From: Hyphobacterium sp. CCMP332
GTDB taxonomy: Bacteria; Pseudomonadota; Alphaproteobacteria; Caulobacterales; Maricaulaceae
Reading direction: 5' to 3'
DNA length: 64,000 bases
Assembly: GCF_014323565.1 (NCBI RefSeq)
Contig: NZ_CP058669.1
Location: forward strand, 895,501-959,500
Shown: positions 1 to 64,000 of the stretch, piece after piece
How the letters are laid out: each line of letters opens with the position of its first letter
How positions within the stretch are numbered: position 1 is the stretch's first letter
Made by a program: the position numbers and the translations under genes
Notes under the pieces: model-generated
Seen by the model: the letters and a program-made list of their open reading frames with translations, nothing else
The model's database searches: none
What the model was told of the DNA's origin: nothing

Positions 1-5
1 GTGTT

Positions 6-2193
6 TTGCACTCGCGAAACCATGTTGCACTGCGGAAAGATGACCGCGTGGTAGCATGGCGGGCAGGGGGATGGAACAGTCGATTGCGCCTGAATGAAGC
101 CTCACTTCTGAAATCCGCAAGGGTTCGGCTTGCCAGCTCTCGCGAGTGGTGGCTCGGGTCGCGGGATCTGACCCGCCCGGTTCGCATGGCGATCTGGGCA
201 CCAGTGGCACTGGGGGCAGGCGCGCTCGCCTATTTCGGACTGCCAGGCGAACCGCCAATAATTCTGATTTCAGCATTGGTTATTGCCGCAATTCTGGCCG
301 CGCTTACGGCCTGGAAATACGCGGCGGAAAAGCCTGTTTTATGGTCGGTTTTGATGCTGGCGGCGTTCGCGGCTTTCGGCTTTTCGCGGGCGCAGCATCA
401 TACTCTGGGTCAGGAAACGGTTTTCGTCATAGAGTCACGCCGCGCGCTAACGGTAGAAGGCTGGATAGAGGCCGTTCAGAACAGCAATGGCCGTGAGCGG
501 ATTATCGTCCGGGTCAGTTCGCTTGAAGGAATGGAACGCCCGCCGGCGCGGGTGCGCTTTTATGCTCGACGCGGTGAATTGGGGCCCGGAGACGGTATTT
601 CAGCCCGCATCGTCCTGACGCCACCCCGGCGCCCTGCCGTTCCCGGCGGTTATGATCCGGCTTTTGCGGCCTGGTTTTTCGGTCTGGGCGGCACTGGATA
701 TGCGATTGCGGCACTGGAAGCTGAAAATGTCGAGGGCGGTGCGGCTTTGCGCCAACTGGCCCGCTGGCGCTGGCGGATGGCCGAACACATTCGCGAGCGC
801 GCCGATCCGGAGACTGCGGGCATTGCCGCCGCCTTGCTGACGGGCGACCGGTCCGGCATTCCACCGGATCAGGCCGAGGCCCTTCGCGCGACGGGGCTGG
901 GGCATATCCTGGCCATATCCGGTCTGCATATGAGCCTGTTTGCGGGCGGATTATTTTTTGTGGTGAGGGCTTTCGGGGCTGCAATCCCCGCATTCGCCCG
1001 CCGTTATGATCCGCGCATACCCGCAGCGGTCATCGCGTTGATTGGCGCGACACTTTATCTTGTCCTTTCGGGCGCATCGGTGTCGACACAGCGCGCCTTT
1101 GTCATGGTGTCCGTCGTGCTTCTGGGAATATTGCTCAAGCGCCGCGATCTCGATGCAATCCATCGCATTGGCCGCCGCCATCATCCTTGCGCTGCAGCCG
1201 CAGAGCGTTCTGTCACCGGGCTTTCAGATGTCCTTTGCCGCAGCCTCGGCGCTTGTGGCGGCGTTCGATATCTGGCGGCGGCGGGATACGCATGATCGCC
1301 AGAAAGGTGCTATCGGCGGCTTTCTGGGGTTCTGGGGGACGCTCTCCTTCTCGTCTTTGGTGGCCGGCAGTGCGACGGCCGCTTTTGCAGCCTTCCATTT
1401 CAACCGGATTGCCGTTTATGGACTTGCGGCCAATCTTGCAGCCATGCCGGTATTTTCGCTGGTGGTCATGCCCGCCGGAGCTCTGGCTCTGGCGCTAGCC
1501 CCGTTCGGCATGGACGGGCCAGCACTCGCGGTAATGAGTTGGGGTCTGATCTGGGTCGTTCGCATTGCCGAATGGGTGGCGTCCTGGCCCGGCTCCCTGG
1601 CACCCATGGCGTCGGCCCCCGGTGTTGTCCTGACAGTTTATGCCCTTGGTTTTGTCCTGCTGGTGGCGGCGTCCGGCCTTGCCCGGCGGATTGGATTGCT
1701 CGTCATGCTGACCGCGTATGCAGGATGGGGATTCAGTCGGCCTCCCGATGTCTTCATCAGCGAGGAGGGCGTCGTATTGGCCCGGTTTGAGAACGAGGAC
1801 GGACCGGCCTGGGCCAGCACAGACCGCCGCCGCGCCCGCTTTGCGACATCGGTGTTTCTCGAACAGGCGGGCGAAAGTGTGCGGCCCGGCCGGGATGGTG
1901 TGGCGTGTGATCCGCGCGGATGCTCCGGGCGAACGCAAGGCATGACTATCACCGTTGCGGAAAGCGATGAAACCCTGACGGAAGACTGCGCCCTGTCCGA
2001 TCTGGTCGTTCTGAAGACCTATGCCTCACCGATACAGCGGGCCGCTTGCGCGACGCGCCTCATTGATCTGGGAGAACTGGAAGCGCGCGGCGCAAGAGCA
2101 CTCTACTTGCAAAGAGATGAAATTCATCGCGAAACGGATGTCGAAACCCGCCGCGGTGACCGCGTCTGGACGACTAGTGATAGCGGCGGATAA
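6..2193 (+). pseudogene. comEC: ComEC/Rec2-family DNA uptake channel, frameshifted
   Basis: Polytopic inner-membrane protein of the ComEC/Rec2 family, which moves single-stranded DNA into the cytoplasm during transformation. The N-terminal part (to about 1145) carries the DUF4131-like region and the ComEC motif ILAISGLHMSLFAGG. The rest continues in a different frame from about 1144 (AISMQSIALAAAIILAL, then GFQMSFAAASALVAAFD) to the stop at 2191-2193. The join fits the family only if one extra base (a C near 1140-1145) is removed, or two bases are restored. No metallo-beta-lactamase domain follows, as is usual in alphaproteobacteria. The start is unclear: the frame is open from the window edge and an in-frame ATG lies at 186. 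Its 3' end overlaps convergent lexA by 20 bases. Either a real frameshift or a sequence error; the intact protein would be about 725 residues. Confidence 0.8.
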
Positions 2194-2851
2194 GCCCCAC
2201 CAGCTTGCCCTGAACGCGTACGCGATCCGGGCCGAAAATCCGGGTTTCATAAGCAGGGTTGGCTGCTTCCAGAGCCACGGAACCGCCTTTCTTGCGCAGA
2301 CGTTTCAGCGTGGCTTCTTCCTCATCGACCAGCGCCACCACGATCTCGCCATTCATGGCGGTATCGCAGCGCTCGATAATGACGATATCGCCGTCGAGAA
2401 TGCCGGCATCGATCATGGAATCACCCTCGATCTCTAGCGCGTAATGTTCGCCGCGCCCGCCCGCGAGGTCCGGCGGCAACATGATGCGCGATTGTTCATG
2501 CTGAATGGCCTCGATCGGCACGCCGGCGGCAATCTTGCCCAGCACCGCGATTTCAATACCGGCACCATGGTCCGGCTCGGCACCGAAATTGGGCCGGACA
2601 ACATTTTCCGCATCAGACGAAACGGCAGGTGCGCCGGTATCCGGCATTTTCAGCACTTCCAGCGCCCGGGCGCGATGCGCGAGGCGTCGGATGAAGCCGC
2701 GCTCCTCCAGAGCGGTGATGAGGCGATGAACCCCCGATTTTGACGCCAGGTCCAGCGCATCCTTCATTTCTTCAAAGGACGGCGAGACACCATCTTCGCT
2801 CAAACGTTTGTTGATGAAGAGCAAAAGCTGTTGTTGTTTGCGCGTCAGCAT
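2174..2851 (-). CDS. lexA: LexA repressor
   Basis: SOS-response transcriptional repressor and self-cleaving serine protease, 225 residues. The N-terminal winged helix-turn-helix (residues 1-65, starting [10 protein letters not shown]) binds DNA. The C-terminal S24 peptidase domain has the Ala109-Gly110 cleavage bond ([10 protein letters not shown]), catalytic Ser145 in EGDSM and Lys183 in EEATLKRL. The gene is convergent with comEC and follows trpC on the same strand after a 66-base gap. That gap holds a perfect alphaproteobacterial LexA box (2893-2907), so autorepression is expected. Confidence 0.97.
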
Positions 2852-2867
2852 GGGCTCACTCCATAAG

Positions 2868-2907
2868 GAACAAATCAGAAACTTCTCTGGATGTTCTATG
2901 AGTGTTC
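2868..2907 (-). promoter_or_regulatory. LexA operator upstream of lexA (one perfect, one degenerate box)
   Basis: A perfect GTTC-N7-GTTC, the alphaproteobacterial SOS box, lies at 2893-2907. A second copy in the opposite reading, GAAC-N7-AAAC at 2868-2882, matches in seven of eight positions. Both lie between the lexA start (2851) and the end of trpC (2918). This placement fits autoregulation of lexA. Confidence 0.8.
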
Positions 2908-2917
2908 CGGGTAAACG

Positions 2918-3718
2918 TCAAGTAAACGCCAATCCGCCCAGAAGCTCACGCGTCGCTTGCGCCACATCGGCCTGCCGCATCAGGCTTTCTCCCACCAGCA
3001 GGCCTTTTGCGCCCGCAGTCTTCAACCGCGCCACATCCGCCGCCGTCGCGATACCGCTCTCGGCTATGGCGAATCGATCCGCCGGAATATCGGCCGCGAG
3101 CTTTTCGAAGGTCGAGAGAGACGTCTCGAATGTGGTGAGGTCGCGGTTATTCACGCCAATCAGGGGCGAGGGCAGGGCGAGGGCCCGTTCCAGCTCGACC
3201 GCGTCATGGGTTTCAATCAGGGCTGCCATGCCCAGATCGTGCGCGGCAGAGACGAGATCAAGCGCCAGCGCGTCATCGACGCTCGCCATGATCACCAGGA
3301 TCGCATCCGCGCCCAGCGCGCGCGACTGCTTGACCTGCCAGACATCCAGCAGGAAATCCTTGCGAAGCGCGGGCAGGGGCACGGCGCCTCGCGCCTGCGC
3401 CAGATAATCCGGATGTCCCTGAAAACTTGGCTGATCGGTCAGCACGGACAGGCAGGCCGCGCCGCCTTCGGTATAGGCCTTGGCCAGAGATGCGGGATCA
3501 AAATCATCCCGTATCAGTCCCTTGGACGGGCTGGCTTTCTTGACCTCTGCAATCAGGGCGATGCCCGTGGTATTGGCCTTTGCGATCAATGCACCTTCAA
3601 AATCGCGCGCCGGACCGCAAGCTGCGATCATCTCGTCCAGGCGTGCGTTGCTGAAAGCCGCTTTCTCGGCGGCAATTTCATCGCGCTTGTAAGCTTCGAT
3701 CTTGCGAAGCGCGTTCAC
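2918..3718 (-). CDS. trpC: Indole-3-glycerol phosphate synthase
   Basis: Fourth step of tryptophan synthesis: converts carboxyphenylaminodeoxyribulose phosphate to indole-3-glycerol phosphate in a TIM-barrel fold. The 266-residue length is normal for a monofunctional TrpC. Family motifs seen are [13 protein letters not shown] (phosphate/substrate loop), [24 protein letters not shown] and AESGI near the C-terminus. It starts with GTG inside a GTGA overlap with the trpD stop, so translation is probably coupled. It is the last gene of trpG-trpD-trpC. Confidence 0.97.
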
Positions 3719-4734
3719 GCTTCGCCTCGGGAAATCTGCGCCATCGTTTCCAGTGTCGCTTTTGCAGCGCCGCCATCAATGGCGGCGACGGCCATCTGCG
3801 CACCGTCTTTCAGATTGCTGGCGAGCCCGGCGACGATGAGCGCTGCGGCCGCGTTCATGACGACGATTCCGCGATAGGCTGACGGCTGACCGTCCAGAAG
3901 GGCGCGCAAGGCGGCTGCGTTTTCTTGCGGTGTCCCGCCGATCAGGTCCTCGATCACAGCCTGGGGCAGGCCGGCATCGGACGGCTGCAGCGTGAATTCG
4001 GTGATCTGGCCGTTATCAAGCTCGACCACACGGGTTTCGCCGGTCGTGGTGATTTCATCCAGACCATCCGATCCATGGACCACCCAGGCAAATTCACAGC
4101 CCAGCGTGTGCAAGGCTTGTGCGACCGGTTCCTGCCAGCGGGCATCAAACACGCCCAGCAATTGGCGTTTGGCTCCGGCGGGGTTCGCCATCGGCCCCAA
4201 CAGGTTGAAAATCGTCCGCGACCGCAGCGCCTTGCGCGCGCCGCCGACATGGCGCACGGCGGAATGGTGCGCGGGCGCAAACAGGAAACCGGCACCGGCC
4301 TCCCTGACCGAGCGCTCCACCTGATCGGGCGTGGCTTCCAGATTGATGCCCAGTGCGGCCAGAACTTCCGATGAGCCCGATTGTGAAGATGCCGCACGGT
4401 TTCCGTGCTTGGCCACTTTTGCGCCGGCGCCCGCGGCGACAATCGCGGCAGCCGTGGAGATGTTGTAGGTGCCCTTCGCATCGCCGCCTGTCCCGCAGGT
4501 ATCGATGGCGCCGGCGGGGGCGGTGATCCCCTTCATGCGCTTGCGCAGCGCTCTGGCACCGATGGCGAGATCGTCCGGTGTCTCGCCGACGGCGGCCAGC
4601 CCGATCAGAAAGCCGCCAATCTCGGCTTCTCCGGCTTCCCCTTCCATCAGGAGGTCGAAAGCCCCGGCAATGTCGTCCGCAGCAGGATGCTCACCGCGAG
4701 ACAGCGATTGCAGGCAATTGTGAAGCGCGCTCAT
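3715..4734 (-). CDS. trpD: Anthranilate phosphoribosyltransferase
   Basis: Transfers phosphoribosyl from PRPP to anthranilate, second step of tryptophan synthesis. It has 339 residues, the usual length for a stand-alone TrpD. The PRPP/glycine-rich motif [17 protein letters not shown], the [13 protein letters not shown] motif and LGPMANPA are all present. The start overlaps the trpG stop by one base (TGATG) and the stop overlaps the trpC start by four, so the three genes form a tight operon. Confidence 0.97.
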
Positions 4735-5324
4735 CAGGCGATCTCCTTCACCGGCAATCCCGCCAGTGTCATGAAATTGGCGAGCACGGCGTGCCCGTGC
4801 TGCGACGCAATGGATTCGGGATGAAATTGTGCGCCGTGAAGCGGGCGGGTCTCATGCCGCATGGCCATGTTTTCACCATCGGCGGTCCGGGCATTGATGA
4901 TCATTTCGCTATTCCCGGGCAAATCCGCAACGGCCAGTGAGTGATAACGGGCCACGCCGAACGGGCTGGGTAATCCTGCAAAAATGCCGCTTCCGTCATG
5001 CGTGATATCGCTGGTTTTGCCATGCATGATCGCCTTGGCCTGAACGGTTTGCCCGCCAAATATCTCGCCCATGCATTGATGACCGAGGCAGACGCCCAGT
5101 ATCGGCAGATGCTCCGGCGCGCTGCGCAGAATATCCATGCATATTCCGGCATTTTCCGGACGTCCCGGGCCGGGCGACAGGCATATTGCAGCCGGATTGA
5201 GAGCGAGCGCGTCAGCAGCTGACATCACATCATTCCGGATGACGCGCGTCTCCGCCCCCAATTCCTCGAAATAGTGGACGAGGTTGAAGGTGAAGCTGTC
5301 ATAATTGTCGATGATCAGCAGCAT
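4734..5324 (-). CDS. trpG: Anthranilate synthase glutamine amidotransferase subunit
   Basis: Class I glutamine amidotransferase, 196 residues, that supplies ammonia to TrpE. Landmarks are LLIIDNYDSFTFNLVHYF at the N-terminus, the nucleophile motif GVCLGHQC and the His-Glu pair in FHPES. It is first in trpG-trpD-trpC. The partner trpE lies about 1 kb upstream on the same strand, separated by an oppositely oriented deacetylase-like gene. A dual role in folate synthesis (PabA) is possible, but the operon points to tryptophan. No tandem-Trp leader peptide was seen upstream. Confidence 0.95.
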   Translation of the reverse strand: MLLIIDNYDSFTFNLVHYFEELGAETRVIRNDVMSAADALALNPAAICLSPGPGRPENAGICMDILRSAPEHLPILGVCLGHQCMGEIFGGQTVQAKAIMHGKTSDITHDGSGIFAGLPSPFGVARYHSLAVADLPGNSEMIINARTADGENMAMRHETRPLHGAQFHPESIASQHGHAVLANFMTLAGLPVKEIA

Positions 5325-5429
5325 GAAGGTGCGTCCCGTTGGCTGAACGGTAATCTAGGCGAGCGCCTGCTTGGTGCAATGCTGCAATACGGTAACAGCA
5401 GGTAAACGAGGCGTTAACCGAAGCGGTGT

Positions 5430-6374
5430 GTGCATCATGGCATGCGCACGCGCTCCATTCATCCATCGACGCCATTGGTGTCGGGTCTGATCGCCGCCCT
5501 GGCCTTCATGGCGGGGGCGACGGCGTTTGAATTCGGCCGCAGCACGGCCATTGCGGATGCCGGCACTCTTGATGTGCCGATTGACGCTGTCGCAGCGAAT
5601 GCACCAGCGATTGCCGAAACGATTGCGGCGGCTCCAGACATTCATCCTGACCTTCGGCCCGTCGTCGCGCTTGTGATCGACGATGCGGGGGTTGATCCCC
5701 ATCTGACCCGCCGGGCCATGGCGCTGGATATACCGCTGACCTTGTCGTTTCTGCCTTATGCCGAGGCGACACCGGAACTGGCCCTGGTGGCCGCAGCGGA
5801 CGGGAATGCCGTTTTCCTGCACATGCCGATGGAACCCTTTGGCCTGGAAGACCCGGGGCCGGGGGCGCTGACCCGTTATCTGCCGCCGACCGAAATGGCC
5901 CGCCGTGTAAACGCGGCCTTGGCGCGGGTGCCCGGGGCGATCGGGTTGAACAACCATATGGGCAGCGCCTTCACCGCGGATGCCGCCGCAATGCGCGCAG
6001 CCTTGTCGCCGCTTGCCGGCCGCGATCTGATCTTTCTGGATTCCCTCACCTCCGGCCGCAGCCGCGCTGGCCGTATTGCCGATGAATTCGGCCTGACCGC
6101 CTATCGCCGCGATATCTTCATTGACCACGATGCCGGCACAGTCGCCGCCGCACTGGATTCACTGGTCGCGGCCGCCCATCGGGACGGGCAGGTCATCGCC
6201 ATCGGTCATCCGCGCACCGCAACCCTCGACGCGCTGGAAAGCTGGCTAGAGAGCGAGGCCGCGCAATCCGTACGCTTTGTGACGATGTCGGACTATTCCA
6301 CTGGCATTCAGGAAGCGGTGGAACTGGCCGAAATCTCAGACGAAGCGGTGGGCCTGTTCGGCGGCGCGGAATAG
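5430..6374 (+). CDS. Divergent polysaccharide deacetylase family protein (YibQ/DUF610-like)
   Basis: Predicted envelope protein with an N-terminal membrane/signal segment (residues about 13-35) followed by the divergent polysaccharide deacetylase fold. Typical motifs are VALVIDDAGVDP, LPLTLSFLPYA-like (here IPLTLSFLPYA), FLHMPMEPF, GLNNHMGS and IGHPR. The family is widespread in proteobacteria and lacks some catalytic residues of true NodB deacetylases; its substrate is not established. The start could be GTG 5430 or ATG 5442; neither has a strong Shine-Dalgarno sequence. It is encoded between trpG and trpE on the other strand and overlaps the end of trpE by 39 bases. Confidence 0.85.
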   Translation: MHHGMRTRSIHPSTPLVSGLIAALAFMAGATAFEFGRSTAIADAGTLDVPIDAVAANAPAIAETIAAAPDIHPDLRPVVALVIDDAGVDPHLTRRAMALDIPLTLSFLPYAEATPELALVAAADGNAVFLHMPMEPFGLEDPGPGALTRYLPPTEMARRVNAALARVPGAIGLNNHMGSAFTADAAAMRAALSPLAGRDLIFLDSLTSGRSRAGRIADEFGLTAYRRDIFIDHDAGTVAAALDSLVAAAHRDGQVIAIGHPRTATLDALESWLESEAAQSVRFVTMSDYSTGIQEAVELAEISDEAVGLFGGAE

Positions 6375-7778
6375 GGCCTGAGCCTTGTTGATACATTCCT
6401 GACGTTCGGATTCCGGATCGGAGTCCAGAACGACCCCGGCCCCCGCCTGCACATGCATTTGGCCGTCCTTGACCAGAGCGGTGCGAAGGGTGATCGCCAT
6501 GTCCATATTGCCATCCGCGCTGAAATATCCCGCCGCGCCCGCATAATAGCCGCGTCTGTGGGGTTCGATTTCATCTAGGATCTGCATGGCCCGAACTTTG
6601 GGCGCACCGGACACCGTACCCGCTGGAAACCCGGCAAACAGCGCCGATATCGCGTCTTCCCCGCCGGCCAACTCGCCCTCGACATTGGAAACAATGTGCA
6701 TGACGTGGCTGTATCGCTCGACGATCTCACGCTGCGTGATGCGGATCGTTCCCGCTTTAGCCACTCGGCCCACATCATTCCGGCCAAGGTCGAGCAACAT
6801 CATATGCTCGGCGCGCTCCTTCGGATCCGCCAGAAGATCCACTTCCAGCGCCGCATCTTCGGCAGGATTGGCACCGCGAGGCCGTGTTCCGGCAATCGGT
6901 CGAACCGTGACCAGCCCGTCGCGCGCTCGCACCAGAATCTCCGGACTCGACCCGGTCACGGCATAGCCGTCAAACTGGAAGTGAAACAGGAAAGGTGAAG
7001 GGTTGAGCCGGCGCAATGCGCGGTAGAGCGCAAATGCGGGAAGATCAAACCCCGTTGAAAACCGCTGGCTGAGAACGCCCTGGAAAATATCGCCGGCTCT
7101 GATGTGCTGCTTGATACGATCGACGCTGGCGCGATAGGCCGCCGCATCAAACGTGGAGACCGGTGAAATCGCTTGCTCTGCGCCGGGCACAGAGGCCGCT
7201 AGCGGTGTATCGAGTTGATCCAGCAAGCCTTGCAGCCGGTTGCGAACGTCATCCGTGGACTTGCCTTCAGCGACCCGTCCAAAAGCCGTGATTTCCTGTT
7301 TCAGCGCATCAAACACAATCACGACACGCGGCCGGATCAGGCGGGCTTCCGGGATCCCCGCAGGATCATCCGCTTGCGTGTCCGGCAGGGGTTCAATCGC
7401 CCGGATGAGGTCATACCCGATATAGCCATAGAGGCCGGATGCGATTGACGGAATGTCCGCGAGTTCGTGAATTTGCGCGGCAGACACCAGTTTTCGGAGC
7501 GATGCAACAGGGTCATTGCCATCCGGTTCCGGCGCTTGTCCCGACGATAAATCCTGAAGGAAGGGCTGGCCTTTTTCGACCGTCCAGATCAGGTCCGGGT
7601 CCATTCCGATGGCCGAAAACCGGCCCCGGAAAGATCCGCCCTCGACAGATTCGAGCAGGAAGGCGTTTTCGGTGTCTTTCGCCAGTCTCAGGAAAGCCGC
7701 GACAGGCGTTGTCAGGTCATCAACGCGATTGACCGAGACCAGTCTGCCGGACGCAGGCGAATAGCCCGTTTGTGTCAC
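6336..7778 (-). CDS. trpE: Anthranilate synthase component I
   Basis: Converts chorismate plus ammonia to anthranilate, the committed step of tryptophan synthesis. The protein has 480 residues. The chorismate-binding domain shows GDIFQGVLSQRF, SPEILVRARDG, RPIAGTRPRG, LGRNDVGRVAKAG and FPAGTVSGAPKVRAM. It begins with GTG in a GTGA overlap with the ppiD stop, so it is probably translated from the ppiD transcript. The 3' end runs 39 bases into the convergent deacetylase-like gene. No leader-peptide attenuator was seen. Confidence 0.96.
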   Translation of the reverse strand: MTQTGYSPASGRLVSVNRVDDLTTPVAAFLRLAKDTENAFLLESVEGGSFRGRFSAIGMDPDLIWTVEKGQPFLQDLSSGQAPEPDGNDPVASLRKLVSAAQIHELADIPSIASGLYGYIGYDLIRAIEPLPDTQADDPAGIPEARLIRPRVVIVFDALKQEITAFGRVAEGKSTDDVRNRLQGLLDQLDTPLAASVPGAEQAISPVSTFDAAAYRASVDRIKQHIRAGDIFQGVLSQRFSTGFDLPAFALYRALRRLNPSPFLFHFQFDGYAVTGSSPEILVRARDGLVTVRPIAGTRPRGANPAEDAALEVDLLADPKERAEHMMLLDLGRNDVGRVAKAGTIRITQREIVERYSHVMHIVSNVEGELAGGEDAISALFAGFPAGTVSGAPKVRAMQILDEIEPHRRGYYAGAAGYFSADGNMDMAITLRTALVKDGQMHVQAGAGVVLDSDPESERQECINKAQALFRAAEQAHRFV

Positions 7779-9688
7779 TGGATTGCGTTAGGGTCGACCA
7801 CGCCCAAAGCCTGATCCCGAAGCTGCACGTTGACCTCGGACCCGTCATAGTCGAATTCGCGATAGAGGGCCGACACGAGGCTGGAATCGATATCCCGGCG
7901 ATAGCCCTGATTCAGGAAATCCTCGACCTGAGACAGAATCTCCGGCTGCGGGATCTCGCCATCCCTCGCAGCGTTGACGCGAAGCACCATGTGCGAACGC
8001 CCGGAACCCGTGCGGGTCGCTTCCATTTCACCGACATCAAGGCCGAAAGCCAGGGACACAACCTGGCGGCTGAAATTGTCAGCGGTCTGATCCCGGCGAA
8101 GGCTGGCCTGTTCAACCCGGAAGTCCGGATTGGCTGCCGCGATGGCATCCAGCGACTGGCCACTCTCGACCAGTTCAACAACCTCTTCGGCCAGAGCTTC
8201 AAGGCGGGAATCGATTTCCTGCAAGCGCCAGACGGTTTCGGCATCATCGCGGGCTTCTTCTAGTGTCCGCACGCGTGGCGCTTCAACAATATCGACGCGC
8301 GCGGCAAAAAAGTTGCCGTCGCCATATTCGGTCAATTCGCCATCAATCAGGGCCGGGCTGGCAAACACGGCTTCCAGCACGTCCTGTTCCTGGAAGAAGC
8401 CAAAGGCAAAGCGGCCATCATCGTCGCGGCCCTGATTGTCGATGGGCTGATAGACGGCGTACGGGATATTTGCGGCCAGTGCCGATTCCTCGATGTTGAA
8501 ACCACTGCCACGGGCCTCTTCATAGGCACCAAGGTCCGCATAAAGGGCGTCCTCAGCCGCGGCCCGGGCCAGCTGTTCGCGTATTTCGACGCTCCGCTCT
8601 TCCAATGTTGGAATGTCATCGTCCTGCGCAGCCTCAACAACAATCGCAAACCAGCTGCCAAATCGTGTTTCAACGGCAATCGTATCGCCGGCTGCCATTT
8701 CAAACAGCGCGTCGCGTACCTGCTCGTCAGCTATCTGATAGGATTGGCGATCTTCCTGACGCGATGGCGGATTACCGCCCAGATCAGCCGCAATCGCAGC
8801 GGGGTCCTCGTCATTGCCAAGACGCTCGGCAGCTTCGCGGGCAGCGCTTTCATTATCAAACGAGATTTGCGTGTAGGTGCGGGTGGCCGGTGTGCCGATG
8901 GCACCCACTTCCAGCTCGTATTCATACTGTTCGGCGATCTGCGTTTCATCGACGGTGACGTTGCCGAGATAATCGTCAATCCGCAGACGCATGATGGTGA
9001 AGCCGCGCCGCGCAGGCGTCGTGAAGAATTGCGGATTGTCGTCAATCGTCGTCTGAAGTTGCGCGTCGGTCGGTTCACCGATTTCTCCCGCAGCAGATGG
9101 GGAAATGATCAGGGCTTCCAGATCCCGCGTTTCCGACAGATAGCGGGTCAGAATGGTGCGGTAGACGTCCGGCTGGCGAATCCCGTCGAACAGCCCTTCG
9201 GTCAGCTGACGCAGAACGATATCGTTGCGGATTTCTTCCTCGAACTGGTTTTCGCGCTGACCGGCGCTGGCCAGGTAGTTCTGGTATCCGAGGCGGTCAA
9301 AACCGCCGGTAATGGGGTCGACAAAGGCCTCGAACCCGATGATTTCGTCGCGAACAGCTGCGTTCGAAGCAGAGATGCCAAGGGAGCGGGCCTGAGAGCG
9401 CAGCATGGCATCCAGAACGAGTTGGTTCAGAACCGTATTACCAAGACCGTCTGCACGGCCCTGTTCCTGCGTATAGCCGGGGTTTTCTTCGCGCTCGCGC
9501 TGCAGGGCGCGTTCAAAATCCCGGGACAATTCGTAAACCGTCACTCGCTCATTGCCGACCGTCGTCACGGCCGTGCCGGGAGCTTGAAAGATGTCATTCA
9601 CGCCCCAGAGCGCGAAGCTCACAATCATCAAGCCAATGATGACGACGAAAATGGGGTTTTTGATGGCATTGCGAACGACAGAAAGCAT
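7775..9688 (-). CDS. ppiD: PpiD-like periplasmic peptidyl-prolyl isomerase (SurA N-terminal/parvulin)
   Basis: Membrane-anchored periplasmic folding factor of the PpiD family, 637 residues from the chosen start (MLSVVRNAIKNP). A single N-terminal transmembrane segment (residues about 13-31, IFVVIIGLMIVSFALWGVND) is followed by the SurA_N-like chaperone region and a parvulin-type rotamase region in the middle. The rest is acidic and helical. A longer frame extends upstream to 9973, but it overlaps divergent tpiA and lacks family sequence, so the ATG at 9688 is preferred. Its stop is coupled to trpE. The ppiD-trpE neighbourhood is common in related alphaproteobacteria. Confidence 0.9.
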   Translation of the reverse strand: MLSVVRNAIKNPIFVVIIGLMIVSFALWGVNDIFQAPGTAVTTVGNERVTVYELSRDFERALQREREENPGYTQEQGRADGLGNTVLNQLVLDAMLRSQARSLGISASNAAVRDEIIGFEAFVDPITGGFDRLGYQNYLASAGQRENQFEEEIRNDIVLRQLTEGLFDGIRQPDVYRTILTRYLSETRDLEALIISPSAAGEIGEPTDAQLQTTIDDNPQFFTTPARRGFTIMRLRIDDYLGNVTVDETQIAEQYEYELEVGAIGTPATRTYTQISFDNESAAREAAERLGNDEDPAAIAADLGGNPPSRQEDRQSYQIADEQVRDALFEMAAGDTIAVETRFGSWFAIVVEAAQDDDIPTLEERSVEIREQLARAAAEDALYADLGAYEEARGSGFNIEESALAANIPYAVYQPIDNQGRDDDGRFAFGFFQEQDVLEAVFASPALIDGELTEYGDGNFFAARVDIVEAPRVRTLEEARDDAETVWRLQEIDSRLEALAEEVVELVESGQSLDAIAAANPDFRVEQASLRRDQTADNFSRQVVSLAFGLDVGEMEATRTGSGRSHMVLRVNAARDGEIPQPEILSQVEDFLNQGYRRDIDSSLVSALYREFDYDGSEVNVQLRDQALGVVDPNAIQ

Positions 9689-9800
9689 TGACGAGAGCCC
9701 GATATTCTTGCGTGAGTGCCGGAAACTAGCGGCGGCGTTTACAGGCCGCAAGCGTGCCGTCATTGTCCGGCGCAACGGAATCAGACCGGAGGAGGGGTGA

Positions 9801-10517
9801 ATGGCGCGCCGTATGCTGATCGCAGGTAATTGGAAAATGAATGGCTTGCGCCAATCACTTGTATTTTTTGAAGAAATCTGCTCCATTGCCGGGTCTCGGA
9901 GCGATGTTGATGTTCTGCTCGCCCCCCCGGCTACATTGATATTCAGTGCTGCAGAAATCGCAGGACCGGTCAAAATCGGCGGACAGGATTGTCATAATCA
10001 TCCGTCGGGCGCTCATACTGGCGACATATCGGCGGAAATGCTGCGCGATGCCGGCGCATCCTGCGTCATTGTCGGCCATTCCGAACGCCGCGCCGATCAT
10101 GGCGAAAGCAGTGATCTGGTCCGGTCCAAGGCAGAAGCCGCTCAGGCCGCGGGGCTGATCCCCGTCATTTGTGTTGGCGAAAGTGAATCCGAGCGACGCG
10201 CGGGGAAGGCCGAGGCGGTCGTAGGCGCGCAGCTGGATCAATCGCTCCCGGAGAATACGGCCTATGTCATTGCCTACGAGCCCGTCTGGGCGATCGGCAC
10301 GGGCCTGACAGCGTCGATCGAAGACATTGCGGCGATGCATGCCTTCATCCGGTCGAATCTGCCAGACGGGCCGAATACGCAAATCCTGTACGGTGGATCG
10401 GTAAAGCCGGACAATGCGGCGGACATCCTGTCATTGACCGATGTGGATGGCGCACTTGTTGGCGGCGCCAGCCTGAAAGCCGCGGATTTCACCGCAATAA
10501 TTGCGGCAGCCCCGTAA
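9801..10517 (+). CDS. tpiA: Triosephosphate isomerase
   Basis: Glycolytic enzyme that interconverts dihydroxyacetone phosphate and glyceraldehyde 3-phosphate. It has 238 residues, slightly short but within the bacterial range. Visible motifs are GNWKMNG (substrate lysine), VGHSERR (catalytic histidine), [11 protein letters not shown] (catalytic glutamate with loop 6) and [11 protein letters not shown] strong Shine-Dalgarno sequence (GGAGGAGG) precedes the ATG. It is divergent from ppiD across a 112-base intergenic region. Confidence 0.98.
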
Positions 10518-10601
10518 GATTCGAAACGTCCTCGTAAGCCGATATCAATCATTTTCCGGCATGAATTGACGTCTATGACCTTTGTGGTTCGGGGTGGATT
10601 A

Positions 10602-11585
10602 ATGGCCGAAATGGATCTTCAGCGCGCGTCAGTCCTGCTATTCGATCCCGTGCATGTAAATCTGCGGACGACGCGCTATGCGTTGAATGAAATCGGATTT
10701 CGCTCGATCGAAGCCATCAGTGCCGTTGAGGAATTCCAGCGCCAGTTGCGCGACAATAGCTGGGACATGATCGTTGCCGAATGTTCGGCGCCCAAGGTCG
10801 ATATCTTCAAGTTTGTGCGGATGATCCGTCGTGGAGAAATCACGCCAAATCCCTATTCTGTAATCGCGCTGACCTCATGGATGCGCGATGGCGCGCACGT
10901 TCGCCTGGCCATTGAGTCAGGCGCTGACGACGTCATTGTCCGCCCGTTTTCGACGCAATTTGCCGAAGAGCGAATCCGCACGATGATTCGCAAGCGGAAA
11001 GCTTTTGTCGTCACCAGCGATTATGTCGGCCCGGATCGTAGGTCCGGCGATCGCGCAGCGGAAGCTAACGATTCGGTGATTGTGCCGAACACACTTCAGG
11101 CAAAAGCGGATGGCGATGAGGAACAATTGCGCGAAGCCTATATGGGAATTCGCGAAACCAAGAAGCAGATCGAAGGCGAACGGATCCGCCGTCTCGCCAT
11201 GCGCATTGTTGTGACGACCGAGCTGCAATTCGATTCCAAGGCGGGGCCGGCAAAGGCTTTTGACCCTGCCGATATGATGAAAGCCGCCCGCGAATTGTGC
11301 GACCAGCTGGAGAAAAGCGGGCGGTATGATGCCGTTCAGGTGGCCGAAGCACTGATTGATCACGCCCGCAACTTTCGGAACCCGGACGAACGCAACGTCA
11401 AGAATTTCCGGCTGGCGAAAGAGCTGGCGATTGGCACATATGCCGCTTATGCCAATGGCCAATCGCTCGAAAAAGCCGAAAATGAAATTGCGTCAACGGT
11501 ACAGGCTCTGCGAACGCGGCTGTCATCTGCCGCTCCGGGGAGTAGCGTTCAGGACTTGCCTGCGCTAAAAGCCGCCACCATGTAG
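10602..11585 (+). CDS. Pseudo-receiver (response-regulator-like) protein
   Basis: 327 residues from ATG 10602, which has a GGGGTGG Shine-Dalgarno sequence; an upstream in-frame start at 10566 is possible. Residues about 8-128 have the CheY receiver fold, but key positions differ from an active domain. The acidic pair is reduced to one Asp (FDP at 14-16). The phosphorylated Asp is replaced by Glu60 (DMIVAECSAP). The conserved Lys is Arg114 (VIVRPF), while Thr91 is kept. A linker with YVGPDRR follows, then a helical C-terminal region of about 170 residues that I do not recognise. Glu in place of Asp may mimic the phosphorylated state. It lies between tpiA and secG. Confidence 0.75.
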   Translation: MAEMDLQRASVLLFDPVHVNLRTTRYALNEIGFRSIEAISAVEEFQRQLRDNSWDMIVAECSAPKVDIFKFVRMIRRGEITPNPYSVIALTSWMRDGAHVRLAIESGADDVIVRPFSTQFAEERIRTMIRKRKAFVVTSDYVGPDRRSGDRAAEANDSVIVPNTLQAKADGDEEQLREAYMGIRETKKQIEGERIRRLAMRIVVTTELQFDSKAGPAKAFDPADMMKAARELCDQLEKSGRYDAVQVAEALIDHARNFRNPDERNVKNFRLAKELAIGTYAAYANGQSLEKAENEIASTVQALRTRLSSAAPGSSVQDLPALKAATM

Positions 11586-11618
11586 ACGGGGTTTCCCGAA
11601 GAAGGCGGCGATTTTGCC

Positions 11619-11945
11619 ATGATGACAGTACTTTTGATCATTCAGCTTCTGGTTTCGGCCGGGCTGGTCGGTGTGGTTCTGATGCAGCGCTCCGATGGTG
11701 GCGCGCTCGGCATTGGCGGCGGTGGTGGCGGCATGATGTCGAGCCGCGGCGCAGCGACGGTTCTGACCCGTTCAACGACCTTTCTCGGTGCTGCTTTCTT
11801 TGCCCTGTCGATTGTGTTGGCGATTGTTGCAGGTGTGGACGCGCAGGGGCGCAGCGTTTTTGACGAAGTTGAAGACGACGCTCAAACGCTCGATCTGACG
11901 ATCGAAGAGGACACGTCCACCCCGTCTCTGCCGGACGAACGCTAG
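11619..11945 (+). CDS. secG: SecG subunit of the protein translocase
   Basis: Small SecYEG accessory subunit, 108 residues with two transmembrane helices. The first is at residues about 3-22; the second, around residues 50-70, follows the glycine-rich GIGGGGGGMMSSRGAA loop typical of SecG. The C-terminal tail is acidic and probably cytoplasmic. It lies 77 bases upstream of pyrG, the order tpiA-secG-pyrG being common in alphaproteobacteria. Confidence 0.93.
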   Translation: MMTVLLIIQLLVSAGLVGVVLMQRSDGGALGIGGGGGGMMSSRGAATVLTRSTTFLGAAFFALSIVLAIVAGVDAQGRSVFDEVEDDAQTLDLTIEEDTSTPSLPDER

Positions 11946-12022
11946 CCTTCCACTGACATTTCCAATAAACTGACGGATGGTGCGCTTTCGCTGCGTCCGA
12001 ATCTGGGTTATTCAGAATTCCC

Positions 12023-13667
<1,645 letters not shown>

Positions 13668-13681
13668 TTTCTGCCGCCCGG

Positions 13682-13709
13682 TGCATCCATTCCGTGAGGC
13701 AGGTGCATC
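13682..13709 (+). promoter_or_regulatory. TGCATC direct repeat (22-base period) upstream of the DUF2807-type gene
   Basis: TGCATC occurs at 13682-13687 and 13704-13709, exactly 22 bases apart, the second continuing as TGCATCTCT. The same pair with the same spacing and the same TCT extension lies upstream of the solenoid lipoprotein gene at 25593-25620. A regulator or alternative sigma-factor site is inferred. Confidence 0.45.
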
Positions 13710-13746
13710 TCTGAACTGACGATCTGTGTCAGGACGGGAGATTACC

Positions 13747-14403
13747 ATGATGAAATATGCTTTCAGTGCGCTGGTCGCGATCGGGCTGGCAGGCGCGGCC
13801 GCAGCGCAATCGGATAGCGCCAACCGCACGATTGATGTTTTCCGCCATCTGGATGCAGGCGGAAATTTCAACATCCGGTTTGAACCGTCTGATGTCCCCA
13901 GTCTGCGTATGGATGGCGATGCGGATGATATTGAAGATATCGAAGTCGATTATCACGGTGACACACTTGAAATTCGGCAGGATCGCGGGGCCCTGCGCTG
14001 GTTCGGCCGTCGGAGACGTCTGGATGTAACGATCTATGTGAGTGGTCCGAACGTCGCCTCCTTTGATTTATCTCAGGGGATTGATGCGAATATTACCTCG
14101 CTTGAGAGCGATGATGTTGCTATCCGCGTCTCGACCGGTGCCGATGCAGAGTTTTCGGGGACCTGCGGGACCGCGCGAATCAATGTGTCGACAGGCGCGG
14201 ATCTCGATGGGCGGGATCTGGTATGTGCCAGCATTCGTGCGAATGCCTCAACCGGCGCGAACGCCACAATTGATGCCCGGGACGCATTGGTCGCCAATGC
14301 TTCGACCGGAGCGGATATCCGATCAATCTCGCGGCCACAAAGCCTGAGCATGCGGTCGAGTACGGGTGGCAATGTCCGTGCAGGGAGCCGTCGTTCGAAT
14401 TAG
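13747..14403 (+). CDS. Exported DUF2807-type (GIN domain) protein
   Basis: 218 residues from the ATG at 13747, preceded by GGGAG; an upstream GTG in frame at 13726 is less likely. A signal peptide (about residues 1-20, ending AGAAAAQS) precedes a beta-rich domain resembling the putative auto-transporter adhesin head/GIN domain. It has a short repeat motif with STGAD/STGAN/STGGN at five regularly spaced places, consistent with a solenoid. Molecular role unknown. It lacks a lipobox and membrane anchor, so it is probably periplasmic. Its upstream TGCATC repeat pair is shared with the solenoid lipoprotein gene at 25665, suggesting co-regulation. Confidence 0.75.
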   Translation: MMKYAFSALVAIGLAGAAAAQSDSANRTIDVFRHLDAGGNFNIRFEPSDVPSLRMDGDADDIEDIEVDYHGDTLEIRQDRGALRWFGRRRRLDVTIYVSGPNVASFDLSQGIDANITSLESDDVAIRVSTGADAEFSGTCGTARINVSTGADLDGRDLVCASIRANASTGANATIDARDALVANASTGADIRSISRPQSLSMRSSTGGNVRAGSRRSN

Positions 14404-14427
14404 CCGCAGTCCATGCACCAAAGGCGG

Positions 14428-14456
14428 TTGCGTTCGCCGGGGAGTGAGGCTATACG
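14428..14456 (+). promoter_or_regulatory. Probable housekeeping-sigma promoter for rpmF
   Basis: TTGCGT (14428-14433) and TATACG (14451-14456) are separated by 17 bases, about 60 bases before the rpmF start. The match to the -35/-10 consensus is good by eye; no transcript data are available. Confidence 0.5.
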
Positions 14457-14515
14457 CGCCGGTCTTCGCAGGCATGGGTCTGCGTTATCTGTTCACTTAA
14501 CGACCGGAGAGACCT

Positions 14516-14698
14516 ATGGCGGTCCCCAAGAGAAAAACGACCCCGTCCAAGCGCGGGATGCGCCGCAGCCACGACAAGCTGGGCAACCCGACTTACGTGG
14601 AAGACAAGGACTCCGGCGAATTGCGCCGTCCGCATCACATTGACCTGAAGACCGGCATGTATCGCGGCAAGCAAATTCTGGAGCCGAAGGAAGACTAG
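14516..14698 (+). CDS. rpmF: 50S ribosomal protein L32
   Basis: 60-residue basic ribosomal protein with the characteristic start [20 protein letters not shown]. It lacks the four zinc-binding cysteines found in some L32 proteins, as is usual in alphaproteobacteria. The C-terminal GMYRGKQIL segment also fits. The Shine-Dalgarno sequence GGAGAG lies just upstream. A promoter-like pair precedes it and a hairpin terminator follows at 14732, so it is probably monocistronic. Confidence 0.97.
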
Positions 14699-14731
14699 GG
14701 TCTTCTCAGGTTTCAATTGAAATCCGGATGA

Positions 14732-14760
14732 ACGCGTGGGCTTGCGCCCGCGCGTTTTTC
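14732..14760 (+). terminator. Rho-independent terminator after rpmF
   Basis: Ten-base stem 14732-14741 / 14746-14755 (one G-U pair) with a TTGC loop, followed by a run of five T. It lies between rpmF and eno. Confidence 0.85.
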
Positions 14761-14790
14761 TTTTATGACGCGCCCGGACACTGTCTTTGA

Positions 14791-16080
<1,290 letters not shown>

Positions 16081-16226
16081 GCGATTGTCTCCGGATTGTT
16101 CCTTTTCGTGTTTGCGGCCGGTGTGAAGTGCAGCGGTCGCAAACAACGGCAGGGGATGACGCGTGAGGCATTCCCGCTAGGAAGCGGGATGGGATTGTGT
16201 GAGCGTTCCAGAAACGGAGCCGGTGC

Positions 16227-16325
16227 ATGATGGAATTCATATCAAATTACTGGTGGATATTTGTGCTGCTGATTCTCCTCGGCGGGTCCGGCGGCATCGC
16301 CATCAAACGCCGAAAAGACGACTAA
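16227..16325 (+). CDS. Small single-pass membrane protein (32 residues)
   Basis: A very short reading frame with a good Shine-Dalgarno sequence (GGAG at 16216-16219, seven bases before the ATG). The product begins MMEFISNYWWIFVLLILLGG, has one hydrophobic helix (about residues 8-26) and ends in a basic-acidic tail (KRRKDD), predicting N-out/C-in topology. It lies between eno and ftsB. No function is recognised. The Shine-Dalgarno spacing, clean helix and charged tail argue that it is translated. The 146 bases between eno and this gene hold two hairpins (16110-16144 and about 16173-16192) and no other gene. Confidence 0.55.
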   Translation: MMEFISNYWWIFVLLILLGGSGGIAIKRRKDD

Positions 16326-16437
16326 TTCTCGCCTGCGTAACCCTTGATTCACCCTGTTGAGGTTCAATGCCTCATCAGAGAATGAGCCGGGTTGAACTTG
16401 GCCAATTTCAGACTTGGTGAATGAGGTGGGTCGCCGA

Positions 16438-16743
16438 ATGCAATCCGTAAAGCGTCTTTTCCCTTCCATGCTGTTTGCAGCGATGATCGCCTATTTCGGC
16501 TATCACGCACTCAATGGCGAACAGGGCGTGCTGAACTGGATTGTGGTCAAGAACCAGATCAGCGAGACCGAGATCGAACTGGCCGAAGCCCGCAGCGATC
16601 GCGAAGCTCTGGAAGTGCGCGCCGCCCGCCTGCGCTCGGACAGCCTGGATCTGGACTATGTCGAGGAACGCGCGACGGCACTCCTCAATATCGCCCATCC
16701 GCGCGATTTCGTCGTCGATATCGAGACACCTCGCGAGCGTTGA
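16438..16743 (+). CDS. ftsB: FtsB/DivIC-family septum formation protein
   Basis: Bitopic cell-division protein of the FtsB/DivIC family, 101 residues from ATG 16438 (GAGGTGG ribosome-binding sequence). A TTG start at 16414 would add eight residues. It has a short cytoplasmic tail, a transmembrane helix (about residues 8-25), then a coiled coil with periodic Glu/Leu (about 38-72), ending in DYVEERATALLN. FtsB works with FtsL and FtsQ at the divisome. Its place between eno and pdhA is the usual alphaproteobacterial one. Confidence 0.9.
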   Translation: MQSVKRLFPSMLFAAMIAYFGYHALNGEQGVLNWIVVKNQISETEIELAEARSDREALEVRAARLRSDSLDLDYVEERATALLNIAHPRDFVVDIETPRER

Positions 16744-16771
16744 ACGCGCGTTGAAATCACGAAATTGCAGC

Positions 16772-16800
16772 TTGCCGTATGCGGCAACTTCCTGTTATGG
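16772..16800 (+). promoter_or_regulatory. Possible pdhA promoter with overlapping dyad
   Basis: TTGCCG (16772-16777) and TTATGG (16795-16800) are 17 bases apart, 47 bases upstream of pdhA. The -35 half is part of a perfect inverted repeat TTGCCG-TATG-CGGCAA (16772-16787) that could be an operator. Assigned by eye only. Confidence 0.35.
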
Positions 16801-16847
16801 CGAAGCCAATGATCAGGGAGTGTGGACTTTAGTTCACATACGAAAGA

Positions 16848-17882
16848 ATGGCTGCAAAGAAACCTGCTGACCGGACAACGGATACTGCTGCAAAACGGGC
16901 CAAGGGGCCCGCTGCCAAGGTCACCAAGAACGACCTGCTGACCTATTACCGTGATATGTTGATGATCCGCCGCTTCGAGGAGAAGGCAGGACAGCTCTAT
17001 GGCATGGGGCTGATCGCCGGGTTCTGCCACCTCTATATCGGGCAGGAAGCCGTTGTGGTCGGCGTGCAGGCGGCGCTGGACGAGGGCGATCAGGTGATCA
17101 CCGGCTATCGCGATCATGGCCACATGCTGGCTTGTGGCATGGACCCGAACGGCGTGATGGCCGAGCTGACCGGCCGCGAGGGTGGCTATTCGCGCGGCAA
17201 GGGTGGCTCCATGCACATGTTCAGCCGCGACAAGCAATTCTTCGGTGGACATGGCATTGTCGGTGCCCAGGTCTCCATCGGCACCGGGCTCGCCTTCGCC
17301 GATCTCTACAAGAAAAATGGCAAGGTCTGCGCCACGTATTTTGGCGATGGCGCGGCCAATCAGGGCCAGGTCTATGAAAGCTTCAACATGGCGAAGCTCT
17401 GGAATCTGCCCGTGATCTACATCATCGAGAACAACCAGTATGCCATGGGAACCAGCGTCAAGCGGTCCTCCTCCGAGACCCATCTTTACAAGCGCGGTGC
17501 TTCTTTCGGCATTCCGGGTGAGGAAGTGGATGGCATGGATGTCATCTCCGTGCGCGAAGCCGCCGCGAAAGCGCGCAAGCATTGCATGGACGGCAAGGGA
17601 CCCTTCATTCTGGAAATGAAGACCTATCGCTATCGTGGGCATTCCATGTCCGATCCGGCGAAATACCGCACGCGCGAGGAAGTCGACGATATCCGCTCGC
17701 ACCACGATCCGATCGAGGGGGCGAAAGAGCGCATCCTGAAGGAAAAATTCGCCACCGAGGACGATCTCAAGAAGATCGACAAGGAGGTGAAGGCCATCGT
17801 CAACGCCTCGGCCGATTTCGCCAAGGAAAGCCCCGAGCCCGATCCGTCCGAGCTCTGGACCGACGTTCTGGTGGAGAGATGA
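16848..17882 (+). CDS. pdhA: Pyruvate dehydrogenase E1 component, alpha subunit
   Basis: Thiamine-diphosphate-dependent decarboxylation of pyruvate together with PdhB, in the cytosolic PDH complex. It has 344 residues with an Ala/Lys-rich N-terminal tail (residues 1-25). The E1-alpha core shows RRFEEKAGQLYGMG, HLYIGQEAV, TGYRDHGHMLA, the ThDP/Mg motif GDGAANQG...ENNQYAMGT and the phosphorylation-loop-like region YRYRGHSMSDPAKYR. The stop overlaps the next start (ATGA). It is first in an operon that reaches pdhC. Confidence 0.98.
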   Translation: MAAKKPADRTTDTAAKRAKGPAAKVTKNDLLTYYRDMLMIRRFEEKAGQLYGMGLIAGFCHLYIGQEAVVVGVQAALDEGDQVITGYRDHGHMLACGMDPNGVMAELTGREGGYSRGKGGSMHMFSRDKQFFGGHGIVGAQVSIGTGLAFADLYKKNGKVCATYFGDGAANQGQVYESFNMAKLWNLPVIYIIENNQYAMGTSVKRSSSETHLYKRGASFGIPGEEVDGMDVISVREAAAKARKHCMDGKGPFILEMKTYRYRGHSMSDPAKYRTREEVDDIRSHHDPIEGAKERILKEKFATEDDLKKIDKEVKAIVNASADFAKESPEPDPSELWTDVLVER

Positions 17883-18280
17883 TGACCCCCGCGGAATTCC
17901 TCCAGCACTGGCACAAGGCCGTCCTCAGCAAGGATGCGGCGCTGTTGTCGTCCATCATCGCGGAGGGCTGCGAATTGCATTCGCCGGTGGTGTGGAAGCC
18001 GACAAACGACAAGGCCTATCTCATCCACATCCTGCAGGGCGTCATCGATACCATTGATGATTTTGCCTATCGCGAGGAATGGGTGAAGGGAAACGGGATC
18101 ATTCTCGAATTCACCGGCAATATTGCCGGGAAAGGCCTCGTCGGGATCGACAAGATCACCCTGAATGAGGACGGGCTCATGTCCCGCATTGAAGTCCTGA
18201 TCCGCCCGATGAACACCTATATCGAATTTGCCACGCGCATGCGCGAACACGCGCTTGCCTTCAAGAAGGAAATCGCCTGA
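17879..18280 (+). CDS. NTF2/SnoaL-like fold protein of unknown function
   Basis: 133 residues with the alpha-helix plus curved beta-sheet pattern of small NTF2-like proteins (MTPAEFLQHWHKAVLSKD at the N-terminus; SPVVWKPTNDKAYLIHIL; C-terminal strands with KITLNEDGLMSRIEV). The family includes cyclases and many binding proteins; the ligand cannot be told from sequence. It overlaps pdhA by four bases (ATGA) and the next gene by one (TGATG), so it is co-translated with the pyruvate dehydrogenase genes. Confidence 0.75.
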   Translation: MMTPAEFLQHWHKAVLSKDAALLSSIIAEGCELHSPVVWKPTNDKAYLIHILQGVIDTIDDFAYREEWVKGNGIILEFTGNIAGKGLVGIDKITLNEDGLMSRIEVLIRPMNTYIEFATRMREHALAFKKEIA

Positions 18281-18687
18281 TGCTGCCTCTGGAACTCTCC
18301 TATCTCGTCTCCGCGATCGCCCTCTATTTCGTGATGATTGCGGTACAGGCCTTCCTGTCCAACATCGAAAACAAGCCGGCCGCCATGGCTGGCAGCCGCG
18401 ATGGGATTGCCGACAAGGGCGTTATGCTCGGCCGGGCGCGCCGCGCCAATGCCAACATGGTTGAATCCCTGATGATGTTTGTGCCGCTCGTACTGGTCGC
18501 TTACGTCACCGATAATCTGAACGGCATGACCGAGCTTGGGGCCGGCCTGTTTCTCGCAGCGCGTATCGTCTATGCCCCGATTTACTGGTTCGGTATTCCC
18601 TGGCTGCGCACGCTCGTCTGGGCGGCCGGCCTGACGGGTATTGTCCTCATCTTCCTGCAAGTCCTGCCCTTTACCGGAGCCGCCTGA
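18280..18687 (+). CDS. MAPEG-family membrane protein
   Basis: 135-residue integral membrane protein with four predicted helices, resembling the membrane-associated eicosanoid/glutathione metabolism family. Visible features are [21 protein letters not shown] in the second helix region, where glutathione-transferase members have their E/N motif, and [17 protein letters not shown]. Bacterial members are mostly uncharacterised. It is joined by one-base TGATG overlaps to the NTF2-like gene and to pdhB, within the PDH operon. Confidence 0.85.
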
Positions 18688-20117
18688 TGCCGATTGAAGT
18701 TCTGATGCCTGCCCTGTCTCCGACCATGGAGGAGGGCAATCTGGCGAAATGGCTGGTGAAGGAAGGCGATACCGTCTCCTCCGGCGATGTCATTGCCGAG
18801 ATCGAGACCGACAAGGCGACGATGGAAGTCGAGGCCGTCGAGGAAGGTAGGGTCGGCAAGCTGCTGGTCGCGGAAGGCACGGAAGGCGTGAAGGTCAATG
18901 CACCCATCGCGCTTCTGCTGGAAGAGGGCGAGGATGAGAGCGATCTGGAGAATTATTCTCAGGACGGCTCGAGCGGTGACGATTCCGGTTCTGACTCTGA
19001 CGAGGATGAAGAATCAGATGCACCGGACGAGAAAGCAGAGTCCGGCAAGGACGCTGCAGAAGAGAAAGCGCCCGAGCCGGTGCGACATACCAAACCCGCC
19101 GCCTCCGATCCCGAAATCCCGGACGGCACCGACATGGTGCCAACCACCGTTCGCGATGCCTTGCGTGATGCCATGGCGGAGGAAATGCGCCGCGATGATA
19201 CCATCTTCGTGATGGGCGAAGAAGTTGCCGAATACCAGGGCGCCTACAAGGTCACACGCAATCTGTTGCAGGAATTCGGCTCCAAACGCGTTGTCGATAC
19301 GCCGATCACCGAGCATGGCTTTGCCGGTCTGGGCGTTGGCGCGGCCTTCGGCGGACTGAAGCCCATCGTTGAATTCATGACGTTCAACTTCGCCATGCAG
19401 GCGATCGACCACATCATCAACTCGGCGGCCAAGACGCTTTACATGTCCGGCGGCCAGATGGGCTGTCCGATGGTCTTCCGCGGCCCCAATGGCGCGGCCA
19501 GCCGCGTGGGCGCTCAGCACAGCCAGGACTATTCCGCCTGGTATGCGCAGGTGCCGGGCCTGAAAGTCATCGCGCCCTATGATGCCGCCGATGCCAAGGG
19601 CCTGTTGAAAGCCGCAATCCGCGATCCGAACCCGGTCGTCTTCCTCGAACACGAGCTGATGTATGGCGAGACCTTCGATGTGCCCGACATCGAGGATTGG
19701 GTCCTGCCCATCGGCAAGGCGAAAATCCGCCGTAAAGGCTCGGACGTGACCATCGTGGCGCATTCCCGCATGGTCGGTTTTGCGCTGCAGGCCGCCGAAG
19801 AGCTGGCCGAGCAGGGCATTGAAGCCGAAGTGATCGATCTGCGCACCTTGCGTCCGCTCGATACCGAGACCGTCATCGAGAGCGTGAAGAAGACCAACCG
19901 CATCGTCTGCGCCGAAGAAGGCTGGGGTCAGCACGGTGTCGGCGCGGAAATCGCCGCCCGCGTTGTGGCCGAGGCCTTCGATTTTCTGGATGCGCCGCCC
20001 GCCCGCGTCTTCCAGAAAGACGTGCCGCTGCCCTATGCCGGCAATCTCGAAAAACTGTCCCTGCCGGGCAAGGACGATGTCGTGAAAGCGGCAAAACAAG
20101 TCTGTTACGTGGACTGA
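18687..20117 (+). CDS. pdhB: Pyruvate dehydrogenase E1 component, beta subunit with N-terminal lipoyl domain
   Basis: 476 residues. Residues 1-78 are a lipoyl domain (lipoyl Lys43 in [11 protein letters not shown]) nearly identical to that of PdhC, followed by an acidic linker (about 85-150). The E1-beta transketolase domain follows, with [35 protein letters not shown] and the C-terminal subdomain. The extra lipoyl domain on E1-beta is typical of alphaproteobacteria. With PdhA it forms the heterotetrameric E1. It overlaps both neighbours by one base. Confidence 0.98.
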
Positions 20118-20515
20118 TGAGTGCTCCCGTCAAACCCCGCAGCGGTGGCTGCCATTGCGGCGCGGTGCGCTTCACGGCCGATCTGCCGGATTCTGTCGTC
20201 GCCCTGTCGTGCAATTGCTCGAACTGCGCCATGACGGGCTTCATCCACGTCATCGTCGAACCCGAAAATTTTCATCTTGAAAAAGGTGAGGACGCGCAGA
20301 GCGAATACACCTTCAACACCCACACGGCCAAACACCTCTTCTGCAAGACGTGCGGCGTCAAAAGCTGGTATTATCCACGTTCCCATCCGGACAAGGTCTC
20401 GGTCAATCTGCGCTGTTTCGACAGTGATCAGGGCCTCTCCGGACGCATTGCCGATTTTGACGGGGCGAACTGGGAAAAGAATGTGAACGAAATCAATCCG
20501 GAGATGGGTGCATGA
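20117..20515 (+). CDS. GFA/CENP-V-type zinc-binding protein
   Basis: 132 residues with the glutathione-dependent formaldehyde-activating (GFA) zinc fold: GGCHCGAVRF, then CNCSNC, then FCKTCGVKSWYYPRSHP. These cysteines bind one or two zinc ions in the family. Formaldehyde activation itself is doubtful for most members. It is translationally coupled to pdhB (TGATG) and to the next small gene (ATGA). Confidence 0.88.
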   Translation: MSAPVKPRSGGCHCGAVRFTADLPDSVVALSCNCSNCAMTGFIHVIVEPENFHLEKGEDAQSEYTFNTHTAKHLFCKTCGVKSWYYPRSHPDKVSVNLRCFDSDQGLSGRIADFDGANWEKNVNEINPEMGA

Positions 20516-20826
20516 TCGCCGCTTTCCTTCTGTCTCAGGCGTTGTCGCCCGCTCTGCCCGTTCTCGACCCGGACGCAGTCTGCCGTGGCGACATCACATG
20601 CTTGTCGCGTGAAGCCGGCGCTCATACCCGTCTGGCTGAGAGCTGGGCCGGGCAGCCGGCCGCGGCGCGCGCCCATTGCACCGCAAAAATCATCGCCGGT
20701 GATATCGACCAGTATGCCGGCCTTGAAGCCTGTCTCATTATTTACCGGGTGATGGGCGATCAGGGCGCGGATGAAATCACGCAAGCCGCGATCGACCTGA
20801 CACCCGCTTCCGCCGAGAGGAATTAG
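20512..20826 (+). CDS. Small exported Cys-containing protein, unknown
   Basis: 104 residues with a hydrophobic N-terminus consistent with a signal peptide (about residues 1-17). The remaining part has four cysteines: CRGDITC, then single cysteines in RAHCTAK and EACLI, which could form two disulfides in the periplasm. I do not recognise a family. The start overlaps the GFA gene stop (ATGA) and the end is one base before pdhC, so it belongs to the PDH transcript. Confidence 0.6.
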
Positions 20827-20827
20827 A

Positions 20828-22195
20828 ATGCCGATTGAAATCCTCATGCCCGCCCTGTCACCCACCATGGAAGAGGGCACACTCTCGAAATGGCTGGTGA
20901 AAGAGGGCGATACGGTCAGCTCCGGCGACCTGCTGGCGGAAATCGAAACCGACAAGGCTACGATGGAAGTCGAAGCCGTCGATGAAGGCGTGGTCGGCAA
21001 GATTCTCGTGTCCGACGGCACCGAAGGCGTGAAGGTCAATGCCGTCATCGCCCTGCTTCTGGAAGACGGCGAGGACAAGAGCGCCCTCAAGGATTATTCG
21101 CCCGAAGGCGGACCGGATGTGTCGTCTGACAAGGACGAGAACAATGAGGATTCCCCCCCTCCGTCTTCGGACAAGTCCTCAGACACCTCCCCCGCAAGCG
21201 GGGGAGGAAAAGCAAGCGCCGAACAGGTTTCCTCCCCCGTTCACGGGGGAGGTGGTCGCGTAGCGAGCGGAGGGGGGGATCGCATCAAGGCCTCCCCGCT
21301 GGCCAAACGCATGGCCGAACAGGCCGGCATTAATCTAAAGGACGTTGACGGCTCCGGACCCAATGGCCGTATCGTCAAGCGCGACATTGAAAGCTTTGAA
21401 GGCAAAGCCTCGCCAGCAAAGTCCGATGCGCCGAAGGCCGCCGCCCAGGCTGCGCCAAAGGACATCAGCGAGGACGCCCCACTGGCGCGCTATGGCATTT
21501 CCGAGGATCGCTACACGGTCGAAAAAGCCGATGGCATCACAAAGATTTCGGCCAAACGCCTGACCGACAGCTTCCGCGATGTCCCGCACTTCCCGCTGAC
21601 CGTCGATTGCGAACTCGATGCGCTGCTGTCTTTCCGCAAGCAGGTGAATGACAAAGCGCCGGACGGCGTGAAAATCTCGGTCAATGACATATTGATCAAG
21701 GCGTCCGGTCTCGCCCTGAAACGTGTGCCGGAAGCCAATTCTTCGTGGATCGAGGATGGCCGTATCGCCCGCCACAAGCATGCCGATGTCTCGGTGGCCG
21801 TGGCCATTGAAGGTGGACTGATTACGCCGATCATTTTTGACGCGGACGCCAAGGGGCTCGCACAAATCTCGACCGAGATGAAGGACCTCGCCGCCCGGGC
21901 GAAAGAACGAAAGCTGAAACCGGAAGAGTTCCAGGGCGGAACCTTCTCGCTCTCCAATCTCGGCATGATGGGCATCAAATCCTTCGCCTCCATCCTCAAC
22001 CCGCCACAGGGCATGATTCTGTCCATCGGCGCGGGCGAGGAACGCCCGGTGGTCAAGGATGGTGCGCTGGCCAAGGCGACCGTGATGACGGTCACGCTGA
22101 CCTGCGATCACCGTGTCGTGGATGGCGCAACGGGCGCCCGCTGGATCGCGGCCTTCAAGGGCTTCATCGAAGATCCGATGACGATGCTGATGTAG
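20828..22195 (+). CDS. pdhC: Pyruvate dehydrogenase E2 component (dihydrolipoamide acetyltransferase)
   Basis: Core acetyltransferase of the PDH complex, 455 residues. The order is lipoyl domain (1-78, Lys43), an acidic then Ser/Gly/Pro-rich linker (about 85-151), the peripheral-subunit-binding domain (about 154-190, [17 protein letters not shown]) and the catalytic domain with the [12 protein letters not shown] active-site motif near the C-terminus. Linker residues 109-150 are encoded by an in-frame palindromic repeat element (21153-21278). The start has GAGAGG upstream. Confidence 0.98.
21153..21278 (+). repeat. In-frame palindromic repeat element inside pdhC
   Basis: 126 bases (exactly 42 codons) bounded by an exact 11-base inverted repeat, CCCCCCCTCCG at 21153 and its complement at 21268-21278. 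Inside are two perfect hairpins: CCTCCCCCGC/GCGGGGGAGG (21186-21207) and CCTCCCCCGT/ACGGGGGAGG (21231-21252). This is the layout of dispersed intergenic palindromic repeats known in alphaproteobacterial genomes. Here it is read through as a flexible linker, comparable to Rickettsia palindromic elements within genes. Confidence 0.75.
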
Positions 22196-22210
22196 TCTGT
22201 TTCATCCGGG

Positions 22211-22314
22211 TCACTCGGGCTTGCCTGCCCTCGCGAAAGCGGAGGACACGAGGGTCCTTCTTGTCTGAATTGATGGATGCCTGGGTCGGGCACCCCGGTT
22301 TGTGACGCAGAATG
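22211..22314 (+). repeat. Degenerate intergenic palindromic repeat between pdhC and the cupin gene
   Basis: The 127-base gap contains sequence resembling dispersed alphaproteobacterial repeats. A CTCGCGAAAGCGGAGG hairpin-like part comes first. It is followed by a GATGCCTGGGTCGGGCACCC hairpin (stem with one mismatch) and a GTGACGCAGAATGG end. Recognition is by eye, and there is no second copy of this exact element in the window. Confidence 0.45.
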
Positions 22315-22322
22315 GAATTCAG

Positions 22323-22685
22323 ATGAAAACCAAAGTCTCGATCACCGAAAAACACGCCCTGTTCGACGAACGATGGTCGCCGAAAATCATCGCCGGTCTG
22401 GACAATTATGATGTGAAGATTGCCAAGGTCGAAGGCGAGTTCGTCTGGCACAAACATGATGATGAAGATGAATTCTTCCTCGTCACCAAAGGCCGGTTGA
22501 GGTTGGAACTCGAAGCCCGGGACGATGTTGTCCTGGATGAGGGCGAGATCTATGTCGTTCCCGCCGGCCTGCAACACCGGCCTGTCGCCTTGCCCTATGC
22601 CGAGATCATGATGATCGAACGCAGGGGCGTCGTGAATACCGGAGATGCCGGGCATGAACGGGCGGTGATTGCGAAACGATTATGA
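22323..22685 (+). CDS. Cupin-domain protein
   Basis: 120 residues from ATG 22323; an in-frame GTG at 22302 lies within the upstream repeat and is less likely. A single cupin barrel shows the metal motif FVWHKHDDEDEFFLV and a second histidine in AGLQHRPVA. Small stand-alone cupins of this kind are of unknown function. It sits after pdhC, separated by a repeat element, and is convergent with the dehalogenase-like gene across a second repeat. Confidence 0.85.
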   Translation: MKTKVSITEKHALFDERWSPKIIAGLDNYDVKIAKVEGEFVWHKHDDEDEFFLVTKGRLRLELEARDDVVLDEGEIYVVPAGLQHRPVALPYAEIMMIERRGVVNTGDAGHERAVIAKRL

Positions 22686-22688
22686 GTG

Positions 22689-22763
22689 TTCCGTCATCCC
22701 CCGATTTATTCGGGGGATCTGAAACTATCGCAGATTGCCCGGACAAGTCGGGGAATGACGGAA
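22689..22763. repeat. Palindromic repeat between convergent genes
   Basis: A 75-base imperfect inverted repeat. The left arm 22689-22704 and right arm 22748-22763 match at 15 of 16 positions. An inner hairpin CCCCCGA-TTTAT-TCGGGGG lies at 22698-22716. It sits between the cupin stop (22685) and the stop of the dehalogenase-like gene (22777), so it could act as a two-way terminator. The TCGGGGAATGACGG end resembles dispersed repeats of many alphaproteobacteria. Confidence 0.65.
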
Positions 22764-22776
22764 GAAAAGTCAGCGG

Positions 22777-23673
22777 CTACAATCCGAATTTCTTCACCGC
22801 CGCTTTCGCGATCGGCTCGCCCCATTCCTGTACGAAATGCCCGCCATCCTCGATTTCCATCGGCTCCGGACAGCCCTTGATCAGTTTTTGCAGTGCGCGC
22901 ATGGCGGGCGGGCCCAGCACCGGGTCCTGCATGCCGATGGCCATGAAGCTGTCGCCGGACCAGTCCTGATTCCAGAATTGGGCGGCTTTCAGATTCGTGT
23001 CCACGCCTTCCATGTCCGGCGAGATCTGCACCAGCATCGGGAAACGCCGTACGCCACCCATATAGGACGGATCGGGGAAGGGGGCCTGATAGGCCGCAAC
23101 CTCGTCCTCATCAAGGATCGGCGTGGCCCGCATCATCAGATCACCGACATTGAACTCCGGATTGGTCGCAACATAGTCGCGCCAGGCCATGAAGCCCGGA
23201 CCCGGATCCTTGCCGACGCCCAGTCCGGTATTCATGACCAGAAGGCGCGTAAAGCGGTCTGGATAATCCATCGGCACCGACAGGCCGAGCAGCCCGCCCC
23301 AGTCCTGACAGACCAGGCAGACATCTTTCAGGTCCATGTATTCGATGAAGGCTTTCAGGGAATTGCGGTGAAAGTGGAAGGTGTAGTCCTCATCCTTCGC
23401 CGGCTTGTCGGATCGGCCGAAGCCGAAGAAATCCGGCGCGACGACGCGGCAGCCGGCTTCGAGGAAAACCGGAATCATCTTGCGGTAGAGATAGGCCCAG
23501 CTCGGTTCGCCATGCAGGCACAGGAAGACGGGCGCATCCTTTGGCCCCTCATCGACATAATGCATGCGCAGGCCCTCATAGCCCGGCAGATCATCGATAT
23601 AATTCGGTGCGTATTTCCAGTCTTTCAGATTGGCAAACCGCTCTTCCGGTGTGCGCAAGGCCTTGATCGTCAT
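22777..23673 (-). CDS. Haloalkane-dehalogenase-like alpha/beta hydrolase (HLD-I/DhlA-like)
   Basis: 298 residues from ATG 23673 (GGGAGA upstream). It aligns without gaps by eye to Xanthobacter DhlA over much of its length. Nucleophile Asp124 and halide-binding Trp125 are in QDWGG, the acid Asp250 is in GMQDPVLGP, and His279 is in GGHFVQEWGE. The oxyanion/HG motif HGEPSWAYLYRKM is present. The second halide-stabilising tryptophan of DhlA (Trp175, in the cap) is Ala183 here (MMRATPILDE), so true dehalogenase activity is uncertain. It is oriented against the PDH operon, between pdhC/cupin and lpd. Confidence 0.85.
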   Translation of the reverse strand: MTIKALRTPEERFANLKDWKYAPNYIDDLPGYEGLRMHYVDEGPKDAPVFLCLHGEPSWAYLYRKMIPVFLEAGCRVVAPDFFGFGRSDKPAKDEDYTFHFHRNSLKAFIEYMDLKDVCLVCQDWGGLLGLSVPMDYPDRFTRLLVMNTGLGVGKDPGPGFMAWRDYVATNPEFNVGDLMMRATPILDEDEVAAYQAPFPDPSYMGGVRRFPMLVQISPDMEGVDTNLKAAQFWNQDWSGDSFMAIGMQDPVLGPPAMRALQKLIKGCPEPMEIEDGGHFVQEWGEPIAKAAVKKFGL

Positions 23674-23805
23674 GTTGGTCTCCCTCTGTCTTGCGGCACC
23701 ATGGCCTGACATTGCGGATCTGCAAACCCGGTTTGCGTTTGAAGCATTGATTTTTTCCAGGCCAGCCGTCAAACCAAAGCGTGTTGGTACAAGGAGTTAT
23801 CCCGC

Positions 23806-25218
23806 ATGGCCGAGCAATTTGACCTCATCGTGATTGGCAGTGGTCCGGGCGGCTATGTGACCGCCATTCGTGCGGCCCAGCTGGGCCTGAAAGCCGCTAT
23901 TGTCGAACGTGATCAGCTGGGCGGTATCTGCCTCAACTGGGGCTGCATCCCGACCAAGGCGCTGCTGCGCACCTCCGAGATATATCACCTGATGCACCGC
24001 GCCGACGAGTTCGGCCTGTCGGCCAAGGATATCTCCTTTGACATCAAGAAGGTGGTCGAGCGCTCGCGGAAGGTTGCGGGACGCCTCTCCGGCGGTGTCG
24101 GTATGCTGATGAAAAAGAACAAGATCACCGTGATCGAAGGCACGGCGCGCCTGGAAAAGGGCAGCGCGGCACCGAAAGTCATCGTCACCGGCAAGGACAA
24201 GAAAGATACGTCCTACGAAGCCAAAAACGTCATCCTCGCCACCGGTGCTCGCGCCCGCACGGTGCCGCAGGCCGGCCTCGAGCGGGACGGCAAGCAGATC
24301 TGGACCTATCGCGAGGCCATGGTGCCGGAGGAGATGCCGAAATCTCTCCTCGTCATCGGATCGGGCGCGATCGGCATCGAGTTCGCCAGCTTCTACAAGA
24401 CCATGGGCGCGGATGTAACGGTCGTCGAGATGATGGACCGCGTCCTGCCAGTCGAGGATGATGAAATCTCCGCCTTTGCCGCCAAGCAGTTCAAGAAGCA
24501 GGGGATGAAGCTCATTCCCGGCGCGCAGGTCGAAAAGCTCGACAAGGGCGCAAAGTCGGTCAAGGCGTCGATCAAGACCAGCGACGGCAAGAGCCAGACC
24601 ATCGAAGTCGAGAAAGTCATCCTCGCCATCGGCATCACCGGTAATGTCGAAAATCTCGGCCTCGAGGATCTCGGTGTAAAAGTCGAGCGCGGCCATATCG
24701 TCATCGACGGTTATGGTGCGACCAATGTCAAAGGCCTCTACGCCATCGGTGATGTCGCCGGCCCGCCCTGGCTGGCTCACAAGGCCAGCCATGAAGGCAT
24801 TATCTGCGTCGAAAAAATCGCGGGCAAAAATCCGCACGCCATGGACACCTCCAACATACCCGGCTGCACCTATTGCCATCCGCAAATCGCCTCCGTCGGC
24901 CTGACCGAGGCCAAGGCGAAAGAGGCGGGGCATGATGTCAAAGTCGGCCGCTTCCCCTTTGTCGGCAATGGCAAGGCGATTGCGCTGGGCGAGGATCAGG
25001 GCCTTATCAAGACCGTGTTCGACGCCAAAACCGGTGAATTGCTGGGCGCGCACATGGTCGGGGCCGAAGTCACCGAACTCATACAGGGCTTCATGGTCGG
25101 CAAGGTGCTCGAGACCACCGAGCAGGAATTGATGCACGCCATCTTCCCGCACCCGACGCTCTCCGAGATGATGCATGAGAGCGTGCTCGATGCCTATGAC
25201 CGGGTCCTGCATATCTGA
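23806..25218 (+). CDS. lpdA: Dihydrolipoamide dehydrogenase (E3)
   Basis: FAD flavoprotein that reoxidises dihydrolipoamide of the PDH complex and passes electrons to NAD. It has 470 residues. It has the FAD-binding GSGPGGYV motif, redox disulfide GGICLNWGCIPTK, NAD-binding GSGAIGIEFASF, YAIGDVAG, and the active-site His-Glu pair in FPHPTLSE. A separate transcript is likely, since the dehalogenase-like gene diverges from it. AAGGAG lies upstream of the ATG. Confidence 0.98.
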   Translation: MAEQFDLIVIGSGPGGYVTAIRAAQLGLKAAIVERDQLGGICLNWGCIPTKALLRTSEIYHLMHRADEFGLSAKDISFDIKKVVERSRKVAGRLSGGVGMLMKKNKITVIEGTARLEKGSAAPKVIVTGKDKKDTSYEAKNVILATGARARTVPQAGLERDGKQIWTYREAMVPEEMPKSLLVIGSGAIGIEFASFYKTMGADVTVVEMMDRVLPVEDDEISAFAAKQFKKQGMKLIPGAQVEKLDKGAKSVKASIKTSDGKSQTIEVEKVILAIGITGNVENLGLEDLGVKVERGHIVIDGYGATNVKGLYAIGDVAGPPWLAHKASHEGIICVEKIAGKNPHAMDTSNIPGCTYCHPQIASVGLTEAKAKEAGHDVKVGRFPFVGNGKAIALGEDQGLIKTVFDAKTGELLGAHMVGAEVTELIQGFMVGKVLETTEQELMHAIFPHPTLSEMMHESVLDAYDRVLHI

Positions 25219-25239
25219 CGGCTGACAGGGGGGACAAGA

Positions 25240-25590
25240 ATGGCCTACGAAACAAATATCTCCGCGGGCGATCTCACATTCGGTTCGTTATTCAGGATTT
25301 TCTTCTGGACGTCTCTGGCGTTCTGGCTGCTCTTCGGTGCCGTGCTCGCGGTGCTCGCGCTATTGGGCATGGATACGGTAAACTGGAACGGACAACCGGT
25401 TCACGGCGTACAGGGTTTGATCACGGGATCGCTGATCAGCGCAGTTATCGGGGCGATTGTATCGTCGATTGGCGGGCTGATATCGGCCCTGGTGGTCAAG
25501 CTTTTTGGTCGTTTTCTGCCGCTCTCGAATCTTCGTTCCACCCGGCAAAGCTTCGCAAATGTCTCGACCGTATTCAGCGATTCTGACTGA
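25240..25590 (+). CDS. Hypothetical membrane protein with two helices
   Basis: 116 residues with predicted transmembrane segments at about 18-42 (FRIFFWTSLAFWLLFGAVLA) and 63-90 (LITGSLISAVIGAIVSSIGG), and a polar C-terminal tail. I do not recognise a family. It starts 21 bases after lpd, so it may be in the same transcript, and it precedes the first exported solenoid gene by about 75 bases. Confidence 0.65.
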   Translation: MAYETNISAGDLTFGSLFRIFFWTSLAFWLLFGAVLAVLALLGMDTVNWNGQPVHGVQGLITGSLISAVIGAIVSSIGGLISALVVKLFGRFLPLSNLRSTRQSFANVSTVFSDSD

Positions 25591-25592
25591 CC

Positions 25593-25620
25593 TGCATCCA
25601 ATCGCGTTCTGACCTGCATC
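25593..25620 (+). promoter_or_regulatory. TGCATC direct repeat (22-base period) upstream of the solenoid lipoprotein gene
   Basis: TGCATC at 25593-25598 and 25615-25620, 22 bases apart, the second followed by TCT, 44 bases before the start codon. The pair matches the element at 13682-13709 in sequence, spacing and position, which suggests a shared regulator. Confidence 0.45.
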
Positions 25621-25664
25621 TCTTCAGCAAAGGCCCATGGCGGGCCGGTACAGGGAGACAGGTG

Positions 25665-26333
25665 ATGAAGGCAATTCTGATGATGACGGCAGCGGCCACC
25701 GCGTTGGCGGGTTGCAGTTATTCCAGCCATGGTCCTGCTGAAAACCGGTCCTTTGACCGGGCCGGTCTGGTGGCCGCCGGCGATATCGATGCCACAGGCA
25801 GCGCCGAATATGCGGGCATGTTTGTCGATGCGGGCGGCGACATTGGGAACAATCTGTCGCTCGCCGGGGCCAATGTCGTCTCCGATGCGCGCGTGGGCGG
25901 CAATCTGAACATTGAAGGTGCCCAGATACGCTTTACCGGGAGCGTGGCGGGAGACACCGAGATAGCCGGTGCAACCATGTATCTGAATGGCCGTTTCGGC
26001 GGCCGGATGGAGGTGATGGGTGCACGGGCCACGATTGATGGCGAAGTGCTGGGCGAACTGGAAGCCCTGGGCGCGCGCTTCAATCTCGAGGGCCGGTTTA
26101 CATCGCCCATATATGTCGTCGGCGGTGGCCGCGAAGGCCGCAATGGCCGTGTCGTTATTTCAGGTGTGCTGGAGCAGGGCGGTTATATCTGTGCCAGCCA
26201 GGTCGATATTCACCGAAATGCACGGATTACCGGGCCGCTCACCATCATCGCGCACGACCGCCCGGACTGGACGGGCAGCTATGACTTCGAGCCGCTGAAC
26301 GGGCGTGATTGCGAACGCATTTCCCGCGGCTGA
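25665..26333 (+). CDS. Exported bactofilin-like beta-solenoid lipoprotein (solenoid protein 1)
   Basis: 222 residues from ATG 25665 (an adjacent GTG at 25662 is also possible). A lipoprotein signal ends in ATALAGCS, so Cys is lipidated. The middle (about residues 40-135) consists of 17-residue rungs such as EGAQIRFTGSVAGDTEI and AGATMYLNGRFGGRMEV, the spacing of a right-handed beta-helix like that of bactofilins. Cytoplasmic bactofilins lack signal peptides, so this is an exported relative. The C-terminal cap (GYICASQV ... GPLTI ... NGRDC) with two cysteines is shared with the proteins at 26420 and 29169. Role inferred as envelope scaffold; not established. Confidence 0.75.
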   Translation: MKAILMMTAAATALAGCSYSSHGPAENRSFDRAGLVAAGDIDATGSAEYAGMFVDAGGDIGNNLSLAGANVVSDARVGGNLNIEGAQIRFTGSVAGDTEIAGATMYLNGRFGGRMEVMGARATIDGEVLGELEALGARFNLEGRFTSPIYVVGGGREGRNGRVVISGVLEQGGYICASQVDIHRNARITGPLTIIAHDRPDWTGSYDFEPLNGRDCERISRG

Positions 26334-26419
26334 GGTAAATGCTGGTTGCACCCATCACCAAAAACAACAAGATTGCCCATTGGAAGGGGCTCTCTTTTTA
26401 ATCCCAGAGGGAGCTTGAA

Positions 26420-27160
26420 ATGCATAAATCAATCTATCTGTTGGCCGCATCTGCGGCCGTTCTCGCTGCATCTCCGGCGCTGGCGCAGAGCCAGAACGTC
26501 TCCATGTCCGGTATCACGGTGGACTATTCCGGCGATGTTTCCGGCGATGGCGACTTTTCCGGCGCGACCGTGGACGTCACGGGCTCATTCGGCGGCGATC
26601 TGGAAGTTTCGGGTGCGGCTGTCGAGGTCAATGCAGAAATCGGCGATGATCTGGAAATCAGCGGCGGCGCGGTCGATATTCGTGGCTCTGTGGGCGGCAA
26701 TGCAGAAATCAGCGGCGGTGCGGTTGATATCAATCTCACCGTGACGGGCCGCAGCGATATTTCCGGCGGGGCCATTGATGTCTATTCCGCATCGGTCTTT
26801 ACCGGTGATGTGGAGATAGCGGTCGGGGCCATGGATTTTGCCGGTCACGCCATGTCCGGCCTGTCTGTCCGTTTCGGCGACATGGAATTTTCCGGACGCG
26901 CCGACGAGGCGGTCGATTTTGAAGGCAATAACCGGGAAGGCATTTTCCGCCGCCGCGATCGCAGCGAAATCGAGATTTCCGGCATTCTGAATGCCGGCGG
27001 TACGATCTGCGCCCACGAAGTCCGCTTCCGAGACGGTGCCGAGGTTAATGGACCGCTGACCATCCATGCCGATGAAGAGCCCGACTACGCAGCCGGGTTC
27101 GACGCGTCCAACATCAGCTTTGTCATGCGCGAGCGCGAGCGTTGCCGCGACGACGACTAG
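26420..27160 (+). CDS. Exported bactofilin-like beta-solenoid protein (solenoid protein 2)
   Basis: 246 residues with a cleavable signal peptide (about 1-22, ending SPALAQ), so probably soluble in the periplasm. Rungs of 17 residues repeat from about 45 to 150, for example SGAAVEVNAEIGDDLEI and SGGAVDIRGSVGGNAEI. The C-terminal cap has GTICAHEV, GPLTIHADEEPDY and a final Cys in RERC, matching the cap of solenoid proteins 1 and 3. The Shine-Dalgarno sequence GAGGGAG lies before the ATG. Its TAG stop shares a CTAG with the stop of the convergent synthetase gene. Confidence 0.75.
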   Translation: MHKSIYLLAASAAVLAASPALAQSQNVSMSGITVDYSGDVSGDGDFSGATVDVTGSFGGDLEVSGAAVEVNAEIGDDLEISGGAVDIRGSVGGNAEISGGAVDINLTVTGRSDISGGAIDVYSASVFTGDVEIAVGAMDFAGHAMSGLSVRFGDMEFSGRADEAVDFEGNNREGIFRRRDRSEIEISGILNAGGTICAHEVRFRDGAEVNGPLTIHADEEPDYAAGFDASNISFVMRERERCRDDD

Positions 27161-28920
27161 TCGCCGCCTTTGGCAAGTTTCTCGACGGCAACATAGTTGA
27201 TCTTGCCAGTGCCCAGGACGGGGATCTCGGAGACCGGGATCACCCGTTTTGGAATCGATAGCTCTGCAATGCCGTGACTGCGGGCAAAGGCGACCATATC
27301 GCTACGCTCAGCGTTGGCGTATTCGGTCACGATTACGACCTGTTCGCCTTTTCGGGGGTCGGGCAGGGTGACCGCAGCATGCAGACAATCCGGCCAGAGT
27401 GACGTGGCGATATTTTCAACGACCGCCAGTGACACCATTTCTCCGCCGATCTTGGCAAAGCGCTTCTGGCGTCCACGGATCTGGACACAATCCTCTTCAT
27501 CAAAGCTGACAATGTCGCCGGTATCATGCCAGCCATCCTTTGGCGGATGAATCACGCCAGGCTGGTCCGCAAAAATATAGCCTTGCATCACATTCGGGCC
27601 CTTCACATGAAGGCGTCCACCTTCCTCGATTCCCTCAACCGGCTCCAGCCGGGCCGACATGCCGGGAATCATCCGTCCCACCGAGCCGGGCTTGTTTCTC
27701 TCGGGCTGATTGACGGCAATAACGGGCGAGGCCTCGGTGGCCCCATATCCTTCGAGGATCATCAGATCGAATTCGCGCCGGACCATTGTGCGCGTTTCGT
27801 CCTTTACGCGCTCGGCCCCGCAAAGAACAAAGCGAAGGCTGTCAAAATCACCTTTTTCCGCCACACGGGCATACTGGTTCAGGAAGGTGTCGGTCGCAAA
27901 AAGCACCGTCGCTCTGGTTTTACGAACCCGCTCCATAATGGTCTTGCCCTGCAAGGGGCTGGGATGCAGGACGGCCGGAATACCCACAAGCAGGGGCAAT
28001 AGCAGTCCGCCGGTCAGGCCGAAACTGTGAAATGTCGGCAACGAGTTGAAGACGATGTCGGTGGGGTAAATATCGACATGCGCACGCGCCTGTTCGACAT
28101 TGGCCACCAGGTTCTGATGGCTCAACGCCACGCCTTTCGGATCGCCCTCCGTGCCGGAAGTAAAGAGGATAACGGCCGTATCATCCGGACTGACACGGGT
28201 GGCGACCAGATCAGGGAAAACGGGTCCCAGAAGCGCACGCACCTTGTCACCCAGCCCGATCGTCTCGCGAACGTCCTCCAGGTAGATCATCTCGTGATCT
28301 TCGGCGAGATGGCGTTCCAGTTCTTCCAGTGCGCCCAGTTCAATGAATTTGTGCGCCGTTACAATTTTCGTCGCCTGAGCCGCGCGGCAGGCCGCTTTGA
28401 TCGCCTTTGGCCCCGCCGTGAAGTTCAGCATGGCCGGAATGCGGCCATAGGCGTTCAGGGCAAAGAAGGCGATGCCGGCACCGGCGCCGGTCGGCAGGAG
28501 AACGGCGACTTTTTCGCCTTTTTCTGTTAGCCGCGAAAGGGCCGAACCCAACCCGAACGATGCCCGCAGAATTTCGTTGTAATCAAATTTGCGCCCGTCA
28601 GCGTCGATGATCGCAACCGACTTTCCGCCGACTTTCGCCTTGGCTCTCATCATCGCCTGCAGCACAGAGCGGCGGGCGCGCGAAAGCTTGAAGGGGGCAC
28701 CCTCAAGCACCGGCCAGGACGATGTGTCGACCTCCGCGTCCTCATCACTGTCGGGGTTTGTCGGCGCTGTACTATCCGGAGCTATGCCGGTGGAAGTGAG
28801 ATCGGCAGCATCGGCCCCGGTTTCCGTGACGGCATCAAGCGCGTCTGCAGCCGGAATATCAGACTCACGATTGTTATGATCAATCGCTGTATTTCCGTCC
28901 GCGGGTTTCCCGTCGGTCAT
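27157..28920 (-). CDS. AMP-binding acyl-CoA/acyl-ACP synthetase-like protein
   Basis: 587 residues. ANL-superfamily adenylating enzyme with P-loop LFTSGTEGDPKGVALSH, ATP motif YGATEASP, DTGDIV and the C-terminal lysine motif GTGKINY. The sequence resembles the synthetase half of Aas (2-acylglycerophosphoethanolamine acyltransferase/acyl-ACP synthetase), without the N-terminal PlsC domain. Instead it carries about 70 residues of acidic, low-complexity sequence; the ATG at 28920 has GGAG at good spacing, so this tail appears real. It lies within the cluster of exported solenoid genes on the opposite strand. Fatty-acid substrate inferred. Confidence 0.85.
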   Translation of the reverse strand: MTDGKPADGNTAIDHNNRESDIPAADALDAVTETGADAADLTSTGIAPDSTAPTNPDSDEDAEVDTSSWPVLEGAPFKLSRARRSVLQAMMRAKAKVGGKSVAIIDADGRKFDYNEILRASFGLGSALSRLTEKGEKVAVLLPTGAGAGIAFFALNAYGRIPAMLNFTAGPKAIKAACRAAQATKIVTAHKFIELGALEELERHLAEDHEMIYLEDVRETIGLGDKVRALLGPVFPDLVATRVSPDDTAVILFTSGTEGDPKGVALSHQNLVANVEQARAHVDIYPTDIVFNSLPTFHSFGLTGGLLLPLLVGIPAVLHPSPLQGKTIMERVRKTRATVLFATDTFLNQYARVAEKGDFDSLRFVLCGAERVKDETRTMVRREFDLMILEGYGATEASPVIAVNQPERNKPGSVGRMIPGMSARLEPVEGIEEGGRLHVKGPNVMQGYIFADQPGVIHPPKDGWHDTGDIVSFDEEDCVQIRGRQKRFAKIGGEMVSLAVVENIATSLWPDCLHAAVTLPDPRKGEQVVIVTEYANAERSDMVAFARSHGIAELSIPKRVIPVSEIPVLGTGKINYVAVEKLAKGGD

Positions 28921-29077
28921 TATATTCTCCCCGTGTCACGCGTTGGCGCGCTTGTCATATCGTTGACGCGGACGTTAGGGGCACAATGCGTTTCTGAAAA
29001 GCCCGAAATTCCGTTCACTTGCCGCATTGTCAGCTGTTGAAGTGTCAAAGATTTATCGATTAACGAAAAATCGCTTT

Positions 29078-29096
29078 CATATCGAATTTCGATATG
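29078..29096. promoter_or_regulatory. Perfect 19-base palindrome upstream of solenoid gene 3
   Basis: CATATCGAA-T-TTCGATATG: two perfect 9-base arms around one central base, in the AT-richer 248-base gap between the divergent synthetase gene and solenoid gene 3, 72 bases before the latter's start. Size and symmetry fit a dimeric repressor operator; the regulator is not in the window. Confidence 0.5.
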
Positions 29097-29168
29097 CTAA
29101 GAGAATTCCATCGCTGGGGAGCGTGACGGGTCAAACAGTTCGGCCCTTCGAGTCTGGAGTTTTCGGGC

Positions 29169-30047
29169 ATGAGAATTTTTCTTGCCGTGAGCGTGTCTTC
29201 TGGCGCTCTGATCATGGCAGGCTGCAGCAATAGCGCGGCCGCATCGATTCACGTGGATAGTGATCATCACGATCGTTCCAATGGCGTGCACCAGTTCGAT
29301 CAGGATGGTGATGTCAGCCTGTTGGGGAGTGACATGACCATTCGCGGCCGCATTGGCGGCGGGCTCTCGGTTGTCGGCTCCGATCTGGATGTCTCGGCGG
29401 ATATCGGCGAGGGCATGTCGCTCGTCGGGTCAGACATCTCATTTGACGGTAGTGTCGGACGGGATGCCAGTATCGCGGGCAGCGATGTCGAGTGGTTCGG
29501 TTCGGCCGGTGGAGATGTCGATATTGCCGGCAGCGACGTGGAATGGAGCGGCTCGGCGGTTGGCAATCTGTCGATTGCCGGAAGTGATGTCGAGGTGGAT
29601 GGCCGTATTGGCGGTGACCTGGATGTTGCAGGCAGCGATATTGATATCGCGACAGACAGCCGCATTGCCGGCGATCTTTCGATTGCGGGCAGCGACCTGA
29701 ATGTCTACGGCGAAATGGATGGCGACGCCGATCTTGTTGGCATCTCGATTGATATAGAGGGCCGGATCGAGGGCCGTCTAATTGCAATTGCTTATTCCCG
29801 CAGGGGGTGGAGCTGGTCGTCCGATAATAGTCATCAGCGTGTTCGCATTAATGGCGCGATTGGTGCCGGCAGTGCTGTTTGCGCCCGTCGGGTGGCAATT
29901 GGCCGGGACGCGGTCTTGGCCAATGGCCTGACTGTCTTCGCAGACGAAGCCCCGGTTTTCGAGAATGGTGCGCCGCAAACGGGCGTCACTTATGCAGAAA
30001 TCAATGGTCGTGACTGCGACGATCTGTTGGAACCCTATAACCGCTAA
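29169..30047 (+). CDS. Exported bactofilin-like beta-solenoid lipoprotein (solenoid protein 3)
   Basis: 292 residues with a lipoprotein signal (SGALIMAGCS). About nine rungs of 17 residues follow, each beginning [LVA]GSD, for example AGSDVEWSGSAVGNLSI and AGSDVEVDGRIGGDLDV; the underlying DNA is repetitive too. The C-terminal cap (SAVCARRV, GLTVFADEAP, NGRDC) carries the same two cysteines as solenoid proteins 1 and 2. The regular rungs predict a long, narrow beta-helix anchored by lipid to a membrane. It is followed 45 bases later by solenoid gene 4. Confidence 0.75.
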   Translation: MRIFLAVSVSSGALIMAGCSNSAAASIHVDSDHHDRSNGVHQFDQDGDVSLLGSDMTIRGRIGGGLSVVGSDLDVSADIGEGMSLVGSDISFDGSVGRDASIAGSDVEWFGSAGGDVDIAGSDVEWSGSAVGNLSIAGSDVEVDGRIGGDLDVAGSDIDIATDSRIAGDLSIAGSDLNVYGEMDGDADLVGISIDIEGRIEGRLIAIAYSRRGWSWSSDNSHQRVRINGAIGAGSAVCARRVAIGRDAVLANGLTVFADEAPVFENGAPQTGVTYAEINGRDCDDLLEPYNR

Positions 30048-30092
30048 TCCCTATTCGCACCCAAACGTAACGCCGGGGGGCGAACGGAGGTA

Positions 30093-31355
30093 ATGATGTT
30101 CATTCGATCACTTTTTCTTGCAGCAGGGCTGGCTGCATCACTTACGTCCGGCGCGATGGCGCAGACATTTGGCGGCCATGTCGAATTCCAGAACATAGAT
30201 CGCGACGGCGACCTCAAGGTCATCGCCGGCTCGGCTGAAATTTCCGGCCGGATCGGTGAGGATTTTGCAGTCTACGGTGGCAGCATCGAGGTTGATGTTG
30301 AAGTCGGTGGCGATATCCGGATTGCTGGCGGCAGTGTGACGGCAGCGGGACGTGCGGCCGGAGACGGCGAGTTCGCAGGTGGATCCGTTGAGGTCGATAT
30401 GGATATCGGCGGCGACGCAGAGTTTGCGGCTGGCTATGTGCGTTATGAAGGCGTGATCGAAGGCAATCTGGATACGGCTGTCGGTGCCCTTGAATTGCTG
30501 GAATCGTCCACCGTTAATGGATCGGCGGACCTGACGGGCCAGAACATCACGCTCAGAGGCCGAATTCTCGGCAATCTGGATGCGCTCGCCGAAGAGGTCA
30601 TTATATCCGGACGCATTGACGGAAATATTGATATCGAAGCCGAGCATCTGGTCATTGAACCGGGTGCCATCATCAACGGTCGGATTGAATATTCCGGTCC
30701 AAATCCGGCAGAGATTTCGCCAGATGCCGTCATGGCAAACGACATTGAATACACTTTCCGCGAGCTCGATTTCGATTGGGACGGTGACCAGTTTGATGGC
30801 GTCAATATCGATTTTGATATTCTTCCGGGCGGCGAGTTTTTCGCCGTCGCCGGCGTCGGGTTTGCGCTTCTGCTCGGGCTGATTGCGCTTTTGTTGATGC
30901 CGCGTGGCGTTGCGCGCCTGAGCCGTAAATTCCGCCGCCAGCCACTGCTTGCACCATTGCTGGGCTTGCTGCTTCTCCCGATGGGATGGCTCATGCTGAT
31001 GATGGCCGTCACGGTTCTGCTCACTGTCACGGTCGTGGGCATCGTGCTGATCCCGTTCTGGTGGGTCTTTGGTCTGTTCGTGATCATTCTGGCCTACCCG
31101 CTGGGTGCGATCGCTGTGGGCGATCTGATCCTTGCGCGCACCGGACGGAATGATCCTGGCCTTGGCCTCAGATTGCTGGGTATGTTCGTCATACTCATTC
31201 TGGCGTCGGCGCTCTGGATTGTACCGCCACTGGCCGTCATTTCCGGGGTGATCCTGTCCTGGATCGGTCTGGGTTCCTGGGTTCTGGCCGCGTTTGGCAG
31301 CAAGGATGAGCCAGTCGCGCCGGTCCGGCCTTCTCCTGAAGCTGATGCTGTGTGA
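30093..31355 (+). CDS. Membrane-anchored bactofilin-like beta-solenoid protein (solenoid protein 4)
   Basis: 420 residues. After a signal peptide (about 1-24, SGAMAQT) comes a solenoid of 17-residue rungs (about 40-205; YGGSIEVDVEVGGDIRI, AGGSVEVDMDIGGDAEF). An acidic linker follows, then a C-terminal membrane domain with roughly five or six helices (about 248-405) and a Pro-rich tail. Similar C-terminal domains occur in exported polymer-forming proteins. The solenoid should face the periplasm and the tail the cytoplasm. It lacks the two-cysteine cap. The second ATG (30096) has better spacing from GGAGG than the first. Confidence 0.75.
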   Translation: MMFIRSLFLAAGLAASLTSGAMAQTFGGHVEFQNIDRDGDLKVIAGSAEISGRIGEDFAVYGGSIEVDVEVGGDIRIAGGSVTAAGRAAGDGEFAGGSVEVDMDIGGDAEFAAGYVRYEGVIEGNLDTAVGALELLESSTVNGSADLTGQNITLRGRILGNLDALAEEVIISGRIDGNIDIEAEHLVIEPGAIINGRIEYSGPNPAEISPDAVMANDIEYTFRELDFDWDGDQFDGVNIDFDILPGGEFFAVAGVGFALLLGLIALLLMPRGVARLSRKFRRQPLLAPLLGLLLLPMGWLMLMMAVTVLLTVTVVGIVLIPFWWVFGLFVIILAYPLGAIAVGDLILARTGRNDPGLGLRLLGMFVILILASALWIVPPLAVISGVILSWIGLGSWVLAAFGSKDEPVAPVRPSPEADAV

Positions 31356-31362
31356 AAACAAA

Positions 31363-31391
31363 TTGCGGGCGGCGCTTGAAGCCGCCCGCAA
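31363..31391. terminator. Strong hairpin between solenoid gene 4 and lipA
   Basis: Perfect 11-base stem TTGCGGGCGGC / GCCGCCCGCAA with a seven-base loop, starting seven bases after the solenoid gene 4 stop. There is no T run on the plus strand; the T-rich side (TTTGTTTTC) is on the minus strand. It may be a factor-dependent or processing hairpin. Confidence 0.5.
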
Positions 31392-31412
31392 CTAGCGCCA
31401 TGTTGCGCCGCA

Positions 31413-32375
31413 ATGGCGAACCTTATTGATACTCTCGCGGGCGAACAGAAGCCCCGCCACCCCGAAAAGCAGCATCGCCCGGATAATCCGGTCCTGCGCA
31501 AGCCGGACTGGATTCGCGTGAAAGCGCCCGTGGGCGGCGACTACGCCGAAACCCGGAAAATCGTCAAAGACAACAACCTGATCACCGTCTGCGAGGAAGC
31601 CGGCTGTCCGAATATCGGGGAATGCTGGACGCAAAAACACGCCACGTTCATGATCCTCGGCGATACCTGCACCCGGGCTTGCGCGTTCTGCAATGTGAAG
31701 ACCGGATTGCCGCAAGCCGTCGACCACGATGAAGCCAACCGTATCGGCGAAGCCGTCGTGAAGATGGGGCTCAAGCACGTCGTCATCACCTCGGTGGACC
31801 GCGATGACCTCGAGGATGGCGGTGCGCAGCACTTTGTTGATGTCATCAACGCCATTCGCAAGGCTTCGCCCGGGACGACAATCGAGATCCTGACACCGGA
31901 CTTCCTCCGCAAGGATGGCGCTATCGACACGGTGATTGATGCGCAGCCGGACGTTTTTAATCATAATCTGGAAACCGTGCCGCGGCTCTATCTCTCGATA
32001 CGCCCGGGCGCGCGCTATTATCACTCCTTGCGGCTGCTGGAGCGCGTCAAGGAACGTGATCCGGCACAATTCACCAAGTCCGGCCTGATGGTGGGCCTGG
32101 GTGAAAGCAAGGAAGAGGTGATGCAGGTGATGGACGATATGCGGTCCGCCGGCATCGATTTCCTCACCATCGGCCAGTATCTGCAACCAACGCGAAAACA
32201 CGCGTCGGTTCAGCGCTTTGTGGAGCCGGCCGAATTCAAAGCCTATGAAACGATTGCCCGCGCCAAAGGCTTCCTGATGGTGTCGGCGACGCCGTTGACG
32301 CGGTCCAGCTATCACGCCGGAGGCGATTTCGTGCGCCTTCGGGCCGCGCGGGATGCTGCGCTTGCGGGCAGATGA
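31413..32375 (+). CDS. lipA: Lipoyl synthase
   Basis: Radical SAM enzyme that inserts two sulfurs into octanoyl groups on lipoyl domains such as those of PdhB and PdhC. It has 320 residues. The auxiliary-cluster motif is [12 protein letters not shown] and the radical-SAM CxxxCxxC motif is [32 protein letters not shown] and GLMVGLGES also match the family. The stop overlaps the next start (ATGA). Confidence 0.98.
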
Positions 32376-32839
32376 TTACCCGGCATTCGGAACGCTTGCG
32401 GGTGCGCCATGCGCCATCCGATGTCTTTGAGCTGGTCTCCGATGTCGAGCGATATCCTGAATTCATTCCCTATCTGACGACACTTCGCATTCTCGCGCAG
32501 GAAACACGGGGCGAAAGTCGTGTATTCGTCGCCGAAGCCGTTGCGCGATATAGAATTGCCCGGGAGCGTTTTGTGACGCGGGTTGTGGCGGACCCGACCG
32601 CACTGCGCGTGTCGGTCAATCTTGTGGAGGGGCCATTCCACGTTCTGCGCAATGTCTGGCAAATGTCTGAACGTGAAGATGGTTCGACCGCCATTGATTT
32701 TGAACTGGAGTTTCAGTTCAACAATATGGTGCTGGACATGCTGGTCCGGGCGAACAAGCAACGCGCCGTTCAAATGATGATCGGTCTGTTTGTGTCTGAA
32801 GCCGACCGCCGGTATCCAGTTGTGGGCAATGCCGGATAG
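32372..32839 (+). CDS. COQ10/RatA-like START-domain protein
   Basis: 155 residues of the polyketide-cyclase/START fold in the COQ10 (ubiquinone-binding) group, also annotated as RatA. Typical stretches are [17 protein letters not shown] and [10 protein letters not shown], ending in a C-terminal helix. In mitochondria COQ10 helps deliver ubiquinone to the respiratory chain; a similar role is likely here. It is translationally coupled to lipA and convergent with cinA. Confidence 0.9.
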
Positions 32840-32845
32840 GTCAGT

Positions 32846-33346
32846 CTAGCTCCGTTCAACGCCGGACAGAAGCAAGACCAGCGCCTGCCTGACCGCGGCC
32901 TGCCGCACATTATCCCGGCCAATATCGCCCAGATTTGTCTCCAGCGTTTCAATCAGACCGCGGGAGGTTGCCAAGCCAAACCAGACAAGGCCTGCGGGCT
33001 TGAAATCGCTGCCACCGGGCCCGGCAATGCCGGTGATCGATACCGCGATGTCCGCACCGGATTCTGACAAAGCGCCCAGCGCCATTTCCCGGGCCACGGA
33101 TTCCGAAACCGCTCCAAATTCGGCGATTAGGTCGGGATCAACGCCCAGACTGTCGATTTTCGCGGCATTCGAATAGGAGATGTAGCCGCGATCAAAGGCA
33201 TCAGAGGAGCCCGGCACGCGTGTGATCGCGCCGCCGACAAGTCCGCCCGTGCAGCTTTCAGCCGTCGCCAGACGAAGATTTCCCGATCTCGCGGCTTCGA
33301 CCAGACGGATCGCAAGGGCTGAAATTTCGGCTTCAAGATCATTCAT
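32846..33346 (-). CDS. pncC: CinA C-terminal family protein (nicotinamide-nucleotide amidase)
   Basis: 166 residues, the stand-alone CinA C-terminal domain. Family motifs are LATAESCTGGLVGGAIT (catalytic Ser), GYISYSNAAK, GAVSESVAREMA and SITGIAGPGG. The family deamidates nicotinamide mononucleotide in pyridine-nucleotide recycling. The start overlaps the ispDF stop by eight bases. Confidence 0.92.
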   Translation of the reverse strand: MNDLEAEISALAIRLVEAARSGNLRLATAESCTGGLVGGAITRVPGSSDAFDRGYISYSNAAKIDSLGVDPDLIAEFGAVSESVAREMALGALSESGADIAVSITGIAGPGGSDFKPAGLVWFGLATSRGLIETLETNLGDIGRDNVRQAAVRQALVLLLSGVERS

Positions 33347-34490
33347 GACGTTTCACCGTGACAATGGCGTGTGCCGCAATGCCTTCACCGCGACCGGCAA
33401 ACCCCAACCCTTCTGTAGTGGTTGCCTTGATATTCACCGATGTTTGGCACAGTCCCAGCAGGTCGGCGACACGGGCCTTCATGGCGTCGCGATGCGGGCC
33501 GATTTTGGGCTTTTCGCAGACAAGCGTGATGTCGGCATGAACCGGTACGGACCCGGCTTTGCGGGCCAATGAGACGGCGTGGTCGACAAATGCCGAGGAC
33601 GCGGCACCTTTCCACTGGGGGTCCGAGGGTGGGAAATGCTGCCCGATATCCCCCGCACCAATGGCACCCAGCAGAGCATCGACCAGGGCATGAAGGCCAA
33701 CATCGGCATCCGAATGGCCAATAAGATCAAACGGGCAGGGGATTTTAACCCCGCAAAGCCAGATACCATCGCCCGGTCCAAGCCGGTGCACATCATATCC
33801 GGTCCCGCTGACAGTGATCATCTGGCGATGGAAAACGGGCATCTGGAAATCCTCAGCGAAGGTCAGTTTGATATTGGCGGCGTCACCGTCAACGATCTGC
33901 ACGGGGATACCGCCGGATCGCGCCAGACTGGCTTCATCCGGATAGGCTATACCCGCTTTGGACGCATCAAATGCAGACATCAGTTTCTCGAAATGAAAAG
34001 CTTGTGGTGTCTGCACGCGCACAAGGGTATCGCGATCAATGCCGGCAGCAATCTGGTCGCCACCCCGGCTGAACACCGCATCCGTGATCGGCAGCCCCGG
34101 CACAGCGGCCTCACCTTGATCCAGGGCCTGGCAAAGGCGGTCAATGAGATCGTCCGGGACAAAGGGGCGCGCAGCATCATGAACGAGCACATGATCCGGT
34201 TTTTCAGAGCGCAATGCTCGAAGGCCGTTGTGCACAGACTGACTGCGGGTATCGCCACCATAACAACAGGATGCAGCGAATTCCTGATTCACTTGATCGA
34301 ATAATTCCTGATCGTCGGGGTGGATCACGACCCTGATCATATCAATCCGGGGGTGTTGATGAAAAGCGCGGAGGGTCCGGCTCAGAACCGGCTCGCCATC
34401 AAGATCACGATATTGTTTCGGCAAGCCACCTCCCGCCCGGTGTCCACGCCCGGCAGCAACAATCAAGGCAGCAGTCTTTGGATGTGACAC
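33339..34490 (-). CDS. ispDF: Fused IspD-IspF enzyme of the MEP isoprenoid pathway
   Basis: 383 residues. The N-terminal half is 2-C-methyl-D-erythritol 4-phosphate cytidylyltransferase (ALIVAAGRGHRAGGGLPKQY, VHDAARPFVPD). The C-terminal half (from about 226) is 2-C-methyl-D-erythritol 2,4-cyclodiphosphate synthase (GTGYDVHRLGPGD, GHSDADVGLHALVDALLGA, ATTTEGLGFAGRGEGIAA). Fusion of the two non-consecutive enzymes is common in alphaproteobacteria. It is divergent from dusB. Confidence 0.97.
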   Translation of the reverse strand: MSHPKTAALIVAAGRGHRAGGGLPKQYRDLDGEPVLSRTLRAFHQHPRIDMIRVVIHPDDQELFDQVNQEFAASCCYGGDTRSQSVHNGLRALRSEKPDHVLVHDAARPFVPDDLIDRLCQALDQGEAAVPGLPITDAVFSRGGDQIAAGIDRDTLVRVQTPQAFHFEKLMSAFDASKAGIAYPDEASLARSGGIPVQIVDGDAANIKLTFAEDFQMPVFHRQMITVSGTGYDVHRLGPGDGIWLCGVKIPCPFDLIGHSDADVGLHALVDALLGAIGAGDIGQHFPPSDPQWKGAASSAFVDHAVSLARKAGSVPVHADITLVCEKPKIGPHRDAMKARVADLLGLCQTSVNIKATTTEGLGFAGRGEGIAAHAIVTVKRHE

Positions 34491-34576
34491 GGTCGCTCCC
34501 GGTCCCGGCTTGCGATTCAGGAGCCTACTCTATAGGTTCCGCCAACTTTTTAGGCCAGCAGCGAAGCACCGGATAG

Positions 34577-35551
34577 ATGATTCAGATTGGTTCCCACCAG
34601 ATTGATGCAGGCGCCATGCTGGCGCCGATGTCTGGCGTGACGGATCTGCCGTTCAGAGCGCAGGCCCGCGCCTTTGGCGCATCGCTGGTCGTCAGCGAAA
34701 TGGTGGCCAGCGAGGAATTGGTGACTGGCGGCAAGCAGGCCTGGGAAAAGGCGGCCATGGATGTTGGTTCGGGCCTGAAAATCCTACAGCTTGCCGGGCG
34801 GGAAGCCAGATGGATGTTCGAGGCCGCGAAGATTGCCGAGGGTGAGGGCGCTGATATCATCGACATCAATATGGGTTGCCCGGCCCGCAAGGTGACCAAT
34901 GGCCTGTCCGGTTCCGCCCTGATGCGCGATCTGGATCATGCCATGAGCCTGATCGAAGCAACCCTGTCGGCCGTCAACGTGCCAGTGACGTTGAAAATGC
35001 GCCTTGGGTGGGATCATGACAGCCTGAACGCTGCGGAACTCGCGTCCCGGGCCGAGGCGGCTGGCGTCAAAATGGTGACGGTGCATGGCCGCACGCGGCA
35101 ACAATTCTACAACGGTCAGGCCGACTGGGGACGCGTCCGCGACGTCACCTCTGCTGTTTCGATCCCGGTGGTTGTGAATGGTGACATCACCGATATTGAA
35201 TCGGCTCGCTCTGCGCTCGCCCAATCCGGCGCAGACCTTGTCATGGTGGGGCGCGCGGCTGAAGGCCGGCCCTGGCTGATAGCGGAACTCGATGCGGCAC
35301 TCGCTGGCCAGCCGCAGGCTATCTCCATCGCCGAGAAGTTGACGTCCATACAACATCAACTCGATCACTCCCTTTCTTTCTATGGCGACCATATCGGCCT
35401 GAGGATGATGCGAAAGCATCTCGCCGCCTTTGCCGGCATCGAATTTGGTGGTAGTCCCGGATTGCGCAAAATGCTGTGTCAGACAAATGACCCGGCTTGC
35501 GTCTTCGATCGCCTGTCGCGGCTTGGAAGTGAGGCGTGCGTCGCCGCCTGA
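34577..35551 (+). CDS. dusB: tRNA-dihydrouridine synthase B
   Basis: FMN-dependent reduction of uridines in tRNA, 324 residues (NifR3 family). Visible are [24 protein letters not shown] (catalytic cysteine), [21 protein letters not shown] and VNGDI. In many alphaproteobacteria this gene leads dusB-ntrB-ntrC-ntrY-ntrX; here ntrY follows almost directly and ntrBC are absent from the locus. Confidence 0.97.
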
Positions 35552-35617
35552 CCGAGCTGTGTCCGGAACGACACAAGGGCGTTGATTTTCAGCAACAACT
35601 CGACGAAACTCCGGCAA

Positions 35618-37870
35618 ATGTCGGCTGAGAACAGCGATCCTTCTACTTCGGTTCTGCCTGAAACCGTCAACTTGCCGCGTGCGGTGGTCGCTGCGCTTTG
35701 GGCAGGCGTGGCAATGGCAACCGCCATCATCATCTTGGCCGCATTCGTTCTGATATTCGGAGATGATCAGACATTCCCCGGACGGCGTAATCTCGTTTAC
35801 CTCCTGCTCGCAAACCTCATCCTTCTGGGCGGCCTGGCCGGGCTGGTGGGATTCCGGGTCGCGCGCCGTTTTGCCGGCCGCAGATACGGAGAACCCGCGC
35901 CGAGGCTGCATCTTCGCTTCATCGCCATGTTCTCGCTCGCAGCGGCTGCGCCCGCCATTCTGATGGCCTTGTTTCTGGGCGGCATCCTGACGCGCGGTGT
36001 GGAATACTGGTTCGGCGAACGGGTGAACACGCTGGTGGAATCTGCCGCGGACACGGCAGCCGTCATCGTGGAGCAGCAATCCCAGCAAGCCCTGAATGAA
36101 ATCCAGCTCATGGCGTTTGACATCAGCGGCGCGGAGCCGGTGGCCGCTTTTTCCCAAGACCCTGAAACCTATACCTCCTACTTCCGGCGTCAGGCGATCG
36201 TTCGCGGATTTCAGTCAGCCTATCTCGTTGATAGCAATGGCGACATTCTAGTGCGGGCGGAGGATTCCGGCTCACCGGCCTATATCAGCCCGTCGGAGCG
36301 ATTATACCAGCTGGCGCGGGACGGGGATCTGGGTGTTTCGGATCCGGAACAGACGTCCGGCACAGAGCCGGCCTTGCGAGGCCTCCTGCTGCTGCCGGCC
36401 TATGAGGACGCCTTTCTCTATGTAACGCTCGATGTCGACCTCTCCCTGTTGTTGAGAGCGCAGGGAGCGCTTGATGATTACCGGTCGGCGACACAAAGCG
36501 AAGCGGAAACGCGTCTGGTATTTGTGCTGGTCTATCTGGAGACAGCCTTCCTGATTTTGCTCGGGGCAATCTGGCTGGCGCTATCGGCCGCCACACGCGT
36601 TGTCCGGCCTGTGGCAGAACTGGTGCGAGCGGCCGAACAGGTGCGGCAGGGCAATCTTGATACCCGCGTCGACGTCAAACGCGAAGACGACGAAATCGCC
36701 ACTCTGGGCCGGGCGTTCAACCGCATGACACGGCAGCTCCGCGGGCAACGCCGCGAACTGGTGATGGCACACAGCCAGTCCGAAAATCGCCGGGCCTTTA
36801 CCGAAGCGGTTTTGTCCGGGATCAGCGCGGGCGTTATCCGGATTGACGATCAGGATCGCATTACACTCGCCAACCGGCCGGCCTGCGACCTGCTTGGCCG
36901 GAATGAAGACGCATTGGTGGGGCAAAAACTGGCTGTCGTTTCTCCGGAGCTGGAAAGCGTCGCCATTCAGGCGCGTCAGCGTCCCGGGGATATCGCCAGT
37001 TCGCAGATTGAATTGTCCGAGGACGAAGAACGCCCGATCAGCCTGAATGTCCGCGCAGGTCTGGATCCGGATGCCGGTCTGATTCTGACATTCGATGATG
37101 TCAGCCGGCTGGTTGCCGCCCAGCGTAGCGCCGCCTGGCGCGATGTCGCGCGCCGGATCGCGCATGAAATCAAGAACCCGCTCACGCCTATCCAGTTGTC
37201 CGCAGAGCGCTTGCAGCGCCGCTATCGCAAGCAGGTACCAGAAGAGGATGTCGAGACGTTCGATAAATGTGTGTCCACCATTGTGCGTCAGGTGAGCGAT
37301 ATCGGCCGCATGGTTGATGAGTTCTCGTCTTTCGCCCGCATGCCCCAGCCGAAAATCGAACCGGTCGGCATGACGGAACTGATCCAGAATGTTGTATTTG
37401 CTCAACGGGTTGCCAGCCCTTCGGTGGTCATCGAATTTACACATCCGGACAATGACGTGCGGGCGGATTGCGACGAGCGGCTGGCGGCACAGGCGCTCAC
37501 CAATATCGTCAAGAACGCAGCCGAGAGCGTCACGGCCCGGATGGATTCCATGGCCGGCACCAAACAGACGGGGCGTATTCAACTGACCCTGAAGAAGGCG
37601 GATGGATTCGCTGAAATAACAATTCAGGACAATGGGCTGGGTTGGCCTTTGGCCAACCGGGAACGCCTGACCGAGCCGTATATGACGACCCGCGAAAAAG
37701 GAACCGGTCTCGGCCTCGCCATCGTCAAACGCGTAATGGAAGACCATCGCGGCCGTCTTGAACTTGACCAGCCGGGCGACGGTATCGGCGCCATCGTACG
37801 ATTGAAATTTCCGGTTTCGGACCAGAATGGCCCGGATATCGCTTTGGAAACAGAAAATGCCCAGGTGTGA
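35618..37870 (+). CDS. ntrY: Sensor histidine kinase NtrY
   Basis: Membrane sensor kinase that phosphorylates NtrX; linked in alphaproteobacteria to nitrogen, redox and envelope control. About 750 residues from ATG 35618 (a TTG at 35582 would add 12). Two N-terminal helices (about 20-75) and a third near 92-115 precede a periplasmic region. A helix near 310-330, a HAMP domain (VVRPVAELVRAAEQVR), a PAS domain, the HisKA box (RRIAHEIKNPLTPIQLSAER) and an HATPase_c domain (NIVKNAAES; TGLGLAIVKRVMEDH) follow. ntrX starts four bases after it. Confidence 0.96.
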   Translation: MSAENSDPSTSVLPETVNLPRAVVAALWAGVAMATAIIILAAFVLIFGDDQTFPGRRNLVYLLLANLILLGGLAGLVGFRVARRFAGRRYGEPAPRLHLRFIAMFSLAAAAPAILMALFLGGILTRGVEYWFGERVNTLVESAADTAAVIVEQQSQQALNEIQLMAFDISGAEPVAAFSQDPETYTSYFRRQAIVRGFQSAYLVDSNGDILVRAEDSGSPAYISPSERLYQLARDGDLGVSDPEQTSGTEPALRGLLLLPAYEDAFLYVTLDVDLSLLLRAQGALDDYRSATQSEAETRLVFVLVYLETAFLILLGAIWLALSAATRVVRPVAELVRAAEQVRQGNLDTRVDVKREDDEIATLGRAFNRMTRQLRGQRRELVMAHSQSENRRAFTEAVLSGISAGVIRIDDQDRITLANRPACDLLGRNEDALVGQKLAVVSPELESVAIQARQRPGDIASSQIELSEDEERPISLNVRAGLDPDAGLILTFDDVSRLVAAQRSAAWRDVARRIAHEIKNPLTPIQLSAERLQRRYRKQVPEEDVETFDKCVSTIVRQVSDIGRMVDEFSSFARMPQPKIEPVGMTELIQNVVFAQRVASPSVVIEFTHPDNDVRADCDERLAAQALTNIVKNAAESVTARMDSMAGTKQTGRIQLTLKKADGFAEITIQDNGLGWPLANRERLTEPYMTTREKGTGLGLAIVKRVMEDHRGRLELDQPGDGIGAIVRLKFPVSDQNGPDIALETENAQV

Positions 37871-37873
37871 GAC

Positions 37874-39277
37874 ATGGCGAACGACATCCTCATCGTAGAT
37901 GATGAAGAAGATATCCGCGATCTGGTTTCCGGATTGCTCGAAGATGAAGGCTATCAGGCCCGCGAGGCGGCAAATGCCGACGACGCGCTGGCGGCTATCC
38001 GCACCCGCAAACCATCACTGGTCATTCTTGACGTCTGGCTGCAAGGCAGCCGGCTCGACGGAATCGAATTGCTGGGCGAAATGAAGAAAGTCGACCCGGA
38101 ATTGCCGGTCATCGTCATTTCGGGCCATGGCACGATCGAAACGGCTGTCGCGGCGATCCGCAAGGGAGCGTACGATTTCATCGAGAAGCCGTTCAAGAGC
38201 GATAAACTCATTCTGACAATCGAGCGGGCTATGGAAGCCAGCCAACTCCGCCGGGAAAACGCCGAACTCAGGGCGAGGGGGCCGGGTGAGCCTGAACTGG
38301 TTGGGAAATCCGGTCCGATTTCGCAACTGCGGCAAATGATCGATCGCGTTGGCCCCACCAATAGCCGGGTTCTGATTTCTGGTCCGGCCGGCAGCGGCAA
38401 GGAAGTCGTGGCCCGCCTGATCCATGCAAAGTCACCCCGGGCCAAAGCGCCATTCATTGCCGTCAATGCCGCGGGGATGGAGCCGGACCGTGTCGAGGAA
38501 GAATTGTTCGGCTCGGAAACAGATCAGGGTCTTGTTTCACAAATCGGTCTTCTGGAACGCGCGCACGGCGGCACGCTATTCTTCGACGAAATCGGCGATA
38601 TGCCGGTGGCAACGCAGAACAAGCTTCTGAGAATGCTGGTCGATTCCAGCTTCCGCCGTCTGGGCGGCGGCGCAGACGTCAAGATCAATGTGCGCGTGAT
38701 TTCATCCTCATCCCGAAACCTGCGCGATCACATATCTGCCGGTCTGTTCCGTGAGGATCTCTATCACCGCCTGGCAGTTGTCCCGGTCGATGTTCCCGGA
38801 TTGTCGGAGCGGCGCGAGGACATTCCGCTTCTGGTGGAGCACTTCCTGTCCCGGATCACCAGCTATTCCGGCCTGACCAAGCGCGCGATCGGTGAAGATG
38901 CGATGGCCGCCCTGCAGGCGCATGACTGGCCGGGAAATGTCCGTCAGCTCCGCAATAATGTGGAACGCCTTTTAATTCTCAGTTCCGGAAATGAAGACGG
39001 GCCGATTACGCTTGATTCGTTACCATCCGAGGTTGCCGGACGTGAGACCGATGATAGTGGCTTTGATGCCGAGCGGATGATTGCTCTGCCGCTTCGTGAT
39101 GCGCGCGAGAAATTCGAGCGCGAATACCTGAAATCACAGATAAACCGCTTTGGTGGCAACATTTCCAGGACCGCCGCCTTTATCGGCATGGAGCGCTCGG
39201 CCTTGCATCGCAAGCTGAAGTCTTTAGGGGTAAACACCTCTGAGGCCCGCTCTGATGGCGAGCTCACCGACGAATAA
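37874..39277 (+). CDS. ntrX: Response regulator NtrX (AAA+ family, no GAFTGA loop)
   Basis: 467 residues: receiver domain (1-120; phospho-Asp in VILDVWL, KPF conserved), AAA+ domain (about 140-370; Walker A SGPAGSGKE, Walker B GGTLFFDEIGDMP) and a Fis-type helix-turn-helix at the C-terminus (ISRTAAFIGMERSALHRKL). The GAFTGA loop that contacts sigma-54 is replaced by ETDQGLVSQIG, as described for other alphaproteobacterial NtrX proteins, so classic sigma-54 activation is unlikely. It is co-transcribed with ntrY and probably with trkA. Confidence 0.96.
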   Translation: MANDILIVDDEEDIRDLVSGLLEDEGYQAREAANADDALAAIRTRKPSLVILDVWLQGSRLDGIELLGEMKKVDPELPVIVISGHGTIETAVAAIRKGAYDFIEKPFKSDKLILTIERAMEASQLRRENAELRARGPGEPELVGKSGPISQLRQMIDRVGPTNSRVLISGPAGSGKEVVARLIHAKSPRAKAPFIAVNAAGMEPDRVEEELFGSETDQGLVSQIGLLERAHGGTLFFDEIGDMPVATQNKLLRMLVDSSFRRLGGGADVKINVRVISSSSRNLRDHISAGLFREDLYHRLAVVPVDVPGLSERREDIPLLVEHFLSRITSYSGLTKRAIGEDAMAALQAHDWPGNVRQLRNNVERLLILSSGNEDGPITLDSLPSEVAGRETDDSGFDAERMIALPLRDAREKFEREYLKSQINRFGGNISRTAAFIGMERSALHRKLKSLGVNTSEARSDGELTDE

Positions 39278-39289
39278 GGATTACAGGCC

Positions 39290-40663
39290 ATGAAGGCTGT
39301 CGTTTGTGGGGCCGGGCGCGTTGGGTATGGCATAGCCAAAGCCCTTTCCCGTGAAGGTAATGCGGTCACCGTTGTCGACTGGTCGCAGGAATTGATTTCC
39401 CAGATCACGACGGATCTCGATGTGCGCGGCATTGTCGGGCATGGCTCGCACCCTGAAGCCCTTGAGCGGGCGGGGGCGGCAGATGCCGAGCTGATCGTCG
39501 CCGTGACGCATTCTGACGAAACCAACATGGTCGCCTGCCAGGTGGCGCACTCACTGTTCAAGACCCCGATGCGGATTGCCCGGGTGAGGGCGCAAGCCTA
39601 TCTGGACCCGGCCTGGAGAGGCCTGTTTTCAACCGGCAATCTTCCGATTGACGTGGTGATTTCACCCGAACTGGAAGTGGGCCGAGCCATTCTCCAGCGA
39701 GTCGAAACACCGGGCGCCTTTTCAACGGCGCTTTTTGCCGGAGGCCGGGTGCAATTGCTCGGTATCCGTATGGATGAGGAGAGCCCGGTTGCCGGGTCCT
39801 CGATAGAACAGATTCGCGAGATTTTTCCTGATCTTCGCTTGTCGCTTTGCGGCGTCAATCGCGATGGCAAACTCTTTATTCCGACCGTAGCCGATCCATT
39901 GCTCGCGGAGGACGAAATTTACATTTCCATCGAGCCGTCCATGCTGGAGCGGGCTTTGCAGATCTTTGGTCAGAAGACCGACAAGGTGCGCCGTGTCGTC
40001 ATCATCGGCGCGGGTAATATCGGGGTTTATGTCGCCCAGGCGCTGGAGCGTATCGGCCGGGTCAAGGTGCGCCTCATCGAAGCGGACAAGAAGCGCGCCG
40101 AGATTGCCGCAGATCAGCTCAAGAAAACGGTCGTTCTTCATGGTGATGGCCTGACACCGGATTTGCTGCGGGAGGCAGGAGCGGATCGCGCGGAACTCGT
40201 CGTTTGCGTGACCAATGATGACAAGGTGAACCTGTTGACGTCGGTCATGGCGAAGCGCGAAGGGACCGGCCGGTCTATCTGCCTGGTGAACGAGCAGGCC
40301 TTCGAATCCCTTCGTGAACCGCTGGAAGTTGATGCGTTTATCGACCCGCGAACGACAACGGTTTCAACGATCCTCCAGCATATCCGCCGGGGCCGGATTA
40401 CCGGGCTTCAGTCCATTGCCGGCGGTCTGGCCGAAGCGCTGGAAGGCGTCATCCTCGCAACATCACCACTTCTGGGTAAGTCCATCGATGATCTGGAATT
40501 GCCGGACAATGTGACGATCGGTGCACTGGTGCAGGCCGGAAAAATCTACATGCCGGGGGAGGGGGCGATCGTGAAGGAAGGCGATCGGATGCTGTTGTTC
40601 GCGGAATCAGCAGCCGTCTCCAAGGTCGAACGCCTGTTCCGCGTCAGTCTGGATTATTTCTAG
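39290..40663 (+). CDS. trkA: Trk potassium transport regulatory subunit TrkA
   Basis: 457 residues with two RCK units, each a NAD-binding TrkA-N domain followed by a TrkA-C domain. The first starts MKAVVCGAGRVGYGIAKALS, the second near residue 233 (RRVVIIGAGNIGVYVAQALE). It gates the TrkH channel encoded six bases downstream. The ntrYX-trkAH order is conserved in alphaproteobacteria. Confidence 0.97.
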   Translation: MKAVVCGAGRVGYGIAKALSREGNAVTVVDWSQELISQITTDLDVRGIVGHGSHPEALERAGAADAELIVAVTHSDETNMVACQVAHSLFKTPMRIARVRAQAYLDPAWRGLFSTGNLPIDVVISPELEVGRAILQRVETPGAFSTALFAGGRVQLLGIRMDEESPVAGSSIEQIREIFPDLRLSLCGVNRDGKLFIPTVADPLLAEDEIYISIEPSMLERALQIFGQKTDKVRRVVIIGAGNIGVYVAQALERIGRVKVRLIEADKKRAEIAADQLKKTVVLHGDGLTPDLLREAGADRAELVVCVTNDDKVNLLTSVMAKREGTGRSICLVNEQAFESLREPLEVDAFIDPRTTTVSTILQHIRRGRITGLQSIAGGLAEALEGVILATSPLLGKSIDDLELPDNVTIGALVQAGKIYMPGEGAIVKEGDRMLLFAESAAVSKVERLFRVSLDYF

Positions 40664-40669
40664 GCCACA

Positions 40670-42082
40670 ATGCGCTCACTCGGATTCCTCAGGCCATTGG
40701 GTCAGACATGGACTGCGCTGGCGTTCGTTATTTTTCTCATAGCCTTAATGACGCTGATGACGCAGTCATGGCTGGCCGCCAGGGCGTTTATGATTACTGC
40801 GGCAATGCTGGGATTTGCCGGCGGCCTGATCTGGTCCGCATCGGCCGGTGTCAAGCTGGTGGCGCGGGCCGTCGAGGCCTCGGCCTATGTGATGGCGCTA
40901 TGGATTCTCACGCCGGTCTTCCTGATCGTCCCCTTTTTGCTGCTGTCGCCGGAATTGAATTATCTCGAAGCGCTTTTTGAATCCTTCTCGGCGTTCACAA
41001 CAACAGGCGCCATTCTGATCGCCCCGGAAAGCATTCCCGACACACTGATATTCTGGCGATGCCTGCTGAGCTTTATTGGTGGATATCTGACGCTTTTGAC
41101 CGCGGCCGGCGTTCTGGCGGCCTTCGACAAGGCCGGGCTCGAATTGCGAAAATCGATATTGCTGACGGTGAGCAAGGAAAACATATTCTCCAACCTGCAT
41201 GTTGCAGCACAACGAATTGCCCTGATTTATTGTGGCCTCACGGCGGTCGGTTTTCTTTGCCTTCTCGCCTCCGGCGTACCTGCATTCGAGGCCTTGTGTC
41301 TGGCCTTTTCCGGCATTTCAACCGGTGGGTATACCGTTTCTTCCGGTTCGCTGGACGGTCAGATCAGCGGACTGGCCATTCTGGTCATGGCAGGGCTGAC
41401 CTTTATCGGCGCGACCAATATCGCCTATCTTCGCAATCTGATATCGCGCCGGGAGGCCCGGCTCGACGTTGAACCACTGGCCATGATCGCAACAATCGCG
41501 GCGTTGGCTCTGCTTTTCTATATCGGCACGCCCCATGATACCGGCGCGCATCACGTTGTCGCCGATGCCATATTCGTTGTCTCTACGGCCGGATTTACGG
41601 CATCCAATTCTGCCGGGCATGTTCCGCTTGCCGCGGTTCTCGCGGCAATGGTCGGCGGGGCCGTCGCCTCCACTGCAGGCGGGCTGAAAATATCAAGGCT
41701 GGTCATTCTATCGCGCACGGCATTGGTCGAGCTGGCCCGCATGGCGCATCCGTCAGGTATCGTTTCTGTCAAATACCGGGGGCGGACAACAGATAACCCG
41801 GCCATGCTGGCACTCTGGACGACTGTACTGGGCTATATCGGGCTGGTGGCCATCGGGGTCGTCCTTCTGGCGCTTTCGGGCGAACCCTTCGAAGGCGCAT
41901 GGAGCGCCGCTGCCACGGCTATTGCCAATGCCGGCCCGTTGCATGATCAATTATCGCCTGACCACGCTTGGGCTGATTTATCGCCCGTATCACTCGGGAT
42001 CACAGTTGTGCTCATGGTGCTGGGTCGTCTTGAAGTTCTGGCCGGCCTGGCGGCCATTGCGTCTCTCTTCCGAAGGTTCTGA
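40670..42082 (+). CDS. trkH: Trk potassium uptake channel TrkH
   Basis: 470-residue integral membrane protein with about ten helices. The four P-loop selectivity regions of the TrkH/KtrB family are visible: FSAFTTTGAI, FSGISTGGYT, STAGFTASNS and a weaker fourth near IANAGPL. It brings potassium into the cell together with TrkA. It follows trkA by six bases and precedes dat by five. Confidence 0.95.
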   Translation: MRSLGFLRPLGQTWTALAFVIFLIALMTLMTQSWLAARAFMITAAMLGFAGGLIWSASAGVKLVARAVEASAYVMALWILTPVFLIVPFLLLSPELNYLEALFESFSAFTTTGAILIAPESIPDTLIFWRCLLSFIGGYLTLLTAAGVLAAFDKAGLELRKSILLTVSKENIFSNLHVAAQRIALIYCGLTAVGFLCLLASGVPAFEALCLAFSGISTGGYTVSSGSLDGQISGLAILVMAGLTFIGATNIAYLRNLISRREARLDVEPLAMIATIAALALLFYIGTPHDTGAHHVVADAIFVVSTAGFTASNSAGHVPLAAVLAAMVGGAVASTAGGLKISRLVILSRTALVELARMAHPSGIVSVKYRGRTTDNPAMLALWTTVLGYIGLVAIGVVLLALSGEPFEGAWSAAATAIANAGPLHDQLSPDHAWADLSPVSLGITVVLMVLGRLEVLAGLAAIASLFRRF

Positions 42083-42087
42083 TTTCC

Positions 42088-43011
42088 ATGTCACGCATCG
42101 CTTACGTCAACGGGCGCCTTGTACCCCACAGAAACGCCCGGATTCACATTGAAGACCGAGGAAATCAGTTTGCGGATGCAGTCTATGAAGTCTGGGGCGT
42201 AAGAGATGGTGCGCTCATGGATTTTGAAGGGCATTTGACCCGTCTGGCGCGGTCTCTCGGCGAGCTCCATATCCGCCCTCCCATGTCGGATGCGGCTTTG
42301 AGCGCGGTGGTCAGCCGCATGGTGGAGATCAATCATATCCGAAATGGCCTGATTTATTTGCAGATATCCCGAGGACAGGCCCGTCGGGATCATGTTTTTC
42401 CGCCTGCAAATACCCGTCCGGGAATCATGATCACTGCAAAAGCTCTGAATGCGCAAAAGGCCGAAGCCCGGGCGCAAAAAGGCATTGCTGTCATCACCCG
42501 GCCGGACATTCGTTGGGGGCGGCGCGATATCAAATCCGTCTCCCTTCTGCCGAACGTGCTCGCCAAACAGGCCGCCGCCGAAGCCGGAGCGGGCGAGTGC
42601 TGGCTCGTTGATCCGGATGGCTTCGTGACGGAGGCATCCTCCTCCAATGCCTGGATTGTGACCAAGGACGATGTTCTGGTAACGCGGGCGGCCAGTCAGG
42701 ACATCCTGAATGGTATCACCCGGCGGACACTCTTTGCGCTGGCCGAAAACGCCGGCCTCAAAACCGAGGAACGTGCCTTTACGGTTGCGGAAGCTCAATC
42801 GGCGCGCGAAGCCTTTGTCACATCTGCCTCGGCATTTGTGACGCCGGTCGTCGAAATTGACGGAAAACCCGTTGGCAATGGTCATCCGGGAAGCTTTTCC
42901 TTGCAGCTTCGCGCAACTTATGTTGCAACTGCGAAAGAGCGAGCACGCAAGCCAGTGCGAAGACAATCCGTCTGGCTGGTTGCACCTCGGGGCGAACGCC
43001 TTGTAAATTAG
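42088..43011 (+). CDS. dat: D-amino acid aminotransferase (PLP fold type IV)
   Basis: 307 residues. Class IV aminotransferase with the PLP lysine in [31 protein letters not shown] lies at the N-terminus, [12 protein letters not shown] binds the cofactor phosphate, and residues GITRR follow. It resembles D-alanine transaminase, which makes D-glutamate or D-alanine for peptidoglycan. Branched-chain aminotransferases share the fold, but motifs and context (upstream of hfq, as in many alphaproteobacteria) favour the D-amino acid enzyme. Confidence 0.9.
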
Positions 43012-43055
43012 ACAATCGGTTCGAGAAAAAGAACAAGAATAATTGGAGCAGGCCA

Positions 43056-43316
43056 ATGTCGGGCGAACGTAAAAGCAATAATCTGCAAGATGTCTTCCTT
43101 AATTCCGTACGGAAGACAAAAACGCCTCTGACCATTTTTCTGGTCAATGGCGTCAAACTCCAGGGCGTGGTGACCTGGTTTGACAATTTCTGCCTGCTCC
43201 TTCGCCGGGATGGCCAGTCCCAGCTTGTCTACAAGCATGCGATCTCGACCATCATGCCATCCGCACCGGTCAGCCTGTTTGAGGCAGAGCAGGACGATGA
43301 GGACAGCGAAGATTGA
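43056..43316 (+). CDS. hfq: RNA chaperone Hfq
   Basis: 86 residues with the Sm fold: [20 protein letters not shown] (proximal RNA face) and [11 protein letters not shown] (Sm2 motif). The short acidic tail (DDEDSED) is typical of alphaproteobacteria. It promotes pairing of small RNAs with mRNAs. Its stop overlaps the hflX start (TTGA). Confidence 0.99.
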
Positions 43317-44641
43317 TCGAAACCGAAACTCCCGCTGACAAGGCTATCGTTATTCGCGCCCGTCTGGGCGCCGAGGACCCGGAAGAAACAGCACGACTGG
43401 AAGAAGCTACAGGTCTGGCCGGGGCGCTGGGCCTCGATGTGATTGAATCGACGTTTGCGCCGGTCCGTAAGATTGATCCCGGCCGCTTCTTCGGACGCGG
43501 AAAGCTGGATGAAATCGGTACGCATATTCAGGAGATAGGCGCCAGTGTCGCCATTGTTGACGCCTCCCTGTCACCCGTTCAGCAGCGCAATCTCGAAAAA
43601 GCCTGGAAGGTCAAGGTTGTCGACCGGACGGGCTTGATCCTTGAAATATTCGGGCTGCGCGCGCGCACGAAGGAAGGCCGCTTGCAGGTCGAGCTGGCCA
43701 GACTGGCCTATGAACGCTCGCGACTGGTCCGGACCTGGACCCACCTGGAGCGTCAGCGCGGCGGGCAGGGTTTCATGGGCGGACCGGGGGAAACCCAGAT
43801 TGAGGCGGACCGCCGAATTCTGGCCGACAAGATGGGGCGGTTGCGCCGCGAACTCGAGGAAGTGCGCCGGACACGGGCCCTGCATCGAAAATCACGACAG
43901 GTCGCGCCATATCCCATGGTGGCCATCGTCGGCTACACCAATGCCGGCAAATCCACCCTGTTCAACCGCATTACGGGGGCCAGTGTCTTTGCCAAGGACA
44001 TGCCGTTTGCGACACTGGACACGACCATACGCGGCTTCAGGACGCCGGCCGGCACACAATTGCTCCTGTCCGATACGGTGGGCTTCATCACCGATCTGCC
44101 AACGGAACTGGTCGCGGCCTTCCGCGCCACCCTAGAAGAAGTCAGAGAGGCCGACATCATCATTCATGTGCTGGATGTTTCGGCGGTTGATTTCGAGACG
44201 CGCCGCCGTGAAGTGGAAGCCATCCTCGACGCGATTGATGCCGGCAGCGAACATGATCAACCGGTGATCGAGGTCTTCAACAAGATCGACCTCTGGCAAG
44301 CGGACCAGGATCTGGACCCGGACAGTCTCGCTGATCTGCCGCGCAAGAGTGACGACTCGCTCTGCGCCATTTCGCTTTCGGCGCAAACGGGTGAGGGCAT
44401 AGATCGCCTTCTGCACGCCATTGATCGTGCGATGGCCGACAAATCCGTGGTTCTGGCCGTAAAGGCAGGCGTAAAGGACCAGCGCGCGCTCGCATGGTTA
44501 CACCAGCACGGCGCTGTCCTGTCTGAAACTATAGACGATGAGGGTGTGACCACAGCCCATGCGCGGCTTTCACCGGAAGAAGCAGGGCGGTTTGCGTCCC
44601 AGTTTCCCGAACTGGCGCCGAATTTCGAGGACGCCAGCTAG
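43313..44641 (+). CDS. hflX: Ribosome-associated GTPase HflX
   Basis: 442 residues. The N-terminal HflX domain ([11 protein letters not shown]; coiled GERQ-like region ending [13 protein letters not shown]) is followed by the G domain ([26 protein letters not shown]). HflX splits stalled or stressed ribosomes. It starts with TTG, overlapping the hfq stop by four bases; no better start is visible. Its TAG stop shares a CTAG with the mazG stop. Confidence 0.97.
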
Positions 44642-45435
44642 CGGTTTTCCTCGTCCTTGGCCTCGACCCACAGGGCTTCCATATCATCAAGGCTGGTCTT
44701 GCGAATATCACGGGCCTGCGCTTTCAACGTCTTTTCAATATACCGGAAGCGCCGTTCGAATTTGGCGTTGGCACGGCGTAAAGCGGCTTCGCTATCGACT
44801 TTCAATTTACGCGCCAAATTTGTGCAAACAAACAATAAATCTCCGATCTCATCCTCGATTTTATCGGAATCGTTCAAATCAATGGCTTCGCGAACCTCGG
44901 CCAGCTCCTCATCGACTTTTTCCAGAACCCGGCTGGCATCCGGCCAGTCAAACCCGACGGTTGCAGCGCGTTTTTGAAGCTTCTGGGCGCGTTTCAATCC
45001 GGGCAGGGCGAGGGGAACATCATCCAGCAAACTATCCGATCCGGTCTTTTCCTTGCGCTCGGTCGCTTTCAGGCGCTCCCAATCCAGTGTTTGCGCTTCC
45101 TGATCGGCATAGGATTTATCACCGAAAACATGCGGATGACGGCTGATCATCTTGTCGGATATGGCGTTGGCGACGTCATCCAGATCAAATAATCCGGCTT
45201 CCTCGGCCATGCGGGCGTGAAATACGACCTGCAGCAGGAGATCACCCAGCTCGTTCTTCAGCTCCGCCATATCGCCGCGACGGATCGCGTCATCGACTTC
45301 ATAGGCTTCTTCGATCGTATAGGGTGCGACTGTTTCGAACGTCTGTTCGAGATCCCAGGGGCATCCGCCATCGGGATCGCGAAGACGCTCCATGATACTG
45401 CGGAGACGCTCGAGGGGAGCTTCAGGTTCCGTCAT
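44638..45435 (-). CDS. mazG: Nucleoside triphosphate pyrophosphohydrolase MazG
   Basis: 265 residues with two MazG helical units. The first has CPWDLEQTFETVAPYTIEEAYEV and ELGDLLLQVVFHA. The second has EKVDEELAEV and DEIGDLLFVCTNLARKL. It hydrolyses NTPs to NMPs and clears damaged nucleotides. The AT-rich 80-base upstream gap contains an inverted repeat CATAAT-N4-ATTATG (45467-45482) where its promoter should lie. Confidence 0.96.
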   Translation of the reverse strand: MTEPEAPLERLRSIMERLRDPDGGCPWDLEQTFETVAPYTIEEAYEVDDAIRRGDMAELKNELGDLLLQVVFHARMAEEAGLFDLDDVANAISDKMISRHPHVFGDKSYADQEAQTLDWERLKATERKEKTGSDSLLDDVPLALPGLKRAQKLQKRAATVGFDWPDASRVLEKVDEELAEVREAIDLNDSDKIEDEIGDLLFVCTNLARKLKVDSEAALRRANAKFERRFRYIEKTLKAQARDIRKTSLDDMEALWVEAKDEENR

Positions 45436-45515
45436 TTGGTTTCCATTCCCTTATGGCCGTTAAACGCATAATGTATATTATGAGACATATTGTATCCCGT
45501 TTATATCATTGTGGT

Positions 45516-46358
45516 TTATCCGCATGAACCATCCAATCGCATGCAAAGCCCGTCATGGGCCGGCATAACCCCTTCTGGCAATTTTGACGCCAGGACATCA
45601 TGGTCCAGATCAACATGCAGATTTGTCAGAATGCCCTGACCTGCATTCGCACGAGCGAGCCACGCCAACGCATCGTCGACACTGGCATGGGTCGGATGCG
45701 GCGTCTCACGCAAGGCATCGACAATCCAGACCGGCACGTCCTGCAGAACGTCGAATGCGGCGTCTGGCACAGCGCTGACATCCGGTGAATATGCAAAGGG
45801 TCCGAACCGGAAGCCGGCTGCGGTTATGCCGCCATGCTGAAGCCGCACCATACGCATCGGAAAAGGCCCGCCGGGTCCATCGATATGAAAGATCTCACCT
45901 TCAGCCGGAATCTCGCAGGCTTCGAGGATCGACGGATATGGTGAACCCGGCTTCGACTCGAAGACATATCTGAAGCGCGATGTCAGGCTGGCCGCTGTTT
46001 CCGGAATCATCCAGACCGGCAGGCGCTTCCGGGCGCGCAGCACATAAGGCCGCAAATCATCAATGCCGTGGGTCTGGTCGGCATGATCATGCGTATAGAC
46101 GACGGCATCCAGCCGCTTCACGCCCGCAGATAACATCTGCTCGCGAAAGTCCGGCGATGTATCAATCACCGAAACCGTACGATCGCCGGATTCAAATAGC
46201 TTATGTGTTTCAGCATATTCTACCAGAATACTACAGCGCCGCCGCCGGTTTTTAGGGTTGGCGGGGTTGCACGCGCCCCAATCCCCGTCCGGACGCGGGA
46301 CGCCGCCAGACGATCCACATCCCAGAATCGTCACCTGCCACACCGCCGCAAGGGTCAT
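45516..46358 (-). CDS. MBL-fold metallo-hydrolase (PhnP-like)
   Basis: 280 residues. Metallo-beta-lactamase fold with metal motif THDHADQTHGIDDL, an N-terminal GCGSSGGVPR and a C-terminal LTNLHVDLDH. Similar proteins include PhnP phosphodiesterases and RNase-Z-like enzymes; the substrate here is unknown. The start overlaps the tatD stop (ATGA), so it is the last gene of dac-tmk-holB-tatD-MBL, an order seen in many alphaproteobacteria. Confidence 0.9.
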   Translation of the reverse strand: MTLAAVWQVTILGCGSSGGVPRPDGDWGACNPANPKNRRRRCSILVEYAETHKLFESGDRTVSVIDTSPDFREQMLSAGVKRLDAVVYTHDHADQTHGIDDLRPYVLRARKRLPVWMIPETAASLTSRFRYVFESKPGSPYPSILEACEIPAEGEIFHIDGPGGPFPMRMVRLQHGGITAAGFRFGPFAYSPDVSAVPDAAFDVLQDVPVWIVDALRETPHPTHASVDDALAWLARANAGQGILTNLHVDLDHDVLASKLPEGVMPAHDGLCMRLDGSCG

Positions 46359-47140
46359 AGCGGACGTTCCACTTTGGAAAACAGCCGGAAAAATGCCTCT
46401 GTCGTGCGGGTTTCGCCTTCCTCTTTGGTCCAGCCAAGTGTTTCGCAGACGCCGGCGAGCACATCTGGCAGGAATGACGGCTCATTTCGGCGGCCGCGAT
46501 GCGGCATCGGCGCGAGATACGGACAATCGGTCTCGATGATCAACCGGTCGACAGGAACATGATCGCGGAATACACGGCGCACATCCTCGGCCTTCTTAAA
46601 TGTGATAATTCCGGAGGCCGCAAAGTAGGCCCCGAGCGCCGCGCCGCGGCGCGCCAGTTCGGGTCCTCCAGTATAGCAATGGAGCAAGGCCCGGAAAGCC
46701 CCCCTCCCCATTTCCTCCTCCAGCAGGTCCGCCATTTCCGCATCGGCCTCCCGTGTGTGCAGGATCAGGGGCAGATCCGTACGCCGCGCCGCATCAATAT
46801 GAGCTCGTAGACTTTGAAACTGTTCCTCTCGCGGGCTGTAACCATAATGGAAATCCAGCCCCGTTTCGCCGATTCCGATCACTTTGGGATGCGAGGCGAT
46901 CTCTATGAGCTCGTCGGCACATATATCGGGCCGGTCTTTCGCGTGATGCGGATGCGCCCCTATGGTGCACCAGATATCGTCATGGGCTTCCGCGATTGCA
47001 GAAACCGCTTCAAAATCAGCCAGTCGGCAGCAAATCGCGATCATGCCCCGCACACCGGCAGATCGGGCGCGATCCAGAACATCTGGCAGATCCTCGGCGA
47101 ATGTCTCACCGTGCAGATTGGTGTGGCTATCAATCAGCAT
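46355..47140 (-). CDS. tatD: TatD-family metal-dependent hydrolase
   Basis: 261 residues from ATG 47140 (MLIDSHTNLHGE); a longer frame upstream overlaps holB and does not match the family. TIM-barrel amidohydrolase; members act as DNases or D-aminoacyl-tRNA deacylases. Later metal ligands are present (GIGETGLDFHYG, LILHTREA, ETDCPYLAP), but the first HxH motif reads HTN. It lies between holB and the MBL hydrolase. Confidence 0.92.
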   Translation of the reverse strand: MLIDSHTNLHGETFAEDLPDVLDRARSAGVRGMIAICCRLADFEAVSAIAEAHDDIWCTIGAHPHHAKDRPDICADELIEIASHPKVIGIGETGLDFHYGYSPREEQFQSLRAHIDAARRTDLPLILHTREADAEMADLLEEEMGRGAFRALLHCYTGGPELARRGAALGAYFAASGIITFKKAEDVRRVFRDHVPVDRLIIETDCPYLAPMPHRGRRNEPSFLPDVLAGVCETLGWTKEEGETRTTEAFFRLFSKVERPL

Positions 47141-47142
47141 GT

Positions 47143-48150
47143 TCAAAGACGACTGGCGCGCGCGGCGCTTTCCATATGGGCGAAGGCCGCCAATGCCGCC
47201 TGCTTGGCGTCGAGATAGACGCCTTCCGCCTCTGATTCCAGACCCTGAATAGCCTTCCACGCATCAAGCCATGGCTCGGGCGCAACGCCATTCTGGGCAG
47301 CTTCCCTGGCCAGCCGCGCCGCATTACGGGTCAATGAGGCATAGAGATGCGGACGCAGGGATTCCCCTGCCTTTGTCGAGACTTTCGCCGCCAAACGCCG
47401 CGAAGCGCGTGTGTCCCAATTGGGAAGGCGCCCTAAAAGGTCGCGCACATCCTTTTCCAGACCGACAGCCCCGGATTGGAGCAGCGCCAGGGCGCGTCCC
47501 GGCGCGCCGGCCGCCAGTTCAGACGCCGCTTGGGCCTCTGCGACAGAAACACCATGCCCGTCGACCAGCCAGTCCCGCGTCGCTACCACCGACGGCGCAC
47601 GCAGATCCAGTTGCCGGCAGCGCGACCGGATTGTCGGTAAAAGCCGTCCGGGTGAATGAGTCACCAGAAGTAGCAATCCGCGCTTTGGAGGCTCTTCCAG
47701 AGTCTTCAGCAAACCATTGGCCGCGTTGCGATTGAACTCATCCATGGAATCGACAATGACGATCCGCCAACCGTCTTCCCCACCGCTGCGGGAAAAGAAA
47801 TCGGGGACACGGCGGACTTCATCAATGGTCACCTCGCCGCGCCAGCGCTTGCGCTTGTCGTCCCAGGGACGGCGAATGGTCAGAAGATTTGGGTGCGCCT
47901 GTGCCCTCACCTTTTGCCGGGCAGAGGCGGCATCGCTCGATCCGGCCAGAAGCGACATTGCCGCCTTGTAGGCGAAACTGGCTTTGCCCACCCCCTTTGG
48001 CCCTGTAATCATCCAGGCATGGTGAAGGCGGCCATATTGCTGGGCCGTATCAAACTGCGCCATCGCTGTGTCATGACCGAACAGATGTTCAATCTCTCGC
48101 GGCGGAGCGCATCCGGCTTCACAATCGGGCTCGAGATCGGGACTAGTCAT
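47143..48150 (-). CDS. holB: DNA polymerase III delta-prime subunit
   Basis: 335 residues. Clamp-loader AAA+ subunit with Walker A (GPKGVGKASFAYKAA), a DEVRRVPDFFSR region and NRNAANGLLKTLEEPP. The zinc-binding cysteines of E. coli HolB are missing, as is common in alphaproteobacteria. The start overlaps the tmk stop by eight bases; the C-terminal third is the helical collar domain. Confidence 0.93.
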   Translation of the reverse strand: MTSPDLEPDCEAGCAPPREIEHLFGHDTAMAQFDTAQQYGRLHHAWMITGPKGVGKASFAYKAAMSLLAGSSDAASARQKVRAQAHPNLLTIRRPWDDKRKRWRGEVTIDEVRRVPDFFSRSGGEDGWRIVIVDSMDEFNRNAANGLLKTLEEPPKRGLLLLVTHSPGRLLPTIRSRCRQLDLRAPSVVATRDWLVDGHGVSVAEAQAASELAAGAPGRALALLQSGAVGLEKDVRDLLGRLPNWDTRASRRLAAKVSTKAGESLRPHLYASLTRNAARLAREAAQNGVAPEPWLDAWKAIQGLESEAEGVYLDAKQAALAAFAHMESAARASRL

Positions 48151-48778
48151 CCTTCAACCGCTCCAGCAGGGCCTGTAATGCGGCATCGGCCACATCGCCG
48201 GGGTCGTTCTGACCATTCAGCGTCACAAAGCGATCCGGTTCTTCGGCGGCCAATCGATGAAAACAGGCCCGCAATCGCTCGTGGAAGGCCAGCGCCTTGG
48301 ATTCAAACCGGACCTCCAGCCCCAGACGGTCACGCGTGCGATTCAGACCGGTCTCGGGCGGGATATCAACCAGCAAGGTCAGGGCCGGCTGAAAGTCGTT
48401 CAGGGCCAATCGGTGCAAGGCTTTCAATCGATCCAGCTCGATCCCGCCAGCGGCGCCCTGATACGCCATGGTGGAATCGGCAAACCGGTCCGAAATCACG
48501 ATCGCGCCACGTGCGATGGCCGGTTGAATGACTTTCTCGACATGGTCGACGCGGGCCGCATAAAAGAGCAAGGCCTCGGTCATCGCTGACCAGCGCTCTG
48601 TGTCGCCCTTGACCAGCAAGGCGCGAATTTCCTCGGCACCTAGCGTGCCTCCGGGTTCCCGCGTCAGCACCACTTCACGGCCCCGTCTGATCAGCTCTGC
48701 TTGCAGGGCCCGCGCGAGTGTGGACTTTCCGGCCCCCTCACCGCCCTCCAGTGTGACGAACAGACCCTTTGGCATCAA
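48143..48778 (-). CDS. tmk: Thymidylate kinase
   Basis: 211 residues. Phosphorylates dTMP to dTDP. P-loop TLEGGEGAGKSTLA, TREPGGT, and the DR motif in ISDRFADSTMAYQGAAGG are clear. A second in-frame ATG follows at once. Overlaps dac upstream by four bases and holB downstream by eight. Confidence 0.97.
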   Translation of the reverse strand: MMPKGLFVTLEGGEGAGKSTLARALQAELIRRGREVVLTREPGGTLGAEEIRALLVKGDTERWSAMTEALLFYAARVDHVEKVIQPAIARGAIVISDRFADSTMAYQGAAGGIELDRLKALHRLALNDFQPALTLLVDIPPETGLNRTRDRLGLEVRFESKALAFHERLRACFHRLAAEEPDRFVTLNGQNDPGDVADAALQALLERLKDD

Positions 48779-49914
48779 TTTCCGCCAAACAAACTGCCCA
48801 GCCCTGCGAGGGCACGACCGACCATGCCCTGCTTGGCAATGTCTTCAGCGGCTTCCAGATCATAGCTCCGCGTGTCGATGCCCGGGCCTGATACTTCCAG
48901 GCGGGCAACCACATCACCTTCCGCAATCGGGGCGGCAATGGGTCCGGGATAAACGACTTCGGCCCGCAAAACATCGCGTGACCGCGTATGAATTCCGACC
49001 TGAACATCGTCATTCAGGCGCAAAGAGACGGTTTCGGCCTGTCCCAGAAAAACGTCCGCTTCGCCTACAATCGCACCCGCCACGGCCAGGTCCACAACCT
49101 CGAAATCCGCCAGAGCTGCACGCATCAGGCGCTCGCCTTCATTGGCGCGGGCGCGTTCGCTTTCCATCCCGTTATAAACGACAATACGGCGGACGCCGTC
49201 GCGTTCTCCCGAGGCCACAAGGCCATATCCGCTATCCTGCGTATGGCCGGTTTTCAGGCCGTCGACCTCGTTCATGGTCGCCAGCAACGGGTTGCGATTG
49301 AACTGGCGGATACCGTTATATGTAAATTCCCGCTCGGAATAAATTTCGTAAAAATCTGCGTGGTCTCGTATAATGATGGCCGCCAGACGGGCCAGATCGG
49401 CAGCACTGATCACCTGATCAGGATGCGGCCAACCAGTCGAATTGGCAAAGCTCGCACTCGACAGGCCGAGCTCGTGCGCCCGCGCCGTCATATCAGCAGC
49501 AAAGGCCGCCTCGGAGCCCGAGATAGCCTCCGCAATGACGATGCACGCATCATTACCCGACTGGATAATAATACCCCGAAGCAAATCCTCGACGCGAACA
49601 CGAGAATTGACTTCAAGAAACATGGTTGAAGATCCCGAAGCAGCGCCGCCCGTGCGCCAAGCATGCTCAGAGACCGGCAATTCGTCATCAAGCGATAATG
49701 CACCACGATCAATGGCTTCAAATGCCATCAATATTGTCATCAGCTTGGACATGGATGCCGGCGGCATCGGCTCTTCACCATTGTGATTGAAGAGGATTTC
49801 GCCGGTTTCGTAATCAAGGATCACGGCATGACTGGCAGTGGTCTGAAATTCCTGTGCCTGCGCCAGAGGCGTAAAGCAGATCAGGCAGAATAAAATGAAT
49901 GCGCGCACGAGCAT
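48775..49914 (-). CDS. D-alanyl-D-alanine carboxypeptidase (PBP5/S11 family)
   Basis: 379 residues with a signal peptide (about 1-20, PLAQAQ). The penicillin-binding motifs are SMSK (nucleophile Ser), SGND and KTGHT. A C-terminal beta domain and an amphipathic end (VGRALAGLGSLFGGN), which likely touches the inner membrane, follow. It trims the terminal D-Ala from peptidoglycan pentapeptides in the periplasm. It leads the dac-tmk-holB-tatD-MBL run. DacA, DacC or DacF cannot be distinguished by eye. Confidence 0.93.
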   Translation of the reverse strand: MLVRAFILFCLICFTPLAQAQEFQTTASHAVILDYETGEILFNHNGEEPMPPASMSKLMTILMAFEAIDRGALSLDDELPVSEHAWRTGGAASGSSTMFLEVNSRVRVEDLLRGIIIQSGNDACIVIAEAISGSEAAFAADMTARAHELGLSSASFANSTGWPHPDQVISAADLARLAAIIIRDHADFYEIYSEREFTYNGIRQFNRNPLLATMNEVDGLKTGHTQDSGYGLVASGERDGVRRIVVYNGMESERARANEGERLMRAALADFEVVDLAVAGAIVGEADVFLGQAETVSLRLNDDVQVGIHTRSRDVLRAEVVYPGPIAAPIAEGDVVARLEVSGPGIDTRSYDLEAAEDIAKQGMVGRALAGLGSLFGGN

Positions 49915-49990
49915 TTCTCCATCGCGGAATCAGACAGCCGGTCGATAGCCGTGATTGAAACGCGATGCCGCTCTGGCCGCAAGCCTGCTG

Positions 49991-50836
49991 TCAGTTCAAT
50001 GCAACGACACGCGCATCGTAAACGCCAAAGCGTGTCAGGTCACGGCTCAGGGAATCAGCTTCCGACCGCGGCAGATCATCGCCCACAAATACACGATATA
50101 TCCGCCGCCCGGCCGACCGGGCACCTTCAATCCGGACATCACCCGCCGCTGCCAGACGCCGGCGCATGGCTTCAGCATTCTCGCGTTCGGAGAACGCGCC
50201 TGCCTGAACGCGATAGCGCGCGCCGGGATCGTTTGCCGCATAAATTCGTGACTGGGCAACCGTTCCCGCCGGGGCAACGCCTTCGGGCGGACCCAGGTAT
50301 CGAACCCGTACCCGGGTCAGTCCCTGCGACAGGAAGCCGAGCTCTATCGCAGCGGCCCGGCTGACATCCAGAATGCGATCATCCGCAAACGGCCCGCGAT
50401 CATTCAGTCGCAATACCGCCGTGCGGCCATTTTCCAGATTGGTGACTTCGATCATGGCGGGAATCGGCAAGGTCGTATGCGCAGCAGAAAGCGCATTCTG
50501 ATCAAATATTTCGCCATTGGCCGTCGGCAGGCCGTGAAAATTTGGCCCATACCAGGACGAAATGCCGATTTCGTCATAATCATCGTCGCGGGCAGGCACA
50601 TAGGTGCGCCCGGCGATTGTGTAGGGACGTCCGATTTTCTGCTCGCCACTGCCGCTACTCCAGGCGCTGCCCCCTCCTCCGGAACTTGTATTCGCGGAGG
50701 ATGTGGATCGGCTGGGCGGCGACGAAACATCTATGCCGCGCACGATGTAGGACGCCGGTGCAGACGAACACGCGCTCAGCACCAGCGAACAGAGCATGAC
50801 CGCAATCACAACCGAAGACCTGGCTGAAAACACCAC
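49991..50836 (-). CDS. rlpA: RlpA-family septal lipoprotein with SPOR domain
   Basis: 281 residues starting at GTG 50836. A lipobox (LVLSACSS) marks it as a lipoprotein. A Ser/Gly-rich linker leads to the double-psi beta-barrel (GISWYGPNFHGLPTANGE, LNDRGPFADDRILDVS with the catalytic Asp). A C-terminal SPOR domain (about 203-281, YRVQAGAFSERENAEAM) binds denuded septal glycan. RlpA proteins are lytic transglycosylases or their inactive relatives. It is upstream of the carboxypeptidase on the same strand. Confidence 0.93.
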   Translation of the reverse strand: MVFSARSSVVIAVMLCSLVLSACSSAPASYIVRGIDVSSPPSRSTSSANTSSGGGGSAWSSGSGEQKIGRPYTIAGRTYVPARDDDYDEIGISSWYGPNFHGLPTANGEIFDQNALSAAHTTLPIPAMIEVTNLENGRTAVLRLNDRGPFADDRILDVSRAAAIELGFLSQGLTRVRVRYLGPPEGVAPAGTVAQSRIYAANDPGARYRVQAGAFSERENAEAMRRRLAAAGDVRIEGARSAGRRIYRVFVGDDLPRSEADSLSRDLTRFGVYDARVVALN

Positions 50837-50911
50837 AGCACCTCTCCTGCGCCTGGAAAACCGGGGCAGTTTTTACCGGAAAGGAGTGAAACAAGTGTAA
50901 GCATAAGCAGG

Positions 50912-50941
50912 TTGCCATTTACCAGCCTCCCCAGCTAAGAG
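50912..50941 (+). promoter_or_regulatory. Possible promoter of tRNA-Ser
   Basis: TTGCCA (50912-50917) and TAAGAG (50936-50941) with an 18-base spacer, 14 bases before the tRNA. A weak match, chosen by position. Confidence 0.3.
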
Positions 50942-50955
50942 GAAACATCATCTGC

Positions 50956-51043
50956 GGAGGGGTGGCAGAGTGGTCGATTGCGGCGGTCTTGAAAACCGTT
51001 GAGCCGCGAGGTTCCGGGGGTTCGAATCCCTCCCCCTCCGCCA
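50956..51043 (+). tRNA. tRNA-Ser(TGA)
   Basis: 88 bases with CCA encoded. Acceptor GGAGGGG pairs with CCCCTCC. The anticodon loop CTTGAAA has anticodon TGA at 50990-50992, the long variable arm is that of a serine tRNA, and the T loop is GGTTCGAATCC. The bases flanking it (ATCATCT before, AGATGAT after) can extend the acceptor stem in the precursor. Confidence 0.95.
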
Positions 51044-51497
51044 GATGATTTAAAATAAGTTATAAGATATAATGAGTTATAGGAAAGTGGGTTTGTTTTC
51101 TTTCGTTTTACCCACCAATACACCCACCAATTCTAATTGACGCCGTTCCAAATTAATTCTCAGAAGTAAGCGATGGTTGGTGGTACCGTCGGGCAGTGGC
51201 TACAAAAACAGGGTAAAAATGGCGCTAAAGCATTGTTTCTGCGTTAGGCGGTTGCTTGCGATATATTCTTACTTTCTACCTCGGTACTTACTGCAGTATC
51301 CCTTCACTGGAGCATCTTCCAGACATGGGCCGGTCGTAAAAGTTGCTCGCCCGGTTGCATTAAGCGGATAATTTTCACCAACTTCCGGGGACAATAGTGA
51401 CATAAGCTCAAAGATTGAGATGTCGTCTAAGTTCCAAAAATCATCCAAACTCAATTTTAAGATCAATCAAATTGAATTTGTTCCCCGTCAGCACCTA
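51044..51497 (+). other. AT-richer gene-free stretch between tRNA-Ser and the IS element
   Basis: 454 bases, visibly lower in GC than the surroundings, with no convincing gene. It contains the direct repeat ACCCACCAATAC/ACCCACCAATTC near 51110-51131, just downstream of the tRNA. A 24-codon fragment (51172-51246) starts MVGGTVGQWLQK. Its place next to the 3' end of a tRNA suggests the remains of an integrated element whose integrase is gone; no att duplicate was found in the window. Confidence 0.4.
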
Positions 51498-51557
51498 TGG
51501 CACAGAATTGGGGTTGTGATTTAAGGAGGATTTGGTTCTCGTCGTAATGACGAAGGA

Positions 51558-51938
51558 ATGAAGATGAGACCCAAATCTACAAAGTCCAAAAAGCCTGCAG
51601 ATCGTGTGGTAAAGGACATCCGCCGGGCAACGCGGCGACACTTCTCTGCAGAAGACAAGATCAGGATCGTGCTGGAAGGTCTGCGTGGTGACGACAGCGT
51701 TGCCGAGCTATGCCGCAAGGAAGGCATTGCGCAGAGCCTGTATTACACATGGTCGAAGGAGTTCATGGAGGCTGGCAAGCGCCGGCTTGCCGGTGACACG
51801 GCACGTGCCGCCACCAGCGATGAGGTCAAGGACCTGCGCCATCAGGCGCGTGATCTCAAAGAATGCGTGGCTGATCTGACGCTGGAGAACCGTCTACTCA
51901 AAAAAAGCATTCTCGCGGATGGGGGAGACGGCGCATGA
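51558..51938 (+). CDS. IS3-like transposase OrfA (helix-turn-helix)
   Basis: 126 residues. A basic N-terminus and helix-turn-helix (FSAEDKIRIVLEGLRGDDSV ... LCRKEGIAQSLYYTWSKEF) are followed by a leucine-zipper-like helix (about 95-120, ADLTLENRLLKKSI). It binds the IS ends. It overlaps OrfB by four bases (ATGA); an A7G slippery run near its end lies in the correct phase for a -1 shift into OrfB. Confidence 0.88.
   Translation: MKMRPKSTKSKKPADRVVKDIRRATRRHFSAEDKIRIVLEGLRGDDSVAELCRKEGIAQSLYYTWSKEFMEAGKRRLAGDTARAATSDEVKDLRHQARDLKECVADLTLENRLLKKSILADGGDGA
51900..51907 (+). promoter_or_regulatory. Slippery A7G sequence for -1 frameshifting in the IS
   Basis: Seven A then G, read as CTC AAA AAA AGC in OrfA. 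The -1 frame from here is open and continues without a stop into OrfB from 51935. This is the usual way IS3-family elements make the OrfAB fusion transposase. Confidence 0.6.
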
Positions 51939-52915
51939 GATATCCTGCAGCTGAGAAGCTCGAGATCATCAGGCTCGTCGAGCAGTCCCACTTGCCTGCC
52001 AAGGTCACGCTTGAGAGGCTGAGTATAGCGCGGCGAACTTTCTATCGCTGGTATGACCGGTATCTGGAAGGTGGGCCCGAAGCGTTGGCGGACCGGCCAT
52101 CGACGCCGAGCAGGGTGTGGAACCGCATCCCCGCCGAGGTGCATGACCAGATTATCGAACTGGCGTTGGAGCAGACCGAGCTGAGCCCGCGCGAACTGGC
52201 CGTGCGGTTCACTGATGAGACGCGTTACTTCGTGTCTGAGGCCACGGTCTACCGCTTGCTGAAGGCCCATGATCTGATTACCAGCCCGGCCTATGTGGTG
52301 ATCAAGGCTGCCGATAGCTTCCATACCCAGACGACCCGGGTGAACGAGATGTGGCAGACAGACTTTACCTACTTCAAGATCATCGGATGGGGTTGGATGT
52401 ATCTGTCGACCGTACTCGACGATTACTCGCGCTACATCATCGCCTGGAAGCTGTGTTCGACCATGCGCGCCGAGGACGTCACCGACACGCTGGACATGGC
52501 GCTCGCTGCTTCAGGCTGCGATCATGCCAACGTGGTTCACAAGCCGCGCCTGCTCAGCGACAACGGCCCGAGCTACATCGCTGGTGAGCTGGCAGACTAT
52601 ATCGAGGCCCGGCGCATGAGCCATGTTCGCGGCGCACCCTTCCATCCCCAGACGCAAGGCAAGATCGAGCGTTGGCACCAGACCTTGAAGAACCGCATTC
52701 TACTGGAAAACTACTTCCTGCCCGGCGACCTCGAAGCCCAGATCGAAGCGTTCGTCGAACACTACAATCATCAACGCTACCACGAGAGCCTGAACAATGT
52801 GACACCTGCCGACGCCTACTTCGGCAGGGCTCCTGCCATCATCAAACAACGTGAAAGGATCAAGCGACAGACACTTGAACATCGGCGCTTGCAACACTGC
52901 AAGATCGCCGCCTAA
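51935..52915 (+). CDS. IS3-like transposase OrfB (DDE integrase core)
   Basis: 326 residues. An N-terminal HTH_21-like region (PAAEKLEIIRLVEQSHLPA, TFYRWYDRYLEGG) precedes the rve catalytic core. The first Asp is in EMWQTDFTYF, the second in LLSDNGPSYIA, and the Glu in TQGKIERWHQTLKNR. It catalyses cutting and joining of the element. It may be made alone from its ATG or as a fusion with OrfA. Confidence 0.9.
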   Translation: MRYPAAEKLEIIRLVEQSHLPAKVTLERLSIARRTFYRWYDRYLEGGPEALADRPSTPSRVWNRIPAEVHDQIIELALEQTELSPRELAVRFTDETRYFVSEATVYRLLKAHDLITSPAYVVIKAADSFHTQTTRVNEMWQTDFTYFKIIGWGWMYLSTVLDDYSRYIIAWKLCSTMRAEDVTDTLDMALAASGCDHANVVHKPRLLSDNGPSYIAGELADYIEARRMSHVRGAPFHPQTQGKIERWHQTLKNRILLENYFLPGDLEAQIEAFVEHYNHQRYHESLNNVTPADAYFGRAPAIIKQRERIKRQTLEHRRLQHCKIAA

Positions 52916-53004
52916 TATCAATCAACCAGACGAGGCCGATGCTCCACTAATCTACGATGCCATCTGTGCCAAATGTTCTGACGACGGACACGCCGTGAAT
53001 TTTG

Positions 53005-53036
53005 AAAAAAAAAAGGCCGCTCCGAAGAGCGGCCTT
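53005..53036 (-). terminator. Rho-independent terminator of the metalloprotease gene
   Basis: On the minus strand: a perfect ten-base stem AAGGCCGCTC / GAGCGGCCTT (53013-53036) with a TTCG tetraloop, followed by ten T. It starts 28 bases after the stop of the protease gene, so transcription ends before the IS. Confidence 0.92.
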
Positions 53037-53063
53037 GATAGGTCCGATCAAAAAGCGAAATGT

Positions 53064-55259
53064 TTATTCTGTACGCACCGCAACACTGGTGGCACCCACG
53101 GCATTTCCACCCTCTGCGAAGCGAACGAAGACGCGATTACGGGCCGGATCATTCGCGATTGCGGCACCCGTGCCTCGCACGAAGACACCGAACGTCGCTG
53201 TACCATTGGCACCAACCGCCACATTCTGCGTGGCAGCGCGAGGGGTGGTACAAAACCCACCGGCATCAGTCGGACATATCTCGATATTGTTGATCGCGAG
53301 AGTCCGCCCCCCGGTATCAGCAGAGACCACAAGATTTCCGGCATTCCCGACATTTGAAATCGCTACCGAGAATACGCCGACAAAATTTCCCGTCGTCGGG
53401 ACGATCACCCAGCCCGGATTTGCCGGCAATGTCGCAGCCAGGGCGACAATATCCGCCGAACCGGCCGCTGTGGATCGGAAGGTCAGCGAATTCAGACCAA
53501 GCGTATATTCGGCCGATCGGCGATTTCCGCAGAAAGCCTCGATGAACAGGTCGCTTTCACTGTTGGCGGAGGGCCGGAAACCAGGCGTACCGACATTGTC
53601 GATGAACTCTGCTGCGCTGGTGACCGAGAACACAAAGTTCTGGGCCCCGCCGGCGACGATATCCGCTGGAGTATTGGCCGCGCCCGACAAGGCATTGGCC
53701 GGTGTGGTGGTCTGATAGGAAAACTGCGCTGGCGTTGCACCTGCCAGCCGCAGACCACAGCCCGTCGCCGTGGTACCCGTGGGCAACGGATTAATGATCG
53801 TCGCAAACGCCGTCGCGGCTGTTCCATTCTGGACCGAACGTGTAATCGGCAGAACCGCGGAAACAACCCGCGGCGCTTCGGCACGGAAATTGACTACATT
53901 CAGGCTCTCTTCGCGTGCGGCGCGAGCATTGTCCGCCGGATCATTCGTGTTGACTCCGTCAACCTCGGCGGAAGCTATCAATTCCTGCCCGGGAGGAGCC
54001 GCAATACCACAGGCCGCCCCATTCGGGCACAGATTGATATCGGGATTGGAGAAATACAGGGCCTCGGCTTCGCCGCCCGGACCGTTGGGTGCTCCTGGAG
54101 GACAGGTCACGCCGCCACCCGATGAATAGGCCATGATGGTTCCGAATGTGCAGTCTACGCGGTGGCCGTGCGCAAAGGTGCGAACACCGCCGGTTGGTGC
54201 ACCGCCAGCATCTTCCACATTATGCGCAAAGCCGAGATTGTGCCCGATTTCATGCGCGAAGGTCACGTCGGAGCAAAGACTGAACTGGCCGACCGGATTA
54301 TCCGTATCGGTAATCCAGTCTGCGGACACCGAGTATCCAAAATCGCGGCTGTTCTGGTTGATCACCCCATTGGAGGCCGGTTGCCCAATGCCCCAAGCGA
54401 GGCCACATGAACTCTGACCCGTCAGTGACCTTTGCAGAATGGCGACAAGATCGGCGCCATAGGTGACGCCGGCAGCGCGTAAAGCAGTAAGGTCCTGCGT
54501 CACCGGAGTGTCACCATTCGGATTGCCGGAGAGATTGTTGAGCGTCTCACTCTGATTGGCCGCGTCGTTGTTGAGCGTGACGGAATCCAGATGAACGAGC
54601 CGCGCACGCAGTCCGGTGTCGGAATCAATCAGCGCCTGATCGAGAACCGCCATCAGATACTGAACCCGACCGCCTGTTGCGAGGCCCCACCGGGCGGAAA
54701 AACTCTGGGAATAGAAAACAGCAATATCAACAATGCCGTTGGATCCGACCGGTACGGCCTCGGCAATGGTCTCACCGGCTTCAGCGACGCGTTCGCGGCC
54801 TTCCTGAACCACCAGATCATAATTCGGAATCAAAACGTCATTGGGGTTTTGAAGCCGCTCCCCGCCTTCCGGCATTTGCATGATCCGATGGCCGTTGGCT
54901 TCGGGAATAATCATCCAAAGACCGTCTTCAGTCTGGATGCGCCCGAACACGAAGCCGTTCGTCTGCGTGATCAGAACACGATTGTGAATGGTATGGTCCG
55001 CCAAGCGGCCGACCCAGACGCGCGATCCCAATGCCTGATCTTCGATCCGGTCAAGCTCGGCTTCATAGCCGGGCCCGAAATTGAGCGACACGCGGTCACC
55101 GACATTCATTCGCATGATTTCGGGATTCAGGGATTCAAACATGATCCGCGTATCACCACCGCTATCTGCGGTAACCGAGACGCCGCCAAACATGTTATCG
55201 GCAAAAGCCAGTGAAGGCATGGTCGCGATTGCAACCCCGGCAATTAATAAGCGGTGCAT
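53064..55259 (-). CDS. Secreted metzincin (reprolysin-like) zinc metalloprotease
   Basis: 731 residues from ATG 55259, whose product starts with a signal peptide (MHRLLIAGVAIATMPSLAFA). Residues about 20-170 form a beta-rich prodomain-like part. The catalytic domain has the zinc motif HEIGHNLGFAH and the downstream Met-turn GTIMAYS, marking a metzincin. The last 220 residues are Thr/Ala/Gly-rich beta sandwiches with several cysteines, perhaps for surface binding. It has its own strong terminator. A longer upstream frame to 55352 is not supported by a signal sequence. Likely secreted for protein degradation. Confidence 0.85.
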   Translation of the reverse strand: MHRLLIAGVAIATMPSLAFADNMFGGVSVTADSGGDTRIMFESLNPEIMRMNVGDRVSLNFGPGYEAELDRIEDQALGSRVWVGRLADHTIHNRVLITQTNGFVFGRIQTEDGLWMIIPEANGHRIMQMPEGGERLQNPNDVLIPNYDLVVQEGRERVAEAGETIAEAVPVGSNGIVDIAVFYSQSFSARWGLATGGRVQYLMAVLDQALIDSDTGLRARLVHLDSVTLNNDAANQSETLNNLSGNPNGDTPVTQDLTALRAAGVTYGADLVAILQRSLTGQSSCGLAWGIGQPASNGVINQNSRDFGYSVSADWITDTDNPVGQFSLCSDVTFAHEIGHNLGFAHNVEDAGGAPTGGVRTFAHGHRVDCTFGTIMAYSSGGGVTCPPGAPNGPGGEAEALYFSNPDINLCPNGAACGIAAPPGQELIASAEVDGVNTNDPADNARAAREESLNVVNFRAEAPRVVSAVLPITRSVQNGTAATAFATIINPLPTGTTATGCGLRLAGATPAQFSYQTTTPANALSGAANTPADIVAGGAQNFVFSVTSAAEFIDNVGTPGFRPSANSESDLFIEAFCGNRRSAEYTLGLNSLTFRSTAAGSADIVALAATLPANPGWVIVPTTGNFVGVFSVAISNVGNAGNLVVSADTGGRTLAINNIEICPTDAGGFCTTPRAATQNVAVGANGTATFGVFVRGTGAAIANDPARNRVFVRFAEGGNAVGATSVAVRTE

Positions 55260-55402
55260 TGATATCTCCCCTAGAAAATTAGTGCGCTGCTCCCAAGCCA
55301 GAATTTCGATCCAGCCCGAAAAACTCGGAAGAATGTTACACCATATCGTCAACGGATGCCATTTATTCCGTTAACCGCCAGCCAGAATAAATCTCGCCGC
55401 CA

Positions 55403-55816
55403 TCACCGGACGCCTGTCGCTTGTGTGGAGCCACCCGGAGATGTCGCTTCGTTCGCCGTCGCGGATGAGGAGGCCCCGATGGCCGTCGCATTGGTGGCAG
55501 TGCTGACAGTCAACCCGGTCCCGCATTCGAGTGAAGTGGCGCTGCCCGTACCATTATTCCCGATCGTACACGTCGACCCGGCTCCGTTGGGCGAATCTCC
55601 GACAGAGGCGCTCGCGATTGTCGCGCTGGATGTCATCAGCCAATGCGGATCGCGAACAACACCTGGCAGCCAACGCAGTGAAAAACCGGTTGGCGTTAAT
55701 TCCGATATTGAGTCGGCCCGCGCCGGACTGGATCCAGTCGTTTGTGCGAGTGCGATCCCTGGCGCCAGAAAAGTCGAAAGAGCTGTTACAGACAGAATAA
55801 GCGCGCGAATCGACAT
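55403..55816 (-). CDS. Small secreted protein with YadA-head-like repeats
   Basis: 137 residues with a clear signal peptide (about 1-25, APGIALAQT). The C-terminal half is Ser/Thr/Ala/Gly-rich and ends with a stretch such as NATAIGASSSATANEA that resembles the head repeats of YadA-type trimeric adhesins. There is no membrane anchor or stalk, so it is not a complete autotransporter; it may be a fragment or an independent secreted protein. It lies 143 bases upstream of the metalloprotease on the same strand. Confidence 0.5.
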   Translation of the reverse strand: MSIRALILSVTALSTFLAPGIALAQTTGSSPARADSISELTPTGFSLRWLPGVVRDPHWLMTSSATIASASVGDSPNGAGSTCTIGNNGTGSATSLECGTGLTVSTATNATAIGASSSATANEATSPGGSTQATGVR

Positions 55817-56117
55817 TACGATTTTTCCCGATGCAGGCCCGCGTAATTGCGCGAGCGGCAGAACTTAAGGGGAAGTTCCAATTGATCCTGACCATCCCCG
55901 CCAGAAGGAAACATACGCAAATTGCAAACGCGGCGACAAGACAATTCGTTAATGAAAATTAAGGCACGTCCTTCGGCCGCAGCGATACGATGTCCCTGAT
56001 CACAAGCGCAAAGCTCCGATATGCTCGCGAATTCAGAGCCTTGCATTTGTCGGGGTTACATTCATTGATATCGTGGCAATACTGGCGCCAAGAATTTAGT
56101 GTCTCAGGAGAGAAATC
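55817..56117. other. Intergenic region between the divergent secreted-protein and M2 peptidase genes
   Basis: 301 bases expected to hold both promoters. A 76-codon minus-strand frame (55816-56046) ends in a TAATG overlap with the small secreted protein gene. Its product is Cys-rich and matches nothing I know, so I leave it unassigned. No clear -35/-10 pair or hairpin stands out. Confidence 0.4.
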
Positions 56118-58046
56118 ATGAAGACGTGGATGTATGGTGTCGCAGGCATGGCCCTGTTGTCCCTTGCCGCATGTGGCGAGAGCGAGGCGGTAGGCCAGGA
56201 CACCTCAAATGCGGATGGGACCGCCAATGTCGAAATGGCAGCGGAAACCAGCGAACCGAATGTCGCGGATGCCGAAGCGTTTCTTGCCTCAACCGAGCAG
56301 GAACTCGCGGAATTCAACGAATATGCCAGCCGCGTTTTCTGGGTCTATTCCAACTTCATCACCGAGGACACGGAATTTCTGGTCAGCCGCGTCAGTGCCG
56401 AAGGCACCGAAATGGCCGTCCGCATGGCCCTCGGCACGGCTCCTTTCGCTGAGCTGGATCTGCCACTGGATCTGCGCCGCAAGATGACCAATCTGACAGC
56501 GGGCATCACCCTGCCCGCCCCGTCCCGGTCCGGAGCGGCCGAGGAATTGGCGGAACTGACCACGCGAATGAGCTCGGCCTATTCGACCGGCACGGTCTCC
56601 CTCGATCCTGAGCTCATCACCGCCGCCGAAATCACTGAAGCAACCGGACGCGAGGACGTTGATCTTGACGCGGTTCCCCTCGACACGATGGAAGTGCTCA
56701 TGGGCACTGTGCGCGATCCGGAAGTCCTGACCGCAATGTGGAGCCAGTGGCGCAATGCCATCGATCCGGGGCAGATGAGTCAGGATTATGCCGCCATGGT
56801 CGATCTGGCCAATGAGGGCGCACGCGAGCTCGGCTTTTCCGATCTCGCCGAAATGTGGTTGTCGAATTACGACATGCCGGCCGATGAGATGGAAGCCGAG
56901 GTGGAACGCCTCTGGGGACAGGTCGAGCCGCTTTACGAACAGCTTCACTGCGCCGTGCGCGGTGAGTTGAGCGCCGAATACGGCACCGAGGTTCAGGCTG
57001 AAACCGGTATGATCCGCGCTGATTTGCTGGGTAATATGTGGGCCCAGGGCTGGGGACCGATCCGCGATATCGCCGGTGTCGAGGGCGGAGGCGAAAGCTA
57101 TGACCTCACCCAGCTCCTGGTAGATGCTGATTATGACGCACGCGAAATGGTGGAAACCGGCGAACGCTTCTACACCTCGCTTGGCCTTGATCCGCTGCCG
57201 CAATCCTTCTGGGACCGGTCATTGATCACCCGCCCGCGTGACCGGGAAGTCGTCTGCCATCCTTCGGCATGGAATCTCGATTCCCGCGACGATATCCGCA
57301 TCAAGATGTGTACAAACGTCAATGCCGAGGATTTCCGCACTGTCCACCATGAGCTGGGCCATAACTATTACCAACGGGCCTATCAGGATCAGGATACGCT
57401 GTTCCAGAATGGCGCTCATGACGGCTTCCACGAAGCTATCGGCGATTTTGTTGCGCTTTCGGTGACGCCTGAATACCTCGTCCAGATTGATCTGCTTGAT
57501 CAGGATCAGGTGCCGGGCGAGGACGCCGACCTCGGCCTTCTGATGGACCTGGCGCTCGACAAGATCGCCTTCCTGCCCTTCGCCGTCATGATGGATCAAT
57601 GGCGCTGGCGCGTCTTCCGGGGCGAGATCACGCCGGAAGATTACAACACGGCATGGTGGGAGCTTCGCAACCAGTATCAGGGCGTTTATCCGCCGGTCGA
57701 GCGGCCTGCGGACGCCTTTGACCCGGGCGCGAAATACCACATCGCCAATAATGTGCCTTATCTGCGCTATTTCCTGAGCTATATTCTGCAATTCCAGTTC
57801 CAGCAGGCCGCTTGCGAAATGGCCGGTTGGGACGGCCCGCTGCATCGTTGTACGGTCTATGGCAATGAGGAAGTCGGTGCCCGCTTCAATGAAATGTTGG
57901 AAATGGGCGCCTCCCAGCCATGGCCGGATGCGCTCGAAGCCTTCACTGGCACGCGCGAAATGGATGGCTCGGCCATCATTGCCTATTTCCAGCCGCTGAT
58001 GACGTATCTGGAAGAAGAAAACGAAGGCCGCAATTGCGGCTGGTAA
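56118..58046 (+). CDS. M2-family (angiotensin-converting-enzyme-like) metallopeptidase lipoprotein
   Basis: 642 residues. The N-terminus has a lipoprotein signal (LLSLAACGES) and an acidic linker. The helical M2 peptidase domain shows the zinc motif HHELGHNYYQRAY, the third ligand Glu in FHEAIGDFVALS, and PYLRYFLSYILQFQFQQAAC near the substrate site. Bacterial ACE relatives are dipeptidyl carboxypeptidases. Predicted to be anchored to the outer or inner membrane facing the periplasm. GGAGAG precedes the ATG, and a terminator follows at 58068. Confidence 0.95.
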   Translation: MKTWMYGVAGMALLSLAACGESEAVGQDTSNADGTANVEMAAETSEPNVADAEAFLASTEQELAEFNEYASRVFWVYSNFITEDTEFLVSRVSAEGTEMAVRMALGTAPFAELDLPLDLRRKMTNLTAGITLPAPSRSGAAEELAELTTRMSSAYSTGTVSLDPELITAAEITEATGREDVDLDAVPLDTMEVLMGTVRDPEVLTAMWSQWRNAIDPGQMSQDYAAMVDLANEGARELGFSDLAEMWLSNYDMPADEMEAEVERLWGQVEPLYEQLHCAVRGELSAEYGTEVQAETGMIRADLLGNMWAQGWGPIRDIAGVEGGGESYDLTQLLVDADYDAREMVETGERFYTSLGLDPLPQSFWDRSLITRPRDREVVCHPSAWNLDSRDDIRIKMCTNVNAEDFRTVHHELGHNYYQRAYQDQDTLFQNGAHDGFHEAIGDFVALSVTPEYLVQIDLLDQDQVPGEDADLGLLMDLALDKIAFLPFAVMMDQWRWRVFRGEITPEDYNTAWWELRNQYQGVYPPVERPADAFDPGAKYHIANNVPYLRYFLSYILQFQFQQAACEMAGWDGPLHRCTVYGNEEVGARFNEMLEMGASQPWPDALEAFTGTREMDGSAIIAYFQPLMTYLEEENEGRNCGW

Positions 58047-58067
58047 ACCCTTTCAGCGCATGAATGA

Positions 58068-58094
58068 GGGCGGTCTTCCGGGGCCGCCCTTTTT
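58068..58094 (+). terminator. Rho-independent terminator after the M2 peptidase gene
   Basis: Eight-base stem GGGCGGTC / GGCCGCCC (one G-U pair) with a six-base loop, then five T. It lies 21 bases after the stop and separates the peptidase from the kyn operon. Confidence 0.85.
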
Positions 58095-58191
58095 ATTTCC
58101 GGGGCTATTGAACGCAATACATCATGCCGCCTTCCGTCGTGGCAGCACTCGGACTAGGCTCTCCGCAATTCAAAACAAATGGAATCTGCAA

Positions 58192-59037
58192 ATGCCTGAA
58201 TCCATCTCGACTTCAGTCGATCTGTCCGGTGAAGACGTTCACTGGTCCCCCGAAGGCGGCCTCTCCTACGGTGCCTATCTGAAGCTGGACGGCGTCCTGA
58301 AAGCACAACAGCCGATGACCACCGAGCACGACGAGATGATGTTCATCATCATCCATCAGGCGTCCGAGTTATGGCTGAAACTGTGCCTGCACGAGCTGGA
58401 TGCGGCTATCGAATGCATCATCGCCGGTGAGTTCGGACCCGCCTCGAAGATGTTGTCACGCATCGCCCGGATCCAGGAACAGCTGACCCAGTCATGGTCC
58501 ATTCTCGCTACCATGACGCCGGCGGATTATCTGAAATTCCGCGACAAGCTGGGCCAGAGTTCCGGCTTTCAGAGCTATCAATACCGCATGCTGGAATACC
58601 GTTTGGGCAACAAGAATGCCGCCATGGCCCGGGTGCATGGCAAATCGCAGCAGGCCGATGCCGTCCGGGAATATCTCAACAAGCCGAGCATATATGATGA
58701 GGCGCTGCGCCAGCTTGCAAAAGCCGGATTTGATATTCCTGCGGATCGCCTCGACCGCGACTGGTCACAGCCATACAAACCCTCCCCAGCCGTGGAGACC
58801 GCATGGAAAGAGGTGTATTCCAACATTGAAGAACATTGGCAACTCTATGAAATGGCAGAGAAACTGGTAGATGTAGAGCATAAATTCCAGCTCTGGCGCT
58901 TCAACCATATGAAGACCGTCGAACGTATCATCGGTTATCGCCGCGGCACGGGCGGAACCGGCGGAGTCTCCTATCTCGTAAAGGCGCTGGAGCTGCGCTT
59001 TTTCCCGGAACTCTGGACGGTCAGGACTTCGCTCTGA
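58192..59037 (+). CDS. kynA: Tryptophan 2,3-dioxygenase
   Basis: 281 residues from ATG 58192; a longer frame runs back to 58060 but overlaps the terminator. Heme enzyme that opens the indole ring to N-formylkynurenine. Features: GGLSYGAYLKLDGVL, HQASELWLKLCLHEL, the long helical core (FQSYQYRMLEYRLGNK) and the C-terminal GTGGTGGVSYL loop. First gene of the kynABU operon; its stop overlaps the kynB start (TGATG). Confidence 0.97.
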   Translation: MPESISTSVDLSGEDVHWSPEGGLSYGAYLKLDGVLKAQQPMTTEHDEMMFIIIHQASELWLKLCLHELDAAIECIIAGEFGPASKMLSRIARIQEQLTQSWSILATMTPADYLKFRDKLGQSSGFQSYQYRMLEYRLGNKNAAMARVHGKSQQADAVREYLNKPSIYDEALRQLAKAGFDIPADRLDRDWSQPYKPSPAVETAWKEVYSNIEEHWQLYEMAEKLVDVEHKFQLWRFNHMKTVERIIGYRRGTGGTGGVSYLVKALELRFFPELWTVRTSL

Positions 59038-59666
59038 TGGCGAAACGCCTGATCGATATTTCCCAGACGCTGCGTCCGCAATTACCCGTCTGGCCGGGAG
59101 ATACGCCCTTTTCCCTGGAACCCACCTGGACGATCGAGCCCGGCTGTCCGGTCAATGTATCCCGTCTCACCCTGTCGACCCATTCCGGCGCGCACGCAGA
59201 TGCGCCTCTTCACTACGACCCGCAGGGCAAGACCATCGCCGAGGTCGATCCGGAAATCTATGTCGGAAGATGCCATGTTTTTGATGTCCGCAAGGCGATT
59301 GATCTGGTGCGGCCTTCGGACTTTGAATTGGCCGATGCCGCCGGCTGTGCACGCATTCTGTTCCGGACCTTCGATCATTTCCCACATGATCAATGGGTAT
59401 CGGACTATGCTGCCATTGCCCCTGAAACCATTGAACTGCTCGCAAGTGCCGGCGTCAGGCTGGTCGGCATGGATGGACCGTCTCTGGACCCCGAAACCTC
59501 CAAGACGCTGGAAGCGCATAATGCAGTTCGCCGCGCCGGTATGGCCATTCTGGAGGGCCTGGTGCTCGATGATGTGAGCGAAGGTCCGTATGAATTGATC
59601 GCTGCGCCGCTGAAAATTGACGGGGCCGATGCCGCACCGGTCCGCGCTCTTTTGAGAGAGTTGTAG
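59037..59666 (+). CDS. kynB: Kynurenine formamidase (arylformamidase)
   Basis: 209 residues of the metal-dependent cyclase family. It hydrolyses N-formylkynurenine to kynurenine and formate. The metal motif is HSGAHADAPLHY, with further conserved FDHFP and GMDGPSLDPETSKT. It sits between kynA (one-base overlap) and kynU (no gap). Confidence 0.96.
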   Translation: MAKRLIDISQTLRPQLPVWPGDTPFSLEPTWTIEPGCPVNVSRLTLSTHSGAHADAPLHYDPQGKTIAEVDPEIYVGRCHVFDVRKAIDLVRPSDFELADAAGCARILFRTFDHFPHDQWVSDYAAIAPETIELLASAGVRLVGMDGPSLDPETSKTLEAHNAVRRAGMAILEGLVLDDVSEGPYELIAAPLKIDGADAAPVRALLREL

Positions 59667-60908
59667 ATGAACCGCAAAACGCTCGATGACGTCACGCTTC
59701 TGGACGAAAACGACCCACTCGCGCCTTTTCGCGAGCGTTTCGATATCCCGGACGATTTGATCTATCTCGATGGCAATTCTCTGGGCTGCCTGCCAAAAGC
59801 GGCAAAAGACCGGGTCAACGATGTTGTCGCACGCGAATGGGGACAGGATCTCATCCGGTCATGGAATTCGAATGACTGGATCAACGCCCCCGCGCGCATC
59901 GGCGACAAGATCGCAAGGCTGATCGGCGCAGACGACGGAGAGGTGATCGTTGGTGACAGCACATCCATAAATGTTTTCAAATGCCTGAACGCATGTCTTC
60001 AGATTGATTCTACACGCAAGACGCTGGTCACCGAGACCGGCAATTTTCCGACCGACGCCTATATGATCGAAGGGTTGGCGAGTATCGCCCCGGACCGCAT
60101 CACGGCGCGGCTGGTCGAGCCCGGAAACGTCGTCGAAAGTCTGAACGAGACCACCGCGGCGCTTCTTTTAACCCACACGCATTACAAGACAGGCCGTCTG
60201 CGGGACATGAAGGCGATAACGGCCGCCGCCCATGCAAAAGGCGTCCCGGTGATCTGGGACCTCTCACATTCCTGCGGAGCAATGCCGGTTGATCTTAACG
60301 GCTGTAATGCTGATTTCGCCATCGGTTGCGGATACAAATACCTCAATGGTGGCCCCGGCGCACCGGCCTTTACCTTTGTGGCCAGACGACATCAGGAAAA
60401 AGTCTTCCCGGCTCTTTCCGGTTGGCTGGGCCACAAGCAGCCCTTTGCCTTCGACGATCGCTATACCCCCGCCCCCGGCATAAACCGCTTTCAATGCGGA
60501 ACACCGGGAATTATCGGGTGCGCCGCGCTGGAGGTTGGCGTCGATCTGATGCTCGAAGCCGACATGCTGGCGCTGAGACAAAAATCGTCCGCCCTGGGTG
60601 ATCTTTTCATTCAGCTCGTTCAGGAACAATGTGCCGACTTCGGCTTTGATCCTGCCTGCCCGACCAATGCCGCCGAGCGCGGCAGTCAGGTCAGTTTTCA
60701 TCATCCGGATGGCTACGCCATCATGCAGGCACTTATAGCCCGCGGAGTGATTGGGGACTTCAGAGCGCCCGACATTCTCCGTTTCGGGTTTGCTCCCCTC
60801 TACATTTCCTACGTGGATGTCTGGAACGCTGTGGACATCCTGCGCGATGTCATGACATCGAACGAATGGGATCAGGCCCTGTTCAAACAGAAGGCTGCTG
60901 TAACATGA
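59667..60908 (+). CDS. kynU: Kynureninase
   Basis: 413 residues, PLP fold type I. Cleaves kynurenine to anthranilate and alanine. YLDGNSLGCLPKA at the N-terminus, WDLSHSCGAMP (cofactor Asp) and GCGYKYLNGGPGAPAF (PLP lysine) are present. The stop overlaps the next start (ATGA). Anthranilate made here could feed the CoA-type enzymes that follow. Confidence 0.97.
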   Translation: MNRKTLDDVTLLDENDPLAPFRERFDIPDDLIYLDGNSLGCLPKAAKDRVNDVVAREWGQDLIRSWNSNDWINAPARIGDKIARLIGADDGEVIVGDSTSINVFKCLNACLQIDSTRKTLVTETGNFPTDAYMIEGLASIAPDRITARLVEPGNVVESLNETTAALLLTHTHYKTGRLRDMKAITAAAHAKGVPVIWDLSHSCGAMPVDLNGCNADFAIGCGYKYLNGGPGAPAFTFVARRHQEKVFPALSGWLGHKQPFAFDDRYTPAPGINRFQCGTPGIIGCAALEVGVDLMLEADMLALRQKSSALGDLFIQLVQEQCADFGFDPACPTNAAERGSQVSFHHPDGYAIMQALIARGVIGDFRAPDILRFGFAPLYISYVDVWNAVDILRDVMTSNEWDQALFKQKAAVT

Positions 60909-62974
60909 GCGATATCGTCAATACAGAACGCCGTGAAGAATGCCTGATCATCCGCGTCAATAACCCGCCCGTGAACGCGCTGGGCCATGCCGTGCGCGAC
61001 GGCGTGGTCAAAGCATTGACGGAAGTTGGCGATGCAAGGTGCGTTGTTCTCCATTGCGAAGGACGCACTTTCTTTGCCGGTGCCGACATAACCGAATTTG
61101 GCAAGCCGCCGCTCTCACCGTCATTGCCCGACATGATAGCCGCGCTTGAGAATTGCCCCGTACCCGTTGTCGCTGCCATTCACGGCATGGCGCTCGGAGG
61201 CGGTCTCGAAACCGCTCTCGGTTGTGATTATCGCGTGATTGACCGCAAAGCACGGGTGGGATTTCCCGAGATAGACCTCGGCATTTTCCCGGGCGCGGGT
61301 GGGACGCAGCGCGCACCACGCCTTGCGGGGATCGCCGCAACGCTCGCCATGACTCTGGATGGCAAACCCGTCTCCGCGGCGCGGGCCGTCGAGATCGGGC
61401 TCTGCGATGAGATGTCAGACGGCGATATTCTGGAAGCCACCATCGCCTTCGCGCGGACGAAAACTGTCAAACGCCGCATCAGGGATTTACCGGCGCCCAG
61501 CATCGATCAGCCTGCAATCGATGCCGAACTGGCCAAGGCGGCAAAGGCGCGCCGCGGTCAGATTGCGGTCGGGAAAGCCACCGAGGCAGTCCTTGCTTCT
61601 GCCACACTGCCTTTTGAGGCGGGACTGGAAAAGGAACGCGAACTCTTTCTGGAACTGATTGGCGGATCTCAATCCCGCGCCATGCGACACCTTTTCTTTT
61701 CCGAACGCCTGTCGGCAAAAGTCGATGGCCTGAACGCCGCGCCAAAATCGCTGGGGCTGATTGGCGTGGTCGGCTCCGGAACGATGGGCGGCGGCATCGC
61801 CATGGCTTTCGCCAATGCCGGCTTCGCGGTCCGGCTGTATGATGCCAATGCCGAAGCATTGAAGGCAGGACTGGAAAAAATCCGCAGCCTCTACATGGCG
61901 TCGGCCGCAAAGGGGCGGACCAGCGAGGCCGAGGCTCTGGATCGATATGACCGGATACAGCCCGCGGATAATTGGGAGGCGTTTGCGGCCTGCGATCTGA
62001 TTATTGAAGCGGTCTTCGAGCGGATGGACGTCAAGAAAGACGTTTTCGCCGAACTCGACCGTGTCGCCCGGCCCGATGCCATCCTCGCCACGAATACCTC
62101 CTATCTCGACGTCGATGCCATTGCCGCCGGAACGAAAGATCCGTCGCGCGTTCTGGGTATGCACTTCTTCTCGCCGGCCAATGTGATGCGCCTGCTCGAA
62201 ATCGTGCGCGGAGACAAAACGTCAGACACTGCACTAGCGACCGCACTGGATGCCGCAAGAAAAATCAAGAAAGTGCCGGTTGTGTCCGGCGTCTGTCACG
62301 GCTTTATCGGCAATCGCATGCTGAAGGGATATGGCCGGGAAGCGGGCCTTTGCATGATGGAAGGGGCGGCTCCGGAAGACGTTGACAAGGCCCTTTATGG
62401 CTTTGGTATGCCGATGGGCCCCCTCGCCATGGCCGACCTTGCCGGGCTTGATATCGGCTATGACAATCGCCGTTCAATGACAGCCGGCGAAGACTATGAA
62501 CCCCTCGCCTCCGTCCTTCAGGACCGCCTCGTCGAAATGGGCCGCAAAGGTCAGAAGACAGGGGCCGGAATATTCAATTACGCACCGGGAAGCCGTTCAC
62601 CGGAGCCTGACCCCGACGTGATGGCCATGATCGAGACGCTGGCGGCCGAGTACGGCGTCAAGCGGCGCGACGTAGCGCCTGAGGAAATTGTCGAACGGTG
62701 CATGCTGGCGCTGATCAATGAAGGCGCCGCCATACTGTCAGAAGGCATTGCCCAGCGGGCCAGTGACATCGATGTCGTATACGCTAATGGCTATGGCTTT
62801 CCGCGCTATCGCGGCGGACCGATGTGCTATGCGGACGAACTGGGCGCAAAGCATATTCTCGAGCGCCTTGAATTTTATCAGGAAAAATACGGCCCGAAAT
62901 GGTGGGCGCCCGCCCCTCTGATCCGGGAATTGGCGGAAACCGGCGGGACATTCGGACAATGGAAAAAGGGATAG
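60905..62974 (+). CDS. Fused enoyl-CoA hydratase / 3-hydroxyacyl-CoA dehydrogenase
   Basis: 689 residues. The N-terminal crotonase domain (about 1-190) shows IHGMALGGGLETALGCDYRV and the catalytic GFPEIDLGIFPGAGGTQR. The NAD-binding dehydrogenase starts near 290 (IGVVGSGTMGGGIAMAFANAG) and has LGMHFFSPANVMRLLEIV; two C-terminal 3HCDH domains follow. This is the FadJ/FadB or peroxisomal bifunctional-enzyme type. It is translationally coupled to kynU, so a role in degrading the anthranilate-derived CoA thioester is likely; ordinary beta-oxidation is the alternative. Confidence 0.93.
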   Translation: MSDIVNTERREECLIIRVNNPPVNALGHAVRDGVVKALTEVGDARCVVLHCEGRTFFAGADITEFGKPPLSPSLPDMIAALENCPVPVVAAIHGMALGGGLETALGCDYRVIDRKARVGFPEIDLGIFPGAGGTQRAPRLAGIAATLAMTLDGKPVSAARAVEIGLCDEMSDGDILEATIAFARTKTVKRRIRDLPAPSIDQPAIDAELAKAAKARRGQIAVGKATEAVLASATLPFEAGLEKERELFLELIGGSQSRAMRHLFFSERLSAKVDGLNAAPKSLGLIGVVGSGTMGGGIAMAFANAGFAVRLYDANAEALKAGLEKIRSLYMASAAKGRTSEAEALDRYDRIQPADNWEAFAACDLIIEAVFERMDVKKDVFAELDRVARPDAILATNTSYLDVDAIAAGTKDPSRVLGMHFFSPANVMRLLEIVRGDKTSDTALATALDAARKIKKVPVVSGVCHGFIGNRMLKGYGREAGLCMMEGAAPEDVDKALYGFGMPMGPLAMADLAGLDIGYDNRRSMTAGEDYEPLASVLQDRLVEMGRKGQKTGAGIFNYAPGSRSPEPDPDVMAMIETLAAEYGVKRRDVAPEEIVERCMLALINEGAAILSEGIAQRASDIDVVYANGYGFPRYRGGPMCYADELGAKHILERLEFYQEKYGPKWWAPAPLIRELAETGGTFGQWKKG

Positions 62975-62978
62975 ACAG

Positions 62979-63740
62979 ATGGGACATCTGAAGGGACAGA
63001 CCGCCGTCATCACCGGTGGTGGAACGGGTATTGGCTTGGCCATTGCCAGGCGGTTGGCAGCGGATGGCGCAAATTGTGTGTTGATGGGGCGCAATCTGGA
63101 GCGTCTGGAAACGCAAGCGAAAACAGTTGAGCGCGCGCGCGCCATTCAGTGTGATGTAACCGACAGTGCCGCTGTCGAGGCCGCCTTCGAAGACGCGCGC
63201 CGCGATGGCCCGATCTCGATCCTCGTGAACAATGCCGGCATTGCCTCCTCTGCGCCCTTCCACCGGATGGGCGAAGATGAATTTCTCCGGATTCAGGATG
63301 TAAATGTCACCGGCGTATTCCGCTGCACCAAGGCGGTCGCGAATGACATGCGGACCGCAGAGTCCGGGCGGGTGATCAACATTTCATCCATCGCCGGCCT
63401 GTCAGGCGGCCCCTACATTACCCACTATTGCGCCTCCAAACACGCCGTGATCGGCATGACCCGCGCCCTCTCAGCGGAATGGGCGAAGACCAACACAACC
63501 GTCAATGCCATCTGTCCGGGCTATGTCCGCACCGAAATGGCCGAAGGCGCCATCCGGACAATCATCGAGAAAACCGGAGCGACACGCGAACAGGCCATCG
63601 CCGAGCTCGCCAAGAACAATCCGCAAGGCCGGCTTCTGGAGGTCGAGGAAGTCGCCGAGATCGCCGGCTGGCTCTGTCATCCGGACAGCCGCAGCATCAA
63701 TGGTCAGGCCATTGCACTCAACGGCGGACATTCCATGTAG
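62979..63740 (+). CDS. Short-chain dehydrogenase/reductase
   Basis: 253 residues. Classical SDR with TGGGTGIG (cofactor), NNAG, a catalytic Ser-Tyr-Lys set (NISSIAGLSGG ... YCASKHA; the Tyr reading is HYCASK) and a C-terminal GWLCHPDSRSINGQAIALNG. It resembles 3-oxoacyl-ACP or 3-hydroxyacyl-CoA reductases. It starts five bases after the fused dehydrogenase, so it is part of the same operon and probably handles a hydroxyacyl/ketoacyl-CoA intermediate. Confidence 0.92.
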   Translation: MGHLKGQTAVITGGGTGIGLAIARRLAADGANCVLMGRNLERLETQAKTVERARAIQCDVTDSAAVEAAFEDARRDGPISILVNNAGIASSAPFHRMGEDEFLRIQDVNVTGVFRCTKAVANDMRTAESGRVINISSIAGLSGGPYITHYCASKHAVIGMTRALSAEWAKTNTTVNAICPGYVRTEMAEGAIRTIIEKTGATREQAIAELAKNNPQGRLLEVEEVAEIAGWLCHPDSRSINGQAIALNGGHSM

Positions 63741-63791
63741 GAAGCAGAGGGTTTTCCGCCTAGAAAACCGGCAACAGTCTAAGAGGATGCA

Positions 63792-64000
63792 ATGCGTCAA
63801 TTCTACGTTTTCATCAAATGCGAGCTGGGCAAGACCTATGACGTCGCCAGCGATATCGTCGATCAGATCGACGAGGCCCGCCACGTCCATTCGGTATCCG
63901 GTGTCTATGACCTTCTGGCCCACTTCTCGGTGGAAGCCGATGAGGATATCGGCCGCTTCGTGAACCAGCGAATTCAGGTCCTTCCAGGCATCAAGGACAC
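63792..64000 (+). CDS. Lrp/AsnC-type ligand-binding (RAM) domain protein, cut by window end
   Basis: The first 69 residues (MRQFYVFIKCELGKTYDVAS ...) match a stand-alone AsnC/Lrp ligand-binding domain, with GVYDLLAHFSVEADEDIG at the usual place and no N-terminal helix-turn-helix. Such proteins usually bind amino acids or aromatic ligands. It lies 51 bases after the SDR and may be in the same transcript; the C-terminus is beyond the window. Confidence 0.85.
   Translation, partial: MRQFYVFIKCELGKTYDVASDIVDQIDEARHVHSVSGVYDLLAHFSVEADEDIGRFVNQRIQVLPGIKD

Follow-up and report, generated by a model that had tools for sequence, protein, structure and literature searches.

Bactofilin-related proteins with export signals and a cysteine-capped or membrane-anchored C-terminal end in a Hyphobacterium gene cluster

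Classical bactofilins (Pfam PF04519), such as Caulobacter BacA and the Thermus bactofilin, are cytoplasmic proteins with a 17-residue-period beta-solenoid and, in 10/10 of the sequences aligned here, an N-terminal MF. In one account (PMC12364344), classical filaments are described as making a C-to-C contact, and the H. pylori bactofilin as having a different hydrophobic residue, leucine, at the polymerization interface. Bactofilins with an N-terminal transmembrane helix make up about 3.2% of surveyed entries, according to a second paper (PMC12448750). Outside the bactofilins, the description of the periskeletal polymers CrvA and CrvB of Vibrio, which lie at the inner cell curve (PMC8938487), presents a shape-giving periplasmic scaffold, an idea that we apply below to a different set of proteins by likeness of description only. 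Among the open-licence papers listed in our bactofilin searches, none dealt with an exported bactofilin set.

Here we describe four genes, P1–P4, found in a 64,000-nucleotide window of Hyphobacterium sp. CCMP332 DNA. Their products have the 17-residue period in common with classical bactofilins but lack the N-terminal MF and carry export signals instead; their solenoids are also longer, and the C-terminal end runs on into a cap or a membrane domain. As in Proteus CcmA, a bactofilin of the N-terminal-transmembrane type, the bactofilin domain of P4 is membrane-anchored. The anchor of CcmA is N-terminal, however, whereas that of P4 is C-terminal and follows a signal peptide, so the P4 solenoid is predicted to lie outside the cytoplasm.

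Four solenoid-repeat genes and their neighbors

All four reading frames are open at the coordinates given here and lie on the forward strand. P1 (25665–26333) encodes a 222-residue lipoprotein-type capped beta-solenoid with cap cysteines Cys176 and Cys216; ATG at 25665 is its best start, and a GTG at 25662 is also present. P2 (26420–27160) encodes a cleavable-type signal peptide and a capped beta-solenoid, 246 residues in all (cap Cys197 and Cys242), and P3 (29169–30047) a lipoprotein-type capped beta-solenoid of 292 residues with eight GSD turns (cap Cys238 and Cys283). P4 (30093–31355; 419 or 420 residues, ATG at 30093 or 30096) combines a signal peptide, a beta-solenoid, and a C-terminal multi-helix membrane domain. 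Between P2 and P3, on the reverse strand, lies a gene for an AMP-binding, acyl-ACP-ligase-like protein (27157–28920), a syntenic companion outside the solenoid set that was found in 9/14 inspected genomes. Two forward-strand genes anchor the synteny: upstream an lpdA-type gene (23806–25218), presumably for dihydrolipoyl dehydrogenase and present in 14/14 of these genomes, and downstream a lipA-type gene (31413–32375), which we take from its sequence family to encode lipoyl synthase and which fell inside the compared stretch in 10/14. In another family, the gene that follows P4 shares 70% identity with this lipA-type gene, and P4-type genes of one other family occupy the same pdh/AMP-ligase/P4/lipA neighborhood. 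None of the neighbor genes points directly to cell shape or the cell wall.

Period 17 gave the top score among periods 5–39 in each of the four proteins. Identity at this offset was 0.20 in P1, 0.27 in P2, 0.26 in P3, and 0.24 in the P4 solenoid, with shuffle means of 0.08–0.09 and z scores of 6.4, 10.1, 9.9, and 8.2, respectively (2000 shuffles). AlphaFold2 models, which cover P2 and P4, gave a confident beta-solenoid for P2 (pLDDT 89.6, pTM 0.82) and for the exported, N-terminal half of P4; the solenoids of P1 and P3 rest on the sequence repeats. The 17-residue period, together with the signal sequences described below, bears out the original prediction of four solenoid-repeat proteins with export signals, and the structure check proposed with it likewise returned predicted beta-solenoids for P2 and the exported part of P4.

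In Foldseek comparisons of these predicted models, the low-rmsd matches included HxuA, RsaA, and HMW1 (~3 Å), with GlmU and LpxD near 10 Å; we take the first three to be right-handed helices and the last two to be left-handed. No PDB entry matched either model at E ≤ 0.001, and the P2 model had no viral match. Bactofilin chains appeared only as weak Foldseek matches (2n3d, E 6.7; 6rib, E 2.4), and their absence among the 50 matches listed in the P2 and P4 fold comparisons excludes nothing. Secretion domains of adhesins, returned in these comparisons along with further secreted beta-helices, would fit lipidated solenoids displayed on the cell surface, for adhesion or as a coat. Such matches are common for any beta-helix, however, the constant partner in the set, P4, is a predicted inner-membrane protein, and no gene for a secretion partner stood out among the neighbors; we regard a surface role as very doubtful.

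Export signals and predicted location

Export signals, called by eye and with a simple score, place candidate sites at TALAG↓C in P1 (lipobox at residue 17), LIMAG↓C in P3 (lipobox at residue 19), ALA↓Q in P2, and AMA↓Q in P4. In 15/15 aligned P1 and P3 sequences a cysteine occurs at residue 17–21, never with Asp at +2, and some of the boxes are non-standard (for example MLLPA↓C and AGTTG↓C). The +2 residue rule for outer-membrane lipoproteins comes from E. coli. Because 2/11 P2 sequences also have a cysteine near the signal peptide, the split between soluble and lipidated members is not absolute. For the window's own proteins, the two lipoboxes, one cleavable signal, and one C-terminal membrane domain noted at the outset agree with the sequences and the P4 model: P1 and P3 are candidates for lipid tethering, P2 is a candidate soluble protein, and P4 is the multi-helix membrane member.

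The C-terminal part of P4 is hydrophobic and is helical in the AlphaFold2 model. Net charge after the first membrane segment is positive in 13/13 P4 sequences, and before it negative in 11/13. The preceding stretch is net positive in two sequences (L041 and L046), and a hydropathy scan of five P4 sequences gave 4–6 membrane segments; for these reasons P4 topology is uncertain. A conserved basic segment after the first membrane helix could suit an envelope sensor, in which the periplasmic solenoid of P4 would bind a wall or membrane ligand and signal through the membrane domain, with the capped proteins as ligand-side partners. The same idea draws on a related nucleotide-cyclase-type gene directly upstream of P4-type genes at 4/19 other loci, in two genera, where the called frames overlap. 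Yet no cyclase gene stood beside the cluster itself when six window proteins were family-scanned and the neighbors of relatives were compared with window genes, and across 13 P4 proteins the membrane domain matched no Pfam family consistently (one member gave a weak acyltransferase match). A sensor is, in our estimate, quite unlikely.

Kinship with bactofilin and the C-terminal cap

The label "bactofilin-like", which the original prediction applied to all four proteins, holds for P4, which passed the curated Pfam bactofilin cut-off (E 4.2e-9; 37 bits vs 27.9). It does not carry over directly to P1, which scored below the cut-off (18.6 bits, E 0.0022), or to P2 and P3, which had no match to this family at E ≤ 1. 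Among orthologs, 12/13 P4 proteins matched at E ≤ 1 and 18/26 capped proteins at E ≤ 0.1 (best 7e-8). The P4 profile aligned with ten classical bactofilins over 101 columns and the capped-protein profile with classical bactofilins over 28 columns only; against P4, the capped profile aligned over 221 columns (E 8e-39), extending through the cap. On these alignments, P1–P3 connect to bactofilin mainly through P4. Profile searches against solved structures found bactofilin weakly, both with the capped alignment (6ria at E 0.016, ranked below a phage tail fiber with E 0.0053) and with the P4 alignment (2n3d, E 0.0011). Solenoid repeats can arise by convergence, and a mere convergence of proteins unrelated to bactofilin on a 17-residue beta-helix would sit well with the Pfam results for P2 and P3 and with the 28-column span; against it stand the P4 score, the matches of the P4 orthologs, and the 101- and 221-column alignments, which make an independent origin most improbable.

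A C-terminal cap with two cysteines is common to P1–P3, occurring in 26/26 aligned capped proteins and in 29/29 of those listed. The 13 P4 sequences have no cysteine at the position of the first, and beyond the second their chain goes on as the membrane domain. Since the cap aligns with the last rungs of P4 in a joint alignment, and its second cysteine falls where P4 enters the membrane domain, P1–P3 look like P4 copies with a cysteine pair in place of the anchor. In an unrooted tree, P1, P2, and P3 formed three separate groups (supports 99/96, 87/86, and 99/98).

These C-terminal ends bear on whether P1–P4 polymerize end to end into a periplasmic skeleton, a counterpart of the cytoplasmic filaments of classical bactofilins. 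Solenoid homology to bactofilin via P4 speaks for such filaments. So does hydrophobic Ile193, present in 13/13 P4 proteins at the position of the invariant classical phenylalanine, which we read from the alignment as the polymerization residue; the P4 chain continues beyond it. However, the classical contact is C-to-C, as cited above, whereas P4 runs into its membrane domain and P1–P3 run on into further strands and a cysteine-bearing end. With the cap and the membrane domain situated past the C-terminal end through which classical bactofilins polymerize, P1–P4 do not readily suggest an ordinary bactofilin filament, and we consider exported filaments unlikely.

Distribution across genomes and a possible periplasmic scaffold

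P4 occurs in at least 37 of 385 sampled Alphaproteobacteria, the window's own genome included, with the best four candidates scored per genome. We inspected 19 other P4 loci drawn from the 36 other P4-type genomes. Their proteins have the same solenoid and C-terminal membrane domain as P4, but no second solenoid gene was present at 19/19 loci (stretches of 10–14 kb; that of L160 begins 2.2 kb before P4), whereas the Hyphobacterium locus has P1–P3. Given this breadth and its solitary occurrence at the other loci, P4 looks like the older core of the set. A twentieth inspected region (L171) contains an ordinary bactofilin-like gene.

Within the family, P4 was present in 53/137 genomes and capped genes in 44/137, the latter always with P4 (44/44). 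The capped partners are dispensable, because the number of paralogs per genome varies from one to three and 9/53 P4 genomes show none. Across the 385 genomes, matches that reached the end of the capped profile occurred only in the window's own genome, among at most six best candidates per genome, so rare capped partners may escape this class-wide search. Conservation of the cluster, a check set out with the original prediction, was found in part: the locus is kept in related genomes, and what stays constant in the 14 inspected is P4 together with one or more capped paralogs, but a fixed four-gene unit is ruled out, all four genes occurring together in only 4/14.

A shared periplasmic structure of P1–P4, as first proposed, is plausible, and our best guess at its nature is a periplasmic scaffold or tether. 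In full, and with slightly less than even confidence, we propose a family-restricted exported set related to bactofilin, with P4 as core and cysteine-capped derivatives, that would form a finite, static scaffold or tether and not an open-ended filament. The proposal builds on the repeats, export signals, cap cysteines, P4 homology, and co-occurrence, all present in the sequences, and on the predicted P2 and P4 folds; from these we infer the cell location, the direction of the change from P4 to P1–P3, a disulfide, the pairing, and the tether function. The P4 solenoid would stand in the periplasm on its C-terminal inner-membrane domain. P1–P3 would descend from a P4-like ancestor that lost the membrane domain and gained a cysteine pair, closing the C-terminal end. 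P1 and P3 would be lipidated at the N terminus, probably in the outer membrane, and P2 would be soluble; as short rigid rods, all three would most likely pair with P4, and with one another through their free N-terminal faces.

A more specific arrangement, to which we give little credence, is a bridge of stacked beta-solenoids spanning the periplasm, in which the N-terminal face of P4 would point outward, P2 would extend the stack, P1 and P3 would hold the outer membrane by their lipid anchors, and the cysteine-closed C-terminal ends would fix its length. If true, the bridge would be an envelope ruler made of bactofilin-like parts. More broadly, a conserved set with export signals, leading from an anchored founder to cysteine-capped partners, would show the same rod reused outside the cytoplasm, and the cluster would offer a tractable system for envelope building and spacing in these marine alphaproteobacteria. 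Finally, dN/dS of the cluster genes against Hyphobacterium indicum was 0.11–0.18, a rough estimate at dS 0.9–1.7, which indicates that the solenoid genes are under purifying selection.

Four solenoid genes with export-type signals

As originally predicted, the window encodes four plus-strand reading frames with export-type signals and solenoid repeats. P1 (25665-26333) and P3 (29169-30047) carry lipoboxes, P2 (26420-27160) and P4 (30093-31355) have cleavable-type signals, and self-identity of the four proteins at an offset of 17 residues is 6 to 10 standard deviations above that of shuffled sequences. The surrounding genome is a single 2.69-Mb contig. In comparisons with G003, a member of the same genus taken to be Hyphobacterium indicum, P2 is 82% identical to its match and dN/dS is 0.11-0.18 across P1-P4, with values of 0.03 for lipA and 0.11 for the gene after lipA. 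In P3, a GSD motif occurs eight times between residues 53 and 174, spaced by 17 residues six times and by 19 once; this regular Ser-Asp ladder could bind cations or wall polymers.

AlphaFold2 models support the predicted fold in the two proteins modeled. For P2 (26-row alignment; mean pLDDT 89.6, pTM 0.82), strands begin at residues 27, 44, 61, 78, 95, and 112, an exact spacing of 17. For P4 (mean pLDDT 79.4, pTM 0.53), the solenoid runs to approximately residue 221, with blocks from 31 to 220 at pLDDT 83-96, and is followed by lower-confidence helices within residues 246-400. Both models resemble general β-helices in structure comparisons, with low-rmsd matches that include an antifreeze β-helix, HxuA, HMW1, and RsaA, and with GlmU/LpxD rows near an rmsd of 10; a surface coat is one rival reading of such proteins. 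Bactofilin chains appear among the Foldseek rows as weak matches only, and thus the fold search alone does not identify the family.

Several neighboring features were also observed. The terminal part of the AMP-binding ligase gene (27157-28920, minus strand) overlaps that of P2. Its best NCBIfam model, acyl-ACP--phospholipid O-acyltransferase, is covered over the second half alone (positions 621-1131 of 1140). In E. coli, Aas reuses the lyso-lipid produced when lipoproteins are acylated, and by analogy a link between this ligase and the adjoining lipoproteins is conceivable. Between lpdA and P1, a 116-residue frame (25240-25590) encodes a small membrane protein with no significant match in family-model scans; the corresponding loci of 13 further genomes yielded no similar frame of at least 90 residues. 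An IS3-type transposase sequence at ~51480-52500, 82-84% identical to sphingomonad plasmid copies among the five matches listed, lies ~0.4 kb from a tRNA-Ser gene (50956-51043).

Distribution of P4 and the capped genes

The four-gene set was only partly conserved in relatives. Gene-by-gene inspection of 14 genomes, including the window's, found P4 with at least one capped gene (P1-P3) throughout, but the complete set in only four (the window, G003, G006, and G005, the last over two contigs). The others have P2, P3, and P4 (G001, G004, G016, G019, G021), P1, P3, and P4 (G015), P2 and P4 (G002, G011), P3 and P4 (G020), or P1, P2, and P4 with a P3 remnant (G007). In G007 (L035:5927-7185), P3 is reduced to a 114-residue frame before P4, which is itself cut by the contig end; the remnant reflects either a deletion or an assembly gap. 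The lpdA gene is present in all 14 genomes, the AMP-binding ligase gene in nine, and lipA within the stretch inspected in ten (it is ~3 kb away in G004).

Survey counts and synteny suggest that P4 is old at this locus and that the capped genes were added within the window's family. First, among 137 family genomes, P4 occurs in 53, a count that leaves out 11 genomes whose sole matches to its profile are short ordinary-bactofilin-type frames. Capped genes occur in 44, all of which also have P4, and nine genomes have P4 without a capped gene (G461, G484, G487, G488, G489, G490, G492, G493, G508). Second, at least 37 of 385 class genomes, the window's among them, carry a P4-type match that extends to model position 300 or further, and the window's own genome is the single one found to match the capped profile through to its end; both figures are lower bounds, as few candidates were scored per genome. 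Third, a survey of 398 phylum genomes gave nine that matched at E ≤ 1e-8, one outside the class (G547) and one through an ordinary-bactofilin-type frame alone (G729). Finally, in G154, from another family, the genes flanking P4 are an AMP-ligase gene and lipA, 28% and 70% identical, respectively, to their counterparts in the window, with relative strands as in the window.

Relation to bactofilins and proposed origin of the capped proteins

Within the set, P4 alone passes the Pfam bactofilin cut-off. Among orthologs, bactofilin matches reached E ≤ 1 in 12 of 13 cases for P4 and E ≤ 0.1 in 18 of 26 cases for the capped proteins. Ten ordinary cytoplasmic-type bactofilins aligned with the P4 profile over 101 columns (E 2e-9), but with the capped profile over just 28; convergence is the rival account of such resemblance. 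The window's genome also encodes one ordinary bactofilin. Classical bactofilin filaments are built by alternating N-N and C-C contacts, according to two reports (PMC12448750, PMC12364344). Unlike classical bactofilins, P4 and P1-P3 have chains that extend beyond the corresponding C-terminal position. For this reason, we class the set as bactofilin-related proteins with export signals, treat P4 as a divergent member of the family, and make no claim of bactofilin filaments; filaments in the periplasm are a rival proposal. One of these reports gives ~3.2% of bactofilins as having N-terminal transmembrane helices; the terms 'signal peptide' and 'lipoprotein' do not occur in its main text (PMC12448750). 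Among the matches listed from the open-licence literature, we found no paper on exported bactofilin sets.

The C-terminal regions of P1, P2, and P3 share a cysteine pair that is conserved in every one of the 26 aligned sequences and is found in all 29 capped proteins tabulated, with a separation of 39-45 residues and the second cysteine no more than 10 residues from the C terminus. The invariance of the pair suggests a disulfide in the cap. Profile-profile alignment matches P1-P3 to P4 over 221 columns (E 8e-39) and extends through the cap region. In a joint alignment, 'IEAEHLVIEPGAIINGRIEY...DIEYTFRE' of P4 lies opposite 'ICAHEVRFRDGAEVNGPLTI...NISFVMRE' of P2, and the last cap cysteine sits where P4 continues into its membrane domain. 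On the simplest reading of these alignments, P1-P3 would be copies of P4 with the cysteine pair in place of the membrane domain and an insert before the pair; copying is taken to run from P4 because P4 is more widely spread. P1, P2, and P3 each form a group of their own in an unrooted tree (supports 99/96, 87/86, and 99/98). All three groups span more than one genus, and one P3 row (L044) is on a very long branch.

Predicted topology and a putative periplasmic assembly

Charge around the first membrane stretch of P4 was compared in 13 rows. The segment after this stretch has a net positive charge in every row, the one before it has a net negative charge in 11 (L041 and L046, both +2, are the exceptions), and the charge of the later loop is never below zero. 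This charge pattern and the signal peptide therefore predict a periplasmic solenoid. A crude hydropathy scan of five rows gave four to six membrane segments. Our best guess is that short rods would join into a finite, static periplasmic assembly, in which P4 would be the inner-membrane base and the capped proteins would serve as soluble and lipid-tethered partners.

An envelope sensor is the rival for which gene neighborhoods provide a lead, as related cyclase-type genes lie immediately upstream of P4-type genes at four of 19 other loci (L152, L153, L154, L156; two genera), with frames that overlap the P4-type gene as called. L152 and L156 were grouped with these genes by similarity; in a Pfam scan of L153, L154, and L156, the last gave no match at 1e-5, and L153 and L154 matched the adenylate/guanylate-cyclase family.
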